Shown piece after piece: positions 1 through 64,000 of a stretch of DNA of 64,000 nucleotides. The first letter of the stretch is position 1. The number at the start of each line of letters is the position of its first letter. The position numbers and the translations under genes are program-made. The notes below the pieces were generated by a model. It was given only the letters and a program-made list of their open reading frames with translations. It searched no databases and was not told the origin of the DNA. Source of the DNA: Bradyrhizobium paxllaeri (lineage in GTDB: Bacteria > Pseudomonadota > Alphaproteobacteria > Rhizobiales > Xanthobacteraceae); NCBI RefSeq assembly GCF_001693515.2, contig NZ_CP042968.1, positions 3,968,001 through 4,032,000 of the forward strand. Reading direction: 5' to 3'.

Positions 1-1
1 C

Positions 2-415
2 CATTCGGCGGACTACCGCGCCGTGATGGCGTTCGGCACCGCCTATCTCGTCACCGATCCGGTCGAGAAGGAACGCGCGCTGGTCGCGATGGTCGACCGC
101 TTCTTTCCTGATCGCACCGCGAGCTTAAGACAAAGCACGGTGCAAGAGATCAAGGCGACGTCGGTCATCGCGATGGAGATCGAGCAGGCGTCCGCCAAGA
201 TCAGGTCGAAGGGCGTCGCCGACGACGATGAGGACTACGAATTGCCGATCTATGCGGAGCGAATTCCGGTGCGCACCGTACTGGGGCGGCCGGAACCCTG
301 TCCGCGGCTTCTCGACGGCGTCGAACGCCCGGCGTCGCTCGGTGCCTATTCGGAAGGCCGCCTGCTCGAAGATGCATTGCGGGATGCGCATTTTGTGCAT
401 TACGCCGGCGGCTGA
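2..415 (+). CDS. Pyridoxamine 5'-phosphate oxidase family protein (5' end missing)
   Basis: C-terminal part of a small flavin/nucleotide-binding protein; the open frame already runs from base 2, so the true start lies left of the window. The opening residues HSADYRAVMAFGTAYLV match the beta strand that lines the FMN pocket in the split-barrel family (MSMEG/Nim-like). The visible 137 residues end at a TGA at 413. The family binds FMN or F420 and acts on small molecules, but no substrate can be read from the sequence. It lies 51 bp upstream of the M20 peptidase on the same strand, so co-transcription is possible. Confidence 0.75.
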   Translation, partial: HSADYRAVMAFGTAYLVTDPVEKERALVAMVDRFFPDRTASLRQSTVQEIKATSVIAMEIEQASAKIRSKGVADDDEDYELPIYAERIPVRTVLGRPEPCPRLLDGVERPASLGAYSEGRLLEDALRDAHFVHYAGG

Positions 416-466
416 GATCGGGGTAGGGTGGCGCTCCCGACCTGAATTCGCGACTGGAGCCGCCGC

Positions 467-1744
467 ATGACGACCGATACGCAACAAAGAATCCTCGACG
501 CCGTTGACGCCGGCTTTGACGCGCAACTGGCGACGACGCGGGATTTCGTTGCGATCCCCTCGACCCGCGGCGCCGAGGGACCATGCCAGGACATGATCGG
601 CGACCTGCTGCGGCAACGTGGCTATGAGGTCGACGACTGGCATATCAATGTCGAGGATTTGAAGGACCTGCGCGGCTTCGGCCCGATCGAACATGATTTT
701 TCCAAAGCGCGAACGGTGGTCGGTACTTACCGGCCGTCCAGTAATGCCGGCAAATCGCTGATCCTGCAGGGTCACTGCGACGTCGTTCCCGCAGGTCCCC
801 TCGACATGTGGGAAACGCCGCCGTTCTCTCCGACCATCAAGGACGGCAAGATGTATGGCCGCGGCGCCTGCGACATGAAGTCCGGCACCATCGGCGCGCT
901 CTATGCCCTGGACGCGATCAAGGCCGCGGGACTGAAGCCGACGGCGCGCATCCATTTCCAGTCCGTGATCGAGGAGGAGAGCACCGGCGTCGGCGCACTC
1001 TCGACCCTGCAGCGCGGCTATCGCGCGGACGCCTGCTTCATTCCGGAGCCGACGGGCGAGACCATGGTGCGCTCGCAGGTCGGCGTGATCTGGTTTCGCC
1101 TGAAGGTGCGCGGCTTCCCGGTGCACGTGTTCGAGGCTGGCGCCGGCGCCAACGCGATCATGGCGGCCTATCATCTGATCCACGCCCTGCAAAAGCTCGA
1201 GGCCGACTGGAACGAGCGCGCCAAGGCCGACCGCCATTTCAAGGCAGTCAGCCATCCGCTCAATTTCAATCCGGGCATCATCAAGGGCGGCGACTGGGCC
1301 TCGAGCGTGCCGGCCTGGTGCGATGTCGATTGTCGCATCGCGGTCCTGCCGGGCTGGTCGATTGCCGAATGCCAAAAAGAGATTCTGGCCTGCGTCTCGG
1401 CGGCGGCGCGCGATCATCGTTTCCTCTCCAACAACCCGCCGCAGGTGGAATGGTCGGGCTTCCTGTCGGAAGGATATGAATTGGTGAACTCGGCCGAGCC
1501 GGAGGCCGCATTCGCAAAAGCGTTCGGCGCCGTCTATGGCGGCGTGGTGCCGGACCGAGCGTTCACCGCGCTGACCGACACGCGGTTCTACGGCTTGAAC
1601 TACAACATCCCAAGCCTGTGCTTCGGCGCCAAAGGCGCGGCGATGCACGGCTTCAACGAGTATGTCGAATTGGATTCGCTGCGGAAGTCGACGAAAGCGA
1701 CCGCGCTGTTCATCGCGGAATGGTGTGGGGTGGAGAAGGCTTGA
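467..1744 (+). CDS. M20 family ArgE/DapE-type deacylase
   Basis: 425-residue zinc-dependent amidohydrolase of the ArgE/DapE/carboxypeptidase-G2 group; it would cleave an N-acyl or amide bond of a small cytoplasmic substrate. Visible metal ligands and catalytic residues are HCD (His103, Asp105), GRGACDMKSG (Asp136), the IEEES run (Glu169-Glu171), EPTG and the C-terminal MHGFNEYV. The dimerisation lid lies roughly at residues 190-310. Length is normal for the family. The exact substrate (acetylornithine, succinyl-DAP, formylated amino acid) is not determined, as no arginine or lysine pathway neighbours are present. Confidence 0.9.
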   Translation: MTTDTQQRILDAVDAGFDAQLATTRDFVAIPSTRGAEGPCQDMIGDLLRQRGYEVDDWHINVEDLKDLRGFGPIEHDFSKARTVVGTYRPSSNAGKSLILQGHCDVVPAGPLDMWETPPFSPTIKDGKMYGRGACDMKSGTIGALYALDAIKAAGLKPTARIHFQSVIEEESTGVGALSTLQRGYRADACFIPEPTGETMVRSQVGVIWFRLKVRGFPVHVFEAGAGANAIMAAYHLIHALQKLEADWNERAKADRHFKAVSHPLNFNPGIIKGGDWASSVPAWCDVDCRIAVLPGWSIAECQKEILACVSAAARDHRFLSNNPPQVEWSGFLSEGYELVNSAEPEAAFAKAFGAVYGGVVPDRAFTALTDTRFYGLNYNIPSLCFGAKGAAMHGFNEYVELDSLRKSTKATALFIAEWCGVEKA

Positions 1745-1754
1745 GCAGGAAATC

Positions 1755-1844
1755 GTAGGGTGGGCAAAGCGAAGCGTGCCCACCATTACTTGCACCCGAG
1801 CGTTAGATGGTGGGCACGGCGCTACGCGCCTTTGCCCACCCTAC
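1755..1844. repeat. Intergenic palindrome, GTAGGGTGGGC family, copy 1
   Basis: Imperfect inverted repeat: left arm GTAGGGTGGGCAAAGCG, right arm ending TTTGCCCACCCTAC, with inner segments GTGCCCACC and GGTGGGCAC also pairing. It lies between two convergent genes. Its right edge overlaps the TAG stop codon of the minus-strand binding-protein gene that ends at 1841. Related copies occur at 33053 and 35906. Confidence 0.85.
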
Positions 1845-2662
1845 GAAACCGGCGAATCCCACAACGCCTTCACGATCGCATCCAGCCCGTCCGTTAGCGC
1901 CGCCGGTCCGGGCTGCAGGATGATCGTCGACTTGATCTCGACGATGCGGTTGTTGCGCACCGCCGGGATATCGCTCCAGCCCGGACGCTGCCGAATGCGA
2001 TCGGGCACAACCTTCTTGCCGCACCATGACGCGAGGATCACATCAGGCGCGGTGTCGCGCACCAGATCGGGCGGAATGATCCGGTCCTTGGCCGCCTGCT
2101 GAAACCGTAACTTCGGCAGTGCGTCGTCGCCGCCGGCAATCTCGATCAGCTCGGACACCCAGCCGATGCCGGAGATCAGGGGATCGTCCCATTCCTCGAA
2201 ATAGACTTTTGGCTTGGGCGCGGGCCGGGGCGTTGCAGCGATCCGCGTAAGGCGCTGTTCAAGATCGCCCGCGAGTTGATCGGCTCGTTCTGTCGCGCCA
2301 ACGATGGCGCCGAGCGTGCGGATCATCGCGAGGATGCCGGCGATGTCGCGCTGGTTGAAGACGTGGATGGCGATGCCTGCGCGCACCAGATCGGCGACGA
2401 TGTCAGCCTGCAGATCGGAGAAGGCCAGCACGAGATCCGGCTCAAGCGCCAAAATCTTCGGAATGTCTGCGGAGATGAAGGCCGAAACCCGCGGCTTCTC
2501 GCGACGGACCTGCGGCGGCCGCACCGCATAGCCGGAGACGCCGACGATGCGGTCCTGCTCGCCGAGAAGGTACAACGTCTCCACGGTCTCTTCGGTCAGG
2601 CAGACGATACGGCGGGGCGGGAACTGGCGCATGCCGATGATATGGCGAATTTCCGGCCCCAT
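1841..2662 (-). CDS. Cobalamin/iron-type ABC transporter substrate-binding protein (BtuF-like)
   Basis: Type III periplasmic-binding fold protein of the BtuF/FhuD group. The core RIVCLTEETVETLYLLGE, then GVSGYAVRPP and the long central helix region followed by EEWDDPLISGIGWVSELI are characteristic. No clear signal peptide precedes the domain with either plausible start (ATG 2662 or ATG 2632), which is usual for soluble members of this group. Longer in-frame extension upstream would run into the divergent thioesterase gene and is rejected. No permease or ATPase gene is adjacent, so it is an orphan here. Its stop codon lies in the palindrome at 1755-1844. Confidence 0.75.
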   Translation of the reverse strand: MGPEIRHIIGMRQFPPRRIVCLTEETVETLYLLGEQDRIVGVSGYAVRPPQVRREKPRVSAFISADIPKILALEPDLVLAFSDLQADIVADLVRAGIAIHVFNQRDIAGILAMIRTLGAIVGATERADQLAGDLEQRLTRIAATPRPAPKPKVYFEEWDDPLISGIGWVSELIEIAGGDDALPKLRFQQAAKDRIIPPDLVRDTAPDVILASWCGKKVVPDRIRQRPGWSDIPAVRNNRIVEIKSTIILQPGPAALTDGLDAIVKALWDSPVS

Positions 2663-2756
2663 GTCACGGCAGCCATTACCTCGGAGGTCATTGCCTGATT
2701 TACCGGCAGCCGCCATTCTGTCCGGGACATCATTTCCAAGAAAAGCCGGAGGACGA

Positions 2757-3155
2757 ATGACGCCGCTCGAAAAGATCCAGTCGATGAAGATGCCGTTTGC
2801 GGAGCTGAAGGGTGTGACCTTCACGGAGGCCGGAATGGATCGGGTGGTAGCGAAGATGCTGGTGCGGCCGGATCTCTGCACGCTGCGGAATACGATTCAC
2901 GGTGGCGCCGTCATGGCATTTGCGGATTCGGTCGGTGCCGCGGCGACCGTGATCAATCTGCCTGCGGACGCCAAGGGCACGACCACGATCGAGAGCAAGA
3001 CCAATTTCATCGGCGGCGCCAAGGAAGGTTCGACCGTGATCGCCACTGCCACGCCGGTGCATCGGGGGCGCCGTACCCAAGTCTGGCAGATGCGGCTGGA
3101 AACCGAGGACGGCAAGCTGGTCGCGGTCGTGACGCAGACGCAGATGGTGCTGTAG
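2757..3155 (+). CDS. PaaI-type hotdog-fold thioesterase
   Basis: 132-residue acyl-CoA thioesterase of the 4HBT/PaaI family, cytoplasmic. The helix motif NTIHGGAVMAFADSVGAAA carries the usual HGG and the acidic residue of the active site. The start ATG follows a good ribosome site (CCGGAGGACGA). It is divergent from the binding-protein gene with about 95 bp between starts. The substrate acyl group is unknown. Confidence 0.85.
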   Translation: MTPLEKIQSMKMPFAELKGVTFTEAGMDRVVAKMLVRPDLCTLRNTIHGGAVMAFADSVGAAATVINLPADAKGTTTIESKTNFIGGAKEGSTVIATATPVHRGRRTQVWQMRLETEDGKLVAVVTQTQMVL

Positions 3156-3433
3156 GGCGTGGATTCATAAAAGTGAAGTCCGGCTTCCAAGGGCCGAGCG
3201 GAGAGAGCGCAACTGGCAACTGTATCTTTTCCTCATAGAGAGCAAGGCACGACCTGATCAAAGCACTTTTGCGCGCGCGGAGCGCAGCCGGAACTCCTCG
3301 CTGGTGTTGGCCCCAGCGCCTCGAGTTCCAAAGTTCCATGGTGCCCCACACTCACCATCGTATGGCCACGCTTTCGTCAATGCTGCATTCATACCTTGGC
3401 GGCTTGGGGCGTACGCAGTCCAGGGGACAAGCC

Positions 3434-3628
3434 ATGGATCGCGCTGGTTCAGATGAGTACGCGGGTTCAGATGAGCGCGCGGGCAACGAGGCCCCAGGGA
3501 GCGAGCAGGTATTTTGTGCAAGATGTGCCGCCACGCTTCATCTTTTCATCGAGATACTCGATTCCCGCAACGGCAGGACGCTTCGTCTCTTTCGATGCCT
3601 ATGCGGAGGAATTGCCTGGGGCGATTGA
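3434..3628 (+). CDS. Possible small zinc-ribbon protein
   Basis: 64-residue candidate. The C-terminal part reads FCARCAATLHLFIEIL then RLFRCLCGGIAW: two Cys-x2-Cys/Cys-x-Cys pairs spaced as in a short zinc ribbon. The N-terminal half has low complexity (GSDEYAGSDERAGNE). I see no strong ribosome site, and the surrounding 3156-3762 region otherwise shows no gene, so this may be a remnant. Low certainty. Confidence 0.35.
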   Translation: MDRAGSDEYAGSDERAGNEAPGSEQVFCARCAATLHLFIEILDSRNGRTLRLFRCLCGGIAWGD

Positions 3629-3762
3629 GGTCGTCTCAGTTGGCGGCTTCCATCATTCGCGAGCGTTCCTGTTGGCGCTCCGGCAATGTCCGCTTTTGCA
3701 TTGCTGTTGATCGATGAGCCGACGTCAGGCGCGACCAAGACTAAGCGCCTGACTGATGAGTT

Positions 3763-4803
3763 CTACGCTGCCTCTACCGCGTTCAGCATTCCGGTTTGCG
3801 GATGGCAATCCACATATTCGAAAAGCTGCTCGTCGGCGCGGGCGACGGTGACCTCGTGGTAGAGCCGCAGCTTTGCGGCCGGCCCGAGCGTTGACAAATA
3901 TTTCATGGCGGCGCCGAAAATCCTGACATGGGTCGGGTGCGATTCAGCCCAGCGTTCGAGCGCCGACAGGCTTTTCCACCAACTCATGCCGTAGGACTTT
4001 TCGGTCGCCGCGCCGTCGCGGCCAATCACCGTCATGTAACGGTTGGCGTAGCAGCCGATTGAACGGCCCTGGTCGCGCAGGAAATCCATGCCCTCGCGCA
4101 GCACCGGCTCGACATCGCCGAGATACATCTTGCGCTCGGCGGCTTCGGTGTCGCCCCAGTCCTGGCCGGAGCGGATCAGGCAGACATTATCGTGCGGAAT
4201 GATCCGGACGCGCGCGCCGTCGCGAACGGCGCGGGCCGAGCCTGAAGGCGCCATCTCGCTGGTTTGCGACAACGGGATACGGTCGCGCATGCCGCCCCAA
4301 TAGGCGTGCTCCAACACCTCGCCGCTCATGCCGTCGGCGAGAACGGCGACGCCTTCGGGCCGGTCGAGGGAAGAGAACAGCGTCTCATAGCCCTCCACGG
4401 AAGGATAAAGCGCCTCGATGAAGGTGCCGAACCCGTCGTTCGTTCGCTCCCTGCCGGTCCAGCGCCCGCGCGCGGCCGGAAACCAGCGGTCGAATGCTTG
4501 CCGGTCGTCCCAATAGGCGACCGTGACGACGTTGGTGAAACCGGCTTCGTCGATATAGCGCGCACGGTCCCAATGCGATGGACCATCCGCGGCCGCGAAC
4601 TCTGACACTAGCCGGGCCAGCGCCTGCTCGGCGGCGATCGATGGCGTGCCGCGGGTCTGGAGGCCGAAATAGGCCATCACCACGCGCGTGACGCTCGGTT
4701 TGTGCCGCGCCACGAAGGACGGGTAGGGTGGCGCATAATCGTCGCCGACACGGCGATGGCGCGTTCGTGCGGTTTGCAGATGTGCAGGGATCGCGGATTC
4801 CAT
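3763..4803 (-). CDS. Haem-dependent aldoxime dehydratase
   Basis: 346-residue enzyme that dehydrates an aldoxime (R-CH=NOH) to a nitrile. Family features: a VMAYFGLQ ferredoxin-like strand near residue 42, a second similar half, WGGMRDRIP (candidate active-site Arg 173/175), LIRSGQDW (Ser212), HPTHVRIFG (His292, candidate proximal haem ligand) and LRLYHEVTV (His316, candidate distal acid-base His). Equivalences to characterised Oxd enzymes are by motif order only. ATG 4803 has a strong AAGGAG site. It lies 29 bp downstream of the nitrilase on the same strand, a paired arrangement known for aldoxime-nitrile pathways; the AraC gene behind the nitrilase is the likely regulator. Confidence 0.88.
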   Translation of the reverse strand: MESAIPAHLQTARTRHRRVGDDYAPPYPSFVARHKPSVTRVVMAYFGLQTRGTPSIAAEQALARLVSEFAAADGPSHWDRARYIDEAGFTNVVTVAYWDDRQAFDRWFPAARGRWTGRERTNDGFGTFIEALYPSVEGYETLFSSLDRPEGVAVLADGMSGEVLEHAYWGGMRDRIPLSQTSEMAPSGSARAVRDGARVRIIPHDNVCLIRSGQDWGDTEAAERKMYLGDVEPVLREGMDFLRDQGRSIGCYANRYMTVIGRDGAATEKSYGMSWWKSLSALERWAESHPTHVRIFGAAMKYLSTLGPAAKLRLYHEVTVARADEQLFEYVDCHPQTGMLNAVEAA

Positions 4804-4832
4804 CGGCCTGCTCCTTGTCGGAATGAATGCGT

Positions 4833-5846
4833 TCAGGCCTGCAGCCTGATTTCGCTCATGACCTCGGCATCGACGGGCAGCGAGAAATGCTCGACGCGGT
4901 TGGCGCGCTTGTTGTTGAGCAACAGCCGCGTGACGTCGGGCCGCGAATAATGCCCGGCCGGATCGGCCGCGTTCTTCGCCACCCCGATCATGCCGAGATC
5001 GATGTCGGCATACAGAATACCTTCCTGGTCCGGCGGAAGCTTCTCGGCAAGCGGGCTGCCGTCCGGCCCGTAGATCACGGCGTGGCCGCCGCCGGCATGC
5101 AGGAAGGCGTGCTTTTCGGGGGAGTCGCAGAGTTCATCGATCATCGCCTGCGAGACGACCGCGCAGGGACCCAGGAAGAAGCAGGAGCCCTCGACCGCAT
5201 AGACCTTGCTGGCGGCGTTGTTGACCTCATGGCCGAGCGCGTGTGCGAACGGATCGTACAGCGAAAAGCTCGGCCATGCGCCGACATGCACCTGCTCGTT
5301 CTGGGCATACATCGCGAATTTCGACAGCGGCTGCAGGTGCTCCCAGCAGCACAGCGCACCAAGCCGTCCAACATCGGCGCGATAGTGAACTGCGAGATCG
5401 CTGCCGTCGCCTTCGCCGAACACGGTGCGCTCGGCGTGAGTGGGCCGCAGTTTCCGGCGCTTGGCGATGGTCTCGCCGTCGGGCCCTATCAGCCATTGCG
5501 CGATATAGAGGCTGCCGCCGTCGCGTTCGGACAGGCCGAGCACCGCGGTCAGTTTGGCGCGCTTCACGGCCTGGCGGATCTTTTCCGCCTGCGGACTGTC
5601 GAAGGCGAGCGAGTTGTCGAAGTAGCGTTGCACAAAGCCGCGGCCGATCGCCCAGGCCGGCGCGCCGAGCCAGATCTGCCACGGATATCCGGGAATGAAG
5701 GTTTCGGGAAAGGCGATCAGCCTGGCACCTTTCGCGGAAGCTTCCTCGATCAGGGCAATGGTCTTGTCGATGGTTGCGTCGAGATCGAGAAAGACCGGCG
5801 CCGCCTGAACCACCGCCACCTTGTACTTCTGATGAACCAGACCCAT
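4833..5846 (-). CDS. Nitrilase
   Basis: Carbon-nitrogen hydrolase converting a nitrile to its carboxylic acid and ammonia. The catalytic triad is visible: Glu in FPETFIPGYP (E48), Lys in KRRKLRPTHAER (K132) and Cys in CCWEHLQP (C167), counted from ATG 5846. That start follows AGAGG at suitable spacing; an upstream GTG (5879) is an alternative. The motif CWEHLQP and the length of about 337 are those of true nitrilases rather than amidases. Upstream gene of the nitrilase/aldoxime dehydratase pair, so it should consume the nitrile made by its neighbour. Confidence 0.9.
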   Translation of the reverse strand: MGLVHQKYKVAVVQAAPVFLDLDATIDKTIALIEEASAKGARLIAFPETFIPGYPWQIWLGAPAWAIGRGFVQRYFDNSLAFDSPQAEKIRQAVKRAKLTAVLGLSERDGGSLYIAQWLIGPDGETIAKRRKLRPTHAERTVFGEGDGSDLAVHYRADVGRLGALCCWEHLQPLSKFAMYAQNEQVHVGAWPSFSLYDPFAHALGHEVNNAASKVYAVEGSCFFLGPCAVVSQAMIDELCDSPEKHAFLHAGGGHAVIYGPDGSPLAEKLPPDQEGILYADIDLGMIGVAKNAADPAGHYSRPDVTRLLLNNKRANRVEHFSLPVDAEVMSEIRLQA

Positions 5847-5999
5847 CGCACCCATCCTCTTCGCATTGGTGACCGACACTTGCTGCGGGCAAGCCTACCG
5901 CCACGGCCGCGCGCGCCGCTTGTCCGCGGCGGAACGAAAACTTGTCGTAACCGGCAGATGGATGGCTGAGGGGAAGGTGTGACGAGGTGAGGGCTGGCG

Positions 6000-6953
6000 C
6001 TATTTGCCGGGCTGTTCGCGCCATTCGCGCGGCGAGACACCGAAGCGCTGCCTGAAGATGCGGCTGAAATGGGCGAGGTCGTTAAAACCCCACGCGAAGG
6101 CGATCTCGCCGATGTGCCGGGCCTGACAGGCGGGGTCGGCAAGGTCGCGCTTGCATCGCTCCAGCCGTTGCGTCTGCACGTAGCCGCGGAACGAGGTCTG
6201 TTCGTCCGCCATCAGGTCGCTGGCGTAACGCGGCGAGATTCCGACCGCGGCGGCGGCGCGCGGCAGTGACAGTTCGGGATCGGCGAGATGGGTCAGGATA
6301 TGGTTCTTGAGTCGGTAGAGCAGCGCCGAGCGGTGGGCCGACTGATCGGCCAAGCGCGCATGCAGCCTGTCGGCCAGCGTCATCGCCAGCAGGTCGAGCG
6401 CCTGGTCGAGCAGGCGGCTTGCGGCGGCGGGATCGACCTGTTCGATCGTCTTGCTCACATTGAGCATGAAATCATAGGTCAGCCGTTCGAGCGGACGATC
6501 GCCGGCGAACGTCGTTGCGGTCAAGCCATCGAACGCGCCGATGCGCTGTTGCAGCAGCTTGCGCGGCATCTGCAGGATGGTCTGCGAAAAGCTGTCGTCG
6601 AAGCGCAGCTCATAGGGGCGGGTGGTGTCGTAGATAACGAATTGGCCTGCGGAGACGATCGCCTCGCGGCCATCCTGGAAGACGCCGTTCACGCCGCTGT
6701 TGCCCATCGCCATCAGCACGAAATCCTCGCTGGCGCGCGCAATTCGCGACGGCGTGCGGAACACCCGCTGCGCGGTGGAATCGACCCGCGTGAACGCCGC
6801 AGGTCCGATTCTGGATTGCGATACCGAGCCCCAGAACGCGCCGCGCATGTCCGATTTGCAGTCGAGGCCCACGAAGGTATCGCAGACGATGTCCTGCCAC
6901 ACCGCAAGCCGGCGGCCCGGGAGGCATGAACGCGTGTCGAGCACCACAGCCAC
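6000..6953 (-). CDS. AraC family transcriptional regulator of the nitrilase/aldoxime operon
   Basis: Roughly 317-residue regulator: N-terminal AraC-binding-like sensor domain (residues about 10-190, VWQDIVCDTFVGLDC and the QFVIYDTTRPYEL strand) and C-terminal double helix-turn-helix with LSLPRAAAAVGISPRY and GEIAFAWGFNDLAHFSRIF. No ATG suits the N-terminus; GTG 6953 is chosen because GGAGG lies 6 bp before it. The gene is on the same strand, 150 bp ahead of the nitrilase, so it probably activates the pathway in response to an aldoxime or nitrile, as OxdR/NitR-type regulators do. That role is inferred from position. Confidence 0.88.
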   Translation of the reverse strand: MAVVLDTRSCLPGRRLAVWQDIVCDTFVGLDCKSDMRGAFWGSVSQSRIGPAAFTRVDSTAQRVFRTPSRIARASEDFVLMAMGNSGVNGVFQDGREAIVSAGQFVIYDTTRPYELRFDDSFSQTILQMPRKLLQQRIGAFDGLTATTFAGDRPLERLTYDFMLNVSKTIEQVDPAAASRLLDQALDLLAMTLADRLHARLADQSAHRSALLYRLKNHILTHLADPELSLPRAAAAVGISPRYASDLMADEQTSFRGYVQTQRLERCKRDLADPACQARHIGEIAFAWGFNDLAHFSRIFRQRFGVSPREWREQPGK

Positions 6954-7209
6954 AACGGGCCTCCACGAACGATCCGGGTGTATTGCCTTGGTTTGTTCGG
7001 AACTAAGCAGGCGCCACGCCAGTCTGCGCCGGGCGGTAAATCTTAACAATTGATTAATGGTGCCGCCGTTAAGTCGCTGCAAACATTGCTGTTATTTAAG
7101 GCAGTATACGGAGCAATCCGGTCTTGTTTTTGATGTTGCGGCGCACAATATTGGTGGTCTAGGGATTCGACGCCTCCTCGAAGGGCTATTCTGAGAGGAG
7201 ATTTGGACT

Positions 7210-7842
7210 ATGTACCTCAGCGTTATTGCGGCCGCGCTCGCCAACAGCAGCGTGCGTACGCTCAGCCAGCAGGAAGAATTGCCGCTGTTGCGCGATCACC
7301 TGCTGCGGCTCGACCGCATCAGCCGCCGCGACCGGTTCCATGGCTTCATGGACGACAGCTTCATCGAGCGCTACGCCGAAAAATGCGCCAATGACGGCAC
7401 GGTCATCATTGCCTTCTTCGAAGACGGCGTGGTCCGGGGCGCGGCAGAGCTGCATCCGCCGGATCAATCATCGGATTCGCTTCCCGAGATCGCCTTCAGC
7501 GTCGAAGCGTCGGTGCGGCGCCGCGGCGTCGGCAGCATCCTGTTCCGCAAGCTGATCGCGGTGGCGCGGGCCAAGGGCTACAAGAGCCTGCGGATCACCA
7601 CGGGTGCGCAGAACGAGGCGATGCGGGCGCTTGCCAGCAAATTCGGCGCGCAGCTCGTGTTTCGCCACGGCGAATCCACCGGCACCATCGACCTGACGAA
7701 ATATGATCAGGCAGAGTTCGCGACGTCCTGGGTCGAGAACGCAATGAATGCGACGCGCACGGTGGTGGCTTTCAACCGCGCCTATTGGCGAATGCTGCTT
7801 CGGATGGCTGGCACCGCGCCGTCGGAGTGGGGCGCCTCGTAG
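7210..7842 (+). CDS. GNAT family N-acetyltransferase
   Basis: 210-residue protein. The acetyl-CoA pyrophosphate-binding signature VRRRGVGSILFRKL is at about residue 99, preceded by EIAFSV and followed by LRITTGAQNEAMRALASKFG. Ribosome site GAGAGGAG lies 8 bp before ATG 7210. Substrate unknown. Divergent from the AraC gene, about 250 bp between starts; the intergenic DNA is AT-rich and probably holds promoters. Confidence 0.85.
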   Translation: MYLSVIAAALANSSVRTLSQQEELPLLRDHLLRLDRISRRDRFHGFMDDSFIERYAEKCANDGTVIIAFFEDGVVRGAAELHPPDQSSDSLPEIAFSVEASVRRRGVGSILFRKLIAVARAKGYKSLRITTGAQNEAMRALASKFGAQLVFRHGESTGTIDLTKYDQAEFATSWVENAMNATRTVVAFNRAYWRMLLRMAGTAPSEWGAS

Positions 7843-7852
7843 GCACGTTCAA

Positions 7853-7885
7853 TCCAGCGAATTGCCCGAAGGGCAATTCGCTGGA
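7853..7885. terminator. Perfect 15-bp stem-loop between convergent genes
   Basis: TCCAGCGAATTGCCC, loop GAA, then its exact complement. It sits between the convergent GNAT gene and the small protein gene ending at 7912. No clear T-run follows on either strand, so it may terminate in both directions or protect 3' ends. Confidence 0.6.
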
Positions 7886-7911
7886 GACAATTCAGGGAGT
7901 GTTGGGGCTTG

Positions 7912-8214
7912 TCAGGTGCCGGTGCGCTTGTCGTTGCCGAAGCGCCTGACGACGCGGCGCTCGACCACGACGGAGCGCTGCGCGCCCGCTTCGCCCGCGA
8001 TAACGCGGGTCGCCGATCGCGCCAGCGCGCGGCCGGTCTTCTTCACTTCCGCCAGCACTTCCTCATAGGGCAGCCCCATCAGCGCGGCGGCGATTTCCGC
8101 CTGCTGCTGCTGATCGTCGGTGATCCCCACCGCGGCGAAGATTGCCTCTTCCAGCGTCGGCGGATCCCGCCGGACGCGTCGTGTGCCGTATTTCGTGTTC
8201 CAGTCTTCGCTCAT
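7912..8214 (-). CDS. Conserved hypothetical small protein
   Basis: 100 residues, soluble and charged. It begins MSEDWNTKYGTRRVRRDPPT, has a helical segment LEEAIFAAVGITDDQQQQAEIAAALMGLP, and ends in a basic stretch (VVVERRVVRRFGNDK). No domain that I can name. The initiating ATG and the amino-acid pattern look like a genuine gene conserved in Bradyrhizobium relatives; function unknown. Confidence 0.7.
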   Translation of the reverse strand: MSEDWNTKYGTRRVRRDPPTLEEAIFAAVGITDDQQQQAEIAAALMGLPYEEVLAEVKKTGRALARSATRVIAGEAGAQRSVVVERRVVRRFGNDKRTGT

Positions 8215-8360
8215 AGGGGCCTCGCATTCGATTGCCGAGATACCTATGTGCCCTAATGTTGCATTGCAATATGAATTTCGCGTGGCAATACAGCCATGCG
8301 TCTACAACCTCTCAAATCCGGTAGCGCCGTACGGTCTCGATATTTTGATCGATCCGTGCG

Positions 8361-9047
8361 TCAGGGCACGGAATTGCCGGCCGCGGTCAGATCCAGCGGC
8401 TGTTGCGGCCAGCGTTTTAACGCTGCATGGCCTGCATCGGTCAGGACATAGATGCCGCGCTCGGCGCGATCGAACCAGCCATAGACATTATGCAGCAGGA
8501 TTTTGCCGGCATCGGGAATCTGGGCGCGCAGATCCCTGACCCGCTGCGGGCCGCCCGACAGCGCCGAGGCGCAGGCCAGCGCCTGCTGCCGGTAAGCCGT
8601 CATGATCGGCGCGCGTGTCGATCCGCCCAGGACGGGATCGCCCTTGCGTTTCTGATGCTCCGCGATCAGCCGCGAGCGCTTTTTGGGATCGCGGCGAGGC
8701 GCCGATGTCGGCGGCTTCACGATCACCTCGACATCGCCGGTATTGGTGACGGCGAGCATGCCGAAGCCAAGCCGGCGGCAGAGATTGCGGTAGCGCGCGT
8801 CGCTTTCGCGGCCCTTGCCGCGGGCAGACAGTTTGGCCGCGAGCCAGACCTCGTCGGCCGCGCCGGCGCGATCCACCGCTTGCAGGATCAGTTCCAGATT
8901 GAAGGAAAGCTTCAGTTCGCCGATCACCACGATCGGCGGATCGTCGCCGCTCAGCGCGACCAGGTCGCAGCCGCCGATCTCGCCCTTGACGGTGAAGCCG
9001 AGCTTTTCGAGGAAGCGTTTGACAGGAAGATATAGCGCGGTTTCCAA
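8361..9047 (-). CDS. DUF2161 family protein, PD-(D/E)XK nuclease-like
   Basis: 228-residue protein. The N-terminal half has the restriction-endonuclease-like core: GGCDLVAL (Asp28) and VVIGELKLS (Glu44-x-Lys46), then a helical region and a basic C-terminal half that ends in a winged-helix-like segment (VYGWFDRAERGIYVLTDAGHAAL). TTG start with GGAG 8 bp upstream. DUF2161 is usually annotated as a putative phosphodiesterase of the PD-(D/E)XK superfamily. Neighbours give no context for the role. Confidence 0.82.
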   Translation of the reverse strand: METALYLPVKRFLEKLGFTVKGEIGGCDLVALSGDDPPIVVIGELKLSFNLELILQAVDRAGAADEVWLAAKLSARGKGRESDARYRNLCRRLGFGMLAVTNTGDVEVIVKPPTSAPRRDPKKRSRLIAEHQKRKGDPVLGGSTRAPIMTAYRQQALACASALSGGPQRVRDLRAQIPDAGKILLHNVYGWFDRAERGIYVLTDAGHAALKRWPQQPLDLTAAGNSVP

Positions 9048-9239
9048 AATCTGCTCCGGCGGCGGTGGCCGCGACTCAATGTCCGGACTCTAGCCGAATT
9101 CCGGCAAAGCGTTTGATCGGGCCGCACCGCAGCGGCTATTCTGGCTCCCGGGGACAAGGCCATACGGCAATTGATGGAACCTGCGAATCCAGTGTTCGCG
9201 GGGCAAATGGTATTTGCCGGATTAGAAGCGAGCAGGGGC

Positions 9240-9953
9240 GTGCTGAAGGGACTGTACAAATTCCGTTTCACGACGGAGCGCGGGGAAGGCTCGGGCGTGA
9301 TGTTCGCGACCGCGGGCGGCAAGCTCTATGGCGGCGATTCCGGCTCTTCCTTTGTCGGCAGCTTCACCGAGGCCAACGGCATCCTCTCTTGCGAGGTGAC
9401 GATGTCGCGCCACTATCACGATCCCAAATTTGTTCCGATGTTCGAGGTCGAACATGCCGTGATGAACTTCACAGGCAAGCCGTGCGGCGAGGAAATTCAT
9501 TTCGAGGGCGGCAGCGCGGCCTTGCCCGGTGTCCATTTCACGACCGTTTTGAGCCCCATCGATGTTACCGACGCGCCGCCGCCCGGCGAGGTCGGGCCTG
9601 ACGCGATCAGCAACGGACTTTATTCGATCCACATCCGCATGCTCGACGGCATCGACGCCGGCAATACCGGTGTCATGATGCTGCGTGACGGCCGTATCCG
9701 CGGCGGCGACGCTTTCTTCGATTATATCGGCGCGTATTCGGCGGCGAATGGCAGATGGAAAGGCGAACTCGTCAACCGCGAGCATACGCCGTCCATGAGC
9801 GAGCGGCCGATATTCGGCGGCCATGAAGTCGGCATCGGTTTCTCCGGCACCTACGACGCCGACGGCGCCGTAGGCGAAGCCACCGCGCTCGCCGGCAAGC
9901 GCAGCATCCGCTTCAAGGCCGTGCTGCGAAAGCTGGTGGAGGTGGAGGGTTAA
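9240..9953 (+). CDS. Tandem GrlR-domain protein, paralogue 1
   Basis: 237 residues from GTG 9240, a start chosen because the two paralogues at 16151 and 19231 begin at the equivalent codon before G-L/F-YK-V/F-F. Two halves each resemble the GrlR fold (the small beta protein that represses type III secretion in enterobacteria). Half one: LKGLYKFRF, GVMFATAGGKLYGGDSG. Half two: SNGLYSIHIRMLDG, GVMMLRDGRIRGGDAFFDYIGAY. The C-terminus carries HTPSMSERPIFGGHEVGIGFSG, nearly invariant in all three copies. It is the most diverged of the three. An ATG at 9207 is an alternative start. Converges with and overlaps by 4 bp the SDR gene. Confidence 0.72.
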   Translation: MLKGLYKFRFTTERGEGSGVMFATAGGKLYGGDSGSSFVGSFTEANGILSCEVTMSRHYHDPKFVPMFEVEHAVMNFTGKPCGEEIHFEGGSAALPGVHFTTVLSPIDVTDAPPPGEVGPDAISNGLYSIHIRMLDGIDAGNTGVMMLRDGRIRGGDAFFDYIGAYSAANGRWKGELVNREHTPSMSERPIFGGHEVGIGFSGTYDADGAVGEATALAGKRSIRFKAVLRKLVEVEG

Positions 9954-10630
9954 ACCCTCCCGTTCACCGGCAGCAGCGCGCCGGTGACGGCGCTTGCGGC
10001 GTCGCTGGCGAGGAAGAGGATCACCTCGGCCAATTCCTTCGGCGTCACCCATTTGGCGAAATCGGCTTTGGGCATGCTGGCGCGGTTGGCCGCGGTGTCG
10101 ATGATCGACGGCAGCACGGCGTTGACGGTGATCCTGCCCTTCAACTCCGCGGCAAGCGCTTCGGTGAGGCGGTGCACGCCAGCCTTGGAGGCGGCGTAGG
10201 CGCCCATGCCGGCGCCTGCCTGCAGTGCGCCCATGGCGCCGACATTGACGATCCGCCCGGCACCCGATGCGACGAGATGCGGGATCGCCGCGCGCGACGC
10301 ATTGAGCGCGGTCGTCACGTTGAGCGCGTACATCCGCTGCCATGTCCTGGGATCGCCATCGGCCACCGTCTCGAAGGCGAAGCCGCCGGCGATGTTGATC
10401 AGCGCGTCGAGCTTGCCGAAATGCCTGGCCGCGGCGTCGATCGCCTTCCTGGCTTGCGCCGCGTCGGTGAGGTCGACGCCGCCGAGTTCGAACAGATCGG
10501 CGGTAGCGGGAGCTTGCGTCGGCGCGTGATCGACGCTCGCAATCCTGGCGCCGCGCGCCAGCGCCTCGTCGGCGACGACGCTGCCAAGCGCGCCGAGAGC
10601 CCCCGTCACCACAATGACCTTTCCGTCCAT
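9950..10630 (-). CDS. SDR family NAD(P)-dependent oxidoreductase
   Basis: 226-residue classical short-chain dehydrogenase. Rossmann motif VTGALGALGSVV at the N-terminus, INIAGGFAF (NAG-like), the catalytic YAASKAG and a C-terminal substrate loop. Start ATG 10630 has GGAGG at good spacing. The typical TGxxxGxG reads TGALGALG. Substrate unknown. Its 3' end overlaps the end of the GrlR-type gene. Confidence 0.88.
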   Translation of the reverse strand: MDGKVIVVTGALGALGSVVADEALARGARIASVDHAPTQAPATADLFELGGVDLTDAAQARKAIDAAARHFGKLDALINIAGGFAFETVADGDPRTWQRMYALNVTTALNASRAAIPHLVASGAGRIVNVGAMGALQAGAGMGAYAASKAGVHRLTEALAAELKGRITVNAVLPSIIDTAANRASMPKADFAKWVTPKELAEVILFLASDAASAVTGALLPVNGRV

Positions 10631-10759
10631 GATGGCCTCCGTACGCGGGGGAAATGGCAAGCGCACACTAGCGCCTGCATATTTTCATTTGCAATGCGGC
10701 GATTTTGGCGACGAAATACCCCTGCAACGTGAGATGGTATCACACAGCGGAGGTTTCAA

Positions 10760-11482
10760 ATGGTTGACAATTTCGCCGTCGCCGATCTCCCTGACGAAGT
10801 CATCGGCTTCAAATACCCGCTTCCGAATCTGGCGCGAAGCCTGAAGCAGCGAAACACTAAAATCGTTGCCTTTGGTTCCTCGTCGACGGCGGGAACGCGT
10901 CAGGTCGTGCCCTTTCCGGCCTACCTTGAGTTGATGCTGAGGAACGAGTTCGGCACCGAGATGACCAGCGAGTTCGGCAAACGGATGATCAACGTGATCA
11001 ACCGGGGAGTCGGCGGCGAGGAGGCGTCGACCGAACTGCCGCGCATGCAATCCGATGTAATCGACGAGGCGCCGGCGCTGGTGATCTGGCAGGTCGGCAC
11101 CAACGCTGTCTTTCGCAACACGGTGCCGGAATTCGCATTCGAGAAAGTCTTCGCCGCCATTGCGGAGGGGCTGGATCGCCTGTCCAAACTCCCTACCGAT
11201 GTCATCCTGATGGACTCGCAATACGCGACCGCCGTCGTGACACCCGAGAAGAAGCCGCTCTCCGAGGCGATGGTGAAGCGCATATCCGAGTTGGCTGAGG
11301 TCGCCGGGGTCGATGTGTTCCGTCGCTACGCCCTGATGGAGCGGTGGCACATCGCGATGCGAGAATTGGTCGATCCGGCCGATGACCTCGCACTCCACTT
11401 GAGCGACTGGGCAACGCGGAACGTCACGGAGGCGCTGTTCAGTCAAATCAAGAGGATGGTGAAGGCGGCCGACGCCACGTAA
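10760..11482 (+). CDS. SGNH/GDSL-type hydrolase
   Basis: 240 residues without a signal peptide. Block I reads AFGSSSTAGT (nucleophile Ser in a GSSS variant of GDS), block II NRGVGGEEAS (Gly), block III WQVGTNAVF (Asn), and the C-terminal block has LALHLSDWA in place of DxxH with nearby Asp-His. Such proteins are esterases or lipases acting on acyl or acetyl groups. Ribosome site: CGGAGG about 9 bp before the ATG. Confidence 0.8.
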   Translation: MVDNFAVADLPDEVIGFKYPLPNLARSLKQRNTKIVAFGSSSTAGTRQVVPFPAYLELMLRNEFGTEMTSEFGKRMINVINRGVGGEEASTELPRMQSDVIDEAPALVIWQVGTNAVFRNTVPEFAFEKVFAAIAEGLDRLSKLPTDVILMDSQYATAVVTPEKKPLSEAMVKRISELAEVAGVDVFRRYALMERWHIAMRELVDPADDLALHLSDWATRNVTEALFSQIKRMVKAADAT

Positions 11483-11589
11483 GACTACGGGACGAGGCAA
11501 GATCGATAAAATTTGCCGGAGTTCTGTAAGCCGTTTGCAGACTCCGTTCGATACAAGCGGGTTCCAACAAGAAGGCAGGGGGATTTGTC

Positions 11590-11790
11590 ATGGGTTTGCC
11601 GGATCACGGTTTACCGCTTGTTCAGCTTAAGGAGCAGCGGCGCGACCTGGTCGTAGCGCTGCAAAATCGCAGCGGTCCGGTCTCGAGCTGGGAATTGATG
11701 CAGATCGCCGCGATCCAGCAGGCGATCTCGGCGTTCGAGGACGTCATCGCCGATCTCGACGCCGAAATGGAAATGGAAGCGGCGGCTTGA
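11590..11790 (+). CDS. Small conserved hypothetical protein
   Basis: 66 residues, with GCAGGGGG upstream of ATG 11590. Predicted all-helical (LVQLKEQRRDLVVALQNRS; MQIAAIQQAISAFEDVIADLDAEME), so probably a short coiled coil. No family that I can name. Confidence 0.6.
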   Translation: MGLPDHGLPLVQLKEQRRDLVVALQNRSGPVSSWELMQIAAIQQAISAFEDVIADLDAEMEMEAAA

Positions 11791-11862
11791 GCCGATAGGC
11801 GCGGCCTTCCGCAACTGCCACGACCCGCTTTACTGCTGGCGCGCGCCGGATAAGATCGCGCC

Positions 11863-12552
11863 ATGCGTGTTTCGGCAGTTCCACTCGCGCTCCTCGCATG
11901 GTGTGTTCAGCCAATGGCTGGCGCGAATGCCCAGGCCTGCGTCGCCGATCAACATGGCGGCCTCGTCTGCGGCGAGGGCAAGGCCGCGATGCGTGTCGTC
12001 GCCGACACCATTTCGCCCTCGAAGAATTACGCGTTCGCCTGGCGCAGCCCGCAGGGCCTGCCGTCAGGCAGCGATACTCCCGACAACATCGAAAACGTCC
12101 TGGTCCGCCTCAATGACGGCGCGGTGCTCGCCAAGCTCGGCGGCGAGTATTGGGCGACGGGCGAGATGCGCGCAAACCGCTACGAACTGACCGCCGCCTG
12201 GTCGCCGGACAGCCGATCCGTCATTGAGGTCGCGAACAGCCGGTGGGAAAGCGATTCCTTTGCCTATTACCGGATCGACGGTGCATCGGCGACCAGGCTC
12301 GATCTGCGTGCGCTGGTCGAGCCTGTCATGACAGCGAGGCTGCCGCCGCGAAATCGCCAGGGCAATTCCTTCCGCGTGCGGACGGATCAGCCGGTGACGC
12401 TCGATGCGCGCGGCCGCCTGCGCTTTACCGCGATGCTCTATGTGCCCAAGAGCGAAACCAGCAACGACTACAAGATACAGGTCAACGTCCGCACGACAGG
12501 CGGCAAACCGTCCGCGCAGGTCGTGTCGCTGCGGCGGGCGAAGGCGGATTAG
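11863..12552 (+). CDS. Exported hypothetical protein
   Basis: 229 residues with a Sec signal peptide (VPLALLAWCVQPMAGANAQA, cleavage near ANA-QA). The mature part has beta-rich sequence including YAFAWRSPQG, WSPDSRSVIEVANSRW and YYRIDGASATRLDL, reminiscent of a WD40/TolB-like strand pattern but too short for a propeller. Cys residues at CVADQHGGLVCGEG could form one disulphide. Function unknown. Confidence 0.7.
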   Translation: MRVSAVPLALLAWCVQPMAGANAQACVADQHGGLVCGEGKAAMRVVADTISPSKNYAFAWRSPQGLPSGSDTPDNIENVLVRLNDGAVLAKLGGEYWATGEMRANRYELTAAWSPDSRSVIEVANSRWESDSFAYYRIDGASATRLDLRALVEPVMTARLPPRNRQGNSFRVRTDQPVTLDARGRLRFTAMLYVPKSETSNDYKIQVNVRTTGGKPSAQVVSLRRAKAD

Positions 12553-12639
12553 CGCACGTCCATGCTGGATGAGGTTTCTTGCGTTGTAGCCGATCCTCTT
12601 CGCGACACCAGATAACCATTAAGGCGTCAGCTGTTGAAC

Positions 12640-12891
12640 GTGCGCGTCGTGATGGTTGGCTGCGCGTCGTTGCGAGTGCCGCAGACTTCGTCGTATCTTG
12701 CGCCCCCTTGAGTGTGGGGGTTAGCCCGTACGAGGTATTCAGCAGCTCGCCAAGGCGCTGTATCCTGCCTGTAGGCTTGCGGGAGAAGCGGAGCGATATC
12801 GCGAGTTCAGGATTGTCCGGTTGGCGGAAGTACCCAGCCTTGCGATCCGAGAGAAGAGCCCCGGCGCGCGCAGCGTCGGGGCTCTCTTTCT
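12640..12891 (+). ncRNA. Candidate structured RNA in a gene-free gap
   Basis: 343-bp gap with no credible ORF. It has a promoter-like TTGCGA/TATCTT pair (12670, 12694; 18-bp spacing), hairpins CCCCC-TTGAGTGT-GGGGG and AGGTAT..CAGC/GCTG.ATCCT, and ends in a strong intrinsic terminator at 12855-12891. Transcript of about 185 nt expected. Size and position would fit a 6S-type regulatory RNA, but I cannot confirm that by eye. It could instead be only the terminator of the minus-strand phosphatase gene. Confidence 0.38.
12855..12891 (+). terminator. Intrinsic terminator
   Basis: AGAGCCCCG stem with exact complement CGGGGCTCT, 13-nt loop, followed by CTTTCT. Works on the plus strand for the candidate RNA; on the minus strand it lies directly after the phosphatase stop codon, so it may serve both. 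Confidence 0.7.
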
Positions 12892-12895
12892 GATG

Positions 12896-13642
12896 TCAGC
12901 CTTGCAGATAGCGCGCTTCGAGATGGGCGCGTTCGGCTTCGCCGAGACCGAGGCCGTCGCGGAGATAGGTTTCGAGGTTGCCGTAGTCGGCGTCGATGGC
13001 CTCGAAGGCGGCGGCGAGGAACGAGGCCTGCACTGAACCAAGCACCTGCCTGATGTCGTCAGGCAGATCGGTGCTGTGATTGGGATCCCGTCGGTAGAAG
13101 CGGTTGGTCAGCAGATAGTCTTCCGAAATGATGTCCTCGGAAACGCCGAGCGTATGCAGGATCAGCGCGCACGCAAAGCCGGTGCGATCCTTGCCGGCGG
13201 TGCAATGGATCACCAGCGGCGCACGTTCTTCCAGCAAATGGGCGAACAGCGTCCGGTAGTGCCGCGTGTTCTTCTGTACGTAGCTGCGGTAGGAGTCGCG
13301 CATCACCTCGACGGCGTGGTCGGTCGATAGCGGTGTGCCGGCGGCCACGATCGCGCGTAGCGCCGCGACCACCGTGGGTTCGACCGGCAGCGAATGAACC
13401 GTGATTTCAGGCATGCCGCACAGGGCAGCGGTGCGCTCCTCGCTGCCGCGAAAGTCGAATGCGCTGCGGACGCCGAGCTCCCGCACGACGGAGACATCGT
13501 CGTCGGTGAGATGGCCGAGATGGTTGGAGCGAAAAATCTGCCGCCAGCGCACGGTTCGGCCGTCGCTGGTGGGATAGCCGCCGAGGTCGCGGAAATTGCT
13601 GGCGCCGTAAAGGTTGAGATGGCGGGCAGGGGAATCTGACAT
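12896..13642 (-). CDS. Tyrosine-protein phosphatase
   Basis: 248 residues from ATG 13642. P-loop VIHCTAGKDRTGFA carries the C-x5-R signature (HCTAGKDR) of the lipid/tyrosine phosphatase family found in bacteria (Tyr_phosphatase3). N-terminal NFRDLGGYPTSDGR and IFRSNHLGHLTDDD are family hallmarks, and YLLTNRFYRR follows the P-loop. Cytoplasmic. An upstream in-frame extension to 13723 is possible but lacks the family pattern. Target unknown. Confidence 0.88.
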   Translation of the reverse strand: MSDSPARHLNLYGASNFRDLGGYPTSDGRTVRWRQIFRSNHLGHLTDDDVSVVRELGVRSAFDFRGSEERTAALCGMPEITVHSLPVEPTVVAALRAIVAAGTPLSTDHAVEVMRDSYRSYVQKNTRHYRTLFAHLLEERAPLVIHCTAGKDRTGFACALILHTLGVSEDIISEDYLLTNRFYRRDPNHSTDLPDDIRQVLGSVQASFLAAAFEAIDADYGNLETYLRDGLGLGEAERAHLEARYLQG

Positions 13643-13734
13643 CAATGCATCAGGGGTTCGAACGGAGAATATGGGACGGATCGGGTGTCGTTCCGCCTCG
13701 TCTCGTCTATACTGAACTCTCACGGGGGCGAAAC

Positions 13735-14052
13735 ATGAATCGGCGGAACATCACGATTTTTGGCGCGGCGCTGGGCCTCGTCGCGATTGCAGGTGCGGCA
13801 TCGCCGGCAACGGCGCAGTCCAGCTTCCGGAACTACCGTTGCGCCGACGGATCGCAATTCATGGTCGGATTTTTCCAGTACGACAAGCGCGCCCATCTGC
13901 AACTGGACGGCAAGGCGGTGACGCTGCCGAAACGTTGGGCCCTGTCGGGCTCGCGTTATCAGGCGAAGGGTGTGACCTTACGGATCACCAAGGCCGGGGT
14001 TACGACGCTCAAGCACGCCAAACGGAAGACCACGACATGCGAGCAGACATGA
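13735..14052 (+). CDS. MliC-like lysozyme inhibitor domain protein
   Basis: 105 residues. Signal peptide with cleavage near ATA-QS, then an MliC-type domain: YRCADGSQFMVGFFQYDKRAHLQLDGK, LP, SGSRYQAKGVTLRITKAG and a final TTTCEQT supplying the second Cys. MliC proteins bind C-type lysozyme in the periplasm through the Gly-x-x-Tyr/Lys loop. No lipobox is seen, so it would be a soluble periplasmic form. GGGGGCG ribosome site. Followed by an intrinsic terminator. Confidence 0.72.
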   Translation: MNRRNITIFGAALGLVAIAGAASPATAQSSFRNYRCADGSQFMVGFFQYDKRAHLQLDGKAVTLPKRWALSGSRYQAKGVTLRITKAGVTTLKHAKRKTTTCEQT

Positions 14053-14087
14053 AAAAGGGCCGAAACGCTTTCGTTCCGACCCTTTTC
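14052..14087 (+). terminator. Intrinsic terminator of the MliC-like gene
   Basis: AAAAGGGCCGAAACG and CGTTCCGACCCTTTT pair with two G-U positions, loop CTTT, T-rich end. Confidence 0.7.
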
Positions 14088-14145
14088 TAGTTCTCCGTCC
14101 GCGCCTCGTTTGCCGGGCGCGTCCCTGCCAAACACCTCCCAGGCA

Positions 14146-14352
14146 TCAGTGATCCCGCTCGTTGCTGGCGTCCTGGATCGCCGCGGCGTGGTACCAGCTA
14201 TCGCAGCAGTCAGCGAGGTTGACCGGCTGGGCAGCGGCAAACTCGGTTACAGCTTTGGTCTCGCCATAGCGACGTCCCCCGAGAGCCGCCCGGCCCCCGG
14301 CTGGGAATTGGTAGATCTTGGCGGTCCCCTGATTCAAACCCGTAGTCATCAT
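14146..14352 (-). CDS. gstI: GstI-type DUF2735 protein, divergent from glnII
   Basis: 68 residues starting MMTTGLNQGTAKIYQFPAGG, the hallmark TAKIYQFP of DUF2735. AAGGAG lies 7 bp before the first of two adjacent ATGs. In rhizobia GstI is a roughly 63-residue protein encoded divergently from glnII that lowers glutamine synthetase II production at the translational level when nitrogen is plentiful. Both the sequence and the divergent position next to glnII support the same role here. The CC pair in LADCCDSWYH is near the C-terminus. Confidence 0.72.
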   Translation of the reverse strand: MMTTGLNQGTAKIYQFPAGGRAALGGRRYGETKAVTEFAAAQPVNLADCCDSWYHAAAIQDASNERDH

Positions 14353-14920
14353 CGGAAATCTCCTTCTGTCGACGCGCGAGCCTCCATGGTGCGCCCGACT
14401 CGTTCTTGAGTGGTTACGTAAGTCGATATTGTCGGTGCTCCGGGCGGGTGCAAGTGACCAAGAGAGCGGCAGATTTTGTCTATTTCGTAGGCAGTTTCGG
14501 CGCTGCTTCCTGCGAGGCAGCGGTCGCGTGATCAACGCCTGGGCCGGCGGGATGGTTGCTCGGGTAGGCCGACGGCCCTTGCAGCGACTTCAAAACGGTG
14601 CCGCACCTTTAAGCGTTTAGCGGTCAGCAGGCGGAAATGCCGGAGAAATGGGCTGGATTCGGGTTGCCGGCCTGCCGCTGGACTGCCGGATTTGCGGGTC
14701 TGCCGCGCTCCTATGTCGCAGCTTTTATTTTAGGCCCCGAGGGCAAGCCCTGTGGATGACCGTTGCCGCACTGCAGCGATTGGCACGTTAAATGCTTAGT
14801 AAGGCGTGGCCTACGTGGCCGGGTACACGTATGCGAAAGACCTCCGGGGGCTGGGCGTCACACCTCAGATTTCAAGCGTCGGTCTTCCGCATTTCACAGA
14901 AGCAACTCAAGAGAGGCTCA
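14353..14920. promoter_or_regulatory. gstI/glnII divergent regulatory region
   Basis: 568 bp without a credible ORF between the divergent gstI and glnII starts. It contains the sigma-54-type element described separately at 14781. No perfect NtrC palindrome (GCAC-N-GTGC type) was found by eye. The segment 14660-14720 holds several GCCTGCCG-like words of unknown significance. Confidence 0.6.
14781..14797 (+). promoter_or_regulatory. Sigma-54-type promoter of glnII
   Basis: TGGCACGTTAAATGCTT has the invariant GG (14782-14783), exactly 10 bases, then GC (14794-14795), as required for sigma-54 RNA polymerase. Start of transcription would be near 14806, giving a leader of about 115 nt before the glnII ATG. 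NtrC-dependent sigma-54 control of glnII is established in Bradyrhizobium. Confidence 0.8.
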
Positions 14921-15958
14921 ATGACCAAGTACAAGCTCGAGTATATTTGGCTCGACGGCTATACGCCGACGCCGAGTTTGCGCGGCAAAACGCAGATCAA
15001 GGAATTCGACAAGTTCCCGACGCTGGAACAGCTTCCGTTGTGGGGTTTTGACGGTTCGTCCACCAATCAGGCCGAAGGCCACAGCTCCGATTGCGTGCTG
15101 AAGCCGGTCGCCGTCTATCCGGATGCCGCGCGTGAAAACGGCGCGCTGGTGATGTGCGAAGTCATGATGCCGGATGGCAAGACCCCGCATGCCTCGAACA
15201 AGCGCGCGACCATCCTCGACGATGAAGGTGCCTGGTTCGGCTTTGAGCAGGAATATTTCTTCTACAAGGACGGCCGTCCGCTCGGCTTCCCGTCGGATGG
15301 CTATCCGGCGCCGCAGGGCCCGTACTACACCGGCGTCGGCTACAAGAACGTCGGCGACGTCGCCCGCAAGATCGTGGAAGAGCACCTCAACCTCTGCCTC
15401 GCCGCCGGCATCAACCACGAAGGCATCAACGCCGAAGTGGCGAAGGGCCAGTGGGAATTCCAGATCTTCGGCAAGGGCTCCAAGACCGCGGCCGACCAGA
15501 TGTGGATCGCCCGCTACCTGATGCTGCGCCTCACCGAATCCTACGGCATCGACATCGAATTCCACTGCAAGCCGCTTGGCGATACCGACTGGAACGGCTC
15601 GGGCATGCACGCCAACTTCTCGACCAAGTACATGCGCGAAGTCGGCGGCAAGGAATACTTCGAGAAGCTGATGGGTGCCTTCGAGAAGAACCTCATGGAC
15701 CACATTGCCGTCTACGGGCCTGATAACGACAAGCGCCTGACCGGCAAGCACGAGACCGCACCCTGGAACAAGTTCAGCTACGGCGTGGCTGACCGCGGCG
15801 CCTCGATCCGCGTTCCGCACTCCTTCGTCAACAACGGCTACAAGGGCTATCTGGAAGACCGCCGCCCGAACTCCCAGGGCGACCCTTACCAGATCGCTTC
15901 GCAGATCCTGAAGACCATCTCGGAAGTCCCGACCGGCGCCAAGGCGGCCGCCGCTTAA
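14921..15958 (+). CDS. glnII: Glutamine synthetase type II
   Basis: 345-residue eukaryote-like GSII that makes glutamine from glutamate, ammonia and ATP. Beta-grasp domain with WGFDGSSTNQAEGHSSDC, catalytic domain with WFGFEQEYF (metal-binding Glu), GINHEGINAEVAKGQWEFQ, NGSGMHANFSTK and the C-terminal RRPNSQGDPYQIA. Length and motifs are those of rhizobial GlnII, not the 470-residue GlnA. Start follows AGAGAGG. Sigma-54 promoter upstream and gstI opposite point to nitrogen-limited expression. Confidence 0.97.
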   Translation: MTKYKLEYIWLDGYTPTPSLRGKTQIKEFDKFPTLEQLPLWGFDGSSTNQAEGHSSDCVLKPVAVYPDAARENGALVMCEVMMPDGKTPHASNKRATILDDEGAWFGFEQEYFFYKDGRPLGFPSDGYPAPQGPYYTGVGYKNVGDVARKIVEEHLNLCLAAGINHEGINAEVAKGQWEFQIFGKGSKTAADQMWIARYLMLRLTESYGIDIEFHCKPLGDTDWNGSGMHANFSTKYMREVGGKEYFEKLMGAFEKNLMDHIAVYGPDNDKRLTGKHETAPWNKFSYGVADRGASIRVPHSFVNNGYKGYLEDRRPNSQGDPYQIASQILKTISEVPTGAKAAAA

Positions 15959-15995
15959 GGCACGGACGACAGGCTCCGGGACACCGGGGGCAAAG

Positions 15996-16040
15996 ATGAT
16001 CCGCCAAGGCAAAAACCGCCTTGGCGGATCATTGCGTTTT
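15996..16040 (+). terminator. Intrinsic terminator of glnII
   Basis: ATGATCCGCCAAGGC and its exact complement (15 bp), loop AAAAACC, followed by TGCGTTTTG. Confidence 0.85.
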
Positions 16041-16150
16041 GATGACACGGCGTCCTGGCGGGGCCGGGATTAAATCCGACCGTTCAAGACCGTTCCCCTG
16101 GGTTGTGAACCGCGCTAGACACGGGCCGTGAGCTTGCCGGGGACACGGCA

Positions 16151-16855
16151 TTGTTTGAGGGATTTTACAAGGTCAGGTTTCAGCTTGGCGCTTCGGTCGG
16201 CCGCAGCGTGATGTATGCGCGTGACGGCAGGATGCTGGGCGGCAACTCCGCCTTTGCCCATATCGGCACCTACGAAAAGCAGGACGACGGCGTCGACGTC
16301 GTGATCCAGACGGTGCGCCACAACCCGGATCCGGCCTATCGCGCGATGGCCGGTACCGACGATGCCACCCTGCTGGCGAAGGGCAGGGCGGACGGAAACC
16401 TCTACCGCTTTGAAGGGGGCTTGAAGGAATTGCCAGGCGTGGCGTTCCAGTCGGTGATGACGCCGATCGAGCAGGACGTCATACCGATCGCCGGCGGTGT
16501 CGGCGCGGGCGGTATCGTCAATGGTCTCTATTCCATCCACGTTCGCCTGCTCGATGGCGTCGAAGGGGGCCTCACCGGCGTGATGCTGCTCAACGAGGGC
16601 CGCATCCTCGGCGGCGACGCATCCTTCTACTATGTCGGCACCTACACCTCGGAGAACGGCCGCTGGAAGGGCCAGATCCTCAATCAGGAGCATACGCCAT
16701 CGATGGGCGAGAACCCGATCTTCGGCGGCCATGAAGTCGGCATCGGCTTTTCCGGCACCTGCGATGGGGAAGGCGCGCTGCTGGAGGCGACCGCGCTCGC
16801 CGGCAAGCGCAGCCTTCGCATGACCGCGGTGCTGAAGCTGATGCGGCGGGTGTAG
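16151..16855 (+). CDS. Tandem GrlR-domain protein, paralogue 2
   Basis: 234 residues from a TTG start (MFEGFYKVRF) with GGGGACA upstream. N-half: GRSVMYARDGRMLGGNSAFAHIGTY. C-half: NGLYSIHVRLLDGVEGG, GVMLLNEGRILGGDASFYYVGTY, then NQEHTPSMGENPIFGGHEVG. Each half follows the GrlR pattern of G-x-Y start, a glycine-containing hairpin and GGD/GGN. No signal peptide, so cytoplasmic. A ModA-like protein gene follows after only 6 bp, suggesting co-transcription. Close to paralogue 3, less close to paralogue 1. Confidence 0.75.
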   Translation: MFEGFYKVRFQLGASVGRSVMYARDGRMLGGNSAFAHIGTYEKQDDGVDVVIQTVRHNPDPAYRAMAGTDDATLLAKGRADGNLYRFEGGLKELPGVAFQSVMTPIEQDVIPIAGGVGAGGIVNGLYSIHVRLLDGVEGGLTGVMLLNEGRILGGDASFYYVGTYTSENGRWKGQILNQEHTPSMGENPIFGGHEVGIGFSGTCDGEGALLEATALAGKRSLRMTAVLKLMRRV

Positions 16856-16861
16856 CGGCCG

Positions 16862-17545
16862 ATGAGCGATGCCATCCGCGTGCTCTCGACGCTGGCGTTG
16901 AAGGGCGCCGTCCATGGCCTGGCCGGCCAATATCAGGCGGCCGGCGGCGCACATATCGATGCCGATTTCGCACCCACATTGGCGCTGCTCGACCGCTTGC
17001 GCGCGGGCGAAGCCGCCGACGTCGTGATCCTGACCCGTGAGGGGCTCGACGAGGTCGCCCGCGAGGGGCGGGTGGCCGCCGAGAGTTGCGTGGATCTGGC
17101 CCGCTCATGGGTCGGCATCGCCGTGAAGGCGGGGGCGGCCCATCCCGATATCGCCACTGAGGCCGCGCTGCGCGAGACGTTACTCGGCGCGCGCGTGGCC
17201 TATTCGCGGCTTGGCGCCAGCGGCATCCTGTTCGCAAATCTGATCGAGCGGCTCGGCATTGCCGCCGATATCAACACCCGCGCCGTCATCATCCCGCAAG
17301 GCTTCACCGCCGAGCGGCTCGTAACCGGCGAGGCCGATCTCGCGGTCCAGCAGATCAGCGAGTTGAAACAGGTCGGCGGCATCGAGGTGGTCGGGCCCAT
17401 TCCGCGCGAACTGCAGACGGCTGCGGTGTTTTCGGCGGGGCGAATGGCGGCATCGCCGAACGCGGGCGAGGCAGAGCGGCTGCTGCGGTTTCTCGCGTCA
17501 CCCGACGTCGCGCCGGCGCTGCGCGAGAGCGGGCTCGAGCCTTGA
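16862..17545 (+). CDS. ModA-like substrate-binding domain protein without signal peptide
   Basis: 227 residues with the type II periplasmic-binding fold of the molybdate group: VLSTLALKGAVHGLAGQYQ, DVVILTREGLDEVAREG, VAYSRLGASGILFANLIERLGI and LVTGEADLAVQQISELKQVGGIEVVGPIP. The protein begins directly with the first domain strand (MSDAIRVLSTLAL) and has no export signal, unlike true ModA. It may therefore be a cytoplasmic ligand-binding protein. Gene sits between paralogue 2 and the Sel1-repeat gene, which overlaps its end by 4 bp if the upstream TTG is used. Confidence 0.75.
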   Translation: MSDAIRVLSTLALKGAVHGLAGQYQAAGGAHIDADFAPTLALLDRLRAGEAADVVILTREGLDEVAREGRVAAESCVDLARSWVGIAVKAGAAHPDIATEAALRETLLGARVAYSRLGASGILFANLIERLGIAADINTRAVIIPQGFTAERLVTGEADLAVQQISELKQVGGIEVVGPIPRELQTAAVFSAGRMAASPNAGEAERLLRFLASPDVAPALRESGLEP

Positions 17546-17577
17546 ATTTGGTGTCCCGTCGAAGCAACCTGCGTCTC

Positions 17578-18402
17578 ATGAAGGGGACGTTCCGAAACCT
17601 GCTGATCGTGACCGTTGCCGCCGCCATAGCGCCGACGCCCTTGGCTGCGCAATCGGCCGACCTCGTGCTGTGCGACCGCGTGGCTGCCGATCCCGCCGAT
17701 CCGGACAAGCCGGCCGACGCGAAAGGCGTGCCCGATATTGCGGCCTCTGATATCGCGACGGCCATCAAGTTTTGCAGGAACGCCGCGAATACGTCGCGGC
17801 GCGCGATGTACCAGCTCGGGCGCGCCTACGCGGCCAATCGGCAGTTACCGGAAGCGGTGGCGGTCTGGCGCAAGGCGGCCGACAAGGGCTCGACCTCGGC
17901 GATGGTTGAACTCGGCGTGCTCTACGCAACCGGCGCCGGCGTCGCTCGCGATGAAGCGCAGGCACGAAAACTGTTCGAGCGCGCGGCGCAAGCCGGCAAT
18001 CCGCGGGGCGTCAGCAATCTCGCCGCCCTCGGCGGTGGCGCGTCATCCGATCCGGCGCGTGCACGCGAATTGCTGTCGAAGGGCGCCGAGACCAACGCCG
18101 AGGCGCAGTATCAGCTCGGCATGATGCTGGCGGAAGGCAATGGCGGGACCAAAGACGATGCTGCCGCCCGTGCGCTGTTCGAGAAGGCGGCGGCGCAAAA
18201 TCATCCCGGCGCGCTGGAGCGAATGGGCGCGTTCGCGCAGGAAGGGCGCGGCGGACCAAAGGATGCGGAGGCCGCCAAGGCCTATTATCAGCGCGCTGCC
18301 GCACTCGGCGACGAGGATGCGAAGAAAGCGCTGGAGCGGCTGCGCTGTCCCTATGCGATCAAGGACAAGCGCGGAAACGTGGTCACCAATCTGTGCTTCT
18401 GA
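17578..18402 (+). CDS. Sel1-like repeat exported protein
   Basis: 274 residues from ATG 17578 (TTG 17542 possible). Signal peptide with cleavage near AAQ-SA. Mature part has about five Sel1/TPR-like repeats of 36 residues, e.g. AMVELGVLYATGAGVARDEAQARKLFERAAQAG, AQYQLGMMLAEGNGG and ALERMGAFAQEGRGGPKDAEAAKAYYQRAAALGD. These proteins act as periplasmic scaffolds. Two Cys near the ends (VLCDR, RLRCPY...LCF) may form a disulphide. Confidence 0.82.
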   Translation: MKGTFRNLLIVTVAAAIAPTPLAAQSADLVLCDRVAADPADPDKPADAKGVPDIAASDIATAIKFCRNAANTSRRAMYQLGRAYAANRQLPEAVAVWRKAADKGSTSAMVELGVLYATGAGVARDEAQARKLFERAAQAGNPRGVSNLAALGGGASSDPARARELLSKGAETNAEAQYQLGMMLAEGNGGTKDDAAARALFEKAAAQNHPGALERMGAFAQEGRGGPKDAEAAKAYYQRAAALGDEDAKKALERLRCPYAIKDKRGNVVTNLCF

Positions 18403-18413
18403 CGCGCTGACGC

Positions 18414-18857
18414 TTACTCCCGGATCAACACGACGCCGGCGATCAACAGCACCGCGCCCGCGAGCCGCGCGGCGCCGATGGGATGCGGCGTCAGCCCGAA
18501 TGCGCCGAAATGATCGAGCGTCACCGCGGCCAGCACCTGGCCGGCAATGACAAGCGCAAACAGCGTCGCTGCGCCGAGCGAGGGTAGCAGAAAGATCGCC
18601 AGCAGGATGAACGCGCCGCCGAACACGCCGCCGGACCACGCATACCAGGGCACGTCCGCCATCGTTTTCCAGGACGGCACGCGCTCGCCGAGCGCAATGA
18701 CGGCGACAATCATGGTGATGAGCCCGCCGGCATAGCTGACCAGTCCCGCCCATGCGGGTGAATCGAGCGCGGTGCGCAGGCTGCTATTCAACATCTGCTG
18801 GGTCACGACGCTGACGCCGGCGCCGAGCGCGAGAAGATAGAAGAAGAAATGTTGCAC
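18414..18857 (-). CDS. DMT superfamily membrane protein, DUF606/YdcZ type
   Basis: 147 residues with five predicted membrane helices (FFFYLLALGAGVSVVTQQ; WAGLVSYAGGLITMIVAVIAL; WYAWSGGVFGGAFILLAIFLL; GAATLFALVIAGQVLAAVTL; GAARLAGAVLLIAGVVLI). The QQMLNSSLR motif in helix 1 is typical of the 145-residue half-size DMT proteins that work as dimers. Substrate unknown. Confidence 0.82.
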   Translation of the reverse strand: MQHFFFYLLALGAGVSVVTQQMLNSSLRTALDSPAWAGLVSYAGGLITMIVAVIALGERVPSWKTMADVPWYAWSGGVFGGAFILLAIFLLPSLGAATLFALVIAGQVLAAVTLDHFGAFGLTPHPIGAARLAGAVLLIAGVVLIRE

Positions 18858-18996
18858 GTGATCCCCCGGTTATTTCCTGCCGGCGGAGCGATCCGGCATT
18901 GCAAGGCCGAAGACAACGCGAATAGCTGGATCGGAACAAGAGGGACCGCCGCGCGATTACTACAGGGCAGGGGCCCGCCAATAAGCGGAGCTTGCC

Positions 18997-19146
18997 ATGA
19001 TCCGAAAACTGCAGTCAGGCGAATACCGGCTCTATTCCCGCAAAATCAATCCGAAAACGGGCAAGCGCCGTAACCTTGGAACCTTCAAATCGCGGGCAGC
19101 GGCCGAAAAGCACGAACGGGCCGTACAATATTTCAAGCGGCACTGA
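18997..19146 (+). CDS. Small basic conserved protein (49 residues)
   Basis: Reads MIRKLQSGEYRLYSRK then NPKTGKRRNLGTFKSR and AAAEKHERAVQYFKRH. AGCGGAG lies 7 bp before the ATG. Composition (over 25% Lys/Arg) and the SGEYRLYSRK/TGKRRNLGTF pattern resemble the N-terminal DNA-binding (arm-type) domain of integrases and the KGKWRV-like small rhizobial proteins. Too short for most gene callers. Function unknown; nucleic-acid binding is inferred. Confidence 0.7.
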   Translation: MIRKLQSGEYRLYSRKINPKTGKRRNLGTFKSRAAAEKHERAVQYFKRH

Positions 19147-19230
19147 ACCTTGCGTTAATTCGCGGCTGGCACCTCGCCTGCGGCGGTGCTAAGCCCCCGC
19201 CAGACATTTTCGATATCAGGACATTTTCCG

Positions 19231-19935
19231 TTGCTGAACGGGCTTTACAAGGTTGAGTACGGCGTCAACGACGCGTTCGGCCGCAGCATCATGTGCATGC
19301 ACAATGGCAAGATGCTAGGCGGCAATTCCGCCTTTGCCCATCTCGGCACCTATCAGGAGATCGGCGGGGAAATTGTCGGCGAGGTCATCACCCAGCGCCA
19401 CAATGACGATCCCCACTACAAACCGCTGATGGACACCGACGTCGCCGCCATCAGCGTGCGGGGCAGGCTGAAGGACAACAAGATTCGCTTCGAGGGCAGC
19501 GCCGCGCCACGGCCGGGCGCCTTGTTCTGGGCGGACCTGACGCGGCTCGACGATGAGGCGCTGCCGCCGGTCGGCATCGTCGGGCCGGGCGGTATTACCA
19601 ACGGACTCTACTCCCTGCAGCTCCGCGCGCTCGACGGGATCGAGGCCAACTTGTCGGGCGTGATGCTGCTACTGGACGGTCGCATCCTCGGCGGCGACGC
19701 CTTCTTCTACTACCTCGGTTCCTACGCGTCGGCCGACGGCCGCTGGAAGGGCGAGATCCTCAACCAGGAGCACACGCCGGCGAAAGGCGAAAACCCCGTG
19801 TTCGGCGGCCATGAGGTGGGCATCGGGTTTACCGGCACCTGCGACGAAGCGGGGGCCGAGCTCGAAGCCATTGCATTGGCCGGCAAGCGCAGCCTGCGGC
19901 TGGCGGCGACGCTGAAGTTGATGCGGCCGGCCTAG
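19231..19935 (+). CDS. Tandem GrlR-domain protein, paralogue 3
   Basis: 234 residues from TTG 19231 (GTG 19186 also in frame), beginning at the codon equivalent to the starts of paralogues 1 and 2. N-half: NGLYKVEYGVNDAFGRSIMCMHNGKMLGGNSAFAH in two overlapping motifs. C-half: NGLYSLQLRALDGI, GVMLLLDGRILGGDAFFYYLGSY. Tail HTPAKGENPVFGGHEVGIGFTG. Same length and architecture as paralogue 2. Converges with the small membrane protein gene, the two stop codons overlapping. Confidence 0.75.
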   Translation: MLNGLYKVEYGVNDAFGRSIMCMHNGKMLGGNSAFAHLGTYQEIGGEIVGEVITQRHNDDPHYKPLMDTDVAAISVRGRLKDNKIRFEGSAAPRPGALFWADLTRLDDEALPPVGIVGPGGITNGLYSLQLRALDGIEANLSGVMLLLDGRILGGDAFFYYLGSYASADGRWKGEILNQEHTPAKGENPVFGGHEVGIGFTGTCDEAGAELEAIALAGKRSLRLAATLKLMRPA

Positions 19936-20132
19936 ATCCGTTTGCGGCGCGCAAAGAACCAGGCGGTGAGGGCAACCGGCGCGCCAAGCGCGAGCCAGGA
20001 AAAATAGCGGCCAAAACCTTCGTACAACAACGCGCTCGTCAGCCCCGCGACCGACAGCACGCCGATCAAGAGCGGGCCGCCATATACTGTCCGCCAACTC
20101 CCGCTGGATCGTGATTTTCGTGCGTCGATCAT
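19932..20132 (-). CDS. Small two-helix membrane protein coupled to the PepSY gene
   Basis: 66 residues with two predicted membrane helices (GGPLLIGVLSVAGLTSALLY and YFSWLALGAPVALTAWFF) and a basic RRKRI tail. Its ATG overlaps the PepSY stop (ATGA), so translation is probably coupled. Third gene of the TonB receptor/PepSY operon; probably an accessory inner-membrane protein in siderophore reduction or uptake. No known family named. Confidence 0.72.
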   Translation of the reverse strand: MIDARKSRSSGSWRTVYGGPLLIGVLSVAGLTSALLYEGFGRYFSWLALGAPVALTAWFFARRKRI

Positions 20133-21262
20133 CGCGCCGGCTGTAGCGAAGGCTGTCCCGCGATCGCGTGGCTGCGATGCTTGCGGCGCTTGACGACCCA
20201 CAGATAGAGCCCGCTGGCGATGACGACGATGGTCATGATGTCGAGCAGCGCCCAGATGATTTTCAGCGGCATACCGCCATAGTCGCCAAAGTGCAGCGGT
20301 TGCGAGACCAATAGCGCCTTGAGATAGACGGGAAGGTCGCGCGCATCGGAGACTTCGCCGGTTTCGCCATCCAGCAGCACGGGCTTGAGGAGGCGCGAGG
20401 TCAGCGGCGTGTCGCCGCGCATGAAGACCGCAAAATGGTGCGAACTCGTGAACGGCGTGCCGGGAAAGGCGACGAACGAGACGTTCATGCCGGGCGCGGT
20501 TTTGTGCGCATTCGCGAGCGTCGTATCGAGCGAGGCCAGATGCACCGGCGGCGGCTTGCCGGCGTAGGGCTTGACCATGTCGGCGAGTTCGTTGGCCTTC
20601 CACTGGCCCAGCATCACCTCCGCAAGCGTGTTGATGACGCCGGTGGCGCCGACCACCAGCGCCCAGGCGATGGTCACGGCGCCGAGCAGATTGTGCCAGT
20701 CGAACCAGGCGATGCGGCGTGATTTGCCCCTGAGCGTGCCGAAGCTCAGGCGGCGCGTGAACGGCCAGTACAGCACCACGCCGGAGATGATCGCGACGAG
20801 GAACAGGAATCCCATGGCGCCGAGGAACAACTTGCCGGGCTGCCCCGCAAACATATCGACGTGGAGCTTCAGGAAGATCAGCATCGGACCGCCGCCGACC
20901 GGGCCGAGCGGCTTGGCGGTGTGGGCATCATACGCGCGGAGCGTCGTCGCATCTGGATCGCCGTCGACCTTGCTGTTGGTGAAGGCGATTACGTTGTTCG
21001 GTTCGTCCTTGTCCCACGAGATGTATTGCAGGACGCGGCCGGGATCGTGCGCCAGCGCGGTGCGGGCGATTTCGTCGATACTGCGTTTCACCGCGCCGGG
21101 CTGAGCGATCTCGGGTTTCGGATCGTAGCCGAGCAGCTCATCGATCTCGTGATGGAAGATCAGCGGCAGGCCGGTGATGCACAGCAACAGCAGGAACAGC
21201 GTCGATATCAGGCTGCTCCAGGTGTGAACCACCGACCAGATGCGAACGGTTCTGGCTTTCAG
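20129..21262 (-). CDS. PepSY-associated membrane protein (iron-uptake reductase type)
   Basis: About 377 residues. Membrane helices near VVHTWSSLISTLFLLLLCITGLPLIF, FLGAMGFLFLVAIISGVVLYW, LLGAVTIAWALVVGATGV and IIWALLDIMTIVVIASGLYLWVVKRR, with a periplasmic PepSY portion between the first and second. His residues HHEI, DWHN and HFGD may bind haem. No ATG suits the N-terminus: AAGGAGG stands 5 bp before CTG 21262, so a CTG start is proposed (the first ATG, 21316, would overlap the receptor gene). Likely reduces imported ferric siderophore. Directly downstream of the TonB receptor. Confidence 0.82.
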   Translation of the reverse strand: MKARTVRIWSVVHTWSSLISTLFLLLLCITGLPLIFHHEIDELLGYDPKPEIAQPGAVKRSIDEIARTALAHDPGRVLQYISWDKDEPNNVIAFTNSKVDGDPDATTLRAYDAHTAKPLGPVGGGPMLIFLKLHVDMFAGQPGKLFLGAMGFLFLVAIISGVVLYWPFTRRLSFGTLRGKSRRIAWFDWHNLLGAVTIAWALVVGATGVINTLAEVMLGQWKANELADMVKPYAGKPPPVHLASLDTTLANAHKTAPGMNVSFVAFPGTPFTSSHHFAVFMRGDTPLTSRLLKPVLLDGETGEVSDARDLPVYLKALLVSQPLHFGDYGGMPLKIIWALLDIMTIVVIASGLYLWVVKRRKHRSHAIAGQPSLQPAR

Positions 21263-21284
21263 CGCAGCCTCCTTTCGATCACTC

Positions 21285-23552
21285 CTACCACTTGTACGAC
21301 AAGCTCGCCGTCGCACGGCGCCGGTCGCCGTAGAAGCAGGCGTTCACCGACGAACAGTTCGCCACGTAGATCGTGTCGGCGAAGTTGATGACGTTTAACG
21401 CCGCGCGCCAGTTCTGCCATTCATAGTGGATGGTGGCGTCGCCGAGCACGACGGAGGGGACAGGCATCAGGTTGATATTGTCGGCAAAGGAGCCGCCGAT
21501 ATAGCGCACGCCACCGCCGAAGCCAAAGCCGGTCAGCGGGCCTTCCTGGAAGGTGTAATCTATCCAGCCTGAGCTGAGTGTCCGGGGCGTGGCGGTCGGG
21601 ACCTTCCCGATCACGGCCTGGTCCAGATCCTTGCTAACGAACAGATCATAGCTCGTGAACGCGCCGATCACCTTGAGGCCGGGGAGTGGGTTGGCAACGG
21701 CTTCCAGTTCGATGCCGCGCGAGGTCCACTCGCCGTTCTGCATCTGCAGATTTGGCGGGATGCTATTGGGATTGGTGGTAAGCACATTTTGACGCTTCAA
21801 GTCGAACAACGCGACGCCGAAATGGCCATTGAAGCCGTTCGGCTGAAATTTCAATCCGACCTCGGTTTGCTGGCCGGTCTCCGGCAACAGCAATTGGCCG
21901 GAACTGAGACCGATGATCGGATTGTAACTCGTGGCGTAGGAGACGTAGGGCGCAAGACCGGAATCGAAATTGTAGATCAGTCCGGCGCGTCCGCTGAACT
22001 TGCTGTCTTCGCGGCTCTGTCCCGCACCGATATGGTTGTTATTGTTGGTCGCGACCCAATCGTTTCGGCCGCTCAGCACGAACGTGAAGCGATCGAGCTT
22101 GATCTGGTCCTGCGCGTAGAAGCCGAGTTGATTCTGCGTCAGTGTCGTGTCCTGATAAGGAGCGCCATTGAAGCGCGCGGTCGGCGTATAGACCGGGTTC
22201 AGGAGATTGAGCGGTGTGGCGCCGCCGAAACCTTGCCAATCGTCGATTCTGTAAGTTTTGAGGTCCAGGCCGAACAGCGCGGTGTGCCTGAGAATGCCTG
22301 TGTTGAAGCGGTATTCGAGCTGGTTGTCGAGATTGCCCTGATTGGCGATGCCGTGGGTGAGGAAGTTGCCGCGTGCCAACGAAGCCGTCGCGGGGTCTCC
22401 GTTGACATAGCCGAGGCCAAACAGCGTCGATAGCGTAACGTCGACATGGCCGAAGCGAGCATTCTGCCGGAAAGTCACGTCGTCGGTGAGGTTACGCTCG
22501 AACTGGTAGCCGATCATCTCCTGCTCGCGCTTGAAGGTGTCGACACTGGGATCGCTGGCAAACAGACGGGTCGGAATCCGGCCGAACGGAGCGTTAACGA
22601 CGGTGCCGATATACGGCAGGAAGTTCTCGCTGCGAGTCTCCAACTTCGAAGCTGACGCCAGCACGGTGAATGTCGTGTCGGCATCGGGCTTCCAGGTCAG
22701 CGACGGCGCGATGAAGTAGTTATTTTGGGGAGTGAAATCGACCTGGGTGCCGCCATTCTGGATCTGACCGACTACACGGTAGAACAGCTTGCCGTTTTCG
22801 GGTGCGGTTGCGACCGGGCCGCCGAAATCAAACCCCACATAGGCATTGCCGAAGTTATTGACGCCGGTTTCGAGATAGCGGATCGGCTCCATCGGAGGGG
22901 TCTTGCTGACCGCATTGACGATGCCGCCTGGGCTGGAGCCGCCATATAGTACGGCAGAGGGACCGCGCAGCACTTCGACGCGGGCGAGGTTGAACGGTTG
23001 CAGCTTCCAGCTCGCATAGGATGTGTAGAAGAGCTGCAGGCCATCGAGGAACAGGCCGATATCGTCCGACTTGAATCCGCGGATCAGGAACCAGTCGTTG
23101 CGGATATCTGCGCCGAATGTGCCGGCGACAACGCCTGGCGTATAACGCAGGATCTCGTCGAACTTGCCGGGCTTCTGATCGCGAATCTGTTCGCTGCCGA
23201 TCACCGACAGCGACTGCGGCGTCTCCATGATCGGCGTATTGGTCTTGGTGCCCGCCATCGAGCGGCCGGCCACATATCCCTGGACGTCGCCGCGCGGGTT
23301 TTCGACGAAGCTTACTCCACGCTGCGGCTGCGGCCGGTTGGTTTGCGCGGCCTGCGTTGCGCGCCGCGTCTGCCGCCGCTCCGGCGTTGCGACGCGACGG
23401 CGGCCCTCCGGCGCTCCGACGACCACGGGGGGCAACGGCTGCGCCCCGGATTGCTGCGAAGAGTTTGACTGCGCGAACGACGCCTGTGGCCACAACGCCA
23501 ATGCGGATACGGTCGCCAACGCGGCGACCTGCAACAAATCACGAGACTTCAA
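21285..23552 (-). CDS. TonB-dependent siderophore receptor
   Basis: 755 residues. Signal peptide (LQVAALATVSALALWPQASFA-QS), a low-complexity linker rich in R, Q and P, plug domain with ETPQSLSVIGSEQIRDQ, LRYTPGV, WFLIRGF and VLRGPSAVLYGGSSPGG, then a 22-strand barrel whose last strand ends RATASLSYKW. Outer-membrane uptake of ferric siderophore (ferrichrome/hydroxamate type by overall form). The two downstream genes complete the operon. Expected to be iron regulated, but no Irr or Fur box was identified by eye in 23553-23834. Confidence 0.93.
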   Translation of the reverse strand: MKSRDLLQVAALATVSALALWPQASFAQSNSSQQSGAQPLPPVVVGAPEGRRRVATPERRQTRRATQAAQTNRPQPQRGVSFVENPRGDVQGYVAGRSMAGTKTNTPIMETPQSLSVIGSEQIRDQKPGKFDEILRYTPGVVAGTFGADIRNDWFLIRGFKSDDIGLFLDGLQLFYTSYASWKLQPFNLARVEVLRGPSAVLYGGSSPGGIVNAVSKTPPMEPIRYLETGVNNFGNAYVGFDFGGPVATAPENGKLFYRVVGQIQNGGTQVDFTPQNNYFIAPSLTWKPDADTTFTVLASASKLETRSENFLPYIGTVVNAPFGRIPTRLFASDPSVDTFKREQEMIGYQFERNLTDDVTFRQNARFGHVDVTLSTLFGLGYVNGDPATASLARGNFLTHGIANQGNLDNQLEYRFNTGILRHTALFGLDLKTYRIDDWQGFGGATPLNLLNPVYTPTARFNGAPYQDTTLTQNQLGFYAQDQIKLDRFTFVLSGRNDWVATNNNNHIGAGQSREDSKFSGRAGLIYNFDSGLAPYVSYATSYNPIIGLSSGQLLLPETGQQTEVGLKFQPNGFNGHFGVALFDLKRQNVLTTNPNSIPPNLQMQNGEWTSRGIELEAVANPLPGLKVIGAFTSYDLFVSKDLDQAVIGKVPTATPRTLSSGWIDYTFQEGPLTGFGFGGGVRYIGGSFADNINLMPVPSVVLGDATIHYEWQNWRAALNVINFADTIYVANCSSVNACFYGDRRRATASLSYKW

Positions 23553-23834
23553 GGCACCACCCCAACCTGCGAGTACTTTGTCGCGCCTTCCCCTGGTTCA
23601 GCAGCGCAACGTTTCGACGCATACGCGAGGGAGTTCGATTCCTCTAATGGAAAGGTTCTTAGAGCCGTTCTTAGAATAGTTCCAGGAATGCTCCGTGTAC
23701 TGTCGATTTGTCATCGACACTTGAAGGCTGTGGCGCGGGAATACTCGGCAATCGTTGCTCCCTCCCCATCAGGCTAGTTCCCCAACGCGATCCGAACTCC
23801 CAGATTGAAATCAGACAATCAAGGAGCTCCCGCC

Positions 23835-24710
23835 ATGACAGACCCAACCGCTCCAATCCTTCCCTCGTTGTCCTCAGCCCTTGCCGACATGGTCGCCCGG
23901 ACAAAATCCGCAATCGTCTCGGTGCATTCCCATCGCTCGCGAGCCTCCGGCTTTATCTGGAAGCCCGGCTTGATCGTGACGGCCGATGAGCCCCTGGCCG
24001 ATGAAGGCGACGTCGCGATCAGGTTTCCCGACGGATCGGAACGGCGTGCGAGTATCGCCGGACGCGATCATACGACCGACATTGCCCTGCTGCGCGTCGA
24101 TTCCGGGAATAGTGTGCCGATGGCGCTTTCACCCATCGTTCCGGATCTCGGTTCGCTGGCGGTCGTCGTCGCAGCCGAGCAGGGCGCTCCGACTGCGGCG
24201 CTCGGGATGGTCTCGCTGGTCGGCAACCGCTGGCGCAGCATGCGGGGCGGGGAGATCGACGCAAGGATCGAACTGGACGTGCGGCTGCGGCGCCGTCACG
24301 AGGGTGGCCTTGTCCTCAGTGCCTCTGGCGACGTGATCGGCATGGCTGTCCAGGGTGTGCGACGCATACTCGTGATTCCGAGTGCCACCATCGAGCGGGT
24401 TGCCGCGAGGCTCGAAACGCATGGCCGGATCGCGCGCGGCTACCTCGGGGTGGGATTGCAGCCCGTCGAACTCGACGATGGCCTTGGTGCGATGGTGATG
24501 AGCGTCGACAGGGCAGGCCCTGCGGCTGCCGCCGGCATTCGTCAGGGCGACATCATCGTCGGTTGGAACAATGAGAAGCTCAGGGACGTCCGATCACTGC
24601 TACGATCCCTCGGCCCTGATAGCATCGGCTCGGTCGTCGACGTCGCGATCAGGCGTGCCGGCGAGCCGGTGCAGGTCAGGCTCACGATCGGCGAAAGGCC
24701 GGAAGCATGA
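23835..24710 (+). CDS. HtrA-like PDZ protein lacking the catalytic triad
   Basis: 291 residues: trypsin-like domain (1-190) and C-terminal PDZ (about 200-285, YLGVGLQPVE..MVMSVDRAGPAAAAGIRQGDIIVGWN). The DegP/HtrA catalytic sites are altered: the His of TNNHV is replaced in IVTADEPLAD, Asp is kept in TTDIALLRVD, and the GNSGGP serine loop reads RRHEGGLVL with no Ser. Also no signal peptide, so cytoplasmic. It should bind peptides but not cleave them. AAGGAG-type site before ATG 23835. Its stop overlaps the LuxR-type gene (ATGA). Confidence 0.82.
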   Translation: MTDPTAPILPSLSSALADMVARTKSAIVSVHSHRSRASGFIWKPGLIVTADEPLADEGDVAIRFPDGSERRASIAGRDHTTDIALLRVDSGNSVPMALSPIVPDLGSLAVVVAAEQGAPTAALGMVSLVGNRWRSMRGGEIDARIELDVRLRRRHEGGLVLSASGDVIGMAVQGVRRILVIPSATIERVAARLETHGRIARGYLGVGLQPVELDDGLGAMVMSVDRAGPAAAAGIRQGDIIVGWNNEKLRDVRSLLRSLGPDSIGSVVDVAIRRAGEPVQVRLTIGERPEA

Positions 24711-25084
24711 ACGGCGCGGCGTCGCCGGCGATTGTGGTCGCGATCGAGATCGCAGATACGGCGCTGGTGGACCGGCTCGCATCGCTGCTCAGCGGCGTAA
24801 CCGGCATTCGCCTGGCGGCACCAGGAGAAGAAGCGACGGTGGCGCTCGTCTCACGCGACCGTCCGACCGTCACGGAGCCGGCCGAGGTCGATCTTACGCC
24901 GCGCGAACGCGACGTGCTCCTGCTGTTGGCGGAGGGCGCATCGAACAAGGCCATTGCGCGACGGCTCGGAATATCCGTTCATACCGCAAAATTCCATGTC
25001 GGTTCGCTGCTGGACAAGCTCGACGCAACCGGCCGTACCGATGCGGTCACGCACGCGGCACGGCTCGGTGTGATCAACCTGTGA
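24707..25084 (+). CDS. Short LuxR-family DNA-binding regulator
   Basis: 125 residues. C-terminal LuxR helix-turn-helix with DLTPRERDVLLLLAEGASNKAIARRLGISVHTAKFHVGSLLDKLDA in overlapping motifs (residues about 61-115). The N-terminal 55 residues contain a beta-alpha stretch (IVVAIEIADTALVDRLASLL) but are too short for a receiver domain and have no phospho-acceptor DD/D-K set. It overlaps the pseudo-HtrA gene by 4 bp, so the two are probably translated together; the PDZ partner might replace the missing sensor. Confidence 0.85.
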   Translation: MNGAASPAIVVAIEIADTALVDRLASLLSGVTGIRLAAPGEEATVALVSRDRPTVTEPAEVDLTPRERDVLLLLAEGASNKAIARRLGISVHTAKFHVGSLLDKLDATGRTDAVTHAARLGVINL

Positions 25085-25101
25085 CCTGACGTGTTGAGGT
25101 T

Positions 25102-25608
25102 CTATCCGTGCGATTTTTGAGGCTTGTGGCCTGACTGGCCCGGATGATTGTGCTTGTTGTGCTGGCTCTCCTGGTTGAGGCCGCCGCGGCTCACCGCAAA
25201 TTCGGATTGACGGCCCTCGCGCTTGGCGATGTTTGCGCCGCCATCGCGTTGCGTGCGCGCGATGTCGTCCTCGACCTGTCTGGCATCGGGGACGTCAGGC
25301 TTCCTTTCCAGCATGCGCAGTTGCTGCTCATGCGTCTTCTTGCCCTGAAGCGTCGTCTTCCGTGGGCCGCAATCCCGATCGTTCTGCGGCGGCCCGCGCC
25401 GCCGGTCGCGAACCTCTGATTTGTCGATGCCGCCCTGAGCATTGGTGTCGTTCTCGATGTCGCCCTCGAAGGTATTGGCACCTTCAAACTCCTCCAGTTC
25501 ATCCGGCGTTACCTGCGCCATCGCGGCGCCTTTCGAACCGCCGATCAGCGGGTTGCGATGCAGGTCGGCGTTGGTCGGCTTGCTCAGTTTCACGTGCTTG
25601 GGGCTCAT
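25102..25608 (-). CDS. Hydrophilic conserved protein
   Basis: 168 residues, no hydrophobic segment, rich in D, E, Q, N, G and H (ends HNKHNHPGQSGHKPQKSHG). Begins MSPKHVKLSKPTNADLHRNP then AQVTPDELEEFEGANTFEGD. GGGAGGAG ribosome site before ATG 25608. Looks intrinsically disordered, hydrophilin-like. It converges with the LuxR gene and lies 17 bp after the similar small gene at 25626. Confidence 0.65.
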   Translation of the reverse strand: MSPKHVKLSKPTNADLHRNPLIGGSKGAAMAQVTPDELEEFEGANTFEGDIENDTNAQGGIDKSEVRDRRRGPPQNDRDCGPRKTTLQGKKTHEQQLRMLERKPDVPDARQVEDDIARTQRDGGANIAKREGRQSEFAVSRGGLNQESQHNKHNHPGQSGHKPQKSHG

Positions 25609-25625
25609 GATGCGCTCCTCCCTCG

Positions 25626-25808
25626 CTAGCGATCCTGCCGGTGGCCCTGATGGGTGGTGTTCTCTGCGGTATTGCCCTGCTGGCCCTGCTGTTCGGGATT
25701 CTCGATACGGCCGCGATCCTTCTGGGCCTGATGGGCATTGCCGGACCTGGGGTCACCGGTACCCTTGTGACTTTGATTGTCCTGCGGGACGGGCGGAGGC
25801 TTAGTCAT
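25626..25808 (-). CDS. Small hydrophilic protein
   Basis: 60 residues, MTKPPPVPQDNQSHKGTGDP onward, rich in Q, N, H, G; no hydrophobic core. GGGAGC precedes the ATG. Composition matches the neighbour ending at 25102, and the two are probably one transcript. Disordered and possibly stress related; that is inference from composition. Confidence 0.5.
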   Translation of the reverse strand: MTKPPPVPQDNQSHKGTGDPRSGNAHQAQKDRGRIENPEQQGQQGNTAENTTHQGHRQDR

Positions 25809-25976
25809 TGCGGGCTCCCGTTGTTTTGCTTGTGCCGCGGGGTCAACGCGCGGTGAACCGCAAGGGTTTCTGGCCGATTTTTCGGGAACTACGTCGCCGG
25901 AGTTCTACGGAACTTGAAGGTCCGCCTGCGATGTCCTAAGCAGCGGCCGCAGCGATTTTCCTCCTTTCAGGCCCCA

Positions 25977-27599
25977 ATGATCCGCCTCGATAACGTCAGC
26001 AAGCAAGTCGGCCACCAGATCCTTTTCATCGAAGCTTCCGCAGCCCTGCAGAAGGGCGAGAAGATTGGCCTCGTCGGCCCGAACGGGGCGGGCAAGACTA
26101 CGCTTTTTCGGATGATTTCGGGCCAGGAATTGCCCGACGAAGGCCAGGTCTCCCTCGATCGCGGCATTACCATCGGCTATTTCAGCCAGGATGTCGGCGA
26201 GATGTCGGGCCGCAGTGCCGTCGCTGAAGTCATGGACGGCGCCGGCCCCGTCAGCGTCGTGGCGGCCGAGTTGAGGGAACTCGAGGCCGCGATGGCCGAT
26301 CCGGATCGCGCCGACGAGATGGAAGACATCATCGCGCGCTACGGCGAGGTGCAGCATCGTTTCGAGGAGCTCGACGGCTATGCCCTCGACGGCCGGGCGC
26401 GCGAGGCACTGTCGGGCCTCGGCTTCAGCCAGGAGATGATGGAAGGCGACGTCGGAGCGCTCTCCGGCGGCTGGAAGATGCGTGTCGCGCTGGCGCGCAT
26501 TCTGCTGATGCGGCCCGACGTGATGCTGCTGGACGAGCCGAGCAACCATCTCGACCTCGAAAGCCTGATCTGGCTGGAGCAGTTTCTGAAAGGGTATGAA
26601 GGCGCGCTGCTGATGACCTCGCATGACCGCGAGTTCATCAACCGCATCATCAACAAGGTCGTCGAGATCGACGGTGGCACGCTCTCGACCTATTCCGGCA
26701 ATTACGAATTCTACGAGCAGCAGCGCGCGCTGAACGAGAAGCAGCAGCAGGCCCAGTTCGAGCGCCAGCAGGCGATGCTGGCCAAGGAGATCAAGTTCAT
26801 CGAACGCTTCAAGGCGCGCGCGTCGCACGCGGCGCAGGTGCAGAGCCGGGTGAAGAAGCTCGACAAGATCGAGCGCGTCGAGCCGCCGAAGCGGCGGCAG
26901 ACCGTGGCATTCGAATTCATGCCGGCGCCGCGCTCGGGCGAGGATGTCGTCAGTCTGAAGAACGTCCACAAGGGCTATGGCAGCCGCAGCATCTATCAGG
27001 GGCTCGATTTCATGATCCGCCGCAAGGAGCGGTGGTGCGTGATGGGCATCAACGGCGCCGGCAAGTCGACGCTGCTGAAACTGGTGGCGGGCTCGGCCGA
27101 GCCTGACGACGGCACGGTGGCGATCGGCGGCAGCGTCAAGATGGGGTACTTCGCCCAGCATGCCATGGATCTGCTCGACGGCGATCGCACGGTGTTCGAG
27201 TGGCTGGAAGATTCCTTCCCGCAGGCAGGACAAGGCTCACTGCGGGCGTTGGCAGGCTGCTTCGGCTTCTCCGGCGACGACGTCGAGAAGAAGTGCCGGG
27301 TGCTCTCGGGCGGCGAGAAGGCGCGGTTGGTGATGGCGAAGATGCTCTACGACCCGCCGAACTTTCTGGTGCTGGACGAGCCGACCAACCATCTCGACCT
27401 TGCGACCAAGGAGATGCTGATCGGTGCGCTCTCCGAATTTGAGGGCACGATGCTGTTCGTCTCGCATGACCGGCATTTTCTGGCGGCGCTCTCCAACCGC
27501 GTGCTGGAGCTGACGCCCGACGGCATCCACCAATATGGCGGCGGTTACACCGAATATGTCGCGCGCACCGGGCAGGAAGCGCCGGGATTGCGGAGCTAA
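25977..27599 (+). CDS. ABC-F family ATPase
   Basis: 540 residues, two ABC domains in one chain and no membrane segment. Domain 1: Walker A GPNGAGKT, signature LSGGW, Walker B VMLLDEPSNHLDL. Linker of about 80 residues rich in Q, K and E (EQQRALNEKQQQAQFERQQ). Domain 2: GINGAGKS, LSGGE, FLVLDEPTNHLDL. ABC-F proteins act on the ribosomal E site (YbiT/EttA/Uup group). Start ATG 25977 is the family N-terminus MIRLDNVSK; in-frame sequence before it is non-conserved. Confidence 0.92.
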   Translation: MIRLDNVSKQVGHQILFIEASAALQKGEKIGLVGPNGAGKTTLFRMISGQELPDEGQVSLDRGITIGYFSQDVGEMSGRSAVAEVMDGAGPVSVVAAELRELEAAMADPDRADEMEDIIARYGEVQHRFEELDGYALDGRAREALSGLGFSQEMMEGDVGALSGGWKMRVALARILLMRPDVMLLDEPSNHLDLESLIWLEQFLKGYEGALLMTSHDREFINRIINKVVEIDGGTLSTYSGNYEFYEQQRALNEKQQQAQFERQQAMLAKEIKFIERFKARASHAAQVQSRVKKLDKIERVEPPKRRQTVAFEFMPAPRSGEDVVSLKNVHKGYGSRSIYQGLDFMIRRKERWCVMGINGAGKSTLLKLVAGSAEPDDGTVAIGGSVKMGYFAQHAMDLLDGDRTVFEWLEDSFPQAGQGSLRALAGCFGFSGDDVEKKCRVLSGGEKARLVMAKMLYDPPNFLVLDEPTNHLDLATKEMLIGALSEFEGTMLFVSHDRHFLAALSNRVLELTPDGIHQYGGGYTEYVARTGQEAPGLRS

Positions 27600-27603
27600 T
27601 GCC

Positions 27604-27689
27604 GTAGCCCGGATGGAGCGAAGCGCAATCCGGGAACGGTTTAGCCAGCGGCGAGAACCCCGGATTTCGCTTCGCTGCATCCGGGCTAC
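27604..27689. repeat. Intergenic palindrome, GTAGCCCGGAT family, copy 1
   Basis: Left arm GTAGCCCGGATGGAGCGAAGCG, right arm CGCTTCGCTGCATCCGGGCTAC, about 40-nt loop. Lies between the ABC-F gene and the convergent glycerophosphodiesterase gene. Related copies at 42178 and 46978 and a fragment at 58034. Confidence 0.85.
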
Positions 27690-27699
27690 GGGCTACAGG

Positions 27700-28674
27700 C
27701 TATCTGCGGGCAAGCGGCGCAATAACCTCGATCTCGTTGGTCCAGATGCCGCCGGAAAAATTTTGCGGCAGGCGTGCAAACTGCTCTGATGTATCGATGC
27801 CACTGGAAAATCCGCCCCCGCGATAAGGGCCGAGCACGAAGACTTCGCTGTTGGCCGCTTTCATCCGATTGAGAAAGCGGTCCGGCCATCCCCACATCCA
27901 CGGTGCGACATTGATCGGCAGCATCACCATCGCATTGTTGCAGGCCTTCGGCACCAGGCCGGTCCAGCCGTAGCCGATGTAGCCGAGCAGGCAGCTCTTG
28001 ATGGTCGCCCGCGAGATGGTCCGGATCTCCGGCAGGCGCGTCCGCACGGCCTGGACCGGCTCATCACCGCCATAGACCATGATCTGCGCGCGGCGCTCGC
28101 TAGGCAACTTGGACAGCACGGCCGCCAGCTTCTCGCCCTCGGACGCGTCGCGGCTCTTGACGTTGATCAATAGCCGCGCCTGCGGGAAGGTTGTCAGCAC
28201 CTCGGCAAGCGTCGGCATCTGGCCGATGCCCTTGCCGCGGAAGGGAAAGGTCTTGCCGCCATCAGCGGTATAGCCATGAGCGATATCGAGCTTCTTCAGA
28301 TAGGCCATGGAATGCTCGCGCGTGACGCCTTGCCCGTCGGTCCGGCAATCCAGCGTCCAGTCGTGAAACACGGCGAACTCACCGTCTGTTGTCGGGTGGA
28401 CATCGAGCTCGACGATATCGGCGCCGGCCGCAAAGCTCGCCCGCATCGAACTGATTGTATTCTCCTGATACTCGTGCGTCGGTGGCAACATCCTTGCCGC
28501 CGTGCAGGTGTCGTTCTTCAGGTCGCGTTCGTCGAAGCGCTGCGCCATGCCGCGATGGGCGAGCAGGACGGGCTTGCCGTCGCGGTGCTCGGCGAAAAGA
28601 TTGGTGTTGTTGAGGTAGATCGCGGCCGCGATAATTGCGATCGCCGTCGCGGCATATTTGAGTTTCTTGTTCAA
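27700..28674 (-). CDS. Glycerophosphodiester phosphodiesterase family protein
   Basis: 324 residues. N-terminal membrane anchor or uncleaved signal (YAATAIAIIAAAIYL). TIM-barrel GDPD motifs: VLLAHRGMAQ, QENTISSMRASFAAGADIVELDVHPTTDG, FHDWTLDCRT, LINVKS. The catalytic His pair and the metal ligands (E, D) are present. Hydrolyses glycerophosphodiesters to glycerol-3-phosphate and an alcohol, outside the inner membrane. The insert before the AHRG block is normal for exported members. Confidence 0.88.
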   Translation of the reverse strand: MNKKLKYAATAIAIIAAAIYLNNTNLFAEHRDGKPVLLAHRGMAQRFDERDLKNDTCTAARMLPPTHEYQENTISSMRASFAAGADIVELDVHPTTDGEFAVFHDWTLDCRTDGQGVTREHSMAYLKKLDIAHGYTADGGKTFPFRGKGIGQMPTLAEVLTTFPQARLLINVKSRDASEGEKLAAVLSKLPSERRAQIMVYGGDEPVQAVRTRLPEIRTISRATIKSCLLGYIGYGWTGLVPKACNNAMVMLPINVAPWMWGWPDRFLNRMKAANSEVFVLGPYRGGGFSSGIDTSEQFARLPQNFSGGIWTNEIEVIAPLARR

Positions 28675-28838
28675 GGCTTGCCCCCGCGTGAGAGGCGGAT
28701 TCGCTAGGCAGTATTTCTGTTCGATTTGCGGCGGAGAGCAGCGAATGTCGAAACGTGTGGGTGCTGCAACTCGCGTACACCTTGTCGGCGCCGAACTCGC
28801 CCGTTAGGCTATTTCGAAAAATGGGGAGCGAAGCGAGG

Positions 28839-29714
28839 ATGAAGCAGCTCAGGATCGGCGACGTCACCATCGATGCGGTGATCGAGCGCGAAGGGCCGTG
28901 GCGCCGGCCGCAGGATTTCTTCCCGGCTTATGACGAGGCGGTGTTCAGGCATCACCTTGCCGGCATGGAGCCCGAGGTGTTCGATACCGCGCTGGGGCTG
29001 ATGGTCATCACCTACCAGACCTTCGTGGTCCGCACCCCGCGCTACACCATCCTGGTCGATACCTGTACCGGCGAGGACAAGGGCCATCCGCCGCCGTTCG
29101 ATTTTCCGGGCAAGGAGCGCTGGCGCAACGAGCTGTTCGCGCTCGGCATTAGCTATGAGCAGGTCGACTATGTGTTCTGCACCCATCTGCACATCGACCA
29201 TACCGGCTGGAATACTACGCTGCGCGACGGGCGCTGGGTGCCAACATTCCCCAATGCGAACTACATATTTCACAAGAGGGAATATGCGGCGTGGGAGGCG
29301 GAAAACGCCAAGGGCGCCAACCCGCCCGGCACGGTTTTCCGCGACAATTGCCTGCCGATCGTCGAGGCCGGGCAGGCCGTGCTGGTTGACGACGATTACG
29401 CCCTCGACGATACCATTACGCTGACGCCGACGCCGGGGCATTCGCCCTGCCACTGCTGCGTCAATATCTTCTCGGGGGGCAAGCGCGCGGTGGTGGCCGG
29501 CGATCTCATGCATCACGTGATTCAGTGCCGCGAACCGGAATGGTCGGCCAAGCCCGACTGGGATCCGAAACAATCGGCGATCTCACGGCGCAAGTTCTTT
29601 GCCTCGGTCGCCGGCACCGACACGCTGATCCTGCCGATCCATTTCCCGGCGCCGACCGTCGGGCTGATCACCGCGGACGGCGACCGGTTCGATTATCGAT
29701 TCAGAAGGGACTGA
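28839..29714 (+). CDS. MBL-fold metallo-hydrolase
   Basis: 291 residues. Metal-binding THLHIDHTGW (HxHxDH), TPTPGHSPCH, AGDLMHH and ILPIHFPAP complete the five ligand blocks for a di-metal site. No signal peptide. Related to quorum-quenching lactonase-like and AttM-like cytosolic hydrolases, but substrate unknown. GAGCGAAGCGAGG precedes ATG 28839. Divergent from the glycerophosphodiesterase. Confidence 0.88.
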   Translation: MKQLRIGDVTIDAVIEREGPWRRPQDFFPAYDEAVFRHHLAGMEPEVFDTALGLMVITYQTFVVRTPRYTILVDTCTGEDKGHPPPFDFPGKERWRNELFALGISYEQVDYVFCTHLHIDHTGWNTTLRDGRWVPTFPNANYIFHKREYAAWEAENAKGANPPGTVFRDNCLPIVEAGQAVLVDDDYALDDTITLTPTPGHSPCHCCVNIFSGGKRAVVAGDLMHHVIQCREPEWSAKPDWDPKQSAISRRKFFASVAGTDTLILPIHFPAPTVGLITADGDRFDYRFRRD

Positions 29715-29731
29715 TTGTGGGAATGCAACGG

Positions 29732-30039
29732 ATGGATTTCGAGACGCTGGTTCAGACCCGAAGAGCGTGCGCGGCTTCACCAAGGAGCCGGTCTCGCGCG
29801 CCGTCATCGAGGAGATCATCGATGTCGCCAAGCGCGCGCCGTCGTCGATGAACACCTAGCCCTGGCTTATCCATGTCCTGACCGGCGAGCCGTTGGAAGA
29901 AGTGCGATATCCCGAGGACGAGGTCATCATGACGTGCATCGTCATGGGCTATCCCGACGACAGCTTTCCCGCCAATGCGGTGCGGTCGGACCGTGAAGCC
30001 AACAGCGATTTCGTCCGCTATGTCGGGTTCGCCGATTAG
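29732..30039 (+). pseudogene. Decayed nitroreductase gene
   Basis: Begins MDFETLVQTRR as in nitroreductases. A frameshift follows after the first eleven codons; the continuation in another frame reads SVRGF-like VRGFTKEPVSRAVIEEII then DVAKRAPSSMNT, where a TAG replaces the expected Gln of the NTQPW FMN-binding motif. The middle of the protein (about 100 residues) is missing, and the end resumes as VIMTCIVMGYPDDSFPAN through FVRYVGFAD and a TAG stop. Three separate lesions show it is not functional. Confidence 0.85.
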
Positions 30040-30056
30040 CGCGACGGGATCCGGCC

Positions 30057-32141
30057 TTAGGCCGCGCGCACCTCGGAGAGGAAGCGGTTGACCTGTCCGG
30101 CAAGGTCCTTGGACTGCGAGGACAATTGCTCGGCTGCGCCCAGCACCTGATTGGCGGCGGCGCCGGTGTCGTCGGCGGCCTTCTGCACGCCCGTGATATT
30201 GGAATTGACTTCCTGGGTGCCGCGCGCGGCTTCTGACACGCTGCGTGAGATCTCCTTGGTCGCGGAGCCCTGCTCCTCGATCGCCGCTGCGATAGCGGTG
30301 CCGATCTGGTCGATTTCGGCGATCACGTTGGCGACGTTCTGGATCGCCGTCACGGTCTGGTCGCTCGCCGTCTGGATCGAGGCGATCTGTTCGGAGATTT
30401 CGGTGGTCGCCTTTGCGGTCTGGCCGGCCAGCGATTTGACTTCGGAGGCGACGACGGCAAAGCCGCGGCCGGCGTCGCCGGCGCGCGCGGCTTCGATGGT
30501 CGCGTTCAGCGCGAGCAGATTGGTCTGTGCGGCGATGCTCTGGATCAGCGTCACGACGTCGCCAATCTTTTGCGCGCCTTCGGCAAGCGAGCGCGCGGTC
30601 TCGCCGGTGCGGCGTGCGTTCTCGACCGCGCGGGAGGCGATTTCGGTCGATTGCGCGACCTGACGGCCGATCTCGGAGATCGAGGAGGTCAGTTCCTCGG
30701 TGGCGCTGGCGACCGTCTGCACGTTGGCGGAGGTTTGTTCGGACGCGGCGGCGACGATCGCCGCCTGGCGGTTGGTGGCGGTCGCGGTCGACGACATCGA
30801 CTGCGCGGTGTCCTCCATGACGGACGAGGCCGCCGAAAGCCCGCCGACCAGCTCGGTGACCTTGGCTTCGAACGCGCGGGTGAGTTCGTCGAGCACCTGG
30901 GCGCGGCGCATCTTGCCGTCGCTCTCGGCAGCCTTCTCGGCGGCGAGACGTTCCGCCTCGATCATGTTGTGTTTGAAGACGCCTACCGCTGCGGCCATCG
31001 CGCCGATCTCGTCAGAGCGCCCGGCGCCGGCGATGTCACCGGATACGTCGCCGCTGGCCAGCCGCGACATCGTGGAGGTGAGGTCGACGATCGGGCCGCA
31101 GACACGGCGGCGCACCATCGCGATCAGCACGGCGCTCGCAACAGTAACCGCAACGAGGCCGGCGAGCGCGATCAGGAAGCTGAAGCGCGCGGCGGAATAA
31201 GCGCTGCCCAGAACATATTCGGCGTTGTCGTAGAAGGCATTGCGAACCTCGACGACGGCGCCGAGGCCGACTTGGGATTCCGCATAGAAGAAATCGACAT
31301 TGTGTTCGTATTTGCCTGATGCCGCGCCTTCCTTGGCGAGCTTCAGTTCTTTGCCGAAACGGCCGACATAGACTTCATTCATCTTTTCCAGCGCCGCGGC
31401 CACATTGGGCGGCGTCGCCGGATTGCCGCGCAGTTCCTGCAGCGACATCAGGATCTGGTCGGCGCGCCCTTGGGAGCGCGAATACTCCATCTTTTCGACC
31501 TCGGTGGCGGCGCGATTGGCGCCCACGAGGTTCTTGTGGATGCTGGCGTTGTAACCACCGACGTCGCGCAGGTTCCAGGCGATGTTGGCATAGACGGCTT
31601 GCCGATAGGCATCGCCGTCGAGCTGCGCCATACGGCGCACCTGCTCGTCGAGCAGCTTGGTGACTGCGGCGTTGAACACGGCATTGTCGGCGACGATCTT
31701 TCTGGCGGCATCCTTGCGCGCTTCGGCCGGGCCGTCGATCGCCTTGTCGATGGCAGTGCGCAGCGCGTTGAATTTCACGTTCAGTTCGTCGATGCCGGCG
31801 CCGATCGCGGCGGCGTCGTCGAGCCCGCCGGACAGGTTCTTGCGGACCGCGTTCATCTTGTCGCGGGCGCCGTCGGTGTTCTTGCGCAATTTTTCGTTAA
31901 GTTCCTTCCGCACCGCCGGATCGACCGCAGGCGGTCCGTATAGGATGTTGGTCGAGAAGCCGCGCTCGGAGTTCATGTAGCGCGGGATGTCGCCGACCGC
32001 CCGCACCACCTCGAGCCGGCTCTGCGCGAGCGAGACCTTGTCCATGGTCTGGTACTTCGAAACCGCCACATAGACGGCGAGCCCGCCGCCGACGGCGGAA
32101 AGCGAGACGATAGCAGCGGTGAGGAGGGTGCCGATTTTCAT
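30057..32141 (-). CDS. Methyl-accepting chemotaxis protein
   Basis: 694 residues: TM1 (7-27), periplasmic helical sensor (28-318), TM2 (319-343), HAMP (about 344-400) and cytoplasmic MA domain with the conserved hairpin tip [21 protein letters not shown] around residue 545. The long sensor has no PAS or Cache pattern and looks like a four-helix bundle. Ends without a CheR pentapeptide tether. Inner membrane, signals to CheA/CheW; ligand unknown. Converges with the nitroreductase remnant. Confidence 0.93.
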
Positions 32142-32300
32142 GGGATTTCAGGCCATTTGCGCGGGTCTGGGAGAGCGGACCACCAGTATAAGTGGTGCTA
32201 ATTAATCCAGAGTTACGGTTGGCGTGTCACACCCGTGCCTTCCATTTCGTCTTGATTTAACGGGGGGTTGCGCGGTTTTCGGGAGAGAGGAGCAAGGAAC

Positions 32301-33050
32301 ATGAAGATCGTTATCATCGGTGGTACCGGCCTGATCGGTTCGAAACTGGCTCCGTTGCTGCGCGCGCGCGGCCATGAGGTCTTGCAGGCCGCGCCGAGCA
32401 AGGGCGTCAACGCGGTTACCGGGGAGGGCCTGCAAGCGGCGCTGGCGGGCGCCGACATCGTCGTCGACGTGTCGAATTCGCCCTCGTTCGAGGACAAGGC
32501 GGTGCTGCACTTCTTCGAGACGGGAACGCGCAACCTGATCGCGGCCGCGAAGCAGGCCGGCGTGCGGCACTGCGTTGCGCTGTCGATCGTCGGCACCGAC
32601 CGGCTCGAGGGCAGCGGCTATTTCCGCGCCAAGTTGGTGCAGGAGCGGCTGATCGAAAATGCCGGCCTGGCCTACACGATCCTGCGCGCCACCCAGTTTC
32701 ACGAGTTCGTCGGCGCGATTGCAGATTCCGGGCGAAAGGACGGCGCGGTCCATGTCTCGAGCCAGTTGATGCAGCCGTTGTTGTCCGACGAGGTCGCGCT
32801 GGCGCTGGCCGATGTGACGCTTGGCGAGCCTGCCGGCGGCATCCGCGAGGTCGCGGGCCCCGAAGCGGCGCCAATGGCGGATTTCGTCGGCCGCTGGCTG
32901 CGCAAGCAGGGCGATGCCAGCAAGATCGTGGCGGGCGCCGACGTGCCGTATTTCGGTGCGCCGCTCGCGTTGCGCACGCTGGTGCCGGACAACGGCGCAC
33001 GGATCATGCCGACACGGTTCGACGATTGGCTGGCTCAGCGAAGTCCGTAG
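32301..33050 (+). CDS. NAD(P)H-binding atypical SDR protein
   Basis: 249 residues. Starts MKIVIIGGTGLIGSKLAPLL with the GGTGLIG nucleotide loop, then DVSNSPSFEDKAVLHFFETG, HCVALSIVGTDRLEGSGYFRAK and a substrate-side helix LIENAGLAYTILRATQFHEF. NmrA/atypical SDR type, either redox enzyme or NADP-sensing protein. Start ATG 32301 with GAGAGGAG. Divergent from the chemoreceptor. Confidence 0.85.
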   Translation: MKIVIIGGTGLIGSKLAPLLRARGHEVLQAAPSKGVNAVTGEGLQAALAGADIVVDVSNSPSFEDKAVLHFFETGTRNLIAAAKQAGVRHCVALSIVGTDRLEGSGYFRAKLVQERLIENAGLAYTILRATQFHEFVGAIADSGRKDGAVHVSSQLMQPLLSDEVALALADVTLGEPAGGIREVAGPEAAPMADFVGRWLRKQGDASKIVAGADVPYFGAPLALRTLVPDNGARIMPTRFDDWLAQRSP

Positions 33051-33052
33051 TC

Positions 33053-33149
33053 GGTGGGTGGGCAAGCGAAAGCGTGCCCACCATGTCAGGAGAGACGATC
33101 GGTGATGGATGGTAGGCACGACGCAAGAGCGGCCTTTGCACACCCTACC
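33053..33149. repeat. Intergenic palindrome, GTAGGGTGGGC family, copy 2
   Basis: GGTGGGTGGGCAAGCG with inner GTGCCCACC, and distal GGTAGGCACG then CTTTGCACACCCTACC. Diverged copy of the element at 1755. Confidence 0.75.
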
Positions 33150-33171
33150 GATCTGGCGGACGAGGAGCCAC

Positions 33172-33426
33172 TCACTGCGCTTCTTCGGTCGCATCCTTTG
33201 CGGTGGCGCGCGGCTGGGTCGAGGCTTTGGAACCCATCGCATGACACGGCAGTTGCGTCCATGTGCCGTCGGCTTCCTGCTGATAGGCATGGCAGGCGGC
33301 GGAAGCGGGTGCTTCGCTCGTCTTCGCCGGGTGGGAATTCGTGCTTGAGTTCCTGGCGAGCGTCGGCGCCGCCAAAGTGAGAAGCGCAGCCGCCGAACCG
33401 AAGAAGATCGCTTGCCCTAGCCGCAT
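33172..33426 (-). CDS. Small exported protein
   Basis: 84 residues. Signal peptide MRLGQAIFFGSAAALLTLAA with cleavage near TLA-RN. Mature part rich in S, T, A with a Cys pair (ACHAYQQEADGTWTQLPCHAM) that may form a disulphide. AAAAGGAG is 8 bp before the ATG. Function unknown. Confidence 0.65.
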   Translation of the reverse strand: MRLGQAIFFGSAAALLTLAAPTLARNSSTNSHPAKTSEAPASAACHAYQQEADGTWTQLPCHAMGSKASTQPRATAKDATEEAQ

Positions 33427-33637
33427 GACAAATTCTCCTTTTCTCGAAACGATGTATTCTTCCTAAAAGATATTGTGGAAATTTTTGGGAATGCCGATGG
33501 ACGTACCGGCACTTGCTTAACGAATGGCAAACGCGCGGGAGCGGACGCGCACAGCGCAGAATGAATTCTGTTCTCGCGCGCAGGAACCAGTTTCTGCAGC
33601 TGCGCGTTGGCCCGGCATCATGCCGAAGGCACGGCCC

Positions 33638-33877
33638 ATGCGTCCGGAAAAGTCACTCTTCAACGCGCTGCTTACCCATTTCCTGATGGGAGTGGCGCTT
33701 GGACTGTCGATGGTCCTGTTGCTCAGCCTCATCGACGCCTTCCACGTCAGAGACCTCGTTGCCAAGAGCGCCGCACCGGTCCAGACCACGGTGATGCTGG
33801 TCACGACCTACGCCCTGATGTTCGGCATCGGCTCAGTGCTGACCGGTTTGGTGCTGACGCTGGAAGAAGAGAGCTGA
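33638..33877 (+). CDS. Small two-helix membrane protein
   Basis: 79 residues from ATG 33638 (upstream ATGs at 33620 and 33524 are in frame; the longer N-terminus is not hydrophobic). Helices THFLMGVALGLSMVLLLSLI and TVMLVTTYALMFGIGSVLTGLVLTL, short charged tail EEES. AAGG upstream. No family recognised. Confidence 0.6.
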   Translation: MRPEKSLFNALLTHFLMGVALGLSMVLLLSLIDAFHVRDLVAKSAAPVQTTVMLVTTYALMFGIGSVLTGLVLTLEEES

Positions 33878-33897
33878 AGGTCGGACGGCCTGCCTGA

Positions 33898-34332
33898 TCA
33901 GCGGCGGAGGCGGGCGATCGCGCCGGCGACGATCTGCATGGTGACGCCGACGATCCATCCAGCCATGATCATCCCTATCCATCCCACATGCGGATCCTGG
34001 CGCAGCACGATGACGCCGACGCAAGCAAACGCCGAGAACGCCGCGAGGAAGGTGCCGACGGCGCTGAGGAGTTCCGGCCCGTCGATCTTGCCGACCCAGG
34101 CGCCATCGATGAGCGGCTTGTTAAAGGCGTTGGAGGGCAGGGGCGGCGTATCGATGCCGAGGTAAAAGCCGATGGCGCCGCCGATCATCATCAGGAGCAG
34201 GAAGGCCTGGTTGGTGAGTGCGGAATGGCTCGTTCCGACCAGTGCGGCCACAAACAATCCGCTCGCCGCGCCTGCCATCGCAAGCCCAAGGCGTTCCAGA
34301 ACGTGGGCAATTTTTCGGACGCGGCTCTGCAT
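33898..34332 (-). CDS. Membrane protein, four predicted helices
   Basis: 144 residues from ATG 34332, preceded by GGGAGG at good spacing. Hydrophobic segments LGLAMAGAASGLFVAALV, FLLLMMIGGAIGFYLGI, LLSAVGTFLAAFSAFACVGVIVL and WIGMIMAGWIVGVTMQIVAGAI. A longer frame upstream is unsupported. Function unknown; converges with the two-helix protein gene. Confidence 0.7.
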   Translation of the reverse strand: MQSRVRKIAHVLERLGLAMAGAASGLFVAALVGTSHSALTNQAFLLLMMIGGAIGFYLGIDTPPLPSNAFNKPLIDGAWVGKIDGPELLSAVGTFLAAFSAFACVGVIVLRQDPHVGWIGMIMAGWIVGVTMQIVAGAIARLRR

Positions 34333-34778
34333 GATTGGCCTCCCGCCGCTGTCGGGACAGGTTAGGCCGATTTCACAACGCGCGGAAGCAACCTGACGGT
34401 GCAGGCATGCGCCAAATTGAGACGGCATGCCACAGCGTGCGCTCTCGCGCGGATCGGCAGTCAAAACAACTTGCAAAGGCCGAAAATGGTTTCGTCCGTT
34501 TTACGAGTGCTGCGGAGAAGGGCGCTGGTGTCGGGCGAGAAAGATTGGATAGCCATTTCATTGACCAATCCGGCGACCGGCCGGATATTTGGTGCTGCTT
34601 TTCGTCAATCGGGATCACCGCATGAGATCGAATCCAAAGCCAGTCGTGGGCGATATGCGCAAGCGCATGACCCGCCGCTGCGTCTCGTCGGCGACCGGCG
34701 CCTGTTGCTGATCCGCACGTAAACAAACCCGTGATCACTTATTCGACAGGAGCGCCGATATTCGGCGAACGAACAGTC
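34333..34778. other. Gap of about 446 bp without a convincing gene
   Basis: Open frames cross this stretch on both strands but none has a ribosome site plus plausible composition. The plus-strand end near 34600-34720 (GRYAQAHDPPLRLVG) could be the tail of a decayed ORF. No strong hairpin seen. Confidence 0.4.
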
Positions 34779-34979
34779 ATGTCCAAAGCCTACATCATCG
34801 AAGTTCACGACCGCACCGCCGGCATCGTCGCCGGCGACGAGCGCGGTTTTACGTTTTTCTCCTCCGACCGCGCCTTCGATCGCCTCGACGGCCGCGATTT
34901 CAGCTCCGCTCGGGAGGCGGAGCGCGCGGCCAGGGCGATGCTGGGGGCTACGAAAACCCGCGCGCGTTCGCTGCCGTGA
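34779..34979 (+). CDS. Small conserved protein
   Basis: 66 residues, MSKAYIIEVHDRTAGIVAGD followed by RGFTFFSSDRAFDRLDGRDF and a helical AREAERAARAMLG. The pattern of a short beta sheet plus one helix, with G-F-x-F-F-S, resembles a group of small rhizobial proteins of unknown role. Moderate ribosome site (GCGAACGAACA). Confidence 0.62.
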   Translation: MSKAYIIEVHDRTAGIVAGDERGFTFFSSDRAFDRLDGRDFSSAREAERAARAMLGATKTRARSLP

Positions 34980-35110
34980 ACCGGCGGTTCGATCAAGTTC
35001 AGATGCGTGGAGTCAATAGCGAAGTGTTGTTGCGCGGCTATCGTATTTGACGCTTCGCTTATCCGCCCTGCGGTCTTAGGATGCGCCTCGTTTCGACGGG
35101 AGGCGCGAAC

Positions 35111-35899
35111 ATGAGTCTGTTGAGTGCAGCGTTCGATCCCGCGCACGAGGCCGCGCTCGTCACTGGTGCGGGTAACGGCATCGGCCGCGCGATTGCGCAG
35201 GCGCTGGTGGGAGAGGGTGTGCGCACGGTGTTTGCCGATGTGAACCGGGACACCGTGACCGCGGCGATCAAGGCCTCGACGCGGCCGGAACTGGCGATGC
35301 CCTGGATCGGCGATCTCGCCGATCCCGCCGCACGCGAGGCGCTGCTGGCGGAATCTGCCGCCGCGCTCGGGCGCGTGACGCATTTCGTGCATAGCGCCTC
35401 GCCGCCGCGGCGCGAGAGCGACCATGTGCTCGGCGTCACCACCGAGATCTGGGCGCAGATGCATGCGGTGAATCTTGAAGCCGGATTTCATCTTGCCCGC
35501 GAACTGGCGCAAAAATTGATCGCTGACAACGAGGCCGGCTCGTTCCTGCTGCTGACCTCGCTGCATGCTGGCACGCCGCGCAACCTGCCGCATTACTCGA
35601 CGGCGAAGGCCGGGCTTTCGATGCTGGTGAAGGAATTGGCCAAGACGTTCGGCCGCTTTGGCATCCGCGTCAACGCGCTGGTGCCGGGCGCGATCGCGGC
35701 CGGCGGCTTCGTCGCCGACCCCGCGCTTGCCAGACACATTCCGCTTGGCCGGCTTGGTGAGGCCAAGGACCTTGCGCCGCTGGCGCTGGCGGTACTCTCG
35801 AACCGGATATCGGCCTACGTCACGGGCGCGGCGATCACGATCGACGGCGGCCTATCGCTGACGAACTGGTTCGAGCCGCCGGAATTGGGGGAGTTGTAG
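35111..35899 (+). CDS. SDR family oxidoreductase
   Basis: 262 residues. TGAGNGIGRAIAQAL cofactor loop, VHSASPP in place of NNAG, catalytic LLTSLHAG and YSTAKAG (Tyr-x3-Lys), then NALVPGAIAAGG and the GLSLTNWF C-terminus. GGGAGGCG precedes ATG 35111. NAD(P)-dependent, substrate unknown. Confidence 0.88.
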   Translation: MSLLSAAFDPAHEAALVTGAGNGIGRAIAQALVGEGVRTVFADVNRDTVTAAIKASTRPELAMPWIGDLADPAAREALLAESAAALGRVTHFVHSASPPRRESDHVLGVTTEIWAQMHAVNLEAGFHLARELAQKLIADNEAGSFLLLTSLHAGTPRNLPHYSTAKAGLSMLVKELAKTFGRFGIRVNALVPGAIAAGGFVADPALARHIPLGRLGEAKDLAPLALAVLSNRISAYVTGAAITIDGGLSLTNWFEPPELGEL

Positions 35900-35905
35900 C
35901 GGTGG

Positions 35906-35991
35906 CAGGGTGGGCAAATCAAAGCGAAGCGTGCCCACCGTTAGTGCGAGTTGGTGGGCACAGCGCAAGAGCGCCTTTGCCGACCCTCTAC
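35906..35991. repeat. Intergenic palindrome, GTAGGGTGGGC family, copy 3
   Basis: CAGGGTGGGCAAATC, GCGTGCCCACC, GGTGGGCACAGCG and GCGCCTTTGCCGACCCT. Follows the SDR stop codon directly and abuts the 3' end of the tiny-protein gene at 35995. Confidence 0.75.
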
Positions 35992-35994
35992 GGG

Positions 35995-36144
35995 TCACGC
36001 CCCATGCTTCGCGTGCCATTTCGGGCCGGGGCCGCGCATGTAGTGCAACTCGGGGCGGTAGCGGTTGTGGGCAAGGCCGAGCAGACCCTGCCATCGGGTC
36101 ACAATCTCGGTCAGGCGTCGGAACAGTGGTTGCATGGCCAGCAT
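35995..36144 (-). CDS. Tiny protein of the duplicated cassette, copy 1
   Basis: 49 residues beginning MLAMQPLFRRLTEIVTRWQG and ending YRPELHYMRGPGPKWHAKHG plus A. The last 19 or so residues are nearly identical to the ORF at 38115-38258. It lies 11 bp downstream of the DUF6894-like gene, same strand. Amphipathic helix first, then a glycine/proline/aromatic tail. Codon use and conservation between two loci argue that it is translated. No known family. Confidence 0.72.
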   Translation of the reverse strand: MLAMQPLFRRLTEIVTRWQGLLGLAHNRYRPELHYMRGPGPKWHAKHGA

Positions 36145-36155
36145 GGCGACACCTC

Positions 36156-36389
36156 TCAATGCGGCTTGCCGAGCAGGGACGAAAACGGCAGGGCGAAGAT
36201 TTCGTCGTCGAGATCGTCGCTGACATGCAGTGTCCAGTCGCGCCAGTCTTCCGGGTCCTGCAGCATGATCAGCGACTGCACGACGCGGGCGGCATGGGCG
36301 CGCACCTCGGCCAGATCTTCGACGGCGGCGCCGCGCTGATCGAAGCACACACCCTCGGAATTGGAGCAGTGGAAATAGACTCGTGCCAT
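36156..36389 (-). CDS. DUF6894-like small protein, copy 1
   Basis: 77 residues. Starts MARVYFHCSNSEGVCFDQRG, continues AVEDLAEVRAHAARVVQSLI, then EDWRDWTLHVSDDLDDEIFAL. This beta-alpha-beta pattern with YFH, D-x-x-G and DW.V.V.DD is that of the DUF6894 group found widely in rhizobia. Function unknown. Upstream gene of a two-gene cassette that is duplicated at 38268. The final residues LLGKPH are shared with copy 2. Confidence 0.8.
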   Translation of the reverse strand: MARVYFHCSNSEGVCFDQRGAAVEDLAEVRAHAARVVQSLIMLQDPEDWRDWTLHVSDDLDDEIFALPFSSLLGKPH

Positions 36390-36626
36390 GTCCGACTCCT
36401 GCGATTGCAATTTCACGCTGAAAATAGCAGGCGGAAGAGCGGCTTAATATTCGGGGAGATTGCGGACGGGATACTACGGGGAGAAGCCACCCCAGGTGGA
36501 ACCATTGCCTGAACTTGTCTCAAAATTATCCATTCTCCCGGGAGGAACGAGAGTTTCGGTTCGACCGTTTTCACGGAAAGCCGCGGCGGTTGGCTAAACG
36601 CCGCGCCGGAACCCTGGGAGAGCGAC

Positions 36627-36812
36627 ATGATCTCGGAAATGCAGATCCACACGATTGCGCGTCAGATGATGGAGAAGCATGGCCTCACCGCGATCGCGCA
36701 AGCCGCACACAATGCGCAGGCCTGCGAGAGCAAAGGCGACATCGAGGAAGCCAAGGAGTGGCGTCACATTGAAGACGCGATGAAGATGATGCGGGGGCCG
36801 CATCAGAGCTAG
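36627..36812 (+). CDS. Small helical protein
   Basis: 61 residues, MISEMQIHTIARQMMEKHGL onward; ends AKEWRHIEDAMKMMRGPHQS. GGGAGAG is 5 bp before the ATG. All helical, probably two helices. No family named; typical of conserved small rhizobial ORFs. Confidence 0.65.
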   Translation: MISEMQIHTIARQMMEKHGLTAIAQAAHNAQACESKGDIEEAKEWRHIEDAMKMMRGPHQS

Positions 36813-36855
36813 CGTTGATCCCGGATGCGTGCGCCGCATCCGGGGAACTTACCAT

Positions 36856-37863
36856 TTACCGCAGCGGCATCGGCGGGCGGACCACCGGCTCGCCATCATC
36901 TGCGATCGTCTGCTGAGGCGGTAGCGGCGCCGCGGCCTGCGCCGGCGGAAGCGGCGCTGCGGGAGCGGCCGCCACCGGCGCGGGTGAATAGGACGGCGAA
37001 TAAGACGTGGTCGGCTTCGGCCTGCGCGGGGCGGGCGGAGGCGTGACCGGCCGCACCGGAGGCGGCGTCAGCGCCGACACCCGGGGCCGCGGGCTCGGCT
37101 CGGCGGCGGTCCTGGTCTCGGCGGACTTAGCTTCGGACGCCTTGGTCTCGGACGCCTTGGCAAGGTCGCGCGCCATCTGCGCCTGGCTTGCCTTGAGTTG
37201 CGCAATGGTGGCCTTGAGCTCCTCCACCTGCTGGCCCATCGCGGCGAGATCCTGCGCCATCGATTGCAACTGGGTCGTTTCAGCTGAAGGCGCGGCCGCT
37301 GCAGTGGTCGCAGCAGGTTGGGCCTCGGCCGGCGCTGCTTGTGCCGGCGGTGGCGCGGCGGCCTGATCGGTTGCGGCGGCCTGCGTGACCGGCTCGCTCG
37401 GCTGCTCGGCGGCCGCGGGCTCGGCTGTAGAGGGCAACGCCGCCAGCACGAAGGGCGGGACCCACTCAACGGCCATCGCCTTGGCTTGATCGCCATATTG
37501 CTGCCAGGCTGCAGCAGCCATGGCGGCGGAAAGGCCGAGCACCGCCATAACGGCGCGCTTCACCCATTTGGGCGTCGGCCGGTCGGCGGCAGGCAGGATG
37601 CTGTCCACCTTGATCTCTGCCGATTTGGCATCCTCGAGCTTGATGTCGCGCATGTCGGTGGTTCGAAACGTCGGTTCGACCTGCGGTGCCGGCGTGCCGA
37701 CCGATATGGGGGGCGCGACATGAACCTGGGGCGCTACCGGCGGCGGCACCGGAGCCGGTTCGTGCGCCAGCGGCGGCGCTTTGTGGGCGTGTGCGGCCAG
37801 TACCGTCTCGATCGCGAAAACGTCGTGCGGATCAGCCTCTTTCAGCATTGGCGTGGATTGCAT
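36856..37863 (-). CDS. Single-pass protein with proline/alanine-rich C-terminus
   Basis: 335 residues from ATG 37863. Cytoplasmic N-terminus with MQSTPMLKEADPHDVFAIET, a P/A/V-rich stretch, one membrane helix (AVMAVLGLSAAMAAAAWQQY, about residue 105), a coiled-coil segment (QDLAAMGQQVEELKATIAQL), and a P/A-rich tail ending VVRPPMPLR. Layout resembles an envelope-spanning TolA/ZipA-like scaffold, but no known domain is visible. Compositional bias makes family assignment unsafe. Confidence 0.75.
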   Translation of the reverse strand: MQSTPMLKEADPHDVFAIETVLAAHAHKAPPLAHEPAPVPPPVAPQVHVAPPISVGTPAPQVEPTFRTTDMRDIKLEDAKSAEIKVDSILPAADRPTPKWVKRAVMAVLGLSAAMAAAAWQQYGDQAKAMAVEWVPPFVLAALPSTAEPAAAEQPSEPVTQAAATDQAAAPPPAQAAPAEAQPAATTAAAAPSAETTQLQSMAQDLAAMGQQVEELKATIAQLKASQAQMARDLAKASETKASEAKSAETRTAAEPSPRPRVSALTPPPVRPVTPPPAPRRPKPTTSYSPSYSPAPVAAAPAAPLPPAQAAAPLPPQQTIADDGEPVVRPPMPLR

Positions 37864-38114
37864 TGGCGGTCCCTTGCATGAGTCCAATGGCTCCCGCGGC
37901 CGGGCGGCGAGCATGCTTGCTAGCGTGAAAATCCTCTGCCCACGCCGCCACACGGCCAGCGAGGTTTGACCAAAGCAAGGCAATCTCGTGGAGAGGTTGG
38001 GGCTACGGGGGGTGCGGGGATGCGGGAACCGGCAACAGAATCGAGCGAGCCGAGGCCAATCTGCGCTTGTCACTGCCGGACTTCAGCCGGCATCGAGAGG
38101 CGGGTGCCCCCGTC

Positions 38115-38258
38115 TCAGATATGCTGGGCACCATGCCGGGCGTGCCATTTCGGGCCGGGGCCGCGCATATAGTGGCGCTCGGGGCGATAGGGGTCGAAGG
38201 CGCGCTCCACCAGCCTGTGCCAGCGCACCAAGATCGTATCGAGGCGGCGGAGCAGCAT
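38115..38258 (-). CDS. Tiny protein of the duplicated cassette, copy 2
   Basis: 47 residues beginning MLLRRLDTILVRWHRLVERA and ending YRPERHYMRGPGPKWHARHG then AQHI. Shares YRPE-HYMRGPGPKWHA-HGA with the ORF at 35995-36144. Located 9 bp after the DUF6894-like copy 2, mirroring copy 1. Overlooked by most gene callers because of length. Confidence 0.72.
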   Translation of the reverse strand: MLLRRLDTILVRWHRLVERAFDPYRPERHYMRGPGPKWHARHGAQHI

Positions 38259-38267
38259 GGCGGCCTC

Positions 38268-38501
38268 TCAGTGCGGTTTGCCGAGCACGAAGGCGAAGGG
38301 CAGAACGAAGAGCTCGTCGTCGAAATCGTCGTTCACATGCACGACCCAGTCGCGCCAGTCTTCGGCGTCGCGGCCCATGATCATCGAGCGGACCATGCAG
38401 GCGGCGCGGTCGCGCGCCTCGGCGAGATCGCTGACCGCTTCGCCGGAGCGGTCGATGCGGACTTCCCGGGAGCTCGAGCAGTGGAAATAAACTTGGGCCA
38501 T
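38268..38501 (-). CDS. DUF6894-like small protein, copy 2
   Basis: 77 residues, MAQVYFHCSSSREVRIDRSG onward, with ARDRAACMVRSMIMGRDAED and WRDWVVHVNDDFDDELFVLP, ending LGKPH. More than half of the positions match copy 1 at 36156, including AEDWRDW-DD. Good GGAGG site before the ATG. Upstream gene of the second cassette. Confidence 0.8.
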   Translation of the reverse strand: MAQVYFHCSSSREVRIDRSGEAVSDLAEARDRAACMVRSMIMGRDAEDWRDWVVHVNDDFDDELFVLPFAFVLGKPH

Positions 38502-38817
38502 GGCGGCCTCCTGCGTTTGAGACGATCTGTCTCGTTGGTTGCAGGCTAGCCGGACAAGGTTCTGGGACACCGTGAGGGAGATCACAGTTACTACTTAAGA
38601 TTTTGTTAAGGGTGTATTGGTCAAACTTTAGGCAATGGAATCGCAGCGGAACCGGACCCTCCCGAGCCGGCAGTTGCAGGAGAAGGCCGGCGGCGTAATG
38701 CCCGCCGGCCTTTTCTCTTTGCGAGCGCCCAGAACTCACAGCGCTGTGAATCGGTGTCCGGAACAGCACCCCGGCCTCGCTCGTTCGTCCTTCATACGCG
38801 AATGGAGGAATGAGCCA
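38502..38817. other. Intergenic region with an orphan terminator
   Basis: 316 bp, AT-richer around 38580-38640 (TTACTACTTAAGATTTTGTTAAGG), no gene. Contains a strong intrinsic terminator at 38683-38716 upstream of the next gene, so a short RNA or an attenuated leader may be made from about 38640. Confidence 0.5.
38683..38716 (+). terminator. Intrinsic terminator with no gene before it
   Basis: AAGGCCGGCGG and exact complement CCGCCGGCCTT, 8-nt loop, then TTCTCTTT. The only plus-strand sequence ahead of it is about 180 bp of non-coding DNA. Confidence 0.75.
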
Positions 38818-39183
38818 ATGACCAAACTTAAGCTGCTCGGGGCGGCTGCCATCCTGGCGACGGCGCTTGCAACACCGGCAATGTCGCAGGAAGCCACCCA
38901 GGAGCCCGGAATGATCGGGTTCAACTACCCGAATTCCAACTATCTCCTCGGCGGATACGGTGTGCGTACGCCGAGTCCCTATGACAATAGCTACTACTAT
39001 GGCGACTACGGACCTCGCGTGTATTACGGCCCCCGCGTGTATGGACCTCGCGCATATTACGGGCCCGGCCCGGTCGGGCTTGCGGCCGGCGTAGCCGCCG
39101 GCGCGATTGGAACGGCGGCTGCAATCGCCGGCGCGCCGTACGTTGATTCCTATGCCTATTATGATGGGCCCGGTTATTGGTAG
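38818..39183 (+). CDS. Tyrosine/glycine-rich exported protein
   Basis: 121 residues. Signal peptide LKLLGAAAILATALATPAMS-QE. Mature part contains YYYGDYGPRVYYGPRVYG with repeated YGPR units, then a Gly/Ala hydrophobic segment (LAAGVAAGAIGTAAAIAGAP) and a tyrosine-rich tail (SYAYYDGPGYW). TGGAGG ribosome site. Likely an envelope-associated protein; function unknown. Confidence 0.75.
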   Translation: MTKLKLLGAAAILATALATPAMSQEATQEPGMIGFNYPNSNYLLGGYGVRTPSPYDNSYYYGDYGPRVYYGPRVYGPRAYYGPGPVGLAAGVAAGAIGTAAAIAGAPYVDSYAYYDGPGYW

Positions 39184-39199
39184 CCGGATCCGCAACTGC

Positions 39200-39227
39200 A
39201 AAAAAGCGGCCGCAAGGCCGCTTTTTT
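39200..39227 (+). terminator. Intrinsic terminator of the Tyr-rich protein gene
   Basis: AAAAAAGCGGCC, loop GCAA, GGCCGCTTTTTT: perfect 12-bp stem with T-run. Confidence 0.92.
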
Positions 39228-39244
39228 GGTGGCTGGCCGACGCT

Positions 39245-39577
39245 TCAGCGGCTGGCCGCCGCGTAGGACGACAATAGCGCCAGGAAGATGATGGTGTTCA
39301 GCGCGGTCGCGCCGAGCACGAGGCCCAGCGCAACGCCGAGGCCGCGCCCGCCGATCGCCTTGGCGGCTGCTGGGAAGGTCAGCGCGAAGAAGATGATGGT
39401 GAACGGCATCACCGGCAGCATGTCGAAGCCGGTGCCCTTGGGATCGGCGTGGGCATAGATGAAGGGGAAGGTGTAGATCCAGAACGCCGCGTTACAGGCC
39501 GCCAGCGCCAACGCGGTGATGCGGGTTGAGGGCACATCCCAATCGGAGGCGGACGGTAGCGGGGGCGGGGTCGACAT
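39245..39577 (-). CDS. Small membrane protein, three predicted helices
   Basis: 110 residues from ATG 39577 with AAAGAGAG upstream. Proline-rich start (MSTPPPLPSASDWDVPSTR), helices ITALALAACNAAFWIYTFPF, FTIIFFALTFPAAAKAI and LGVALGLVLGATALNTIIFLALL. No family recognised. Confidence 0.68.
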   Translation of the reverse strand: MSTPPPLPSASDWDVPSTRITALALAACNAAFWIYTFPFIYAHADPKGTGFDMLPVMPFTIIFFALTFPAAAKAIGGRGLGVALGLVLGATALNTIIFLALLSSYAAASR

Positions 39578-39757
39578 CTTCTCTCTTTCGGCAAATCCGG
39601 AAAGATGCTGATCCATCCGGGCATTGTCAGGGATCAATGAAGCTCGGCCTTAGGTGCTTCGGGCCGGCCTTCAGGTTCATTGGATAAGTTGTCGGTCTTG
39701 CGTGGGATGGGCGCGCATGGTTCGACTGCATCATCCAATGTCTGAGGGGTGAGTGCC

Positions 39758-40348
39758 ATGAGCAACCGCATTCTCGTCTTTTACGGCTCCTACCGTTCCG
39801 ACCGCATGGGCATTCGTCTTGCGCAATTCGTCGTCGAGGGATTTCGCGCGCGTGGCGACGACGTCGAACTGATCGACGCCAAGGCGATCGGCCTGCCGAT
39901 GCTGGACCGCATGTACAAGGAACATCCGAAAGGCGCGGCGCCCGCGGTGCTTGAAGAACTCGCGGCAAAGATCCGCGATGCCGACGGTTTTGTGTTCGTG
40001 TCAGGCGAATATAATTGGGGCATGCAGCCCGGACTGAAAAACCTCACCGACCATTTCCTGGAAGAATGGTTCTGGCGGCCGGCGGCGATCGCGAGCTATT
40101 CGGCCGGCCGCTTCTCCGGCGCGCGCGCCGCGATCGCCTGGCACGGCACGTTGTCGGAAATGGGCATGGTGGTGATCTCGAGTACGATCGCGGTCGGGCC
40201 GATCGCGCAGACGCTCGCCGAAGACGGCAAGCCGACCGGCGAGGGCGGCAAGGCGCTGACGCATGCGTTTCCGCGCTTTGCCGATGACCTCGCGTGGTGG
40301 ATGGAGGCGGCGCGAGCGCAGCGGGAGCGGAAGAAGCCGCCATATTGA
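39758..40348 (+). CDS. NADPH-dependent FMN reductase family protein
   Basis: 196 residues. Flavodoxin-like fold: LVFYGSYRSDRMGIRLAQ binds the FMN phosphate, VFVSGEYNWGMQPGLKNLTDH is the second flavin loop (the family consensus is PEYN), and SGARAAIAWHG the third. Cytoplasmic; reduces flavin or quinone with NAD(P)H. A GTG at 39749 is also possible. Specific substrate unknown. Confidence 0.88.
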   Translation: MSNRILVFYGSYRSDRMGIRLAQFVVEGFRARGDDVELIDAKAIGLPMLDRMYKEHPKGAAPAVLEELAAKIRDADGFVFVSGEYNWGMQPGLKNLTDHFLEEWFWRPAAIASYSAGRFSGARAAIAWHGTLSEMGMVVISSTIAVGPIAQTLAEDGKPTGEGGKALTHAFPRFADDLAWWMEAARAQRERKKPPY

Positions 40349-40518
40349 GGGATGTCCGTCAGCACCCGCTCCGTGCCGCGAATGGAGCGTAATGTTGGCG
40401 AAAACACACCCACTTTTCGCCACGGCTGGACAGCAGATTGCGCCCTGCCTGCCATCTTCCGACTTTACCGAGCCACCATCTGCGGCTCGCTTATGCTCCC
40501 TGCACGGATCAAGAAACG

Positions 40519-40869
40519 ATGTCGCCAACGAAAGCGCGCTGCGGTCTGTTTGTTGTTGCGCTCGCGGCGATGCTGTTCGGCTCGCCGGCCGGTGCGCAGA
40601 ATCTCGATCAGGGCAAGCCGCCGGCCAAACTGTTTGCCGAAGGCTGTGCGTCCTGCCATCGCAGCGCGCGGGGCCTCGCCAAGGGGCGCTTCCGCCTTTC
40701 GCTCTATCTGTTCCTGCAAAAGCACTATGTCAGCGGCTCCAGCTCGGCCTGGGCGCTGTCGTCCTATCTGGAATCCATCGACAGCGCGAAGCGCGTCGCG
40801 GCGAAGCCGGCCCCGAAAGGCGCGTCGCGATCATCGATGCGCCCGCCCGCGCCGGTGCCGGCGCGATAG
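40519..40869 (+). CDS. Small c-type cytochrome-like exported protein
   Basis: 116 residues. Signal peptide (LFVVALAAMLFGSPAGA-QN), then AEGCASCHRSARG, a single CxxCH haem motif, and a helix ending LSSYLESIDSA. A methionine axial ligand is not obvious. Tail rich in P, A, R. Could carry one haem c in the periplasm, but the domain is shorter than cytochrome c of 100 residues. Confidence 0.65.
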   Translation: MSPTKARCGLFVVALAAMLFGSPAGAQNLDQGKPPAKLFAEGCASCHRSARGLAKGRFRLSLYLFLQKHYVSGSSSAWALSSYLESIDSAKRVAAKPAPKGASRSSMRPPAPVPAR

Positions 40870-40990
40870 GACGCCGGTGCGCCGCCATCGCTCGCTCACG
40901 GCAACGCTGCGAAATCTCCTCACGCTCGTCATCTTTTCGACGTGTGTGGGCCTAGCATCCTGGACGTGAGTGTGGCGGGGAGTAACGACC

Positions 40991-41170
40991 ATGGTAGTAG
41001 CTGAACTTCAGACCAAGGTAGAGAAGTGGGAGATCAAGGCCGGCAAGTGCGAAGCGATGGCCAAGGAGGCCAAGGACAAGGCGCAGCAGGCCTTTTATGA
41101 GGGGCTGGCCGGCTATTACGCGAGCCTGGCGACGGATTTCCGCAAGATCCTCGAAAAGCGAACCGCATAG
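40991..41170 (+). CDS. Small coiled-coil protein
   Basis: 59 residues, MVVAELQTKVEKWEIKAGKC onward, charged helix (EAMAKEAKDKAQQAFYEGLA). GGGGAGTAACGACC before ATG 40991. Single helical hairpin likely. No family named. Confidence 0.6.
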   Translation: MVVAELQTKVEKWEIKAGKCEAMAKEAKDKAQQAFYEGLAGYYASLATDFRKILEKRTA

Positions 41171-41190
41171 GCGGAAGCCACGATGCGTGG

Positions 41191-41264
41191 GGCGGGTTAG
41201 CGATAGCGTAACCCGCCGATACTGACCGCGAAGAATGGCGGATTACGTTTGCGCTAGTCCGCCC
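41191..41264. repeat. Intergenic palindrome, GGCGGATTA family, copy 1
   Basis: GGCGGGTTAGCGATAGCG with TAACCCGCC, then GGCGGATTACG and TAGTCCGCC. Its right arm contains the TAG stop codon of the panE gene ending at 41254. Confidence 0.75.
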
Positions 41265-42162
41265 TGCGCCCTTTCTTAGCTCGCTCGGCGAGCTTTACCA
41301 TCAGCTGCAGCGCCTGATTGGTCGGTGTCGAGATGCCGAGCTCGGCGCCCTTGCGCACTATATGGCCGTTGAGAAAGTCGATCTCGCTGGGCTTGCCGCG
41401 CGCAAGATCCTGCGCCGTGGACGACATCTGATTCGGCATCAGGGTGGGGATGTTCAGGATGTGCGCGAGGAGGTCGTCGGGAATTGCGACGCCGCTGGCG
41501 CGGGCGACGGAGGTTGCTTCCTGCACCGCACGGCTGACGACATCGGGGGTGCCTTCGACTTCCAGCATCGGCCCGTAGGAAATGCCAGCCACGGCGGACA
41601 GCGCGTTGAAGGCGCAGTTGATGATCAGCTTGCTCCATAGTGTCGTGTCGATGTCGTCGGCGATCGTGATGTTGACGCCGGCGGCCTGAAACATCTGTGC
41701 CAGCGCTTCGCTCGCGGCAGAGGGGCCGATGGCGAGGTCGCCGCCGCCGTGATGCCTGACATGGCCGGGCCCGGCCATCTCGCTGCCGACATAGACGACG
41801 ACGGGAATGACGGCGTGACCGGTGACGGCGCTAAGACGCTGTGCGTTATCGACACCGTTTTGCAGGCTGAGCACAGATGTTTCTGGCTGCAGGCGTCCGG
41901 CGAGCGACCGGCCCGCCGCTTCGGTGTCGGCGGACTTCACGCAAAACAGCACCAGATCGGGCGGGGCGAGGTTGGTCGTGTCGGTCGCGGCCCTTGCGGG
42001 CAGGTGGCCCTTGAACGTCTTGGTGTCCAGCAGGAGGCCGTGCGCATTGATGGCGTCGACATGCGGCTGCCGGCCGATGAAGGTTACGTCATGTCCGGCT
42101 TTCAGCAGCAGTCCGCCATAGTAGCATCCGACGGCGCCGGCGCCGATGACCGCGACATGCAT
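41254..42162 (-). CDS. panE: 2-dehydropantoate 2-reductase
   Basis: 302 residues. NADP loop AVIGAGAVGCYYGG at the N-terminus, FCVKSADT, LQNGVDN, and KLIINCAFNALSAVAG with the catalytic Lys and Asn; C-terminal PNQMSSTAQDLARGKPSEID carries the Glu of the family. Makes pantoate from ketopantoate in pantothenate/CoA synthesis. AGGAG precedes ATG 42162. Paralogues in rhizobia act on other oxo acids, so the symbol is a family name. Stop codon lies in the palindrome. Confidence 0.82.
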   Translation of the reverse strand: MHVAVIGAGAVGCYYGGLLLKAGHDVTFIGRQPHVDAINAHGLLLDTKTFKGHLPARAATDTTNLAPPDLVLFCVKSADTEAAGRSLAGRLQPETSVLSLQNGVDNAQRLSAVTGHAVIPVVVYVGSEMAGPGHVRHHGGGDLAIGPSAASEALAQMFQAAGVNITIADDIDTTLWSKLIINCAFNALSAVAGISYGPMLEVEGTPDVVSRAVQEATSVARASGVAIPDDLLAHILNIPTLMPNQMSSTAQDLARGKPSEIDFLNGHIVRKGAELGISTPTNQALQLMVKLAERAKKGRRAD

Positions 42163-42177
42163 GATGTTTCTCCTATT

Positions 42178-42242
42178 GTAGCCCGGAGAGCCCAACGGGT
42201 CGCGCGAATGCGCGCCCGATGACAGGCTCCGCGACATCCGGG
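42178..42242. repeat. Intergenic repeat, GTAGCCCGGA family, copy 2
   Basis: GTAGCCCGGAGAGCCCAACG, then GGTCGCGCGAATGCGC, CCCGATGACAGGCTCCGCGA and CATCCGGG. Nearly the same order of words as the copy at 46978. Lies just upstream of panE. Confidence 0.75.
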
Positions 42243-42440
42243 ACCACTCTAACGCCACCCCCGATATCGCTTGCGCTCATCCGCGACAACGGGGTCGCCA
42301 AATTCTGTGACACAATCATCACACTCAGACCGAATGCGCTGTGGAGGCCGCTTCCGGTCACGTTTCCGCCTGTATTCAGTCCCGCCATTGCCGCGTGTTG
42401 GTTTTCGGCTTGGGCTGGGGCACGAGCGGGGGATTGCAAC

Positions 42441-43034
42441 ATGTCTTCCATTGGCTGCACCGGTACTTCGTACGTCGACGTCAGAGCAGGCCGTACTCAA
42501 GTCGAAGCGCCGTTGATCACGGCCGCGCGCGCAGGGAAATTCGTCCGGCTGCTTGCCGTCACGCTGGGAGCGGCATCGCTTGCTGCCTGCATGCAGACCT
42601 CCGTGGTCACCCAGAAATCTGATCTTCGCACCAGCCGGCACGCGTCGGTAGACCAGGATCGAGCGGCATCATCCATGATGAAGAAGCGCGTGGTCGCCGT
42701 GAGAAAGCACTCCCGGTTCGCGTCGCGCAAGAATTCAGGTGGCGCCAAGACGCCCTCGCACGGGGTTGCCAGCTTCTACACCGAGGGAACGAAGACAGCG
42801 AGCGGCGAAAAGTTCAACACGCTCGATATGACCGCCGCCCATCCGACATTGCCCTTCGGCACCAAGCTGCGCGTGACAAACGTCGCGAGCGGCAAGTCGG
42901 TGACGGTACGGGTCAATGACCGCGGTCCCTATGTTCAGGGCCGTGTTGTCGACGTCTCCTATTCCGCGGCCGACGCTCTGGGAATGGTGGGGAAGGGCGT
43001 TGCCAAGGTCAAACTTGACGTCGTAGCTGACTAG
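42441..43034 (+). CDS. rlpA: RlpA-like septal ring lytic transglycosylase/lipoprotein
   Basis: 197 residues from ATG 42441. Hydrophobic segment FVRLLAVTLGAASLAACMQT with lipobox LAAC (the Cys is about residue 50, so the signal is unusually long), a basic linker, then the double-psi beta-barrel: GVASFYTEGTKTASGEKFN, AAHPTLPFGTKLRVTN and VRVNDRGPYVQGRVVDVSYS with the catalytic Asp (NDRGPY) and Glu. No SPOR domain, so a short form. Outer-membrane anchored, cuts glycan strands. Confidence 0.85.
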   Translation: MSSIGCTGTSYVDVRAGRTQVEAPLITAARAGKFVRLLAVTLGAASLAACMQTSVVTQKSDLRTSRHASVDQDRAASSMMKKRVVAVRKHSRFASRKNSGGAKTPSHGVASFYTEGTKTASGEKFNTLDMTAAHPTLPFGTKLRVTNVASGKSVTVRVNDRGPYVQGRVVDVSYSAADALGMVGKGVAKVKLDVVAD

Positions 43035-43060
43035 GCGAGCGGGGCCGTCAGGCATCCGCT

Positions 43061-44125
43061 CTATGGGCCGCCCAGGATATCCGATAGAGCCGACAACAGC
43101 CGGTCGATTTGTTCGTCCGTGCCCACGCTTATCCGCAGATAGTCAGCGATACGCGGCGCGGAAAAATGGCGGACGATCACCGCGCGTTGGCGCAGCGCGG
43201 TAGCCAGCGCCGCACCCTCGTGCGCCGGATGCCGCGCAAAGACGAAGTTGGCCGACGACGGCAGCACCTCGAAACCCAGCCGGATCAGTCCGCGGTTCAG
43301 CCGCTCCCGACCTTCGATCACGCGCGCGCGGCTCGCTTGAAAATAGGCTTCGTCCTCCAACGATGCGATGGCGCCGGCCTGGGCGGGCCGGCCAAGAGGG
43401 TAGGAGTTGAAGCTGTCCTTCACCCGGGTGAGCCCTTCGATCAGGTCGGCGTCGCCGATCGCATAGCCGACCCGCAAGCCGGCGAGCGCCCGGGACTTGG
43501 ACATGGTTTGAACCACCAGAAGATTCCGATGGGAAGCGACCAGCGGGATCGCAGTCTCGGCGCCGAAATCGACATAGGCCTCGTCGATGACAACGGGCGC
43601 GTCGGGATGTTGCTCCAGCAGGGTAACGATCTCGGCCCGTGACAACGCAATACCCGTCGGCGCGTTCGGATTGGGCAGGATGAGCGCGCCGGCCGGCCGG
43701 TGATAGTCGGCCACGCGGATGTGCATGGCCTGATCGAGCGGCACGGCCTCATAGGCGATGCCGAACAGCCGGCAATAAACGGGATAGAAACTGTAGGTGA
43801 TGTCGGGGAACAGCAACGGCGCATCATGCTTCAGCAGCGCGGCGAAGGCGTGGGCCAGCACCTCGTCCGAGCCATTGCCGACGAACACTTGTTCGGGCCG
43901 CACGTCGTGGTAGGTGGCCAAGGCGGCCCGCAGCGCTGTGGCTTGTGGGTCCGGGTATAGACGCAACGTATCGGCCGCCTCGCCGCGGATCGCTTCCAAC
44001 GCGCGTGGCGATGGACCAAATGGACTTTCATTGGTGTTGAGCTTGACCAGCTCCGCCATGCGGGGCTGTTCGCCCGGCACATAGGGCTTCAGGTCGTGGA
44101 TCAAGCTACTCCAGAAACGGCTCAT
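43061..44125 (-). CDS. hisC: Histidinol-phosphate aminotransferase
   Basis: 354-residue fold-type I PLP enzyme. [38 protein letters not shown] and [18 protein letters not shown] with the PLP Lys; C-terminal [15 protein letters not shown]. Transfers the amino group to imidazole acetol phosphate in histidine synthesis. GGAGAAA before ATG 44125. No other his genes adjacent, so it may be one of several HisC paralogues. The IS701-type element lies just upstream. Confidence 0.9.
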
Positions 44126-44147
44126 TTATTTCTCCAGATCGGCCAGC

Positions 44148-44161
44148 GTAGGGCGGATTAG
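44148..44161. repeat. Left fragment of GGCGGATTA palindrome, copy 2
   Basis: GTAGGGCGGATTAG, then cut by the insertion sequence; the rest of the palindrome resumes at 45656 with TTAGCGAAGCGTAATCCGCC. Confidence 0.75.
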
Positions 44162-45655
44162 CACTACTGAGTCAAGCGGTCGCAGTCCTTGAGGCCGTGA
44201 ATCAAGTATTTGATGGGATTCGATCTTTGGCACGCGGGAGGGCCGGATGGATCTTGATCAAAGCGAAGCACGGTTCGCGTCTTACATTGCGGGACTTGGA
44301 AGCGTGATCGGTCACGCGGAGCGGACGCGGCCGCTGCGCGACTATTGTACGGGACTGATGTTGCCCGGTGACCGCAAGAGCGTTGAGCCGATGGCAGCGC
44401 GGACGGCTCCGGCGAGGACAGCGGCACAGCACCAGTCGCTGCTGCACTTTGTCGCCAACGCCGATTGGTCGGACGAGACCGTGCTGGCCAAGGTACGCGA
44501 GATGGTGCTGCCGGCGATCGAGAAGAGTGGACCGATCGAGGCGTGGATCATCGACGACACCTCGTTCCCTAAGCAGGGCAAGCATTCGGTCGGCGTGCAC
44601 CGCCAATATTGCGGTCAGCTCGGCAAGCAGGCCAACTGCCAGGTGGCGGTGTCGCTGTCGATCGCCAATCATGCCGCCAGCCTGCCGGTGGCCTATCGCT
44701 TGTACTTGCCGGAAGCCTGGTCAAAGGATCGTGCACGGCGGAAGAAGGCAGGCGTTCCCAAGCAACTCAAGTTCAGGACCAAGCTACAGATCGCGTTGGA
44801 GCAAATCGGCTGGGCCTGCGAAAGCGGCCTGCCACGCGGCGTTGCGTTGATGGATGCAGCATACGGCAGGGACGCGCGGCTGCGCGCAGGCATGACGGAA
44901 CTTGGCGTGCCTTACGTGGTCGGCATCGTGCCGACCATCCTGATGTGGGCCCCTGGCAGCGCCCCACGGCGGATGGACAAGCCGATGAACAACACCGGCC
45001 GTCGTGACGAGCCCGCACTGATCTCGGCCCAAAAAGTGGCGCTCGGTCTACCGAAGCGGGCGTGGCGCACGGTGACGTGGCGCGAAGGCTCGGCCGAGCA
45101 ATTGTCCTCGCGCTTCGCGCGTGTACCTGTCCGCGTCAGCTACAACAAGCTGATCCCCGAGACGCTATCACCTGAGTGGCTGTTGATCGAATGGCCGGAG
45201 GGCGAGGCAGAGCCGACCAAATACTGGCTCTCCACGCTGCCGGAGGACGTCAGCTTCACGCAACTCGTCGATCTGGCCAAGCTGCGCTGGCGCATCGAGC
45301 GCGACTACCAGGAACTCAAGCAGGAGGTCGGGCTCGGCCACTACGAAGGGCGCGGCTGGCGTGGCTTCCACCATCACGCAACGCTGTGCATCGCAGCCTA
45401 CGGCTTCCTTCTCGCCGAGCAGGCGATGATTCCCCCCTCAGGACCTCGTTCCACCGCGCCAGTCGAAGTCCCTCCGTTACCCGACAATTATCGACCCAGA
45501 GGCTCCGCCCGCGCGGCCTGAACGCCATGTCCCGAACTCGATCGCAACTATGCGCGTGCGATTGACCCGCGCACTTATAAAAAACTTGCTGAGATGTCCG
45601 TGCTGTGGCGGCCACGCAGCATCGATAAGTCGCGGACGCCTATGACGCAGTAAGA
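44162..45655 (+). mobile_element. IS701-type insertion sequence
   Basis: 1,494 bp with imperfect terminal inverted repeats (left CACTACTGAGTCA, right end complement TCTTACTGCGTCA, sharing TACTG-GTCA) and one transposase gene. Flanked by TTAG on both sides (44158-44161 and 45656-45659), the 4-bp duplication expected for this family. Inserted into the GGCGGATTA palindrome between hisC and pdxY. Exact ends are uncertain by a few bases. Confidence 0.8.
44247..45521 (+). CDS. IS701 family transposase
   Basis: 424 residues, DDE type. AWIIDDTSFPKQGKHSVGV carries the first Asp, GVALMDAAYGRDARLRAGM the second, and LRWRIERDYQELKQEVGLGHYEGRGWRGFHHH is the YREK-like block with the Glu. Length and order match IS701-group enzymes. 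It appears complete. The transposase moves the element by cutting and rejoining DNA. Confidence 0.92.
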   Translation: MDLDQSEARFASYIAGLGSVIGHAERTRPLRDYCTGLMLPGDRKSVEPMAARTAPARTAAQHQSLLHFVANADWSDETVLAKVREMVLPAIEKSGPIEAWIIDDTSFPKQGKHSVGVHRQYCGQLGKQANCQVAVSLSIANHAASLPVAYRLYLPEAWSKDRARRKKAGVPKQLKFRTKLQIALEQIGWACESGLPRGVALMDAAYGRDARLRAGMTELGVPYVVGIVPTILMWAPGSAPRRMDKPMNNTGRRDEPALISAQKVALGLPKRAWRTVTWREGSAEQLSSRFARVPVRVSYNKLIPETLSPEWLLIEWPEGEAEPTKYWLSTLPEDVSFTQLVDLAKLRWRIERDYQELKQEVGLGHYEGRGWRGFHHHATLCIAAYGFLLAEQAMIPPSGPRSTAPVEVPPLPDNYRPRGSARAA

Positions 45656-45729
45656 TTAGCGAAGCGTAATCCGCCGATCGGCCGCGAACAAACGGCGGAT
45701 TACGCCTTCGGCTAATCCGCCGGCCCTAC
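45656..45729. repeat. Right part of GGCGGATTA palindrome, copy 2
   Basis: TTAGCGAAGCGTAATCCGCC, loop, GGCGGATTACGCCTTCGGCT then AATCCGCCGGCCCTAC. Its edge supplies the TAG stop codon of pdxY (45726). Together with 44148-44161 it restores one palindrome. Confidence 0.8.
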
Positions 45730-46589
45730 GGGTTGATCGCTATACATTCGAATTTGCGTTGCGGATGCATGAGCCACTCCGCGCTCTCGACGATGCGCAT
45801 TTCCTCACTGCCGATGGCCGCGGTGCGCTCCAGCACGGCGAAGATGGCCGACGCGGCGTGGCTCAGCGCCGCCGGCGTGTCGGCGCCGCGAAGACGCGCG
45901 GCGACCAGGAGCGCGGCGAACAGGTCGCCAGTGCCGTTGGGGCTAATGGGGAGTTTCGGCGTGCGCACGCGAAAGGCGTTGGCGCGTTCGACCGCCAACG
46001 TCTCGATCTGGCCTTCAGGCGTATCGGCCAGCTCGGCGCTGGTGACAACGATTGTCCCGCGCGCCATAAACGCGCGCGCCGCCTTGAGCACCTGATCGAT
46101 CGTCGCGGACTTCGCTCCGCACAGCCATTCGAACTCGAAATGATTGGGCGTGATGATGTCGGCGAGCGGACACAAGAGATCGCGCACCAGCGGCGGAATC
46201 TCGGCGTGCACGAACAGGCCGCGGTCGCGATCGCCGAGCACGGGATCGCAGCAATAGCGCAGCGCGGGATTTTTCGCTCTTGCGCGCGCGACAAAATCCG
46301 CGACCACTTTGGCGTTGTCGGCCGAGCCGAGATAGCCCGACAGGATCATCTGCGCGCGGTCCACCACGCCGCGCTCCTCGATACCGCGCAGGAGATCGGC
46401 GACGAGCGCCGCATCGAGCACGCGGCCGCGCAGTGTCGGATAGCCCGGCCGGTTGCTGAGCAGCGTGGTCGGCACCGCCACCACGTCGATGCCGTGCATC
46501 TGCATGGGAAAGACTGCGGCGCTGTTGCCGACATGGCCGAAGGCGACCTGCGACTGAATGGAAATCACGTTCATGTGGAGTCTGGGCAT
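45726..46589 (-). CDS. pdxY: Pyridoxal kinase
   Basis: 287 residues, ribokinase-like. SIQSQVAFGHVGNSAAVFP at the N-terminus, the CDPVLGDRDRGLFV loop, TPNHFEFEWL, VVTSAEL and the catalytic NGTGDLFAALL with the anion hole and Asp. Phosphorylates pyridoxal to PLP in the cytoplasm. A second ATG at 46574 (MNVISIQS) may be the true start. Stop codon in the palindrome. Confidence 0.9.
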   Translation of the reverse strand: MPRLHMNVISIQSQVAFGHVGNSAAVFPMQMHGIDVVAVPTTLLSNRPGYPTLRGRVLDAALVADLLRGIEERGVVDRAQMILSGYLGSADNAKVVADFVARARAKNPALRYCCDPVLGDRDRGLFVHAEIPPLVRDLLCPLADIITPNHFEFEWLCGAKSATIDQVLKAARAFMARGTIVVTSAELADTPEGQIETLAVERANAFRVRTPKLPISPNGTGDLFAALLVAARLRGADTPAALSHAASAIFAVLERTAAIGSEEMRIVESAEWLMHPQRKFECIAINP

Positions 46590-46682
46590 TATCTTATTTG
46601 TGGGGACAGGAACCCGCCGAGGTTAACACATTGGTTATTTGTTTGCGGTCATTTTCACGACCTCATTCAACAGGGAGTCACC

Positions 46683-46952
46683 ATGTCTGACGTCACCATT
46701 CCCGGCGGCCGGATCCGTTCTTTCGTTGAGCGGATCGAGAATCTCGACACCGAATTGCAGGAGCTGAACGAGCAGAAGAAGGAAGTGTTTTCCGAGGCCA
46801 AGGGCGAGGGGTTCGACGTCAAGATCCTCAAGGAGATCATCAAGCTGCGCAAGCAGGACCAGGACGAGCGCGACGAGCGCGAAAGCCTGCTCGATCTCTA
46901 CATGCGCGCCATGGAAACCGCGCCGGCGGAGAAGGTTGCCAAGGCGGCCTGA
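46683..46952 (+). CDS. gapR: GapR family chromosome-organising protein (DUF2312)
   Basis: 89 residues. Motif SFVERIENLDTELQELNEQK followed by KKEVFSEAKGEGFDVKILKE then IIKLRKQDQDERDERESLLD, the two long helices of GapR. Essential in Caulobacter, where it tetramerises around overtwisted DNA and stimulates gyrase and topo IV. AGGGAG 6 bp before the ATG. Conserved in most alphaproteobacteria. Confidence 0.92.
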   Translation: MSDVTIPGGRIRSFVERIENLDTELQELNEQKKEVFSEAKGEGFDVKILKEIIKLRKQDQDERDERESLLDLYMRAMETAPAEKVAKAA

Positions 46953-46977
46953 GCCAAAGCGAAGCCGAGCAAAGAAT

Positions 46978-47089
46978 GTAGCCCGGATAAGCCAACGGGT
47001 CGCGCGAAATGCGCACCCGATGACAGGCTCCGCGATATCCGGGGCGATGTGAGAGTTGTCCCGGATGTCGCGTTGCGCATCCGGGCTAC
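46978..47089. repeat. Intergenic palindrome, GTAGCCCGGAT family, copy 3
   Basis: GTAGCCCGGATAAGCCAACG and CGATGACAGGCTCCGCGATA, ending GCATCCGGGCTAC, so the arms pair at their ends. Follows gapR. Word order as at 42178. Confidence 0.8.
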
Positions 47090-47113
47090 TCGCTCATTCG
47101 GTCTGTGCCTCCC

Positions 47114-47188
47114 CGTCATTGCGAGCGAAGCAATCCATTTCTCCACGTGCGGGGACTATGGATTGCTTCGCTGTGCTCGCAAATGACG
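47114..47188. repeat. Inverted repeat CGTCATTGCGAGCGAAG family
   Basis: Left CGTCATTGCGAGCGAAGCAA and TCCAT, right ATGGATTGCTTCGCTGTG then CTCGCAAATGACG: a near-perfect palindrome of about 28-bp arms around a 20-nt loop. Confidence 0.82.
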
Positions 47189-47253
47189 AGGAGAGAGTCT
47201 TTCTCAAGGACAGCCGCGGGTTTCGTCGTCACTTCTTCGCAGTCGCGCGCAAA

Positions 47254-47352
47254 CACGAAGCAAACGTGTTGTTAAGAATTGCCCCGCGCTGATTTGTTTG
47301 ATTCCGATTCGTTCTTTGCGAACAAAATGGAGTCGGATGGAGAACAAAGCTG
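47254..47352. repeat. 99-bp dispersed repeat, copy 1
   Basis: Begins CACGAAGCAAACGTGTTGTT, contains AAGAATTG and CGCGCTGATTTG, and ends TGGAGTCGGATGGAGAACAA plus AGCTG. A copy of equal length at 50911 is about 85% identical. Not a palindrome and no gene is apparent in it, although the minus strand is open in both copies. Confidence 0.8.
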
Positions 47353-47413
47353 CGCTTGTCTTCTCCGGCGACGCCGGCGATCTCATTCCTCCGCGCCCGC
47401 GTCATGCGTGGCG

Positions 47414-47758
47414 TCAAAAGACCGGCTCGCCGATCGCAACGTCGCTGCGCGGGCCGAGCACAATCACGTTGCCATCAGCGTCCTTGGCGCCGAGGATCAG
47501 GAGTTCGGAGGTGAAACCCGCGATGTTCTTCGGCGCGAAATTGCAGACGCACACGACGAGCGAGCCGAGCAGCGCCGCCGGCTCATAGTTTGTGATCTGC
47601 GCGCTCGACCACATGACCCTGTCCGCGCCGACGTCGACGCCGACCTTCCAGGATGGATTGCGCGCGCGGGGGAAGGGCTGCACGTCCACGACCTTGCCGA
47701 TCCGGATATCGAGACGGGCGAAGTCGTCATAGGTGGCCTGGGGTTTTATCGGGGGCAT
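47414..47758 (-). CDS. CsaA-like tRNA-binding protein
   Basis: 114 residues from ATG 47758. OB-fold tRNA-binding domain: FARLDIRIGKVVDVQPFPRA, DVGADRVMWSSAQITNYEP, GSLVVCVCNFAPKNIAG and SELLILGAKDADG. Same fold as the C-terminus of bacterial MetRS and as CsaA, which binds tRNA and unfolded proteins. Stand-alone form, length right for CsaA. Confidence 0.85.
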   Translation of the reverse strand: MPPIKPQATYDDFARLDIRIGKVVDVQPFPRARNPSWKVGVDVGADRVMWSSAQITNYEPAALLGSLVVCVCNFAPKNIAGFTSELLILGAKDADGNVIVLGPRSDVAIGEPVF

Positions 47759-47934
47759 GGCGTCGGGCTCGGTTGGCAAGCTGGTTGTCGGGAACTGTCT
47801 GAATGAGCGACACATAGCCTCATATCGCAGTTGCCTTGTGGTTGGAACACACGTGGGCGCAGGTTGGTGATCGCTCGCCGAATAGGTTAGCCTCGCCTGA
47901 ACTCTCCGTCCTCCAGCCGTTCGAGCGCTTGGCC

Positions 47935-48603
47935 ATGCACATCCTTCGACCTCAGTTTCGCATCGAACAGGAGCGCGCGCTCGCGTTTGCGGCCGAGCGC
48001 GGCTTTGGTGTGATCGTTGCCGCCGATGAGCGCGGGCCGCGCGGCTCGCACGTACCGTTCGTGATCCTGCGGCGCGACGACCGCGTGATCGTGCAGATCC
48101 ATCTCACGGCCAAAAATCCACTCGCCGCACTCGCCGACGGCAACAGGCGCTTTCTCCTGATCGTTTCCGGCGACGACGCCTATGTCTCCAACGACTGGTA
48201 CGCCTCGCGCGATAACGTCTCGACCTGGCTCTACGAGGCCGTGCATCTCTCAGGCATCGCGCACTTAGGTGCGCTCGACGAGAATCGTGGCCACGGCGAT
48301 GCGCTGCTTGCGGTCGCGGAGGCGCGCTTGCCGAAACAGCCTTGGGACCTGGCTGGAATGGAGCCCGCCAAGCGCGAGAGCATGCTCGCCTCGATCCGCG
48401 TCATCGACCTCGTCGTCGATCAGATCGAGGGACAGTCAAAACTTAACCAGCACAAGAGCGATGCGGACCATGTGGCCGTGAGCAACCAGTTGGCGCGTGC
48501 GGAGGAGACCGGGAGCAGAAGGCTGGCCGGGCGGATGCGGGCGCTGCGCCCGGAGTTGGCGTATGAATGTGGCAAGCATGGCCTGGAGACCGCCGCAGGC
48601 TGA
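47935..48603 (+). CDS. FMN-binding protein of the PaiB family
   Basis: 222 residues. MHILRPQFRIEQERALAFAA start, GSHVPFVIL, VQIHLTAKNPLAAL, VSNDWYAS and NVSTWLYEAVHLSG; split-barrel FMN-binding fold of PaiB (negative regulator of sporulation and degradative enzymes in Bacillus). The C-terminus has a helix VIDLVVDQIEGQSKLNQHKS typical of the family (K-x-x-QN). Probable cytoplasmic FMN protein; physiological role in rhizobia unknown. Confidence 0.85.
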   Translation: MHILRPQFRIEQERALAFAAERGFGVIVAADERGPRGSHVPFVILRRDDRVIVQIHLTAKNPLAALADGNRRFLLIVSGDDAYVSNDWYASRDNVSTWLYEAVHLSGIAHLGALDENRGHGDALLAVAEARLPKQPWDLAGMEPAKRESMLASIRVIDLVVDQIEGQSKLNQHKSDADHVAVSNQLARAEETGSRRLAGRMRALRPELAYECGKHGLETAAG

Positions 48604-48823
48604 ATGTGGATTCGAGGCGGGTCCACAGCAACGGACGGCCGAATGGTTCCGCGTCCGGGACATCATTGACAACTTTTCCTCGACCGCAGGCGGGATATCG
48701 ACGCATCAGCCGCACCACCGTTCGCTGGCCTGCCGATGGGTGCCGGCCCGGCCAAAATTCCAGCGAACCTCCACGGCGCCTCGTACGACCTACGCGCGGT
48801 TCCGCATTCTGCCACCGCATGCG

Positions 48824-48853
48824 TGCATTGCAGCAACAAACTATTGCAATGCA
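48824..48853. promoter_or_regulatory. Inverted repeat upstream of the small exported protein gene
   Basis: TGCATTGC, 14 bp spacer, GCAATGCA, about 50 bp ahead of GTG 48902; the words GCAGCAA follow both arms. Form is that of an operator for a dimeric regulator. Confidence 0.45.
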
Positions 48854-48901
48854 GCAAAATGAATATTAGGTCCATATTTCAAGCTATTAAGGAGAACTGA
48901 A

Positions 48902-49168
48902 GTGAAGAAGATTTCCCTGGCCGCCGCCGCCGCTGTGTTCGCGATGACGGCTGCTACCGCAGCTGTCGCAGCCGAGTTGCCGACTTACGAAAAGGCGGGT
49001 TTTCCGGTTTCGGCCATGCAGCTTCAGGTGCTGGGCGCCGAAAGCGTTCAGGAAGCATCGCCGGTCGCAACTTCCGCCACGCCCGTTCAGGTCAGCGTGC
49101 TGACGCCGCGGAACAGGATCACGACCGCACAAGGCCAGACCGGCACCACCGGTCACGCCATTCGCTGA
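48902..49168 (+). CDS. Small exported protein
   Basis: 88 residues from GTG with AAGGAG 7 bp upstream. Signal peptide KKISLAAAAAVFAMTAATAA with cleavage near AVA-AE. Mature part PTYEKAGFPVSAMQLQVLG then a T/S/Q-rich end. The pattern resembles DUF4148-like short periplasmic proteins, but I would not assign it. Preceded by 298 bp of non-coding DNA with an inverted repeat; followed by an intrinsic terminator. Confidence 0.7.
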   Translation: MKKISLAAAAAVFAMTAATAAVAAELPTYEKAGFPVSAMQLQVLGAESVQEASPVATSATPVQVSVLTPRNRITTAQGQTGTTGHAIR

Positions 49169-49219
49169 GGACCGCTTGATCGGCGCTTGAATTGGCGCCG
49201 ACGTGCGAGCGCCTTGCAG

Positions 49220-49250
49220 AAAGCCCGCGAAATTCTCGCGGGCTTTTTCG
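49220..49250 (+). terminator. Intrinsic terminator
   Basis: AAAGCCCGCGA, loop AATTC, TCGCGGGCTTT then TTCG. Perfect 11-bp stem. Ends the small exported protein gene and faces the convergent phnA gene. Confidence 0.88.
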
Positions 49251-49262
49251 TGATGATCCGGC

Positions 49263-49601
49263 TTACGCCTTCTTCACGAATTCCGATTTCAGATTCATCG
49301 CGCCGATACCGTCGATCTTGCAGGCGATGTTGTGACCGTCTGCGCCCTCGGTCAGGCGGATGTTTCTGACCTTGGTGCCGCCTTTGACGACCGACGATGA
49401 TCCTTTCACCTTGAGGTCCTTGACGACGATGACGCTGTCGCCGTCCGAGAGCGCGTTGCCGTTGGCATCGCGCACGCCCACCTCGGGCGAGACCTCTGCG
49501 GCGGTGCCGGCCTCGGCGCTCCATTCATGGGCACATTCCGGGCAAACCCACAGGCTGCCATCCGGGTAGGCATGTTCGGAATTGCATTTCGGGCAGTTCA
49601 T
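49263..49601 (-). CDS. yjdM: PhnA/YjdM zinc-ribbon protein
   Basis: 112 residues from ATG 49601. N-terminal zinc ribbon [13 protein letters not shown] then [10 protein letters not shown] (two CxxC pairs), C-terminal SH3-like barrel with [20 protein letters not shown] and [12 protein letters not shown]. Once called alkylphosphonate utilisation protein PhnA; the biochemical role is unclear and there are no phosphonate genes here. Confidence 0.9.
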
Positions 49602-49892
49602 TGTCGTACTCAACCCTGTCCAAGCGAAGCGCACCGTAGGTTCATGTCCAGGTAAAGCAAGGGAAAATCCTCTGATCCGCACTACAAGTTGCTGCGTCGG
49701 GCAGGGCCTCTTTGTCGCGATAGCGGGGCTTTGCAGCTTCGCGCGCAACCCATAAGCTGACATCAGCCGAACGCGCCCCGCCTCCCGCCAGAGATCGCCG
49801 CGTCACGCCGATCGAGGACCCGGAAGGCAAGGAGAACAGAACAGCGAAAAGCTGCAACGCGGCGCACGGCCCTTGGGAAGGGGAGGACACCG

Positions 49893-50891
49893 ATGCCGCC
49901 ATCCGTGAACCGCCGTCGCGCGCTCGCGCTCGTTAGCTCTGTCGTCGCCGCGCCATGGCTGGTGCCGCGCCTTGCCAGCGCCGCAGAGGCCTGGCCGATC
50001 CGACCCGTGAAATACGTCAACGGCTTTCCGGCCGGCGGCGCCACCGACACGCTTTCGCGCGTGCTGTGCCAGAAGCTGAGCGAGCTGTCCGGCCAAAGCT
50101 TCGTGGTCGAGAACAAGGCCGGCGCCGGCGGCGTGCTCGGCGCGGACGCGATCACCAAATCGCCGCCGGACGGCTACACGGTCGGGCTCGGCGGCATCGC
50201 CTCCAACGTGCTCGCGATCGGCTCTTACGCCAAACTGCCGTATCGGCCGCGCGAGGATTTCACCTTCATCTCCGGCATGTGGCAATTGCCGAACATTCTG
50301 ACCGCGAAGAAGGACCTGTTCTCTGCGGATCTGAAGGAACTGCTCGCGACGTTCAAGAAGGAGCCGGGCAAATACACCTACGCCTCCGCCGGCTTCGGCA
50401 CCACGCTGCATCTCTCCGGCGAGATGATGAACAGCATGGCCGGCGTGCAGGTCCGCCACGTGCCTTACCGGGGCGCCGCGCCGGCGCTGAACGATTTGCT
50501 CGCCGGCAATATCGATCTCTTGTTCGACAATCTTCCGGGATCGCTGCCGAGCGTGCGCGCCGGCACGATCAGGCCCGTCGCGGTCACCGCGAAGAAACGC
50601 ATCGCGGAGCTTCCCGATGTTCCTGCGATGGCCGAACTCTTGCCCGGCTACGAGATGACCTCGTGGGCCGCGCTGGTTGGACCTGCGAACATGCCGCCCG
50701 ACCTCGTCGCGCAGATCAACGCGCTCACCGCCAAGGCGCTGAACGACCCCTGGGTGAAACAGCGCTACGCCGACCTCGGCGCCACCACCTGGCCGACCAC
50801 GGCGCAGGAGGTCACGGCTTATCGTGACAGCGAGGAAGCGCGGCTGCTGCCGATCATGAAGGCGGCCGGGATCAAGCCGGAGGGTGGGTAG
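49893..50891 (+). CDS. Tripartite tricarboxylate transporter substrate-binding protein (Bug/TctC) 1
   Basis: 332 residues. Tat-like export signal NRRRALALVSSVVAAPWLVP, then WPIRPVKYVNGFPAGGATDT (the PFAAGG-type ligand loop), VENKAGAGGVLGADAI, GGIASNVLAIG, LLAGNIDLLFDNLPGSLP and the family C-terminus. Binds small carboxylates in the periplasm. No tctA or tctB partner in view, as for most orphan Bug proteins. Confidence 0.9.
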   Translation: MPPSVNRRRALALVSSVVAAPWLVPRLASAAEAWPIRPVKYVNGFPAGGATDTLSRVLCQKLSELSGQSFVVENKAGAGGVLGADAITKSPPDGYTVGLGGIASNVLAIGSYAKLPYRPREDFTFISGMWQLPNILTAKKDLFSADLKELLATFKKEPGKYTYASAGFGTTLHLSGEMMNSMAGVQVRHVPYRGAAPALNDLLAGNIDLLFDNLPGSLPSVRAGTIRPVAVTAKKRIAELPDVPAMAELLPGYEMTSWAALVGPANMPPDLVAQINALTAKALNDPWVKQRYADLGATTWPTTAQEVTAYRDSEEARLLPIMKAAGIKPEGG

Positions 50892-50910
50892 GGGCTACGT
50901 GCCACGCAAT

Positions 50911-51009
50911 CACGAAGCAAACGCGTTGTTAAGAATTGGCTCGCGCTGATTTGCGCTGATGCGATTCGTTCCATGCGAACAAACTGGAGTCGGATGGAGA
51001 ACAAAGCTG
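50911..51009. repeat. 99-bp dispersed repeat, copy 2
   Basis: CACGAAGCAAACGCGTTGTT with AAGAATTGGC, CGCGCTGATTTG and the end TGGAGTCGGATGGAGAACAA plus AGCTG. Same length and order as 47254-47352. Lies between the TctC gene and the ROK gene. Confidence 0.8.
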
Positions 51010-51085
51010 TGGTGCTGCCTGTCTCCCTGCTTCAGGTGAGTGTCGGCTGGCGTTATGATCATCCGACCGAGCAGGGCGCGAATCC

Positions 51086-51799
51086 ATGGCGAAGAAAACC
51101 GGCAAGCGGACATCGCGACAAACGGTCCTGGCGATCGACATCGGCGGTTCGCGCGTAAAGGTCATGACCAGCACGGAGCGAACCAGGCGCGCATTTGCGT
51201 CCGGTCCCGGGCTGTCAGCGAAAGTGATGGTGAGGAAGGTCAAGGCGCTGACGAAGGACTGGCCCTACGACGTCATCGCGATCGGCTATCCCGGGCCTGT
51301 GATCAACAACCGGCCCTTGTCGGAACCGCACAATCTCGGTCGCGGCTGGGCCGGTTTCAATTTCGAAAAGGCTTTCCGCCGTCCGACCAAGGTCGTGAAC
51401 GACGCGCTGATGCAGGCGATCGGCAGCTACCAGGGCGGCCGGATGCTGTTCCTGGGGCTCGGAACGGGTCTTGGCTCCGCGATGATCGTGGACGGCATTC
51501 TGGAGCCGATGGAGCTGGCTCACCTGCCGTACCGCAACGGCAAGACGTTCGAGCAATATGTCGGCGCCGCCGCCCTCAAGCGCGTTGGCAGGAAGAAATG
51601 GCAGCGCACGGTCGATGACGTCCTGAAGCGTCTGCTCGCAGCGCTGGAGCCGGATTACATCATGCTGGGCGGCGGCAATGCCGACAAGCTCGCCCGCCTG
51701 CCGCGCAAGGTCCGCCTCGGCCTCAACACCAACGCGTTCGAAGGCGGATTTCGACTGTGGAAGAAGGGGGCGGTCAAACCGGCCGGTGTACGGCGATAG
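51086..51799 (+). CDS. ROK family kinase (polyphosphate-glucokinase-like)
   Basis: 237 residues. ASKHA fold: VLAIDIGGSRVKVMT (phosphate 1), IGYPGPVINN, PTKVVNDALMQAIGSYQG (catalytic Asp), MLFLGLGTGLGSAMIVDG (phosphate 2). The zinc-binding cysteine cluster of classical ROK is absent; similar to the short PpgK group that can use polyphosphate. Phosphorylates a hexose, probably glucose. MAKKTGKRTSRQTV basic start; ATG 51086. Confidence 0.85.
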   Translation: MAKKTGKRTSRQTVLAIDIGGSRVKVMTSTERTRRAFASGPGLSAKVMVRKVKALTKDWPYDVIAIGYPGPVINNRPLSEPHNLGRGWAGFNFEKAFRRPTKVVNDALMQAIGSYQGGRMLFLGLGTGLGSAMIVDGILEPMELAHLPYRNGKTFEQYVGAAALKRVGRKKWQRTVDDVLKRLLAALEPDYIMLGGGNADKLARLPRKVRLGLNTNAFEGGFRLWKKGAVKPAGVRR

Positions 51800-51802
51800 A
51801 GA

Positions 51803-52132
51803 ATGCCGGAACTGGCGGCGTCGGCAGCATTGCCGCGATTTAACTGGTGCATGTTGCTGGATCGGGGCAACACGCCGGCGGCGCTGGGCGCGCGAGGACT
51901 TCCTTCCATTTGGACGATGCCGGATACCGAGATCACTGAGGAGTGCCGCGCTCTGATCGCGAGCGTGTTCGAGCCTCCGCCCGGACGGCGCTTGCCGAAC
52001 GGCAACTGGCGGATCGAGATCGACGCGGCAACGTGGCAGTGGCTGCAGAAGTTGCGGCTGCAGGACGAGTCGATATCGGACTGCATCATTCGCATCGTCA
52101 TCATCACCTTGCATAAGCGCGGCTTGCAATAA
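51803..52132 (+). CDS. Conserved hypothetical protein
   Basis: 109 residues from ATG 51803 (M39 at 51917 is an alternative). C-terminal part EITEECRALIASVFEPPPGR then ATWQWLQKLRLQDESISDCI has the rhythm of a small helical domain. Begins three bases after the ROK gene ends, so probably co-transcribed. No family known to me. Confidence 0.5.
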   Translation: MPELAASAALPRFNWCMLLDRGNTPAALGARGLPSIWTMPDTEITEECRALIASVFEPPPGRRLPNGNWRIEIDAATWQWLQKLRLQDESISDCIIRIVIITLHKRGLQ

Positions 52133-52289
52133 GAGGCGAGGCGCGAGCAGGGCGCCGTTGGGCCGATCCGCCCTGCGGCTTGCTTTCCCTTGACATGTCA
52201 GCGCTCCGCCGCCGGAATGGCTGACAGCGCATAAGCGCGCGTCGCGGTGTTTCACCCGGCGCATAAAAACAAGGCGGGAGGGTTTGCGA

Positions 52290-53300
52290 ATGTTGCGCCA
52301 AGTGGTTCGCCAAGTGCTTCGCTATGTGTTTCGCCATGTCAGAAATTTCGCGCTTTTCGCGACTGCGGCCGCAAGCCTGCTCGGTGCCGGAAACGCACGG
52401 GCGGACTTCCCGGAGCGGCCGATCACGCTGATCGTGCCGTGGGCCGCCGGCGGCGGCACCGACGCGGTCGCGCGCCAGATCGCTCACATGCTGGAACGCG
52501 ATTTCAAGCAGCCGGTGAACGTCGTGAATCGCACGGGCGGATCGGGCGTGGTCGGCCACCAGGCGATCGCCACTGCCGCGCCGGATGGCTACACGTTCGG
52601 TCTCATCACGCTCGAGATCAACCTGATGCACTGGGCGGGGCTGACCGATCTCACCTTTGAGAAGTATACGCCGCTCGCGCTGGTCAACCAGGACCCCGCC
52701 GCGATCCACGTCAAGGCGGACGCGCCCTACAAGAACGTCAAGGAACTGTTCGCGCATATCAAGGCGAACCCGAACAAGGTGGTGGCCTCCGGCACGGGGC
52801 AGGGCGGAAGCTGGCATGTTGCGCTCGCTGGCCTGATGCAGGCCGACGGCGTTTCGCCCGGCTCGATCCGCTGGGTGCCGTCCACGGGGGCCGCGACCGC
52901 GCTGACCGATCTCGCGGCCGGCGGCGTCGACTTCGTCGCGTGCTCGATGCCGGAAGCCGAGGCGCTGATCAAGGCGGGCCGCGTCCGCAGCCTCGTGTTC
53001 TTCTCGCCGAAGCGCGCGCCGAACTTCCCCGACGTGCCGACCACCGAGGAGGCGACGGGTCACAAGGTGCACAAGGGCGTGTGGCGCGGCTTCGCGGCGC
53101 CCCAGGGCCTGCCGAAGGAGATCGCCACGCAATACGAGACCGCGATCAAGAAGATCTGGGACAGCGCGGAGTTCAAGGAGTTCATGAACCGGCGCGGCTT
53201 CGACATGATCTATCTGGATTCGGCGAAGTTCGGCGAGTTCATGAAGGCGGATAACGAGGACAACGGCAAGGCGCTGAAGTCGCTCGGGCTGGCGAAGTAA
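52290..53300 (+). CDS. Tripartite tricarboxylate transporter substrate-binding protein (Bug/TctC) 2
   Basis: 336 residues from ATG 52290 with GGGAGGG upstream. N-terminal basic stretch (RQVVRQVLRYVFRHVRN) and signal core FALFATAAASLLGAGNARA. Then FPERPITLIVPWAAGGGTD, VNRTGGSGVVGHQAIA, GYTFGLITLEINL and TDLAAGGVDFVACS. Periplasmic carboxylate binder without tctAB neighbours. Only moderately similar to copy 1 at 49893, so not a recent duplicate. Confidence 0.9.
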   Translation: MLRQVVRQVLRYVFRHVRNFALFATAAASLLGAGNARADFPERPITLIVPWAAGGGTDAVARQIAHMLERDFKQPVNVVNRTGGSGVVGHQAIATAAPDGYTFGLITLEINLMHWAGLTDLTFEKYTPLALVNQDPAAIHVKADAPYKNVKELFAHIKANPNKVVASGTGQGGSWHVALAGLMQADGVSPGSIRWVPSTGAATALTDLAAGGVDFVACSMPEAEALIKAGRVRSLVFFSPKRAPNFPDVPTTEEATGHKVHKGVWRGFAAPQGLPKEIATQYETAIKKIWDSAEFKEFMNRRGFDMIYLDSAKFGEFMKADNEDNGKALKSLGLAK

Positions 53301-53381
53301 GCAGGGTCCAGACTCAAAATCGCGAAAACAACCCCATGCAAAGTAGCGGGCGGGCTACTCGCTAGCCGCGCCCGCCTTCGC

Positions 53382-54314
53382 CTATCGGCAGGAATGCGTC
53401 TTGCCGTCGTAGCCCCGGTACGTGCCGGACGTCGGATTGTAGGTGCGGAAGCGGGTGCAGAGCATGACCAGGGTCCGCTCGCGCGGCTTGTGGGTTGCCC
53501 TGTGGGTTTCCTTGGCCGGTTGCACCGGTTTACCGGGCACTGTCCCTTCGCTGCGGGCAGCGATTTGCGATGGCCTTGCGACAGACGTCTGCTTCAAGGC
53601 GGGCTTCGTTCGCGCAAGCGCCGGTTTCTTCTGCTCGACAGCCGCAGGCTTCGCGTCCGAGAGGGCCGGCTTCTGCTCGATGGCGCCGGTCTTGTCGTTC
53701 ACGGCAGCCGACTTCTCCCCGACGGCGGCGGGCTTGTCCTGCGCGATGACTGGCTTCTCCTCCGCAGGCGCCGGCTTCTGCTCGACGACGGCAGGCTTGT
53801 CGTCCACGGCAGCGGACTTCTCCCCAACGGCTGCGGGCTTGTCCTGCGCGACCGCTGGCTTCTCCTCCGCAGGCGCCGGTTTCTGCTCGACGACGGCTGG
53901 CTTGTCGTCCGTGGCAGCCGCCTTCTCCTCGACGGCTGCGGGCTTGTCCTGCGCGATAGCTGGCTTCTCCTCGGCAGGCGCCGGCTTCTGCTCGGCGATG
54001 GCAGGCTTGTCGTCCGTGGCGGCCGACTTCTCCTCGACCGCCGCGGGCTTGTCCTGCGCGATGGCTGGCTTCTCCTCCGCAGGCGCCGGCTTCTGTTCGG
54101 CGGTGGCGGGCTTGTCGTCCACGGCAGGCGGCTTCTCTTCGGCAGCCACCGCAGGCTTTTCCTCTGCGGGCGGTGAGGCCTGCGCGGCGGCCGGGCCCGG
54201 ATTGTCCGTGACCGATGTCTGCGCGAGCGCCGGAGCGCTTAATCCCATCAACAAGACACAACACAGCACGCCGGCGCACTCGGCGACGGCCGTCGAAAGA
54301 GCTGACAAACGCAT
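53382..54314 (-). CDS. Exported repeat protein with BA14K-like tail
   Basis: 310 residues from ATG 54314. Signal peptide (AECAGVLCCVLLMGLSAPALA-QT). Central region of four near-identical 35-residue units, each of the type KPAPAEEKPAIAQDKPAAVE + EKSAATDDKPAIAEQ (105-bp period in the DNA, roughly 53690-54100). C-terminus CTRFRTYNPTSGTYRGYDGK then THSC resembles the Cys-flanked end of BA14K family proteins. Extended, highly charged, likely periplasmic or cell-wall exposed. Repeat number should vary between strains. Confidence 0.75.
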   Translation of the reverse strand: MRLSALSTAVAECAGVLCCVLLMGLSAPALAQTSVTDNPGPAAAQASPPAEEKPAVAAEEKPPAVDDKPATAEQKPAPAEEKPAIAQDKPAAVEEKSAATDDKPAIAEQKPAPAEEKPAIAQDKPAAVEEKAAATDDKPAVVEQKPAPAEEKPAVAQDKPAAVGEKSAAVDDKPAVVEQKPAPAEEKPVIAQDKPAAVGEKSAAVNDKTGAIEQKPALSDAKPAAVEQKKPALARTKPALKQTSVARPSQIAARSEGTVPGKPVQPAKETHRATHKPRERTLVMLCTRFRTYNPTSGTYRGYDGKTHSCR

Positions 54315-54657
54315 GGATTGATACTCGGCTAATTGTCCCCGCGAAAGTTCCACACCCATTTGCGGCAAGTCTGTGATCAGTGCGGCGCTTTCGCTGATGA
54401 CGACGCGTTTAACATTGAGCGTGTGCTGGCTGCCACACCATCCGTCTTGAGGGCCCGGCGCCAAGACAGCGAAAGCAACTTTGGCGTGCAATTATGAAAA
54501 GAGATTTGGTCGTTCTGCAACCAAGGAGAGCGTAGCAGAGACGAGCGAGCAGGGCGGGTTAGCGAAACGTAACCGGACGACTTGCAAGGCTATCGGATAT
54601 GCGGTCATTGCAGTGGTTCGGTGTATCCCACAAACTCGTCATGCCCGGGCTTGTCCC
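54315..54657. other. Non-coding DNA between the repeat protein and the IS element
   Basis: About 343 bp without a convincing gene. Holds the promoter side of the repeat-protein gene, a fragment of the GGCGGATTA palindrome type (GGCGGGTTAGCGAAACGTAA at 54554) and the left arm of a CGTCATGGCCGGG palindrome. Confidence 0.6.
54637..54657. repeat. Left arm fragment of CGTCATGGCCGGG palindrome
   Basis: CGTCATGCCCGGGCTTGTCC + C, cut by the IS4-type element. The 11-bp target copy GGGCTTGTCCC is 54647-54657; the rest of the palindrome follows at 55924. Confidence 0.85.
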
Positions 54658-55923
54658 ACGGCTGTCCGGTTTAATTTTTGTAGACAAGGCGCATGGCGTT
54701 GATTCTTCTGTGCTCCAAGCGTTTGGCGACGTTTTGGGACACGGAGAAGGATCAAGCCATGCTGCATCAGAATAGCGTATTCCACGGACTTCTAAAGCAC
54801 GTTCCATGGCATCGGTTCGACAGGCTTGTGGAGGAGCATGGAGCCGATGCGCGGGTGCGCCGGTTGTCGACCAAGAGCCAGTTGGTGGCGCTGCTTTATG
54901 GTCAGCTTTCGGGGGCGGCGAGCTTGCGCGAGATCGTGGCAGGACTTTCGAGCCATGCTGTGCGGCTCTACCATGTGGGCGCGGCACCGGTTCAACGATC
55001 GACCTTCTCGGATGCGAACGCACAGCGGCCTGCCGCCGTGTTCACCGAACTGTTGGCGATAATGATGAAGCAGGCGCATCGCGGGCTGCGTCGCAAGCTT
55101 GCCGAGACGACCTACCTGATCGATGCCACGAGCGTGCGCTTGAACGAACACAGCGCCGGCTGGGCGCGGTTCTCGGCGGGGGTCTGCGGTGCCAAAGTGC
55201 ACGTAATTTACGACGCCGACGCGGATCGCCCAATCTATGCCGCGGTCACTCCGGCCAACGTCAACGACATCACCATGGCCCAGCAAATGCCGATCGAGCC
55301 GGGCGCCACTTATGTCTTCGATCTCGGTTATTACGACTATGCCTGGTGGGCCGCGCTCGATGCCGCCGGCTGCCGGATCGTCAGCCGCTTCAAATCCAAC
55401 ACGCCGCTCGACGTGGTGGAGGAACTGCCCGTCATCCCGGACGGCAACATCCTCTCCGACCGCATCGGCTTCCTTCCCGCACGCCAGGCCAAGAGCCGCT
55501 GCAATCCAATGCAGGATGCGGTACGCGAGGTCCGCATCATGACCGATACCGGAAAGATGCTGCGTATCTTGTCGAATGATCTCGATGCCAGCGCACAAGA
55601 GATCGCTGATCTCTATCGTCGACGCTGGGCCATCGAGTTGTTCTTCCGCTGGATCAAGCAGACCCTCAAGATCACTCGCTTCGTCGGCACATCCGAGAAT
55701 GCCATACGCATCCAGATTGCGGTCGCGCTCATCGCCTTCCTGCTGCTGCGCCTGGCCCAGGCTGCACAGAAAGCCGTTCCAAGCCCAACCGTCTTCAGCA
55801 GGCTGGTTCGGGCCAACCTCATGCACCGCCGATCGATCGACAAGCTGCTCGAACCATCGCCAATCGTCCAAGATCAGCGGCAGATGAGCCTAAGTCTATG
55901 CTAAAACTAAACCGGACAGCCGT
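54658..55923 (+). mobile_element. IS4-type insertion sequence, complete
   Basis: 1,266 bp. Perfect 16-bp terminal inverted repeats ACGGCTGTCCGGTTTA / TAAACCGGACAGCCGT. Flanked by an 11-bp direct repeat GGGCTTGTCCC on both sides (54647-54657, 55924-55934), in the range for IS4-family elements. One intact transposase gene. The clean duplication and intact ends suggest a fairly recent insertion. Confidence 0.93.
54693..55904 (+). CDS. IS4 family transposase
   Basis: 403 residues (ATG 54759 possible, giving 381). DDE domain: TYLIDATSVRLNEH (Asp), YVFDLGYYDYAWWAALDAAG (Asp), IADLYRRRWAIELFFRWIKQ (Y-(2)-R-(3)-E-(6)-K signature). N-terminal DUF4372-like helical region with HGLLKHVPWHRFDRLVEEHG, typical of the ISPepr1/IS4Sa group. 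Apparently full length. Confidence 0.93.
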   Translation: MALILLCSKRLATFWDTEKDQAMLHQNSVFHGLLKHVPWHRFDRLVEEHGADARVRRLSTKSQLVALLYGQLSGAASLREIVAGLSSHAVRLYHVGAAPVQRSTFSDANAQRPAAVFTELLAIMMKQAHRGLRRKLAETTYLIDATSVRLNEHSAGWARFSAGVCGAKVHVIYDADADRPIYAAVTPANVNDITMAQQMPIEPGATYVFDLGYYDYAWWAALDAAGCRIVSRFKSNTPLDVVEELPVIPDGNILSDRIGFLPARQAKSRCNPMQDAVREVRIMTDTGKMLRILSNDLDASAQEIADLYRRRWAIELFFRWIKQTLKITRFVGTSENAIRIQIAVALIAFLLLRLAQAAQKAVPSPTVFSRLVRANLMHRRSIDKLLEPSPIVQDQRQMSLSLC

Positions 55924-55999
55924 GGGCTTGTCCCGGGCATCCACGTCTTGGCCTCCGCACGAAAAGACGTGGATGGCCGGGACAAGCCCGGCCATGACG
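55924..55999. repeat. Right part of CGTCATGGCCGGG palindrome
   Basis: GGGCTTGTCCCGGGCATCCA, CGTCTTGG, loop, AAGACGTGGATGGCCGGGAC, AAGCCCGGCCATGACG. The joined arms with 54637-54657 form a palindrome of about 37-bp arms. Confidence 0.85.
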
Positions 56000-56009
56000 A
56001 TGCTGGAAC

Positions 56010-56900
56010 TTAAGCGTTCGTGACCTCGGCGCCTACGCTTGCTCGTCGAGCTACGGCGGGCAGGGTCGGCTCATCCACGCGACGCGCGGCGTGATCGTCA
56101 TGCGAAAAGCGTCGGGTCAATCCCCAGACCACGGCGGCCGTGGCTGCCGTCGCGATCAGATGTTTCAACGTGTGTCCGGTGACGAAGCCGAAAACGGTCG
56201 CGATCTCGTGGTCGAGCACCTCGGCGGCCTTGGCTAGGATGTACAGCGCCATCGCGGCGGCGAAGGCGATGCGATCGGTGCGCGGGGCGCGATAGATCGC
56301 ATGCCATAGCGGGATGAGGATGAGCGGGAGCCCCTGCAACAGGAGATACGGTCGCAAGTCACCCGCGCCGTTCCTTTCGGTGATGGCCCACCATGCGACG
56401 CTGGCGACGGCGTAGAGCCCGAGCACGATCACCTCGATTCCGCTCTTCGATCCGCCTTGGGTGTCGCCGCGGACGCCGACGAGCAGGCCGGCGCAAACCA
56501 GCGCGATCGGCAGCCTGTCCCAGATCAGGCGGATATTGTCGGGGGCGAGATGATAGAACGCGGACCCGAAAGCGGTCAGGAACAGTCCGATCAGGAACAG
56601 CCTGTAGCCGGGCCATCCGGCGCGCAACTGCTCGCTGGCGCGTCGGGGCCGCAATGTCAGCCAGCCCCAGATCGCGACCAGCGCGAACCCCGCGTTGGAA
56701 AACACATCGGCTGCGTGGGGAATGCCGAAGGCGGCTGAATGGTCGGCGAAGTCGTGGTAATGCGCCGGCTGCGCAATGCGTCCGTGCAGCGCCAGGATCA
56801 CGATCATGCCGACGGTGATGATCGTCGGAACGTGCTTGATCCATGGGGCCATGGGGTGGCTCGGGCGGATCGCGACGTCCAGGCCGGGGGCGGGCTGCAT
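56010..56900 (-). CDS. Ceramidase-like seven-helix membrane hydrolase
   Basis: 296 residues, about seven membrane helices. CREST/alkaline ceramidase motifs: ADVFSNAGFALVAIWGW, FGSAFYHLAPDN..LIWDRLPIA (Ser-x-FYH and Asp) and EIATVFGFVTGHTLKHLIATA (His pair) give the zinc ligands. Hydrolyses an amide or ester lipid in the inner membrane. The role in bacteria is unknown; hopanoid or ornithine lipids are possible substrates, but that is speculation. Confidence 0.82.
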   Translation of the reverse strand: MQPAPGLDVAIRPSHPMAPWIKHVPTIITVGMIVILALHGRIAQPAHYHDFADHSAAFGIPHAADVFSNAGFALVAIWGWLTLRPRRASEQLRAGWPGYRLFLIGLFLTAFGSAFYHLAPDNIRLIWDRLPIALVCAGLLVGVRGDTQGGSKSGIEVIVLGLYAVASVAWWAITERNGAGDLRPYLLLQGLPLILIPLWHAIYRAPRTDRIAFAAAMALYILAKAAEVLDHEIATVFGFVTGHTLKHLIATAATAAVVWGLTRRFSHDDHAARRVDEPTLPAVARRASVGAEVTNA

Positions 56901-57534
56901 TAGGACTCTCCAGTTCTTGAGCGTTGCTCAAGTATTAGTAATCCGAAAATGAACAATGTTCAATAAGAATTTTCGATGGGCGTTTGGCTATCCGGGGTGG
57001 CCGGCCTTGTCGTCGATCCGGCCGGGGGCGACTTCCGCTCGTGCATCATGGGGAATGCGGTGACAGCGTGGTTAGTTTGAGGCCGCGTCTCGGCTCCGGT
57101 CAGCGTCGCGGTTGCCCGTAACCAGCGCAGACGCAAGCGGAGCGGTGATCCGCACAAGCTTCGCCGCCGGAGCAAGGTGCCCGAAGACGTGATGTGAAAT
57201 TTTACTGTCTCGCTCATCGTGGTGACGGGATCGTACAAGGGGACGGTTTTCCGACGACGGCCTTCCTTGCACACGCGTCCATCAGCTTGATCATTGCCTT
57301 GGCCGATGGCGGACCATCGTCAGAATTTTGAGGCGCTCATCCTTCATCGATATCGCGAGTGATTTGCTCGCGCGCAGTCGCCGAGATCGCGCGGAACGAA
57401 AAACGTTGCACAATCGAAGGGTGTATGCCTAATGGAGTGCGTGGGGCGAGGAAACAACAACAAGGCAAATTGCCGACCGTTGTTGTTTGCCGTCGATTTG
57501 GGAATTGGGCACTTTCAATATCGAGACGGGGCAT
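56901..57534. other. Intergenic DNA, 634 bp, no gene seen
   Basis: Open frames exist on the minus strand between 56960 and 57300 but their composition (R, S, P, T) is that of antisense shadows and no ribosome site is convincing. The words AACAACAACAAGGC and ACCGTTGTTGTTTGCC near 57460 form a short inverted repeat. Confidence 0.5.
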
Positions 57535-57969
57535 ATGGGGTGGAAGATCGGGGCGCTGCCCCTTGTGGTTGCCGGATTTTTGCTGGCCAGTTGCGCGAGT
57601 CCACGCGGCATCGATGAAGCGCCGGTTCAGATCCCGGCATTGAAGGCGGGTTTAGGTCGTGTCTACTTCACCCGGCCGTCCGAATTGACGGGGGCGGCCA
57701 TTCAGCCCGAGATTCGGATGAACAACGAAGTCGTTGGCAGATCTGTGCCCGGCGGGTTCTCTTATGTCGACCGCCCCCCGGGGAGATACGCCGTGACAAC
57801 GGCAACCGAGGTCGAAAATGCGGTTACGTTCCAGTTGGCCGCGGGCGAGACGAAGTACATCAAGACAAGAGTGACGCCCGGCATCCTCGTCGGCCATGTC
57901 ACGCCGACGCTCGAATTCCCCGAGCAGGGGCAATCCGACGTCAGCCGCCTCAGGTACGTCGGCCCCTGA
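57535..57969 (+). CDS. DUF2846-type lipoprotein
   Basis: 144 residues from ATG 57535. Signal peptide II WKIGALPLVVAGFLLASCASP with lipobox LASC. Mature domain GRVYFTRPSELTGAAIQPEI, VVGRSVPGGFSYVDRPPGRY and FQLAAGETKYIKTRVTPGIL match DUF2846 (small PEGA/beta-sandwich-like lipoproteins). Outer or inner membrane anchored; function unknown. Confidence 0.82.
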   Translation: MGWKIGALPLVVAGFLLASCASPRGIDEAPVQIPALKAGLGRVYFTRPSELTGAAIQPEIRMNNEVVGRSVPGGFSYVDRPPGRYAVTTATEVENAVTFQLAAGETKYIKTRVTPGILVGHVTPTLEFPEQGQSDVSRLRYVGP

Positions 57970-58033
57970 TTCCGATCCCTCCCGCGGGACTGGAGCTGGT
58001 AACGGTCCGGGCGGGTGCATCGCTGGCAGCGCG

Positions 58034-58066
58034 TAGCCCGCATGAGCGAAGCGACATGCGGGACGG
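58034..58066. repeat. Fragment of GTAGCCCGGAT-type repeat
   Basis: GTAGCCCGCATGAGCGAAGC then GACATGCGGGA: a short diverged form of the palindrome at 27604. Confidence 0.55.
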
Positions 58067-58167
58067 CAGCAATAGTCGACAGAACAGCCCGCATATCGCG
58101 GTGCTCATGCGAGCTAGTTGCTCGTGCATCATGGCTTGCGGTTTCCCCCAAGCCTGCCAGCACGGCT

Positions 58168-58863
58168 CTATCGCTTCGGTCGCCGTTGGTAGACCCCTGA
58201 AAACGACACGTTGGCGCCGCCGCAATGGAGATTGTCGCCGACGACCAGGTGCTTGCCGACGAGCTGCATCGTGACCTGGCAGTCGAGTTCGTCCGTCCCG
58301 TCGCCGAACTTCATTTTATCGGCAGAAGGTTTTGCGTCGTAATCGAGCTCGCCGGTATGGGTGCGGCTGCCCGAACCCCATGTGGCCTCGCCCTTGATGG
58401 CGAGCCCGCCTGCCTCTTTCGATTTCGAGATGCGAATGAGATTGTCGTAAGCGCGCCATTCGCCGAGCCAATCCCGCATCTCCGGTGGTCGCATCTCCTC
58501 CTGCCACGCAAGCCGGTCGGTCTCGATCCAGCCGACCGTTTCGGTGCCCTTGCGAGGTTGAAACCAGCTACATGCGAACTTGCCCAGCGTCCGCGAAACA
58601 ATGACTTCATCGTTGGGAATGACATAGGTTTTCAGACGACAGGCCGCATCGTCCGGGCATCGCTCGTTGGCATCGCCATGGAAATAGATCCTGTCGCCGG
58701 CCGCGCCCTTGATCTTCGCCAGCCTGTAGTTCGTGCTCTCGCGTGGAAAATATCCGTTCCGGCACACGTTGTCGGGATTGCCCTTGAGCTGGGCGGACGC
58801 GGGCGAGGTCTGGAGAAGACTCCATGCGAGCAGTCCGAACGAAGCCTGGACAAGGCGTCTCAT
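58168..58863 (-). CDS. Exported hypothetical protein
   Basis: 231 residues. Signal peptide VQASFGLLAWSLLQTSPASA-QL. Residues 25-115 look like an SH3-type sensor: YRLAKIKGAAGDRIYFHGD, CPDDAACRLKTYVIPNDEVI, SWFQPRKGTETVGWIETDRL. The C-terminal half (LGEWRAYDNLIRISKSKEAG, GEATWGSGSRTHTGELDYDA, LHCGGANVSFSGVYQR) is a lipocalin-like strand pattern. Four or more Cys may pair. Function unknown. Confidence 0.72.
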   Translation of the reverse strand: MRRLVQASFGLLAWSLLQTSPASAQLKGNPDNVCRNGYFPRESTNYRLAKIKGAAGDRIYFHGDANERCPDDAACRLKTYVIPNDEVIVSRTLGKFACSWFQPRKGTETVGWIETDRLAWQEEMRPPEMRDWLGEWRAYDNLIRISKSKEAGGLAIKGEATWGSGSRTHTGELDYDAKPSADKMKFGDGTDELDCQVTMQLVGKHLVVGDNLHCGGANVSFSGVYQRRPKR

Positions 58864-58896
58864 TGGGGTTTCACCTTCGGTTTGGCATCAGCCAAA

Positions 58897-59070
58897 TCAC
58901 TTGAATAGCGCGAAATAAATCACGTAGAGCCAGCCCAAAATGCCGTGGATGATCGCCCACAGGATCGAATGGTTGTTGGTATAGGAGATTGCGATCGCGA
59001 GTGCCGAGCCGAAGCCCACGCCGTATTTCGCGCCCTCGACGCGAACCCCGTAATATCGATTTCCGTTCAT
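58897..59070 (-). CDS. Small one- to two-helix membrane protein (57 residues)
   Basis: Begins MNGNRYYGVRVEGAKYGVGF, then GSALAIAISYTNNHSILWAI and IHGILGWLYVIYFALFK. GGAAGGA lies 6 bp before the ATG. Second half is one or two membrane helices. The form resembles small YqaE/Pmp3-like or general inner-membrane stress proteins, but I cannot assign it. Too short for most gene callers. Confidence 0.72.
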   Translation of the reverse strand: MNGNRYYGVRVEGAKYGVGFGSALAIAISYTNNHSILWAIIHGILGWLYVIYFALFK

Positions 59071-59189
59071 GCCGGTCCTTCCGATGCGTGCATTTCAATC
59101 GATTGTCGGTTGATCTTGAGAACTACGAGTATATCCGGGGACGATGTTAGAGTTGCCCCGGAGATTGCTGCGCTCGTCCTGGCCACGCG

Positions 59190-61259
59190 CTAACGCCACA
59201 TGCCGCGCATGCGCTCACGAATATCCATTTGCACGGCTTGATTTGGCGTCACGCGGGCCGCCGGGGCCGTCGCCGGCCATACCTGCCGATCGAACAGTTT
59301 TACCAGATGATCCGGTATGAAGCGCGTCCGCGACGCATAGACGTGGCGGTCGCCGCGCGCCTGCTGGCCGTGGACGAAGAAGCGCTGCGGCACGATCAGA
59401 TGCAGATCGTCCTTGGCGCGCGTCATCGCGACGTAGAGAAGGCGTCGCTCTTCTTCGAGTTCGGCCGTCGTGCCGGCGCCGAGATCGGACGGCATGCAGC
59501 CGTCGACAACGTTCAAGGCGTAGACCGACTTCCATTCCTGTCCCTTTGCAGAGTGGATGGTGGACAAGATCAGATAGTCCTCGTCGCGCAGCGGCGGGCC
59601 GGAGCGATCGCTGGTCGCATCAGGCGGATCGAGCGTGAGCTCGGTCAGAAAGCGCTCGCGGGAAGGATAGCCGGAGGCGATCTGCTCGAGCTGCAGGAGG
59701 TCGGCCTGCCGCACCTCGGCATCCTCATGGATGCGTTCCAGATGCGGGGTGTACCAGAGCCTGATGCGTTCGACGTCAACGGGCCATTCCGAATAGCGCA
59801 GATTGGTAAGCGTTTCGACAAAGGCGGTCCAATCCTGGCCGGCGCGGGGAGGCGTCGGAAGCGCCGCGAGCGCGGTGATCGGATCGGCCGTTACAGTGGT
59901 TTGATCGAGAATGCGCTGAGCCGACGCCGGGCCGATGCCGGGCAGCAAATGCAGCACGCGGAATCCCGCAACCCGGTCCCGGGGGTTCTCGACGAATTTG
60001 AGCAGCGCAAGCACGTCCTTGACGTGGGCGGCGTCCAGAAACTTCAGGCCGCCGAACTTGACGAAGGGAATATTGCGCCGCGTCAGCTCGACTTCCAGCG
60101 GGCCGCTGTGCGAGGACGTCCGGAACAGAACGGCCTGCTCCTTGAGCCGCGATCCTTGCTCGCGGTTCGACAGCACCTGCTCGACGATGTAGCGCGCCTG
60201 GTCGGCCTCGTCGCGAACCGTGACCAGGCGCGGCAGCTGCGCCGAATGGCGCTCGGTCCAGAGATTCTTGGTGAACCGTTCCCGGGCAAGTCCGATCACG
60301 CCATTGGCGGCCGCCAGAACCGGCTGGGTGGAGCGATAGTTGCGGTCGAGCGTGACGATCTCCGCCCTGGGGCTGAAATGGTCAGGAAAATCCAGAATGT
60401 TTCTGACGGTGGCCGCGCGAAACGAATAGATCGATTGGGCATCGTCTCCCACCACCGTAAGGCCGCGTCCATCCGGCTTGAGCGCCAGCAGTATCGACGC
60501 CTGAAGCTTGTTGGTGTCCTGATACTCGTCGACCATGACATGATCGAACCGGTCGCCGATCTCCTGCGCGATGGCAGGCTCGGAGACCATCTGTGACCAC
60601 CACAGCAACAGATCGTCATAGTCGAGGACGTTCTGCTTCTGCTTGGCCTCGACGTAAGCAGCGAATAATTGCTTGAGCTCATCAGCCCATCCCGAACACC
60701 AGGGATAATGCTGTCCGAGCACCGCCTCGATCGGCATTTGCGCGTTCACGCAACGGGAATAGATCGCAAGACAGGTGCCCTTGGTGGGAAACCTGCTCTC
60801 GGTCTTTGAAAATCCGAGCTCGTGCCGCACCAGATTGAGCAGATCAGCCGAATCCTCGCGATCATGGATCGTGAACGCCGGATCGAAGCCGATGCTTTCA
60901 GCGTATTCGCGCAGCAGCCGCGCCCCGATGCCATGAAAGGTTCCGGCCCAGGTCAGCGCCTCCGTCATGATGCCGGCCTTGTCGCCGAGCACGCGGCGCG
61001 CGATGCGTTCGACCCGCTGCGTCATCTCCGCGGCGGCACGGCGCGAAAACGTCATCAGCAGCATGCGACGCGGGTCGGCACCCCTGATGATGAGGTGCGC
61101 CACACGATGCGCGAGCGTATTGGTCTTTCCGGATCCTGCGCCGGCGATAACAAGCAGCGGCGCGCCTATGGTTCCATCCGGGCCGACGCCGTGCTCGACG
61201 GCGCGGCGCTGCTCCGGATTGAGGCTTTCCAGATATTGATCGGTCGTTTCAGCCAGCAC
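59190..61259 (-). CDS. UvrD/Rep-type ATP-dependent DNA helicase
   Basis: 689-residue superfamily 1A helicase. Motif I GAGSGKTNTLAHRVAHL, Ia and Ic SRRAAAEMTQRVERI, motif II VDEYQDTNKLQ, III GDDAQSIYSFR, IV DRNYRSTQPVL, V STIHSAKGQEWKSVY, VI LLYVAMTRAKDDLHL. Unwinds DNA 3' to 5' in repair or restart. Shorter than UvrD (720) and without the Tudor tail; similar proteins exist next to the main UvrD in alphaproteobacteria. Confidence 0.93.
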   Translation of the reverse strand: MLAETTDQYLESLNPEQRRAVEHGVGPDGTIGAPLLVIAGAGSGKTNTLAHRVAHLIIRGADPRRMLLMTFSRRAAAEMTQRVERIARRVLGDKAGIMTEALTWAGTFHGIGARLLREYAESIGFDPAFTIHDREDSADLLNLVRHELGFSKTESRFPTKGTCLAIYSRCVNAQMPIEAVLGQHYPWCSGWADELKQLFAAYVEAKQKQNVLDYDDLLLWWSQMVSEPAIAQEIGDRFDHVMVDEYQDTNKLQASILLALKPDGRGLTVVGDDAQSIYSFRAATVRNILDFPDHFSPRAEIVTLDRNYRSTQPVLAAANGVIGLARERFTKNLWTERHSAQLPRLVTVRDEADQARYIVEQVLSNREQGSRLKEQAVLFRTSSHSGPLEVELTRRNIPFVKFGGLKFLDAAHVKDVLALLKFVENPRDRVAGFRVLHLLPGIGPASAQRILDQTTVTADPITALAALPTPPRAGQDWTAFVETLTNLRYSEWPVDVERIRLWYTPHLERIHEDAEVRQADLLQLEQIASGYPSRERFLTELTLDPPDATSDRSGPPLRDEDYLILSTIHSAKGQEWKSVYALNVVDGCMPSDLGAGTTAELEEERRLLYVAMTRAKDDLHLIVPQRFFVHGQQARGDRHVYASRTRFIPDHLVKLFDRQVWPATAPAARVTPNQAVQMDIRERMRGMWR

Positions 61260-61499
61260 GAATCACCCCATGTCATCGGAGGATCGGCGGATTCGCTGAC
61301 GGTCGCAATGAGGGGGGTCCGAACAAGCTAAGCCCCTAACCGACGTGGTTCGAGCCGGTTTTTCGTTGCGACGAAGTTCTTTACGGCGGCGGGCGAGTCC
61401 TGAGGCGACGTCAGGAAGCAGGCGGCTTGCGGCGGCGCGCCCGTCAGCCCTGCATGGGCGTGGGTTGAACAGGGGTGTGGGCCAAGTTAAGCGTCCGCC
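61260..61499. other. Divergent intergenic region between helicase and EamA genes
   Basis: 240 bp, no gene. Contains a stretch CGGCGGGCGAGTCC..GGCGGCGCGCCCGTC of possible secondary structure, no clear terminator or promoter. Confidence 0.4.
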
Positions 61500-62420
61500 A
61501 TGAACCAGCCGATCGGCGGCGGCGATGCTCCAGCCCAGAAACCTGACACCAAACCGGCCCTGCTTGGGGTCGCGTGCGGCGCTGGTGCGGCGCTGTGCTG
61601 GGCGCTCGGTTTTGTCGCGACCCGGCACGGGTTGAAGGTCGGGTTCACGCCGCCGGACTTGCTGATGCATCGCTTCGTGTGGTCGGGGCTGGTGTTCCTT
61701 CCGCTCGTGCTGCGCGCCGGCATTGGCAATCTGGGCGGGATCGGCTGGGGCCGCGGACTGGTGCTGATGGTGCTTGGTGGTCCCGTGATGTCGCTCATCA
61801 GCTATACCGGCTTCCTGTTTGTGCCACTGGGCCATGGCAGCGTCATCCAGCCTTCCAGCGCGACACTCGGCGGCCTGCTGCTGGCCGCGTTCTTCCTGCG
61901 CGAGCGAGTTCCGCCCTCGCGCGTGCTGGGGGCGGTCGTCATCGTGGGCGGGCTTGCGGTGATCGGCGCCGAGTCGATCGGCCATATCGGCGCCGACGGC
62001 GTGCTGGGCGACTTGCTGTTCGTGATGACCGGATCGATGTTCGCCGTGTTCGGCACGCTGCTGCGCCATTGGCGCGTCTCCGCGTTCTCGGCCGCCACCG
62101 TCATCAGCGTGCTGTCGCTAGCGCTGCTGCCGCTCTATGCGGCCTACGGCGGCCTCAATCGCGTGGCGGCGCTCGGCCTTGGCGAAAACGCGCTGCAGGC
62201 GCTGGCACAGGGCATCCTGGCCGGCCCCGCCGCGCTGTATCTGTTCGCATTCTCGATCCAGACCATCGGCGTCGCCCGCGCCGCGGTGATCCCCGCGACC
62301 GTGCCGGCGCTGACGATACTCGCCGGCTGGCTCCTGCTCGGCGAGCCCCCGACCGCGCTGCAGGCGGCGGGACTGGTCACGGTGCTGTTCGGATTCTATC
62401 TGGGGCAAAGGCAGCGGTGA
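61500..62420 (+). CDS. DMT superfamily EamA transporter
   Basis: 306 residues, ten predicted membrane helices in two EamA halves: LLGVACGAGAALCWALGFVA, ...GPVMSLISYTGFLFVPLGHG / LFVMTGSMFAVFGTLLRHWR, ...AVIPATVPALTILAGWLLLG. Exports or imports a small metabolite, substrate unknown. The start lies right after GTCCGCC; ribosome site weak. Confidence 0.88.
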   Translation: MNQPIGGGDAPAQKPDTKPALLGVACGAGAALCWALGFVATRHGLKVGFTPPDLLMHRFVWSGLVFLPLVLRAGIGNLGGIGWGRGLVLMVLGGPVMSLISYTGFLFVPLGHGSVIQPSSATLGGLLLAAFFLRERVPPSRVLGAVVIVGGLAVIGAESIGHIGADGVLGDLLFVMTGSMFAVFGTLLRHWRVSAFSAATVISVLSLALLPLYAAYGGLNRVAALGLGENALQALAQGILAGPAALYLFAFSIQTIGVARAAVIPATVPALTILAGWLLLGEPPTALQAAGLVTVLFGFYLGQRQR

Positions 62421-62483
62421 GGGGTTCGATCACGGTGACAGTGCTGGACTGCACTTCGACGTCGGCAGATTAAGTGCACTGAC

Positions 62484-63506
62484 TTAGGGGGTTACACCTT
62501 GGCGGATCGAGTGACCCACGCTTTGCATTGCAAACGCCAGTGACGCCAAGTTTTTGTTGCGGCGGATCGCATCAAGGATAAATGCCTGCGCGTATCTTTC
62601 CAGTTCAGGCGAAAGTGCGATGCGGCGACCTGCATGCACTAGGTCACCTCGCAGTTTTTCCAAGGCTTGTATTTTTTCCAATGCAAATTTTTGTAACTCA
62701 GAGTCTCTTCGATAGAGCTGCCTAACGTAATTTTGCAGGTTCTTTCCCATGAGAATTTCGAAAGCAGTGACGTAAGAAACAATTTTGGCAGCATCGTCGT
62801 GTGAGGAGAATGCTGCGCCAGCAAACCAAAGTGCGGCATGAGTCCTATCATCCCGCGCATCAAATACCTCTGGATCAGCAGCCGCTAACTTTAAAGGTGT
62901 CCAGTCTACAGATGACTGGCTAACAACGCCCAACGTTCCGCTGATGAATTTTTTGCGATTTGTGCAGAAATAGGAAGAAAAAAGAGAGCGACCCTGCAAA
63001 ATATGACCTGACAGGATCGAGACGAGGCCGAGAGCGTCAAACGTCTCAGCGAGGGCCGGTCGCTCGCGATCGTGATCGGTCTGACGACACGCCAATATCA
63101 ACAGCGTTTGATGGGTGAAGCTGTATTTGTGTGGGCTAATGTGGATCGAGCCAGCCGTTGCAATGTCAGAAAAAGACAGCGTAGGAACCGGAATTGAGAA
63201 ATTCAATGTGTCATCGACCCTTAAGAACGTAATTATACGGTCAAAGGGGAGTTCGATCTTGCGAGGAAGATGGGTTTCTAGAAAATCGTGCGTGAAATCT
63301 ACTGTGCCGCGCCACGAGTAAGCTCTTACCTGAAAGAGACCATTGTCGTTCTCAGCACCTTCCGATTTTGGAAAGGCGGCGAGTGCGTCGGCTAACATGA
63401 CTTCGAATGCCGATGGTTCTCCCTCAAGCCAAAACCAAAACCGGTCACCGACCTTAGGCTGCTGCGTTTTCTTTTGTTGGGGGTTGTCGCCGTTGGGTTC
63501 GGCCAT
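62484..63506 (-). CDS. Orphan protein with HEPN-like C-terminus
   Basis: 340 residues from ATG 63506. AT-richer than neighbours (TTGCAAATTTTTG, AATTTTGCAGG). No known N-terminal domain; residues 20-240 have mixed alpha/beta character. C-terminal helices KIVSYVTAFEILMGKNLQNY and ALEKLRGDLVHAGRR contain R286-x4-H291 (R-GDLV-H), the catalytic form of HEPN RNases. Possibly an ApeA-type effector. An upstream M (63566) is in frame. Beside a tRNA-like fragment, suggesting acquisition. Confidence 0.7.
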   Translation of the reverse strand: MAEPNGDNPQQKKTQQPKVGDRFWFWLEGEPSAFEVMLADALAAFPKSEGAENDNGLFQVRAYSWRGTVDFTHDFLETHLPRKIELPFDRIITFLRVDDTLNFSIPVPTLSFSDIATAGSIHISPHKYSFTHQTLLILACRQTDHDRERPALAETFDALGLVSILSGHILQGRSLFSSYFCTNRKKFISGTLGVVSQSSVDWTPLKLAAADPEVFDARDDRTHAALWFAGAAFSSHDDAAKIVSYVTAFEILMGKNLQNYVRQLYRRDSELQKFALEKIQALEKLRGDLVHAGRRIALSPELERYAQAFILDAIRRNKNLASLAFAMQSVGHSIRQGVTP

Positions 63507-63750
63507 GCGGTTGATGCCCCTGCTGTGTTCGTTCTGGGAATACCGAAGGAGCGGCAAATCGGTCAAACTAATCTGCGCCTTAGGACCGGCTATTCACAGG
63601 CTCTCAAAAGGACATTATGGGGACACTGCCGAGTTGCGGCGGCGTCTTACGAAGGGGGCTTACTAAGCACTTACTAACGGCTCGCCGCGGTTGTAAGCAT
63701 CGCTTGCGGCACTTCGGCTAACTCAGGAAACACTATAATTAAGGGGGTTT

Positions 63751-63800
63751 TGGTGAGCGCGGAGGGAGTCGAACCCTCGACCCCATGATTTAAAGTCACA
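63751..63800 (-). tRNA. 3' half of a tRNA-like sequence (fragment)
   Basis: On the minus strand: anticodon-type arm TGTGA-CTTTAAA-TCATG, then GGGTC, T arm GAGGG-TTCGACT-CCCTC, acceptor CGCGCTC and ACCA. The matching 5' acceptor and D arm are not found upstream, where nrdJ ends instead, so this is a partial copy such as an att site left by an integrated element. As read, the loop would carry UUA. Confidence 0.55.
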
Positions 63801-63834
63801 GGGACGAGGGTCATCTTCAAATAACAGCCAGCTC

Positions 63835-64000
63835 TCAACTACACCCCGTCGTGCTTCCACACGTATCGCACTTCATGCACGTGCCATTCCGCACCAGCGT
63901 AAAGTTGCCGCACTCACTGCACATCTCGCCTTCATACCCCTTGGCTTTCGCTTCCGCCCGGCGTTCGGCCTTGCTCGGCGCGACCGCCACCGCAGCGCTG
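63835..64000 (-). CDS. nrdJ: Vitamin B12-dependent ribonucleotide reductase, C-terminus (5' end missing)
   Basis: The last 54 residues, read from the right edge: SAAVAVAPSKAERRAEAKAK, GYEGEMCSECGNFTLVRNGT, CMKCDTCGSTTGCS. Four CxxC-type cysteines make the C-terminal zinc/redox region of class II RNR, which reduces ribonucleotides with adenosylcobalamin. Match by memory of the family is very close. The gene continues beyond base 64000. Confidence 0.9.
   Translation of the reverse strand, partial: SAAVAVAPSKAERRAEAKAKGYEGEMCSECGNFTLVRNGTCMKCDTCGSTTGCS

Follow-up and report, generated by a model that had tools for sequence, protein, structure and literature searches.

What are three two-domain GrlR-like genes doing in a Bradyrhizobium genome, and how did they come to lie within 11 kb of one another? 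The 64-kb stretch of DNA analysed here (hereafter the window) belongs to the 8.38 Mb, single-contig genome of B. paxllaeri, and by gene order and identity its neighbourhood is nearest to Bradyrhizobium jicamae and B. lablabi. Genes A (9240..9953), B (16151..16855) and C (19231..19935) are open frames on the forward strand, spanning 10.7 kb. A encodes 237 amino acids from a GTG at 9240, and comprises an N barrel (9240-9557), a linker (9558-9608) and a C barrel (9609-9950). B encodes 234 amino acids from a TTG at 16151 (N barrel 16151-16465, linker 16466-16513, C barrel 16514-16852), as does C from a TTG at 19231 (N barrel 19231-19545, linker 19546-19593, C barrel 19594-19932). The earlier note's description of three paralogues with a common two-domain plan and equivalent GTG or TTG starts is therefore borne out.

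Over their full length, B and C are 49% and 47% identical to A. The N halves share 32% (A-B), 32% (A-C) and 42% (B-C) identity and the C halves 67, 62 and 72%, in agreement with the earlier observation that the N-termini diverge ahead of a conserved tail; across relatives, the C half is the better conserved in 898 of 903 sequence pairs, and the FGGHEVGIGF block is invariant across A, B and C. Values of dN/dS by half range from 0.02 to 0.32 in 21 comparisons with named relatives, indicating that all three genes are under purifying selection. In some relatives a copy is split over two frames (about L016 16165-16837, L027 9886-10709, L042 4888-5666 and L066 13289-14026), reflecting either decay or errors in draft sequence.

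Further in-frame start codons lie upstream of the GTG of A and the TTG of C. A stop codon precedes the equivalent start by two codons in one relative of A (L017), and by six codons in several relatives of C, which makes the equivalent codon the probable start of both genes. At this position, 116 two-domain copies carry TTG (63), GTG (36), ATG (9) or another codon (8). A special meaning of these non-ATG starts was considered and dropped, because the adjoining DUF2161 and YdcZ-like genes are often non-ATG too. The DUF2161 gene (8361-9047), which encodes a putative PD-(D/E)XK protein, has a conserved TTG or GTG start in 52 of 52 orthologues (46 and 6, respectively), and the YdcZ-like gene begins with GTG in 18 and ATG in 7 of 26. 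Starts are mostly ATG in the GNAT, 7912, SDR, 13735, ModA-like and Sel1 neighbours; glnII, the tyrosine phosphatase and PepSY were left out of the comparison, and AraC, SGNH, hyp11863 and TonB contributed too few rows (2-6).

The two halves of each protein are homologous, as an N-half profile matches the C half, and a C-half profile the N half, in A, B and C alike. Structure prediction, which covered B and its C half, returned a GrlR-like fold for each, upholding the earlier proposal of two GrlR-like domains per protein. AlphaFold2, supplied with 43 aligned sequences picked for diversity out of the 116 two-domain copies, modelled B as two groups of eight strands, sixteen in all (mean pLDDT 89.2, pTM 0.87), with its weakest stretch at residues 181-200 (block means 53 and 75), which include FGGHEVGIG. 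Modelled alone with 45 sequences of 54 prepared references, the C half forms eight strands (pLDDT 89.3, pTM 0.83); both models thus have the eight-stranded beta-barrel of GrlR, and the pTM of the whole model suggests that the two predicted barrels of B are held in a fixed arrangement. In Foldseek searches of the PDB, E. coli GrlR chains were the top matches to the whole B model and to the C half alone, and lipocalins matched at E 0.03 or worse. The C-half profile found nothing among PDB sequences at E <= 5. In VIA-align, designed barrels and Cap15 reach scores close to those of GrlR, so that the fold by itself is a poor guide to function.

The Pfam GrlR model (PF16518) scores A at 20.7 bits and C at 22.1 bits, both below the curated cut-off of 26.8, and has no match in B; a six-frame search of the genome gave matches at E 0.03-0.32 only, none over the cut-off, and the same model also produced sub-cut-off matches in two unrelated control genomes. 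The sole NCBIfam match was at chance level, IF-1 to C (E 0.077). The best 120 of 2507 matches include two proteins, of B. retamae and B. erythrophlei, to which B is 91% and 85% identical, respectively, and which are called 'GrlR family regulatory protein'. This name, already borne by some of these proteins, is an NCBI annotation only. An open-access library turned up no publication on tandem GrlR proteins with the terms used, and nothing on six blr locus tags.

Like GrlR of the E. coli LEE (PF16518; 2ovs, 3e3c, 4kt5), the Foldseek-nearest solved structure to the B model, the proteins combine a predicted eight-stranded barrel with short GxY and GG[DN] motifs close to the N-terminus. Unlike GrlR, which is a single domain of about 118-127 residues, they fuse two domains in 234-237 residues, fall under the Pfam cut-off, and lack both the EDED motif and linkage to type III genes. 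The EDED motif is named in the title of a 2007 report by Jobichen. In GrlR this motif serves GrlA binding. None of the 43 aligned sequences has EDED at the corresponding hairpin, whether in the N or the C half, and acidic residues there number 1-4 in N halves and 0-1 in C halves; the contact surface must therefore differ from that of GrlR. A GrlA-like partner, for which the earlier note advised a search, did not emerge: the GrlA/CaiF model (PF07180) has 0 matches at E <= 1 across the genome, and as a control it matched two genomes, E. coli among them, one of these over the cut-off.

Strong two-domain matches (best E below 1e-100) are found in 93 of 98 sampled Bradyrhizobium genomes. At E <= 1e-60, 34 of 198 genomes and 8 of 47 genera of the family are matched; in the order 17 of 297 genomes match, the seven outside the family by one domain only, and in the class 8 of 385 match the C domain, two of them Bradyrhizobium. 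The named carriers, from 67 loci kept of 293 stretches, include Bradyrhizobium, Tardiphaga, Rhodopseudomonas and Xanthobacteraceae MAGs. B has no match in phage records and one partial match in plasmid records.

The earlier note had taken three copies within 11 kb as a sign of local amplification, and their common strand and 10.7 kb span do favour recent tandem amplification of one gene. Against it, a tree of the 116 copies strongly separates A (30 rows, support 100/99), C (28 rows, 100/93) and a B clade (49 rows, 98/91) across many species, with 9 copies outside; A and B each retain their own neighbours, and the N halves are just 32-42% identical. We therefore reject a recent event: by tree and gene order, A, B and C represent three orthologous groups of old standing whose synteny is conserved, and an ancient local duplication is a possible origin. 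Group sizes by best BLAST are 30 for A, 48 for B and 38 for C; the 48-copy B set leaves out L045, a copy assigned to the B clade by the tree, with no glnII or ModA-like gene beside it.

The halves themselves point to a fusion. Single-domain GrlR-like proteins of Hyphomicrobiales, which have one barrel, fall into types N and C, and each half of the two-domain proteins groups with one of these types. A tree of 62 domains, drawn from 23 of the 116 two-domain copies plus 9 C-type and 7 N-type singles, places N halves with the free-standing N-type domains and C halves with the free-standing C-type domains (100/100); the fused N halves form one group (99/95), and the fused C halves are grouped weakly (37/22), with several long branches. 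With the halves affiliated to different single-domain types, the simplest history is one fusion and not the doubling of one domain, and the two subfamilies were probably joined once. The genome of B. paxllaeri also carries single-domain copies, three C-type and one N-type. In the 14 intact C-type singles from the fetched loci, unlike in most two-domain copies, an ATG stands shortly before NGLY, the search pattern having required an M.

A DUF2161 gene, divergent from A, flanks all 30 A copies, and a convergent SDR gene flanks 29 of the 30 on the other side. In other species the A site holds a single-domain copy instead (e.g., L059 and L071), a single-domain copy beside A (L028 and L041), or no GrlR-like gene (L038 and L055). 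Downstream of C, a PepSY gene is found in the window and at ten loci from close relatives; at several further loci C occupies another place, or the locus ends. The neighbours of distant copies gave no lead to a function: none is shared over the ten loci looked at, and RND efflux-like genes, their names judged by eye, lie beside three Tardiphaga-type copies.

B sits in an operon-like arrangement, all on the forward strand, with a gene for a ModA-like solute-binding protein (SBP_bac_11; 16862..17545; PF13531, E 5.9e-35) which starts after a gap of 6 bp, and which adjoins B in 44 of the 48 best-BLAST copies, at a gap of -1 to 6 bp in 41. The ModA model itself gives this protein 20.1 bits, far under its cut-off of 62.5. 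The protein's alignment with the 1amf ModA chain begins at residue 5 of both, leaving no room for a signal peptide, which it therefore apparently lacks. Upstream, glnII is present in 46 of 48 copies at a median spacing of 192 bp, and in the window the interval contains a terminator-like hairpin (15995..16033) with a 16-pair stem, within a 102-base stretch that folds at -54.3 kcal/mol; this would insulate the B operon from glnII. A conserved block, GAACCGCGCTAGA (16107..16119), with columns 60-100% conserved over 48 B upstream regions, is perhaps the -10 part of a promoter of B's own; a scan upstream of B for the sigma-70 consensus gave no match. The conserved leader GCCGGGGACACGGCA (16136..16150) places a Shine-Dalgarno-like GGGGA ahead of the TTG, with ACGGC between the two (66-87% per column in 48 copies), and may form a short GCCG-CGGC hairpin, a 5-pair stem being possible. 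Downstream of the operon, a Sel1-repeat protein (17578-18402) has a weak ExoR-like match (49.9 against a cut-off of 450 bits).

From fold to function the step is one that we infer. Fusing a GrlR dimer would be expected to yield a chain of two barrels, and the linked lipocalin-like barrels are probably a covalent counterpart of the GrlR homodimer. Our preferred reading, held with a little less than even confidence, is that A, B and C are cytosolic, possibly lipid-binding, covalent GrlR-type pseudo-dimers which regulate another protein by contact. The two barrels would pair within the chain like a dimer; the common function may reside in the conserved C barrel with its long FGGHEVGIG loop, and the faster-evolving N barrel may give each paralogue its own specificity. 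Action would be by contact with a partner and not by DNA binding, perhaps gated by a hydrophobic ligand. Lipid binding by GrlR is reported in PMC4933562, and PMC9979310 is cited on GrlR mechanism. PMC4933562 also compares with GrlR/GrlA the VtrA/VtrC bile-salt receptor, likewise a lipocalin-like regulatory complex; unlike A, B and C, that receptor is a periplasmic heterodimer. The B operon offers a concrete partner hypothesis: by analogy with GrlR and GrlA, which share an operon, the ModA-like protein is the most likely candidate for B; no partner is visible for A or C.

The same barrels could instead belong to lipocalin- or calycin-like ligand carriers or sensors which work without a transcription-factor partner. 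In that case the two barrels would bind small hydrophobic ligands, and the B operon would pair them with an anion- or metabolite-binding ModA-like protein; the lipocalin matches of the model are poor and no ligand is known, and we hold this to be somewhat doubtful. Rather unlikely, in our estimation, is a combination in which each protein is a covalent heterodimer of GrlR-type barrels, B and the signal-peptide-less ModA-like protein forming a two-ligand cytosolic sensor that serves core Bradyrhizobium regulation independently of type III secretion and of any HTH partner. A role in rhizobial type III secretion, as the name GrlR suggests, bears on the earlier statement that secretion genes are absent: this holds for the window, where hrcV and secretin searches gave no match, but is incomplete for the genome, which has hrcV at 5,080,963 (917.9 bits, over the cut-off), about 1.1 Mb from A, B and C, and sub-cut-off secretin-like pieces near 5.06 Mb. 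In favour of such a role are this hrcV, the prediction in PMC9952627 that S. fredii grlR represses the type III system of that species, and the finding that hrcV over the cut-off is missing from all 5 sampled genus genomes that have no strong two-domain match (Fisher p 0.020, without correction for kinship). Yet hrcV passes the cut-off in 52 of 98 genus genomes against 93 of 98 with the two-domain genes, and 41 of the 93 carriers are without it, making a strict type III role unlikely; the neighbours of A, B and C are moreover genes such as DUF2161, SDR and glnII, and no GrlA was found. We thus consider this role improbable.

Returning to the contact-acting pseudo-dimers that we favour, a fold known from enteric pathogens is here fused and paralogous across nearly all sampled members of the genus. 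Since a search of this genome found no GrlA and the tie to type III secretion is not a fixed one, annotations as 'T3SS negative regulator' there are probably misleading. Separately, a single N-type GrlR-like gene in L007 (1432-1815) lies 43 kb from the first secretin-like piece, is adjoined by an IS66-like frame (judged by eye), and has relatives on three Bradyrhizobium plasmids and one Phyllobacterium plasmid; this gene makes a stronger candidate than A, B or C for a connection with type III secretion.
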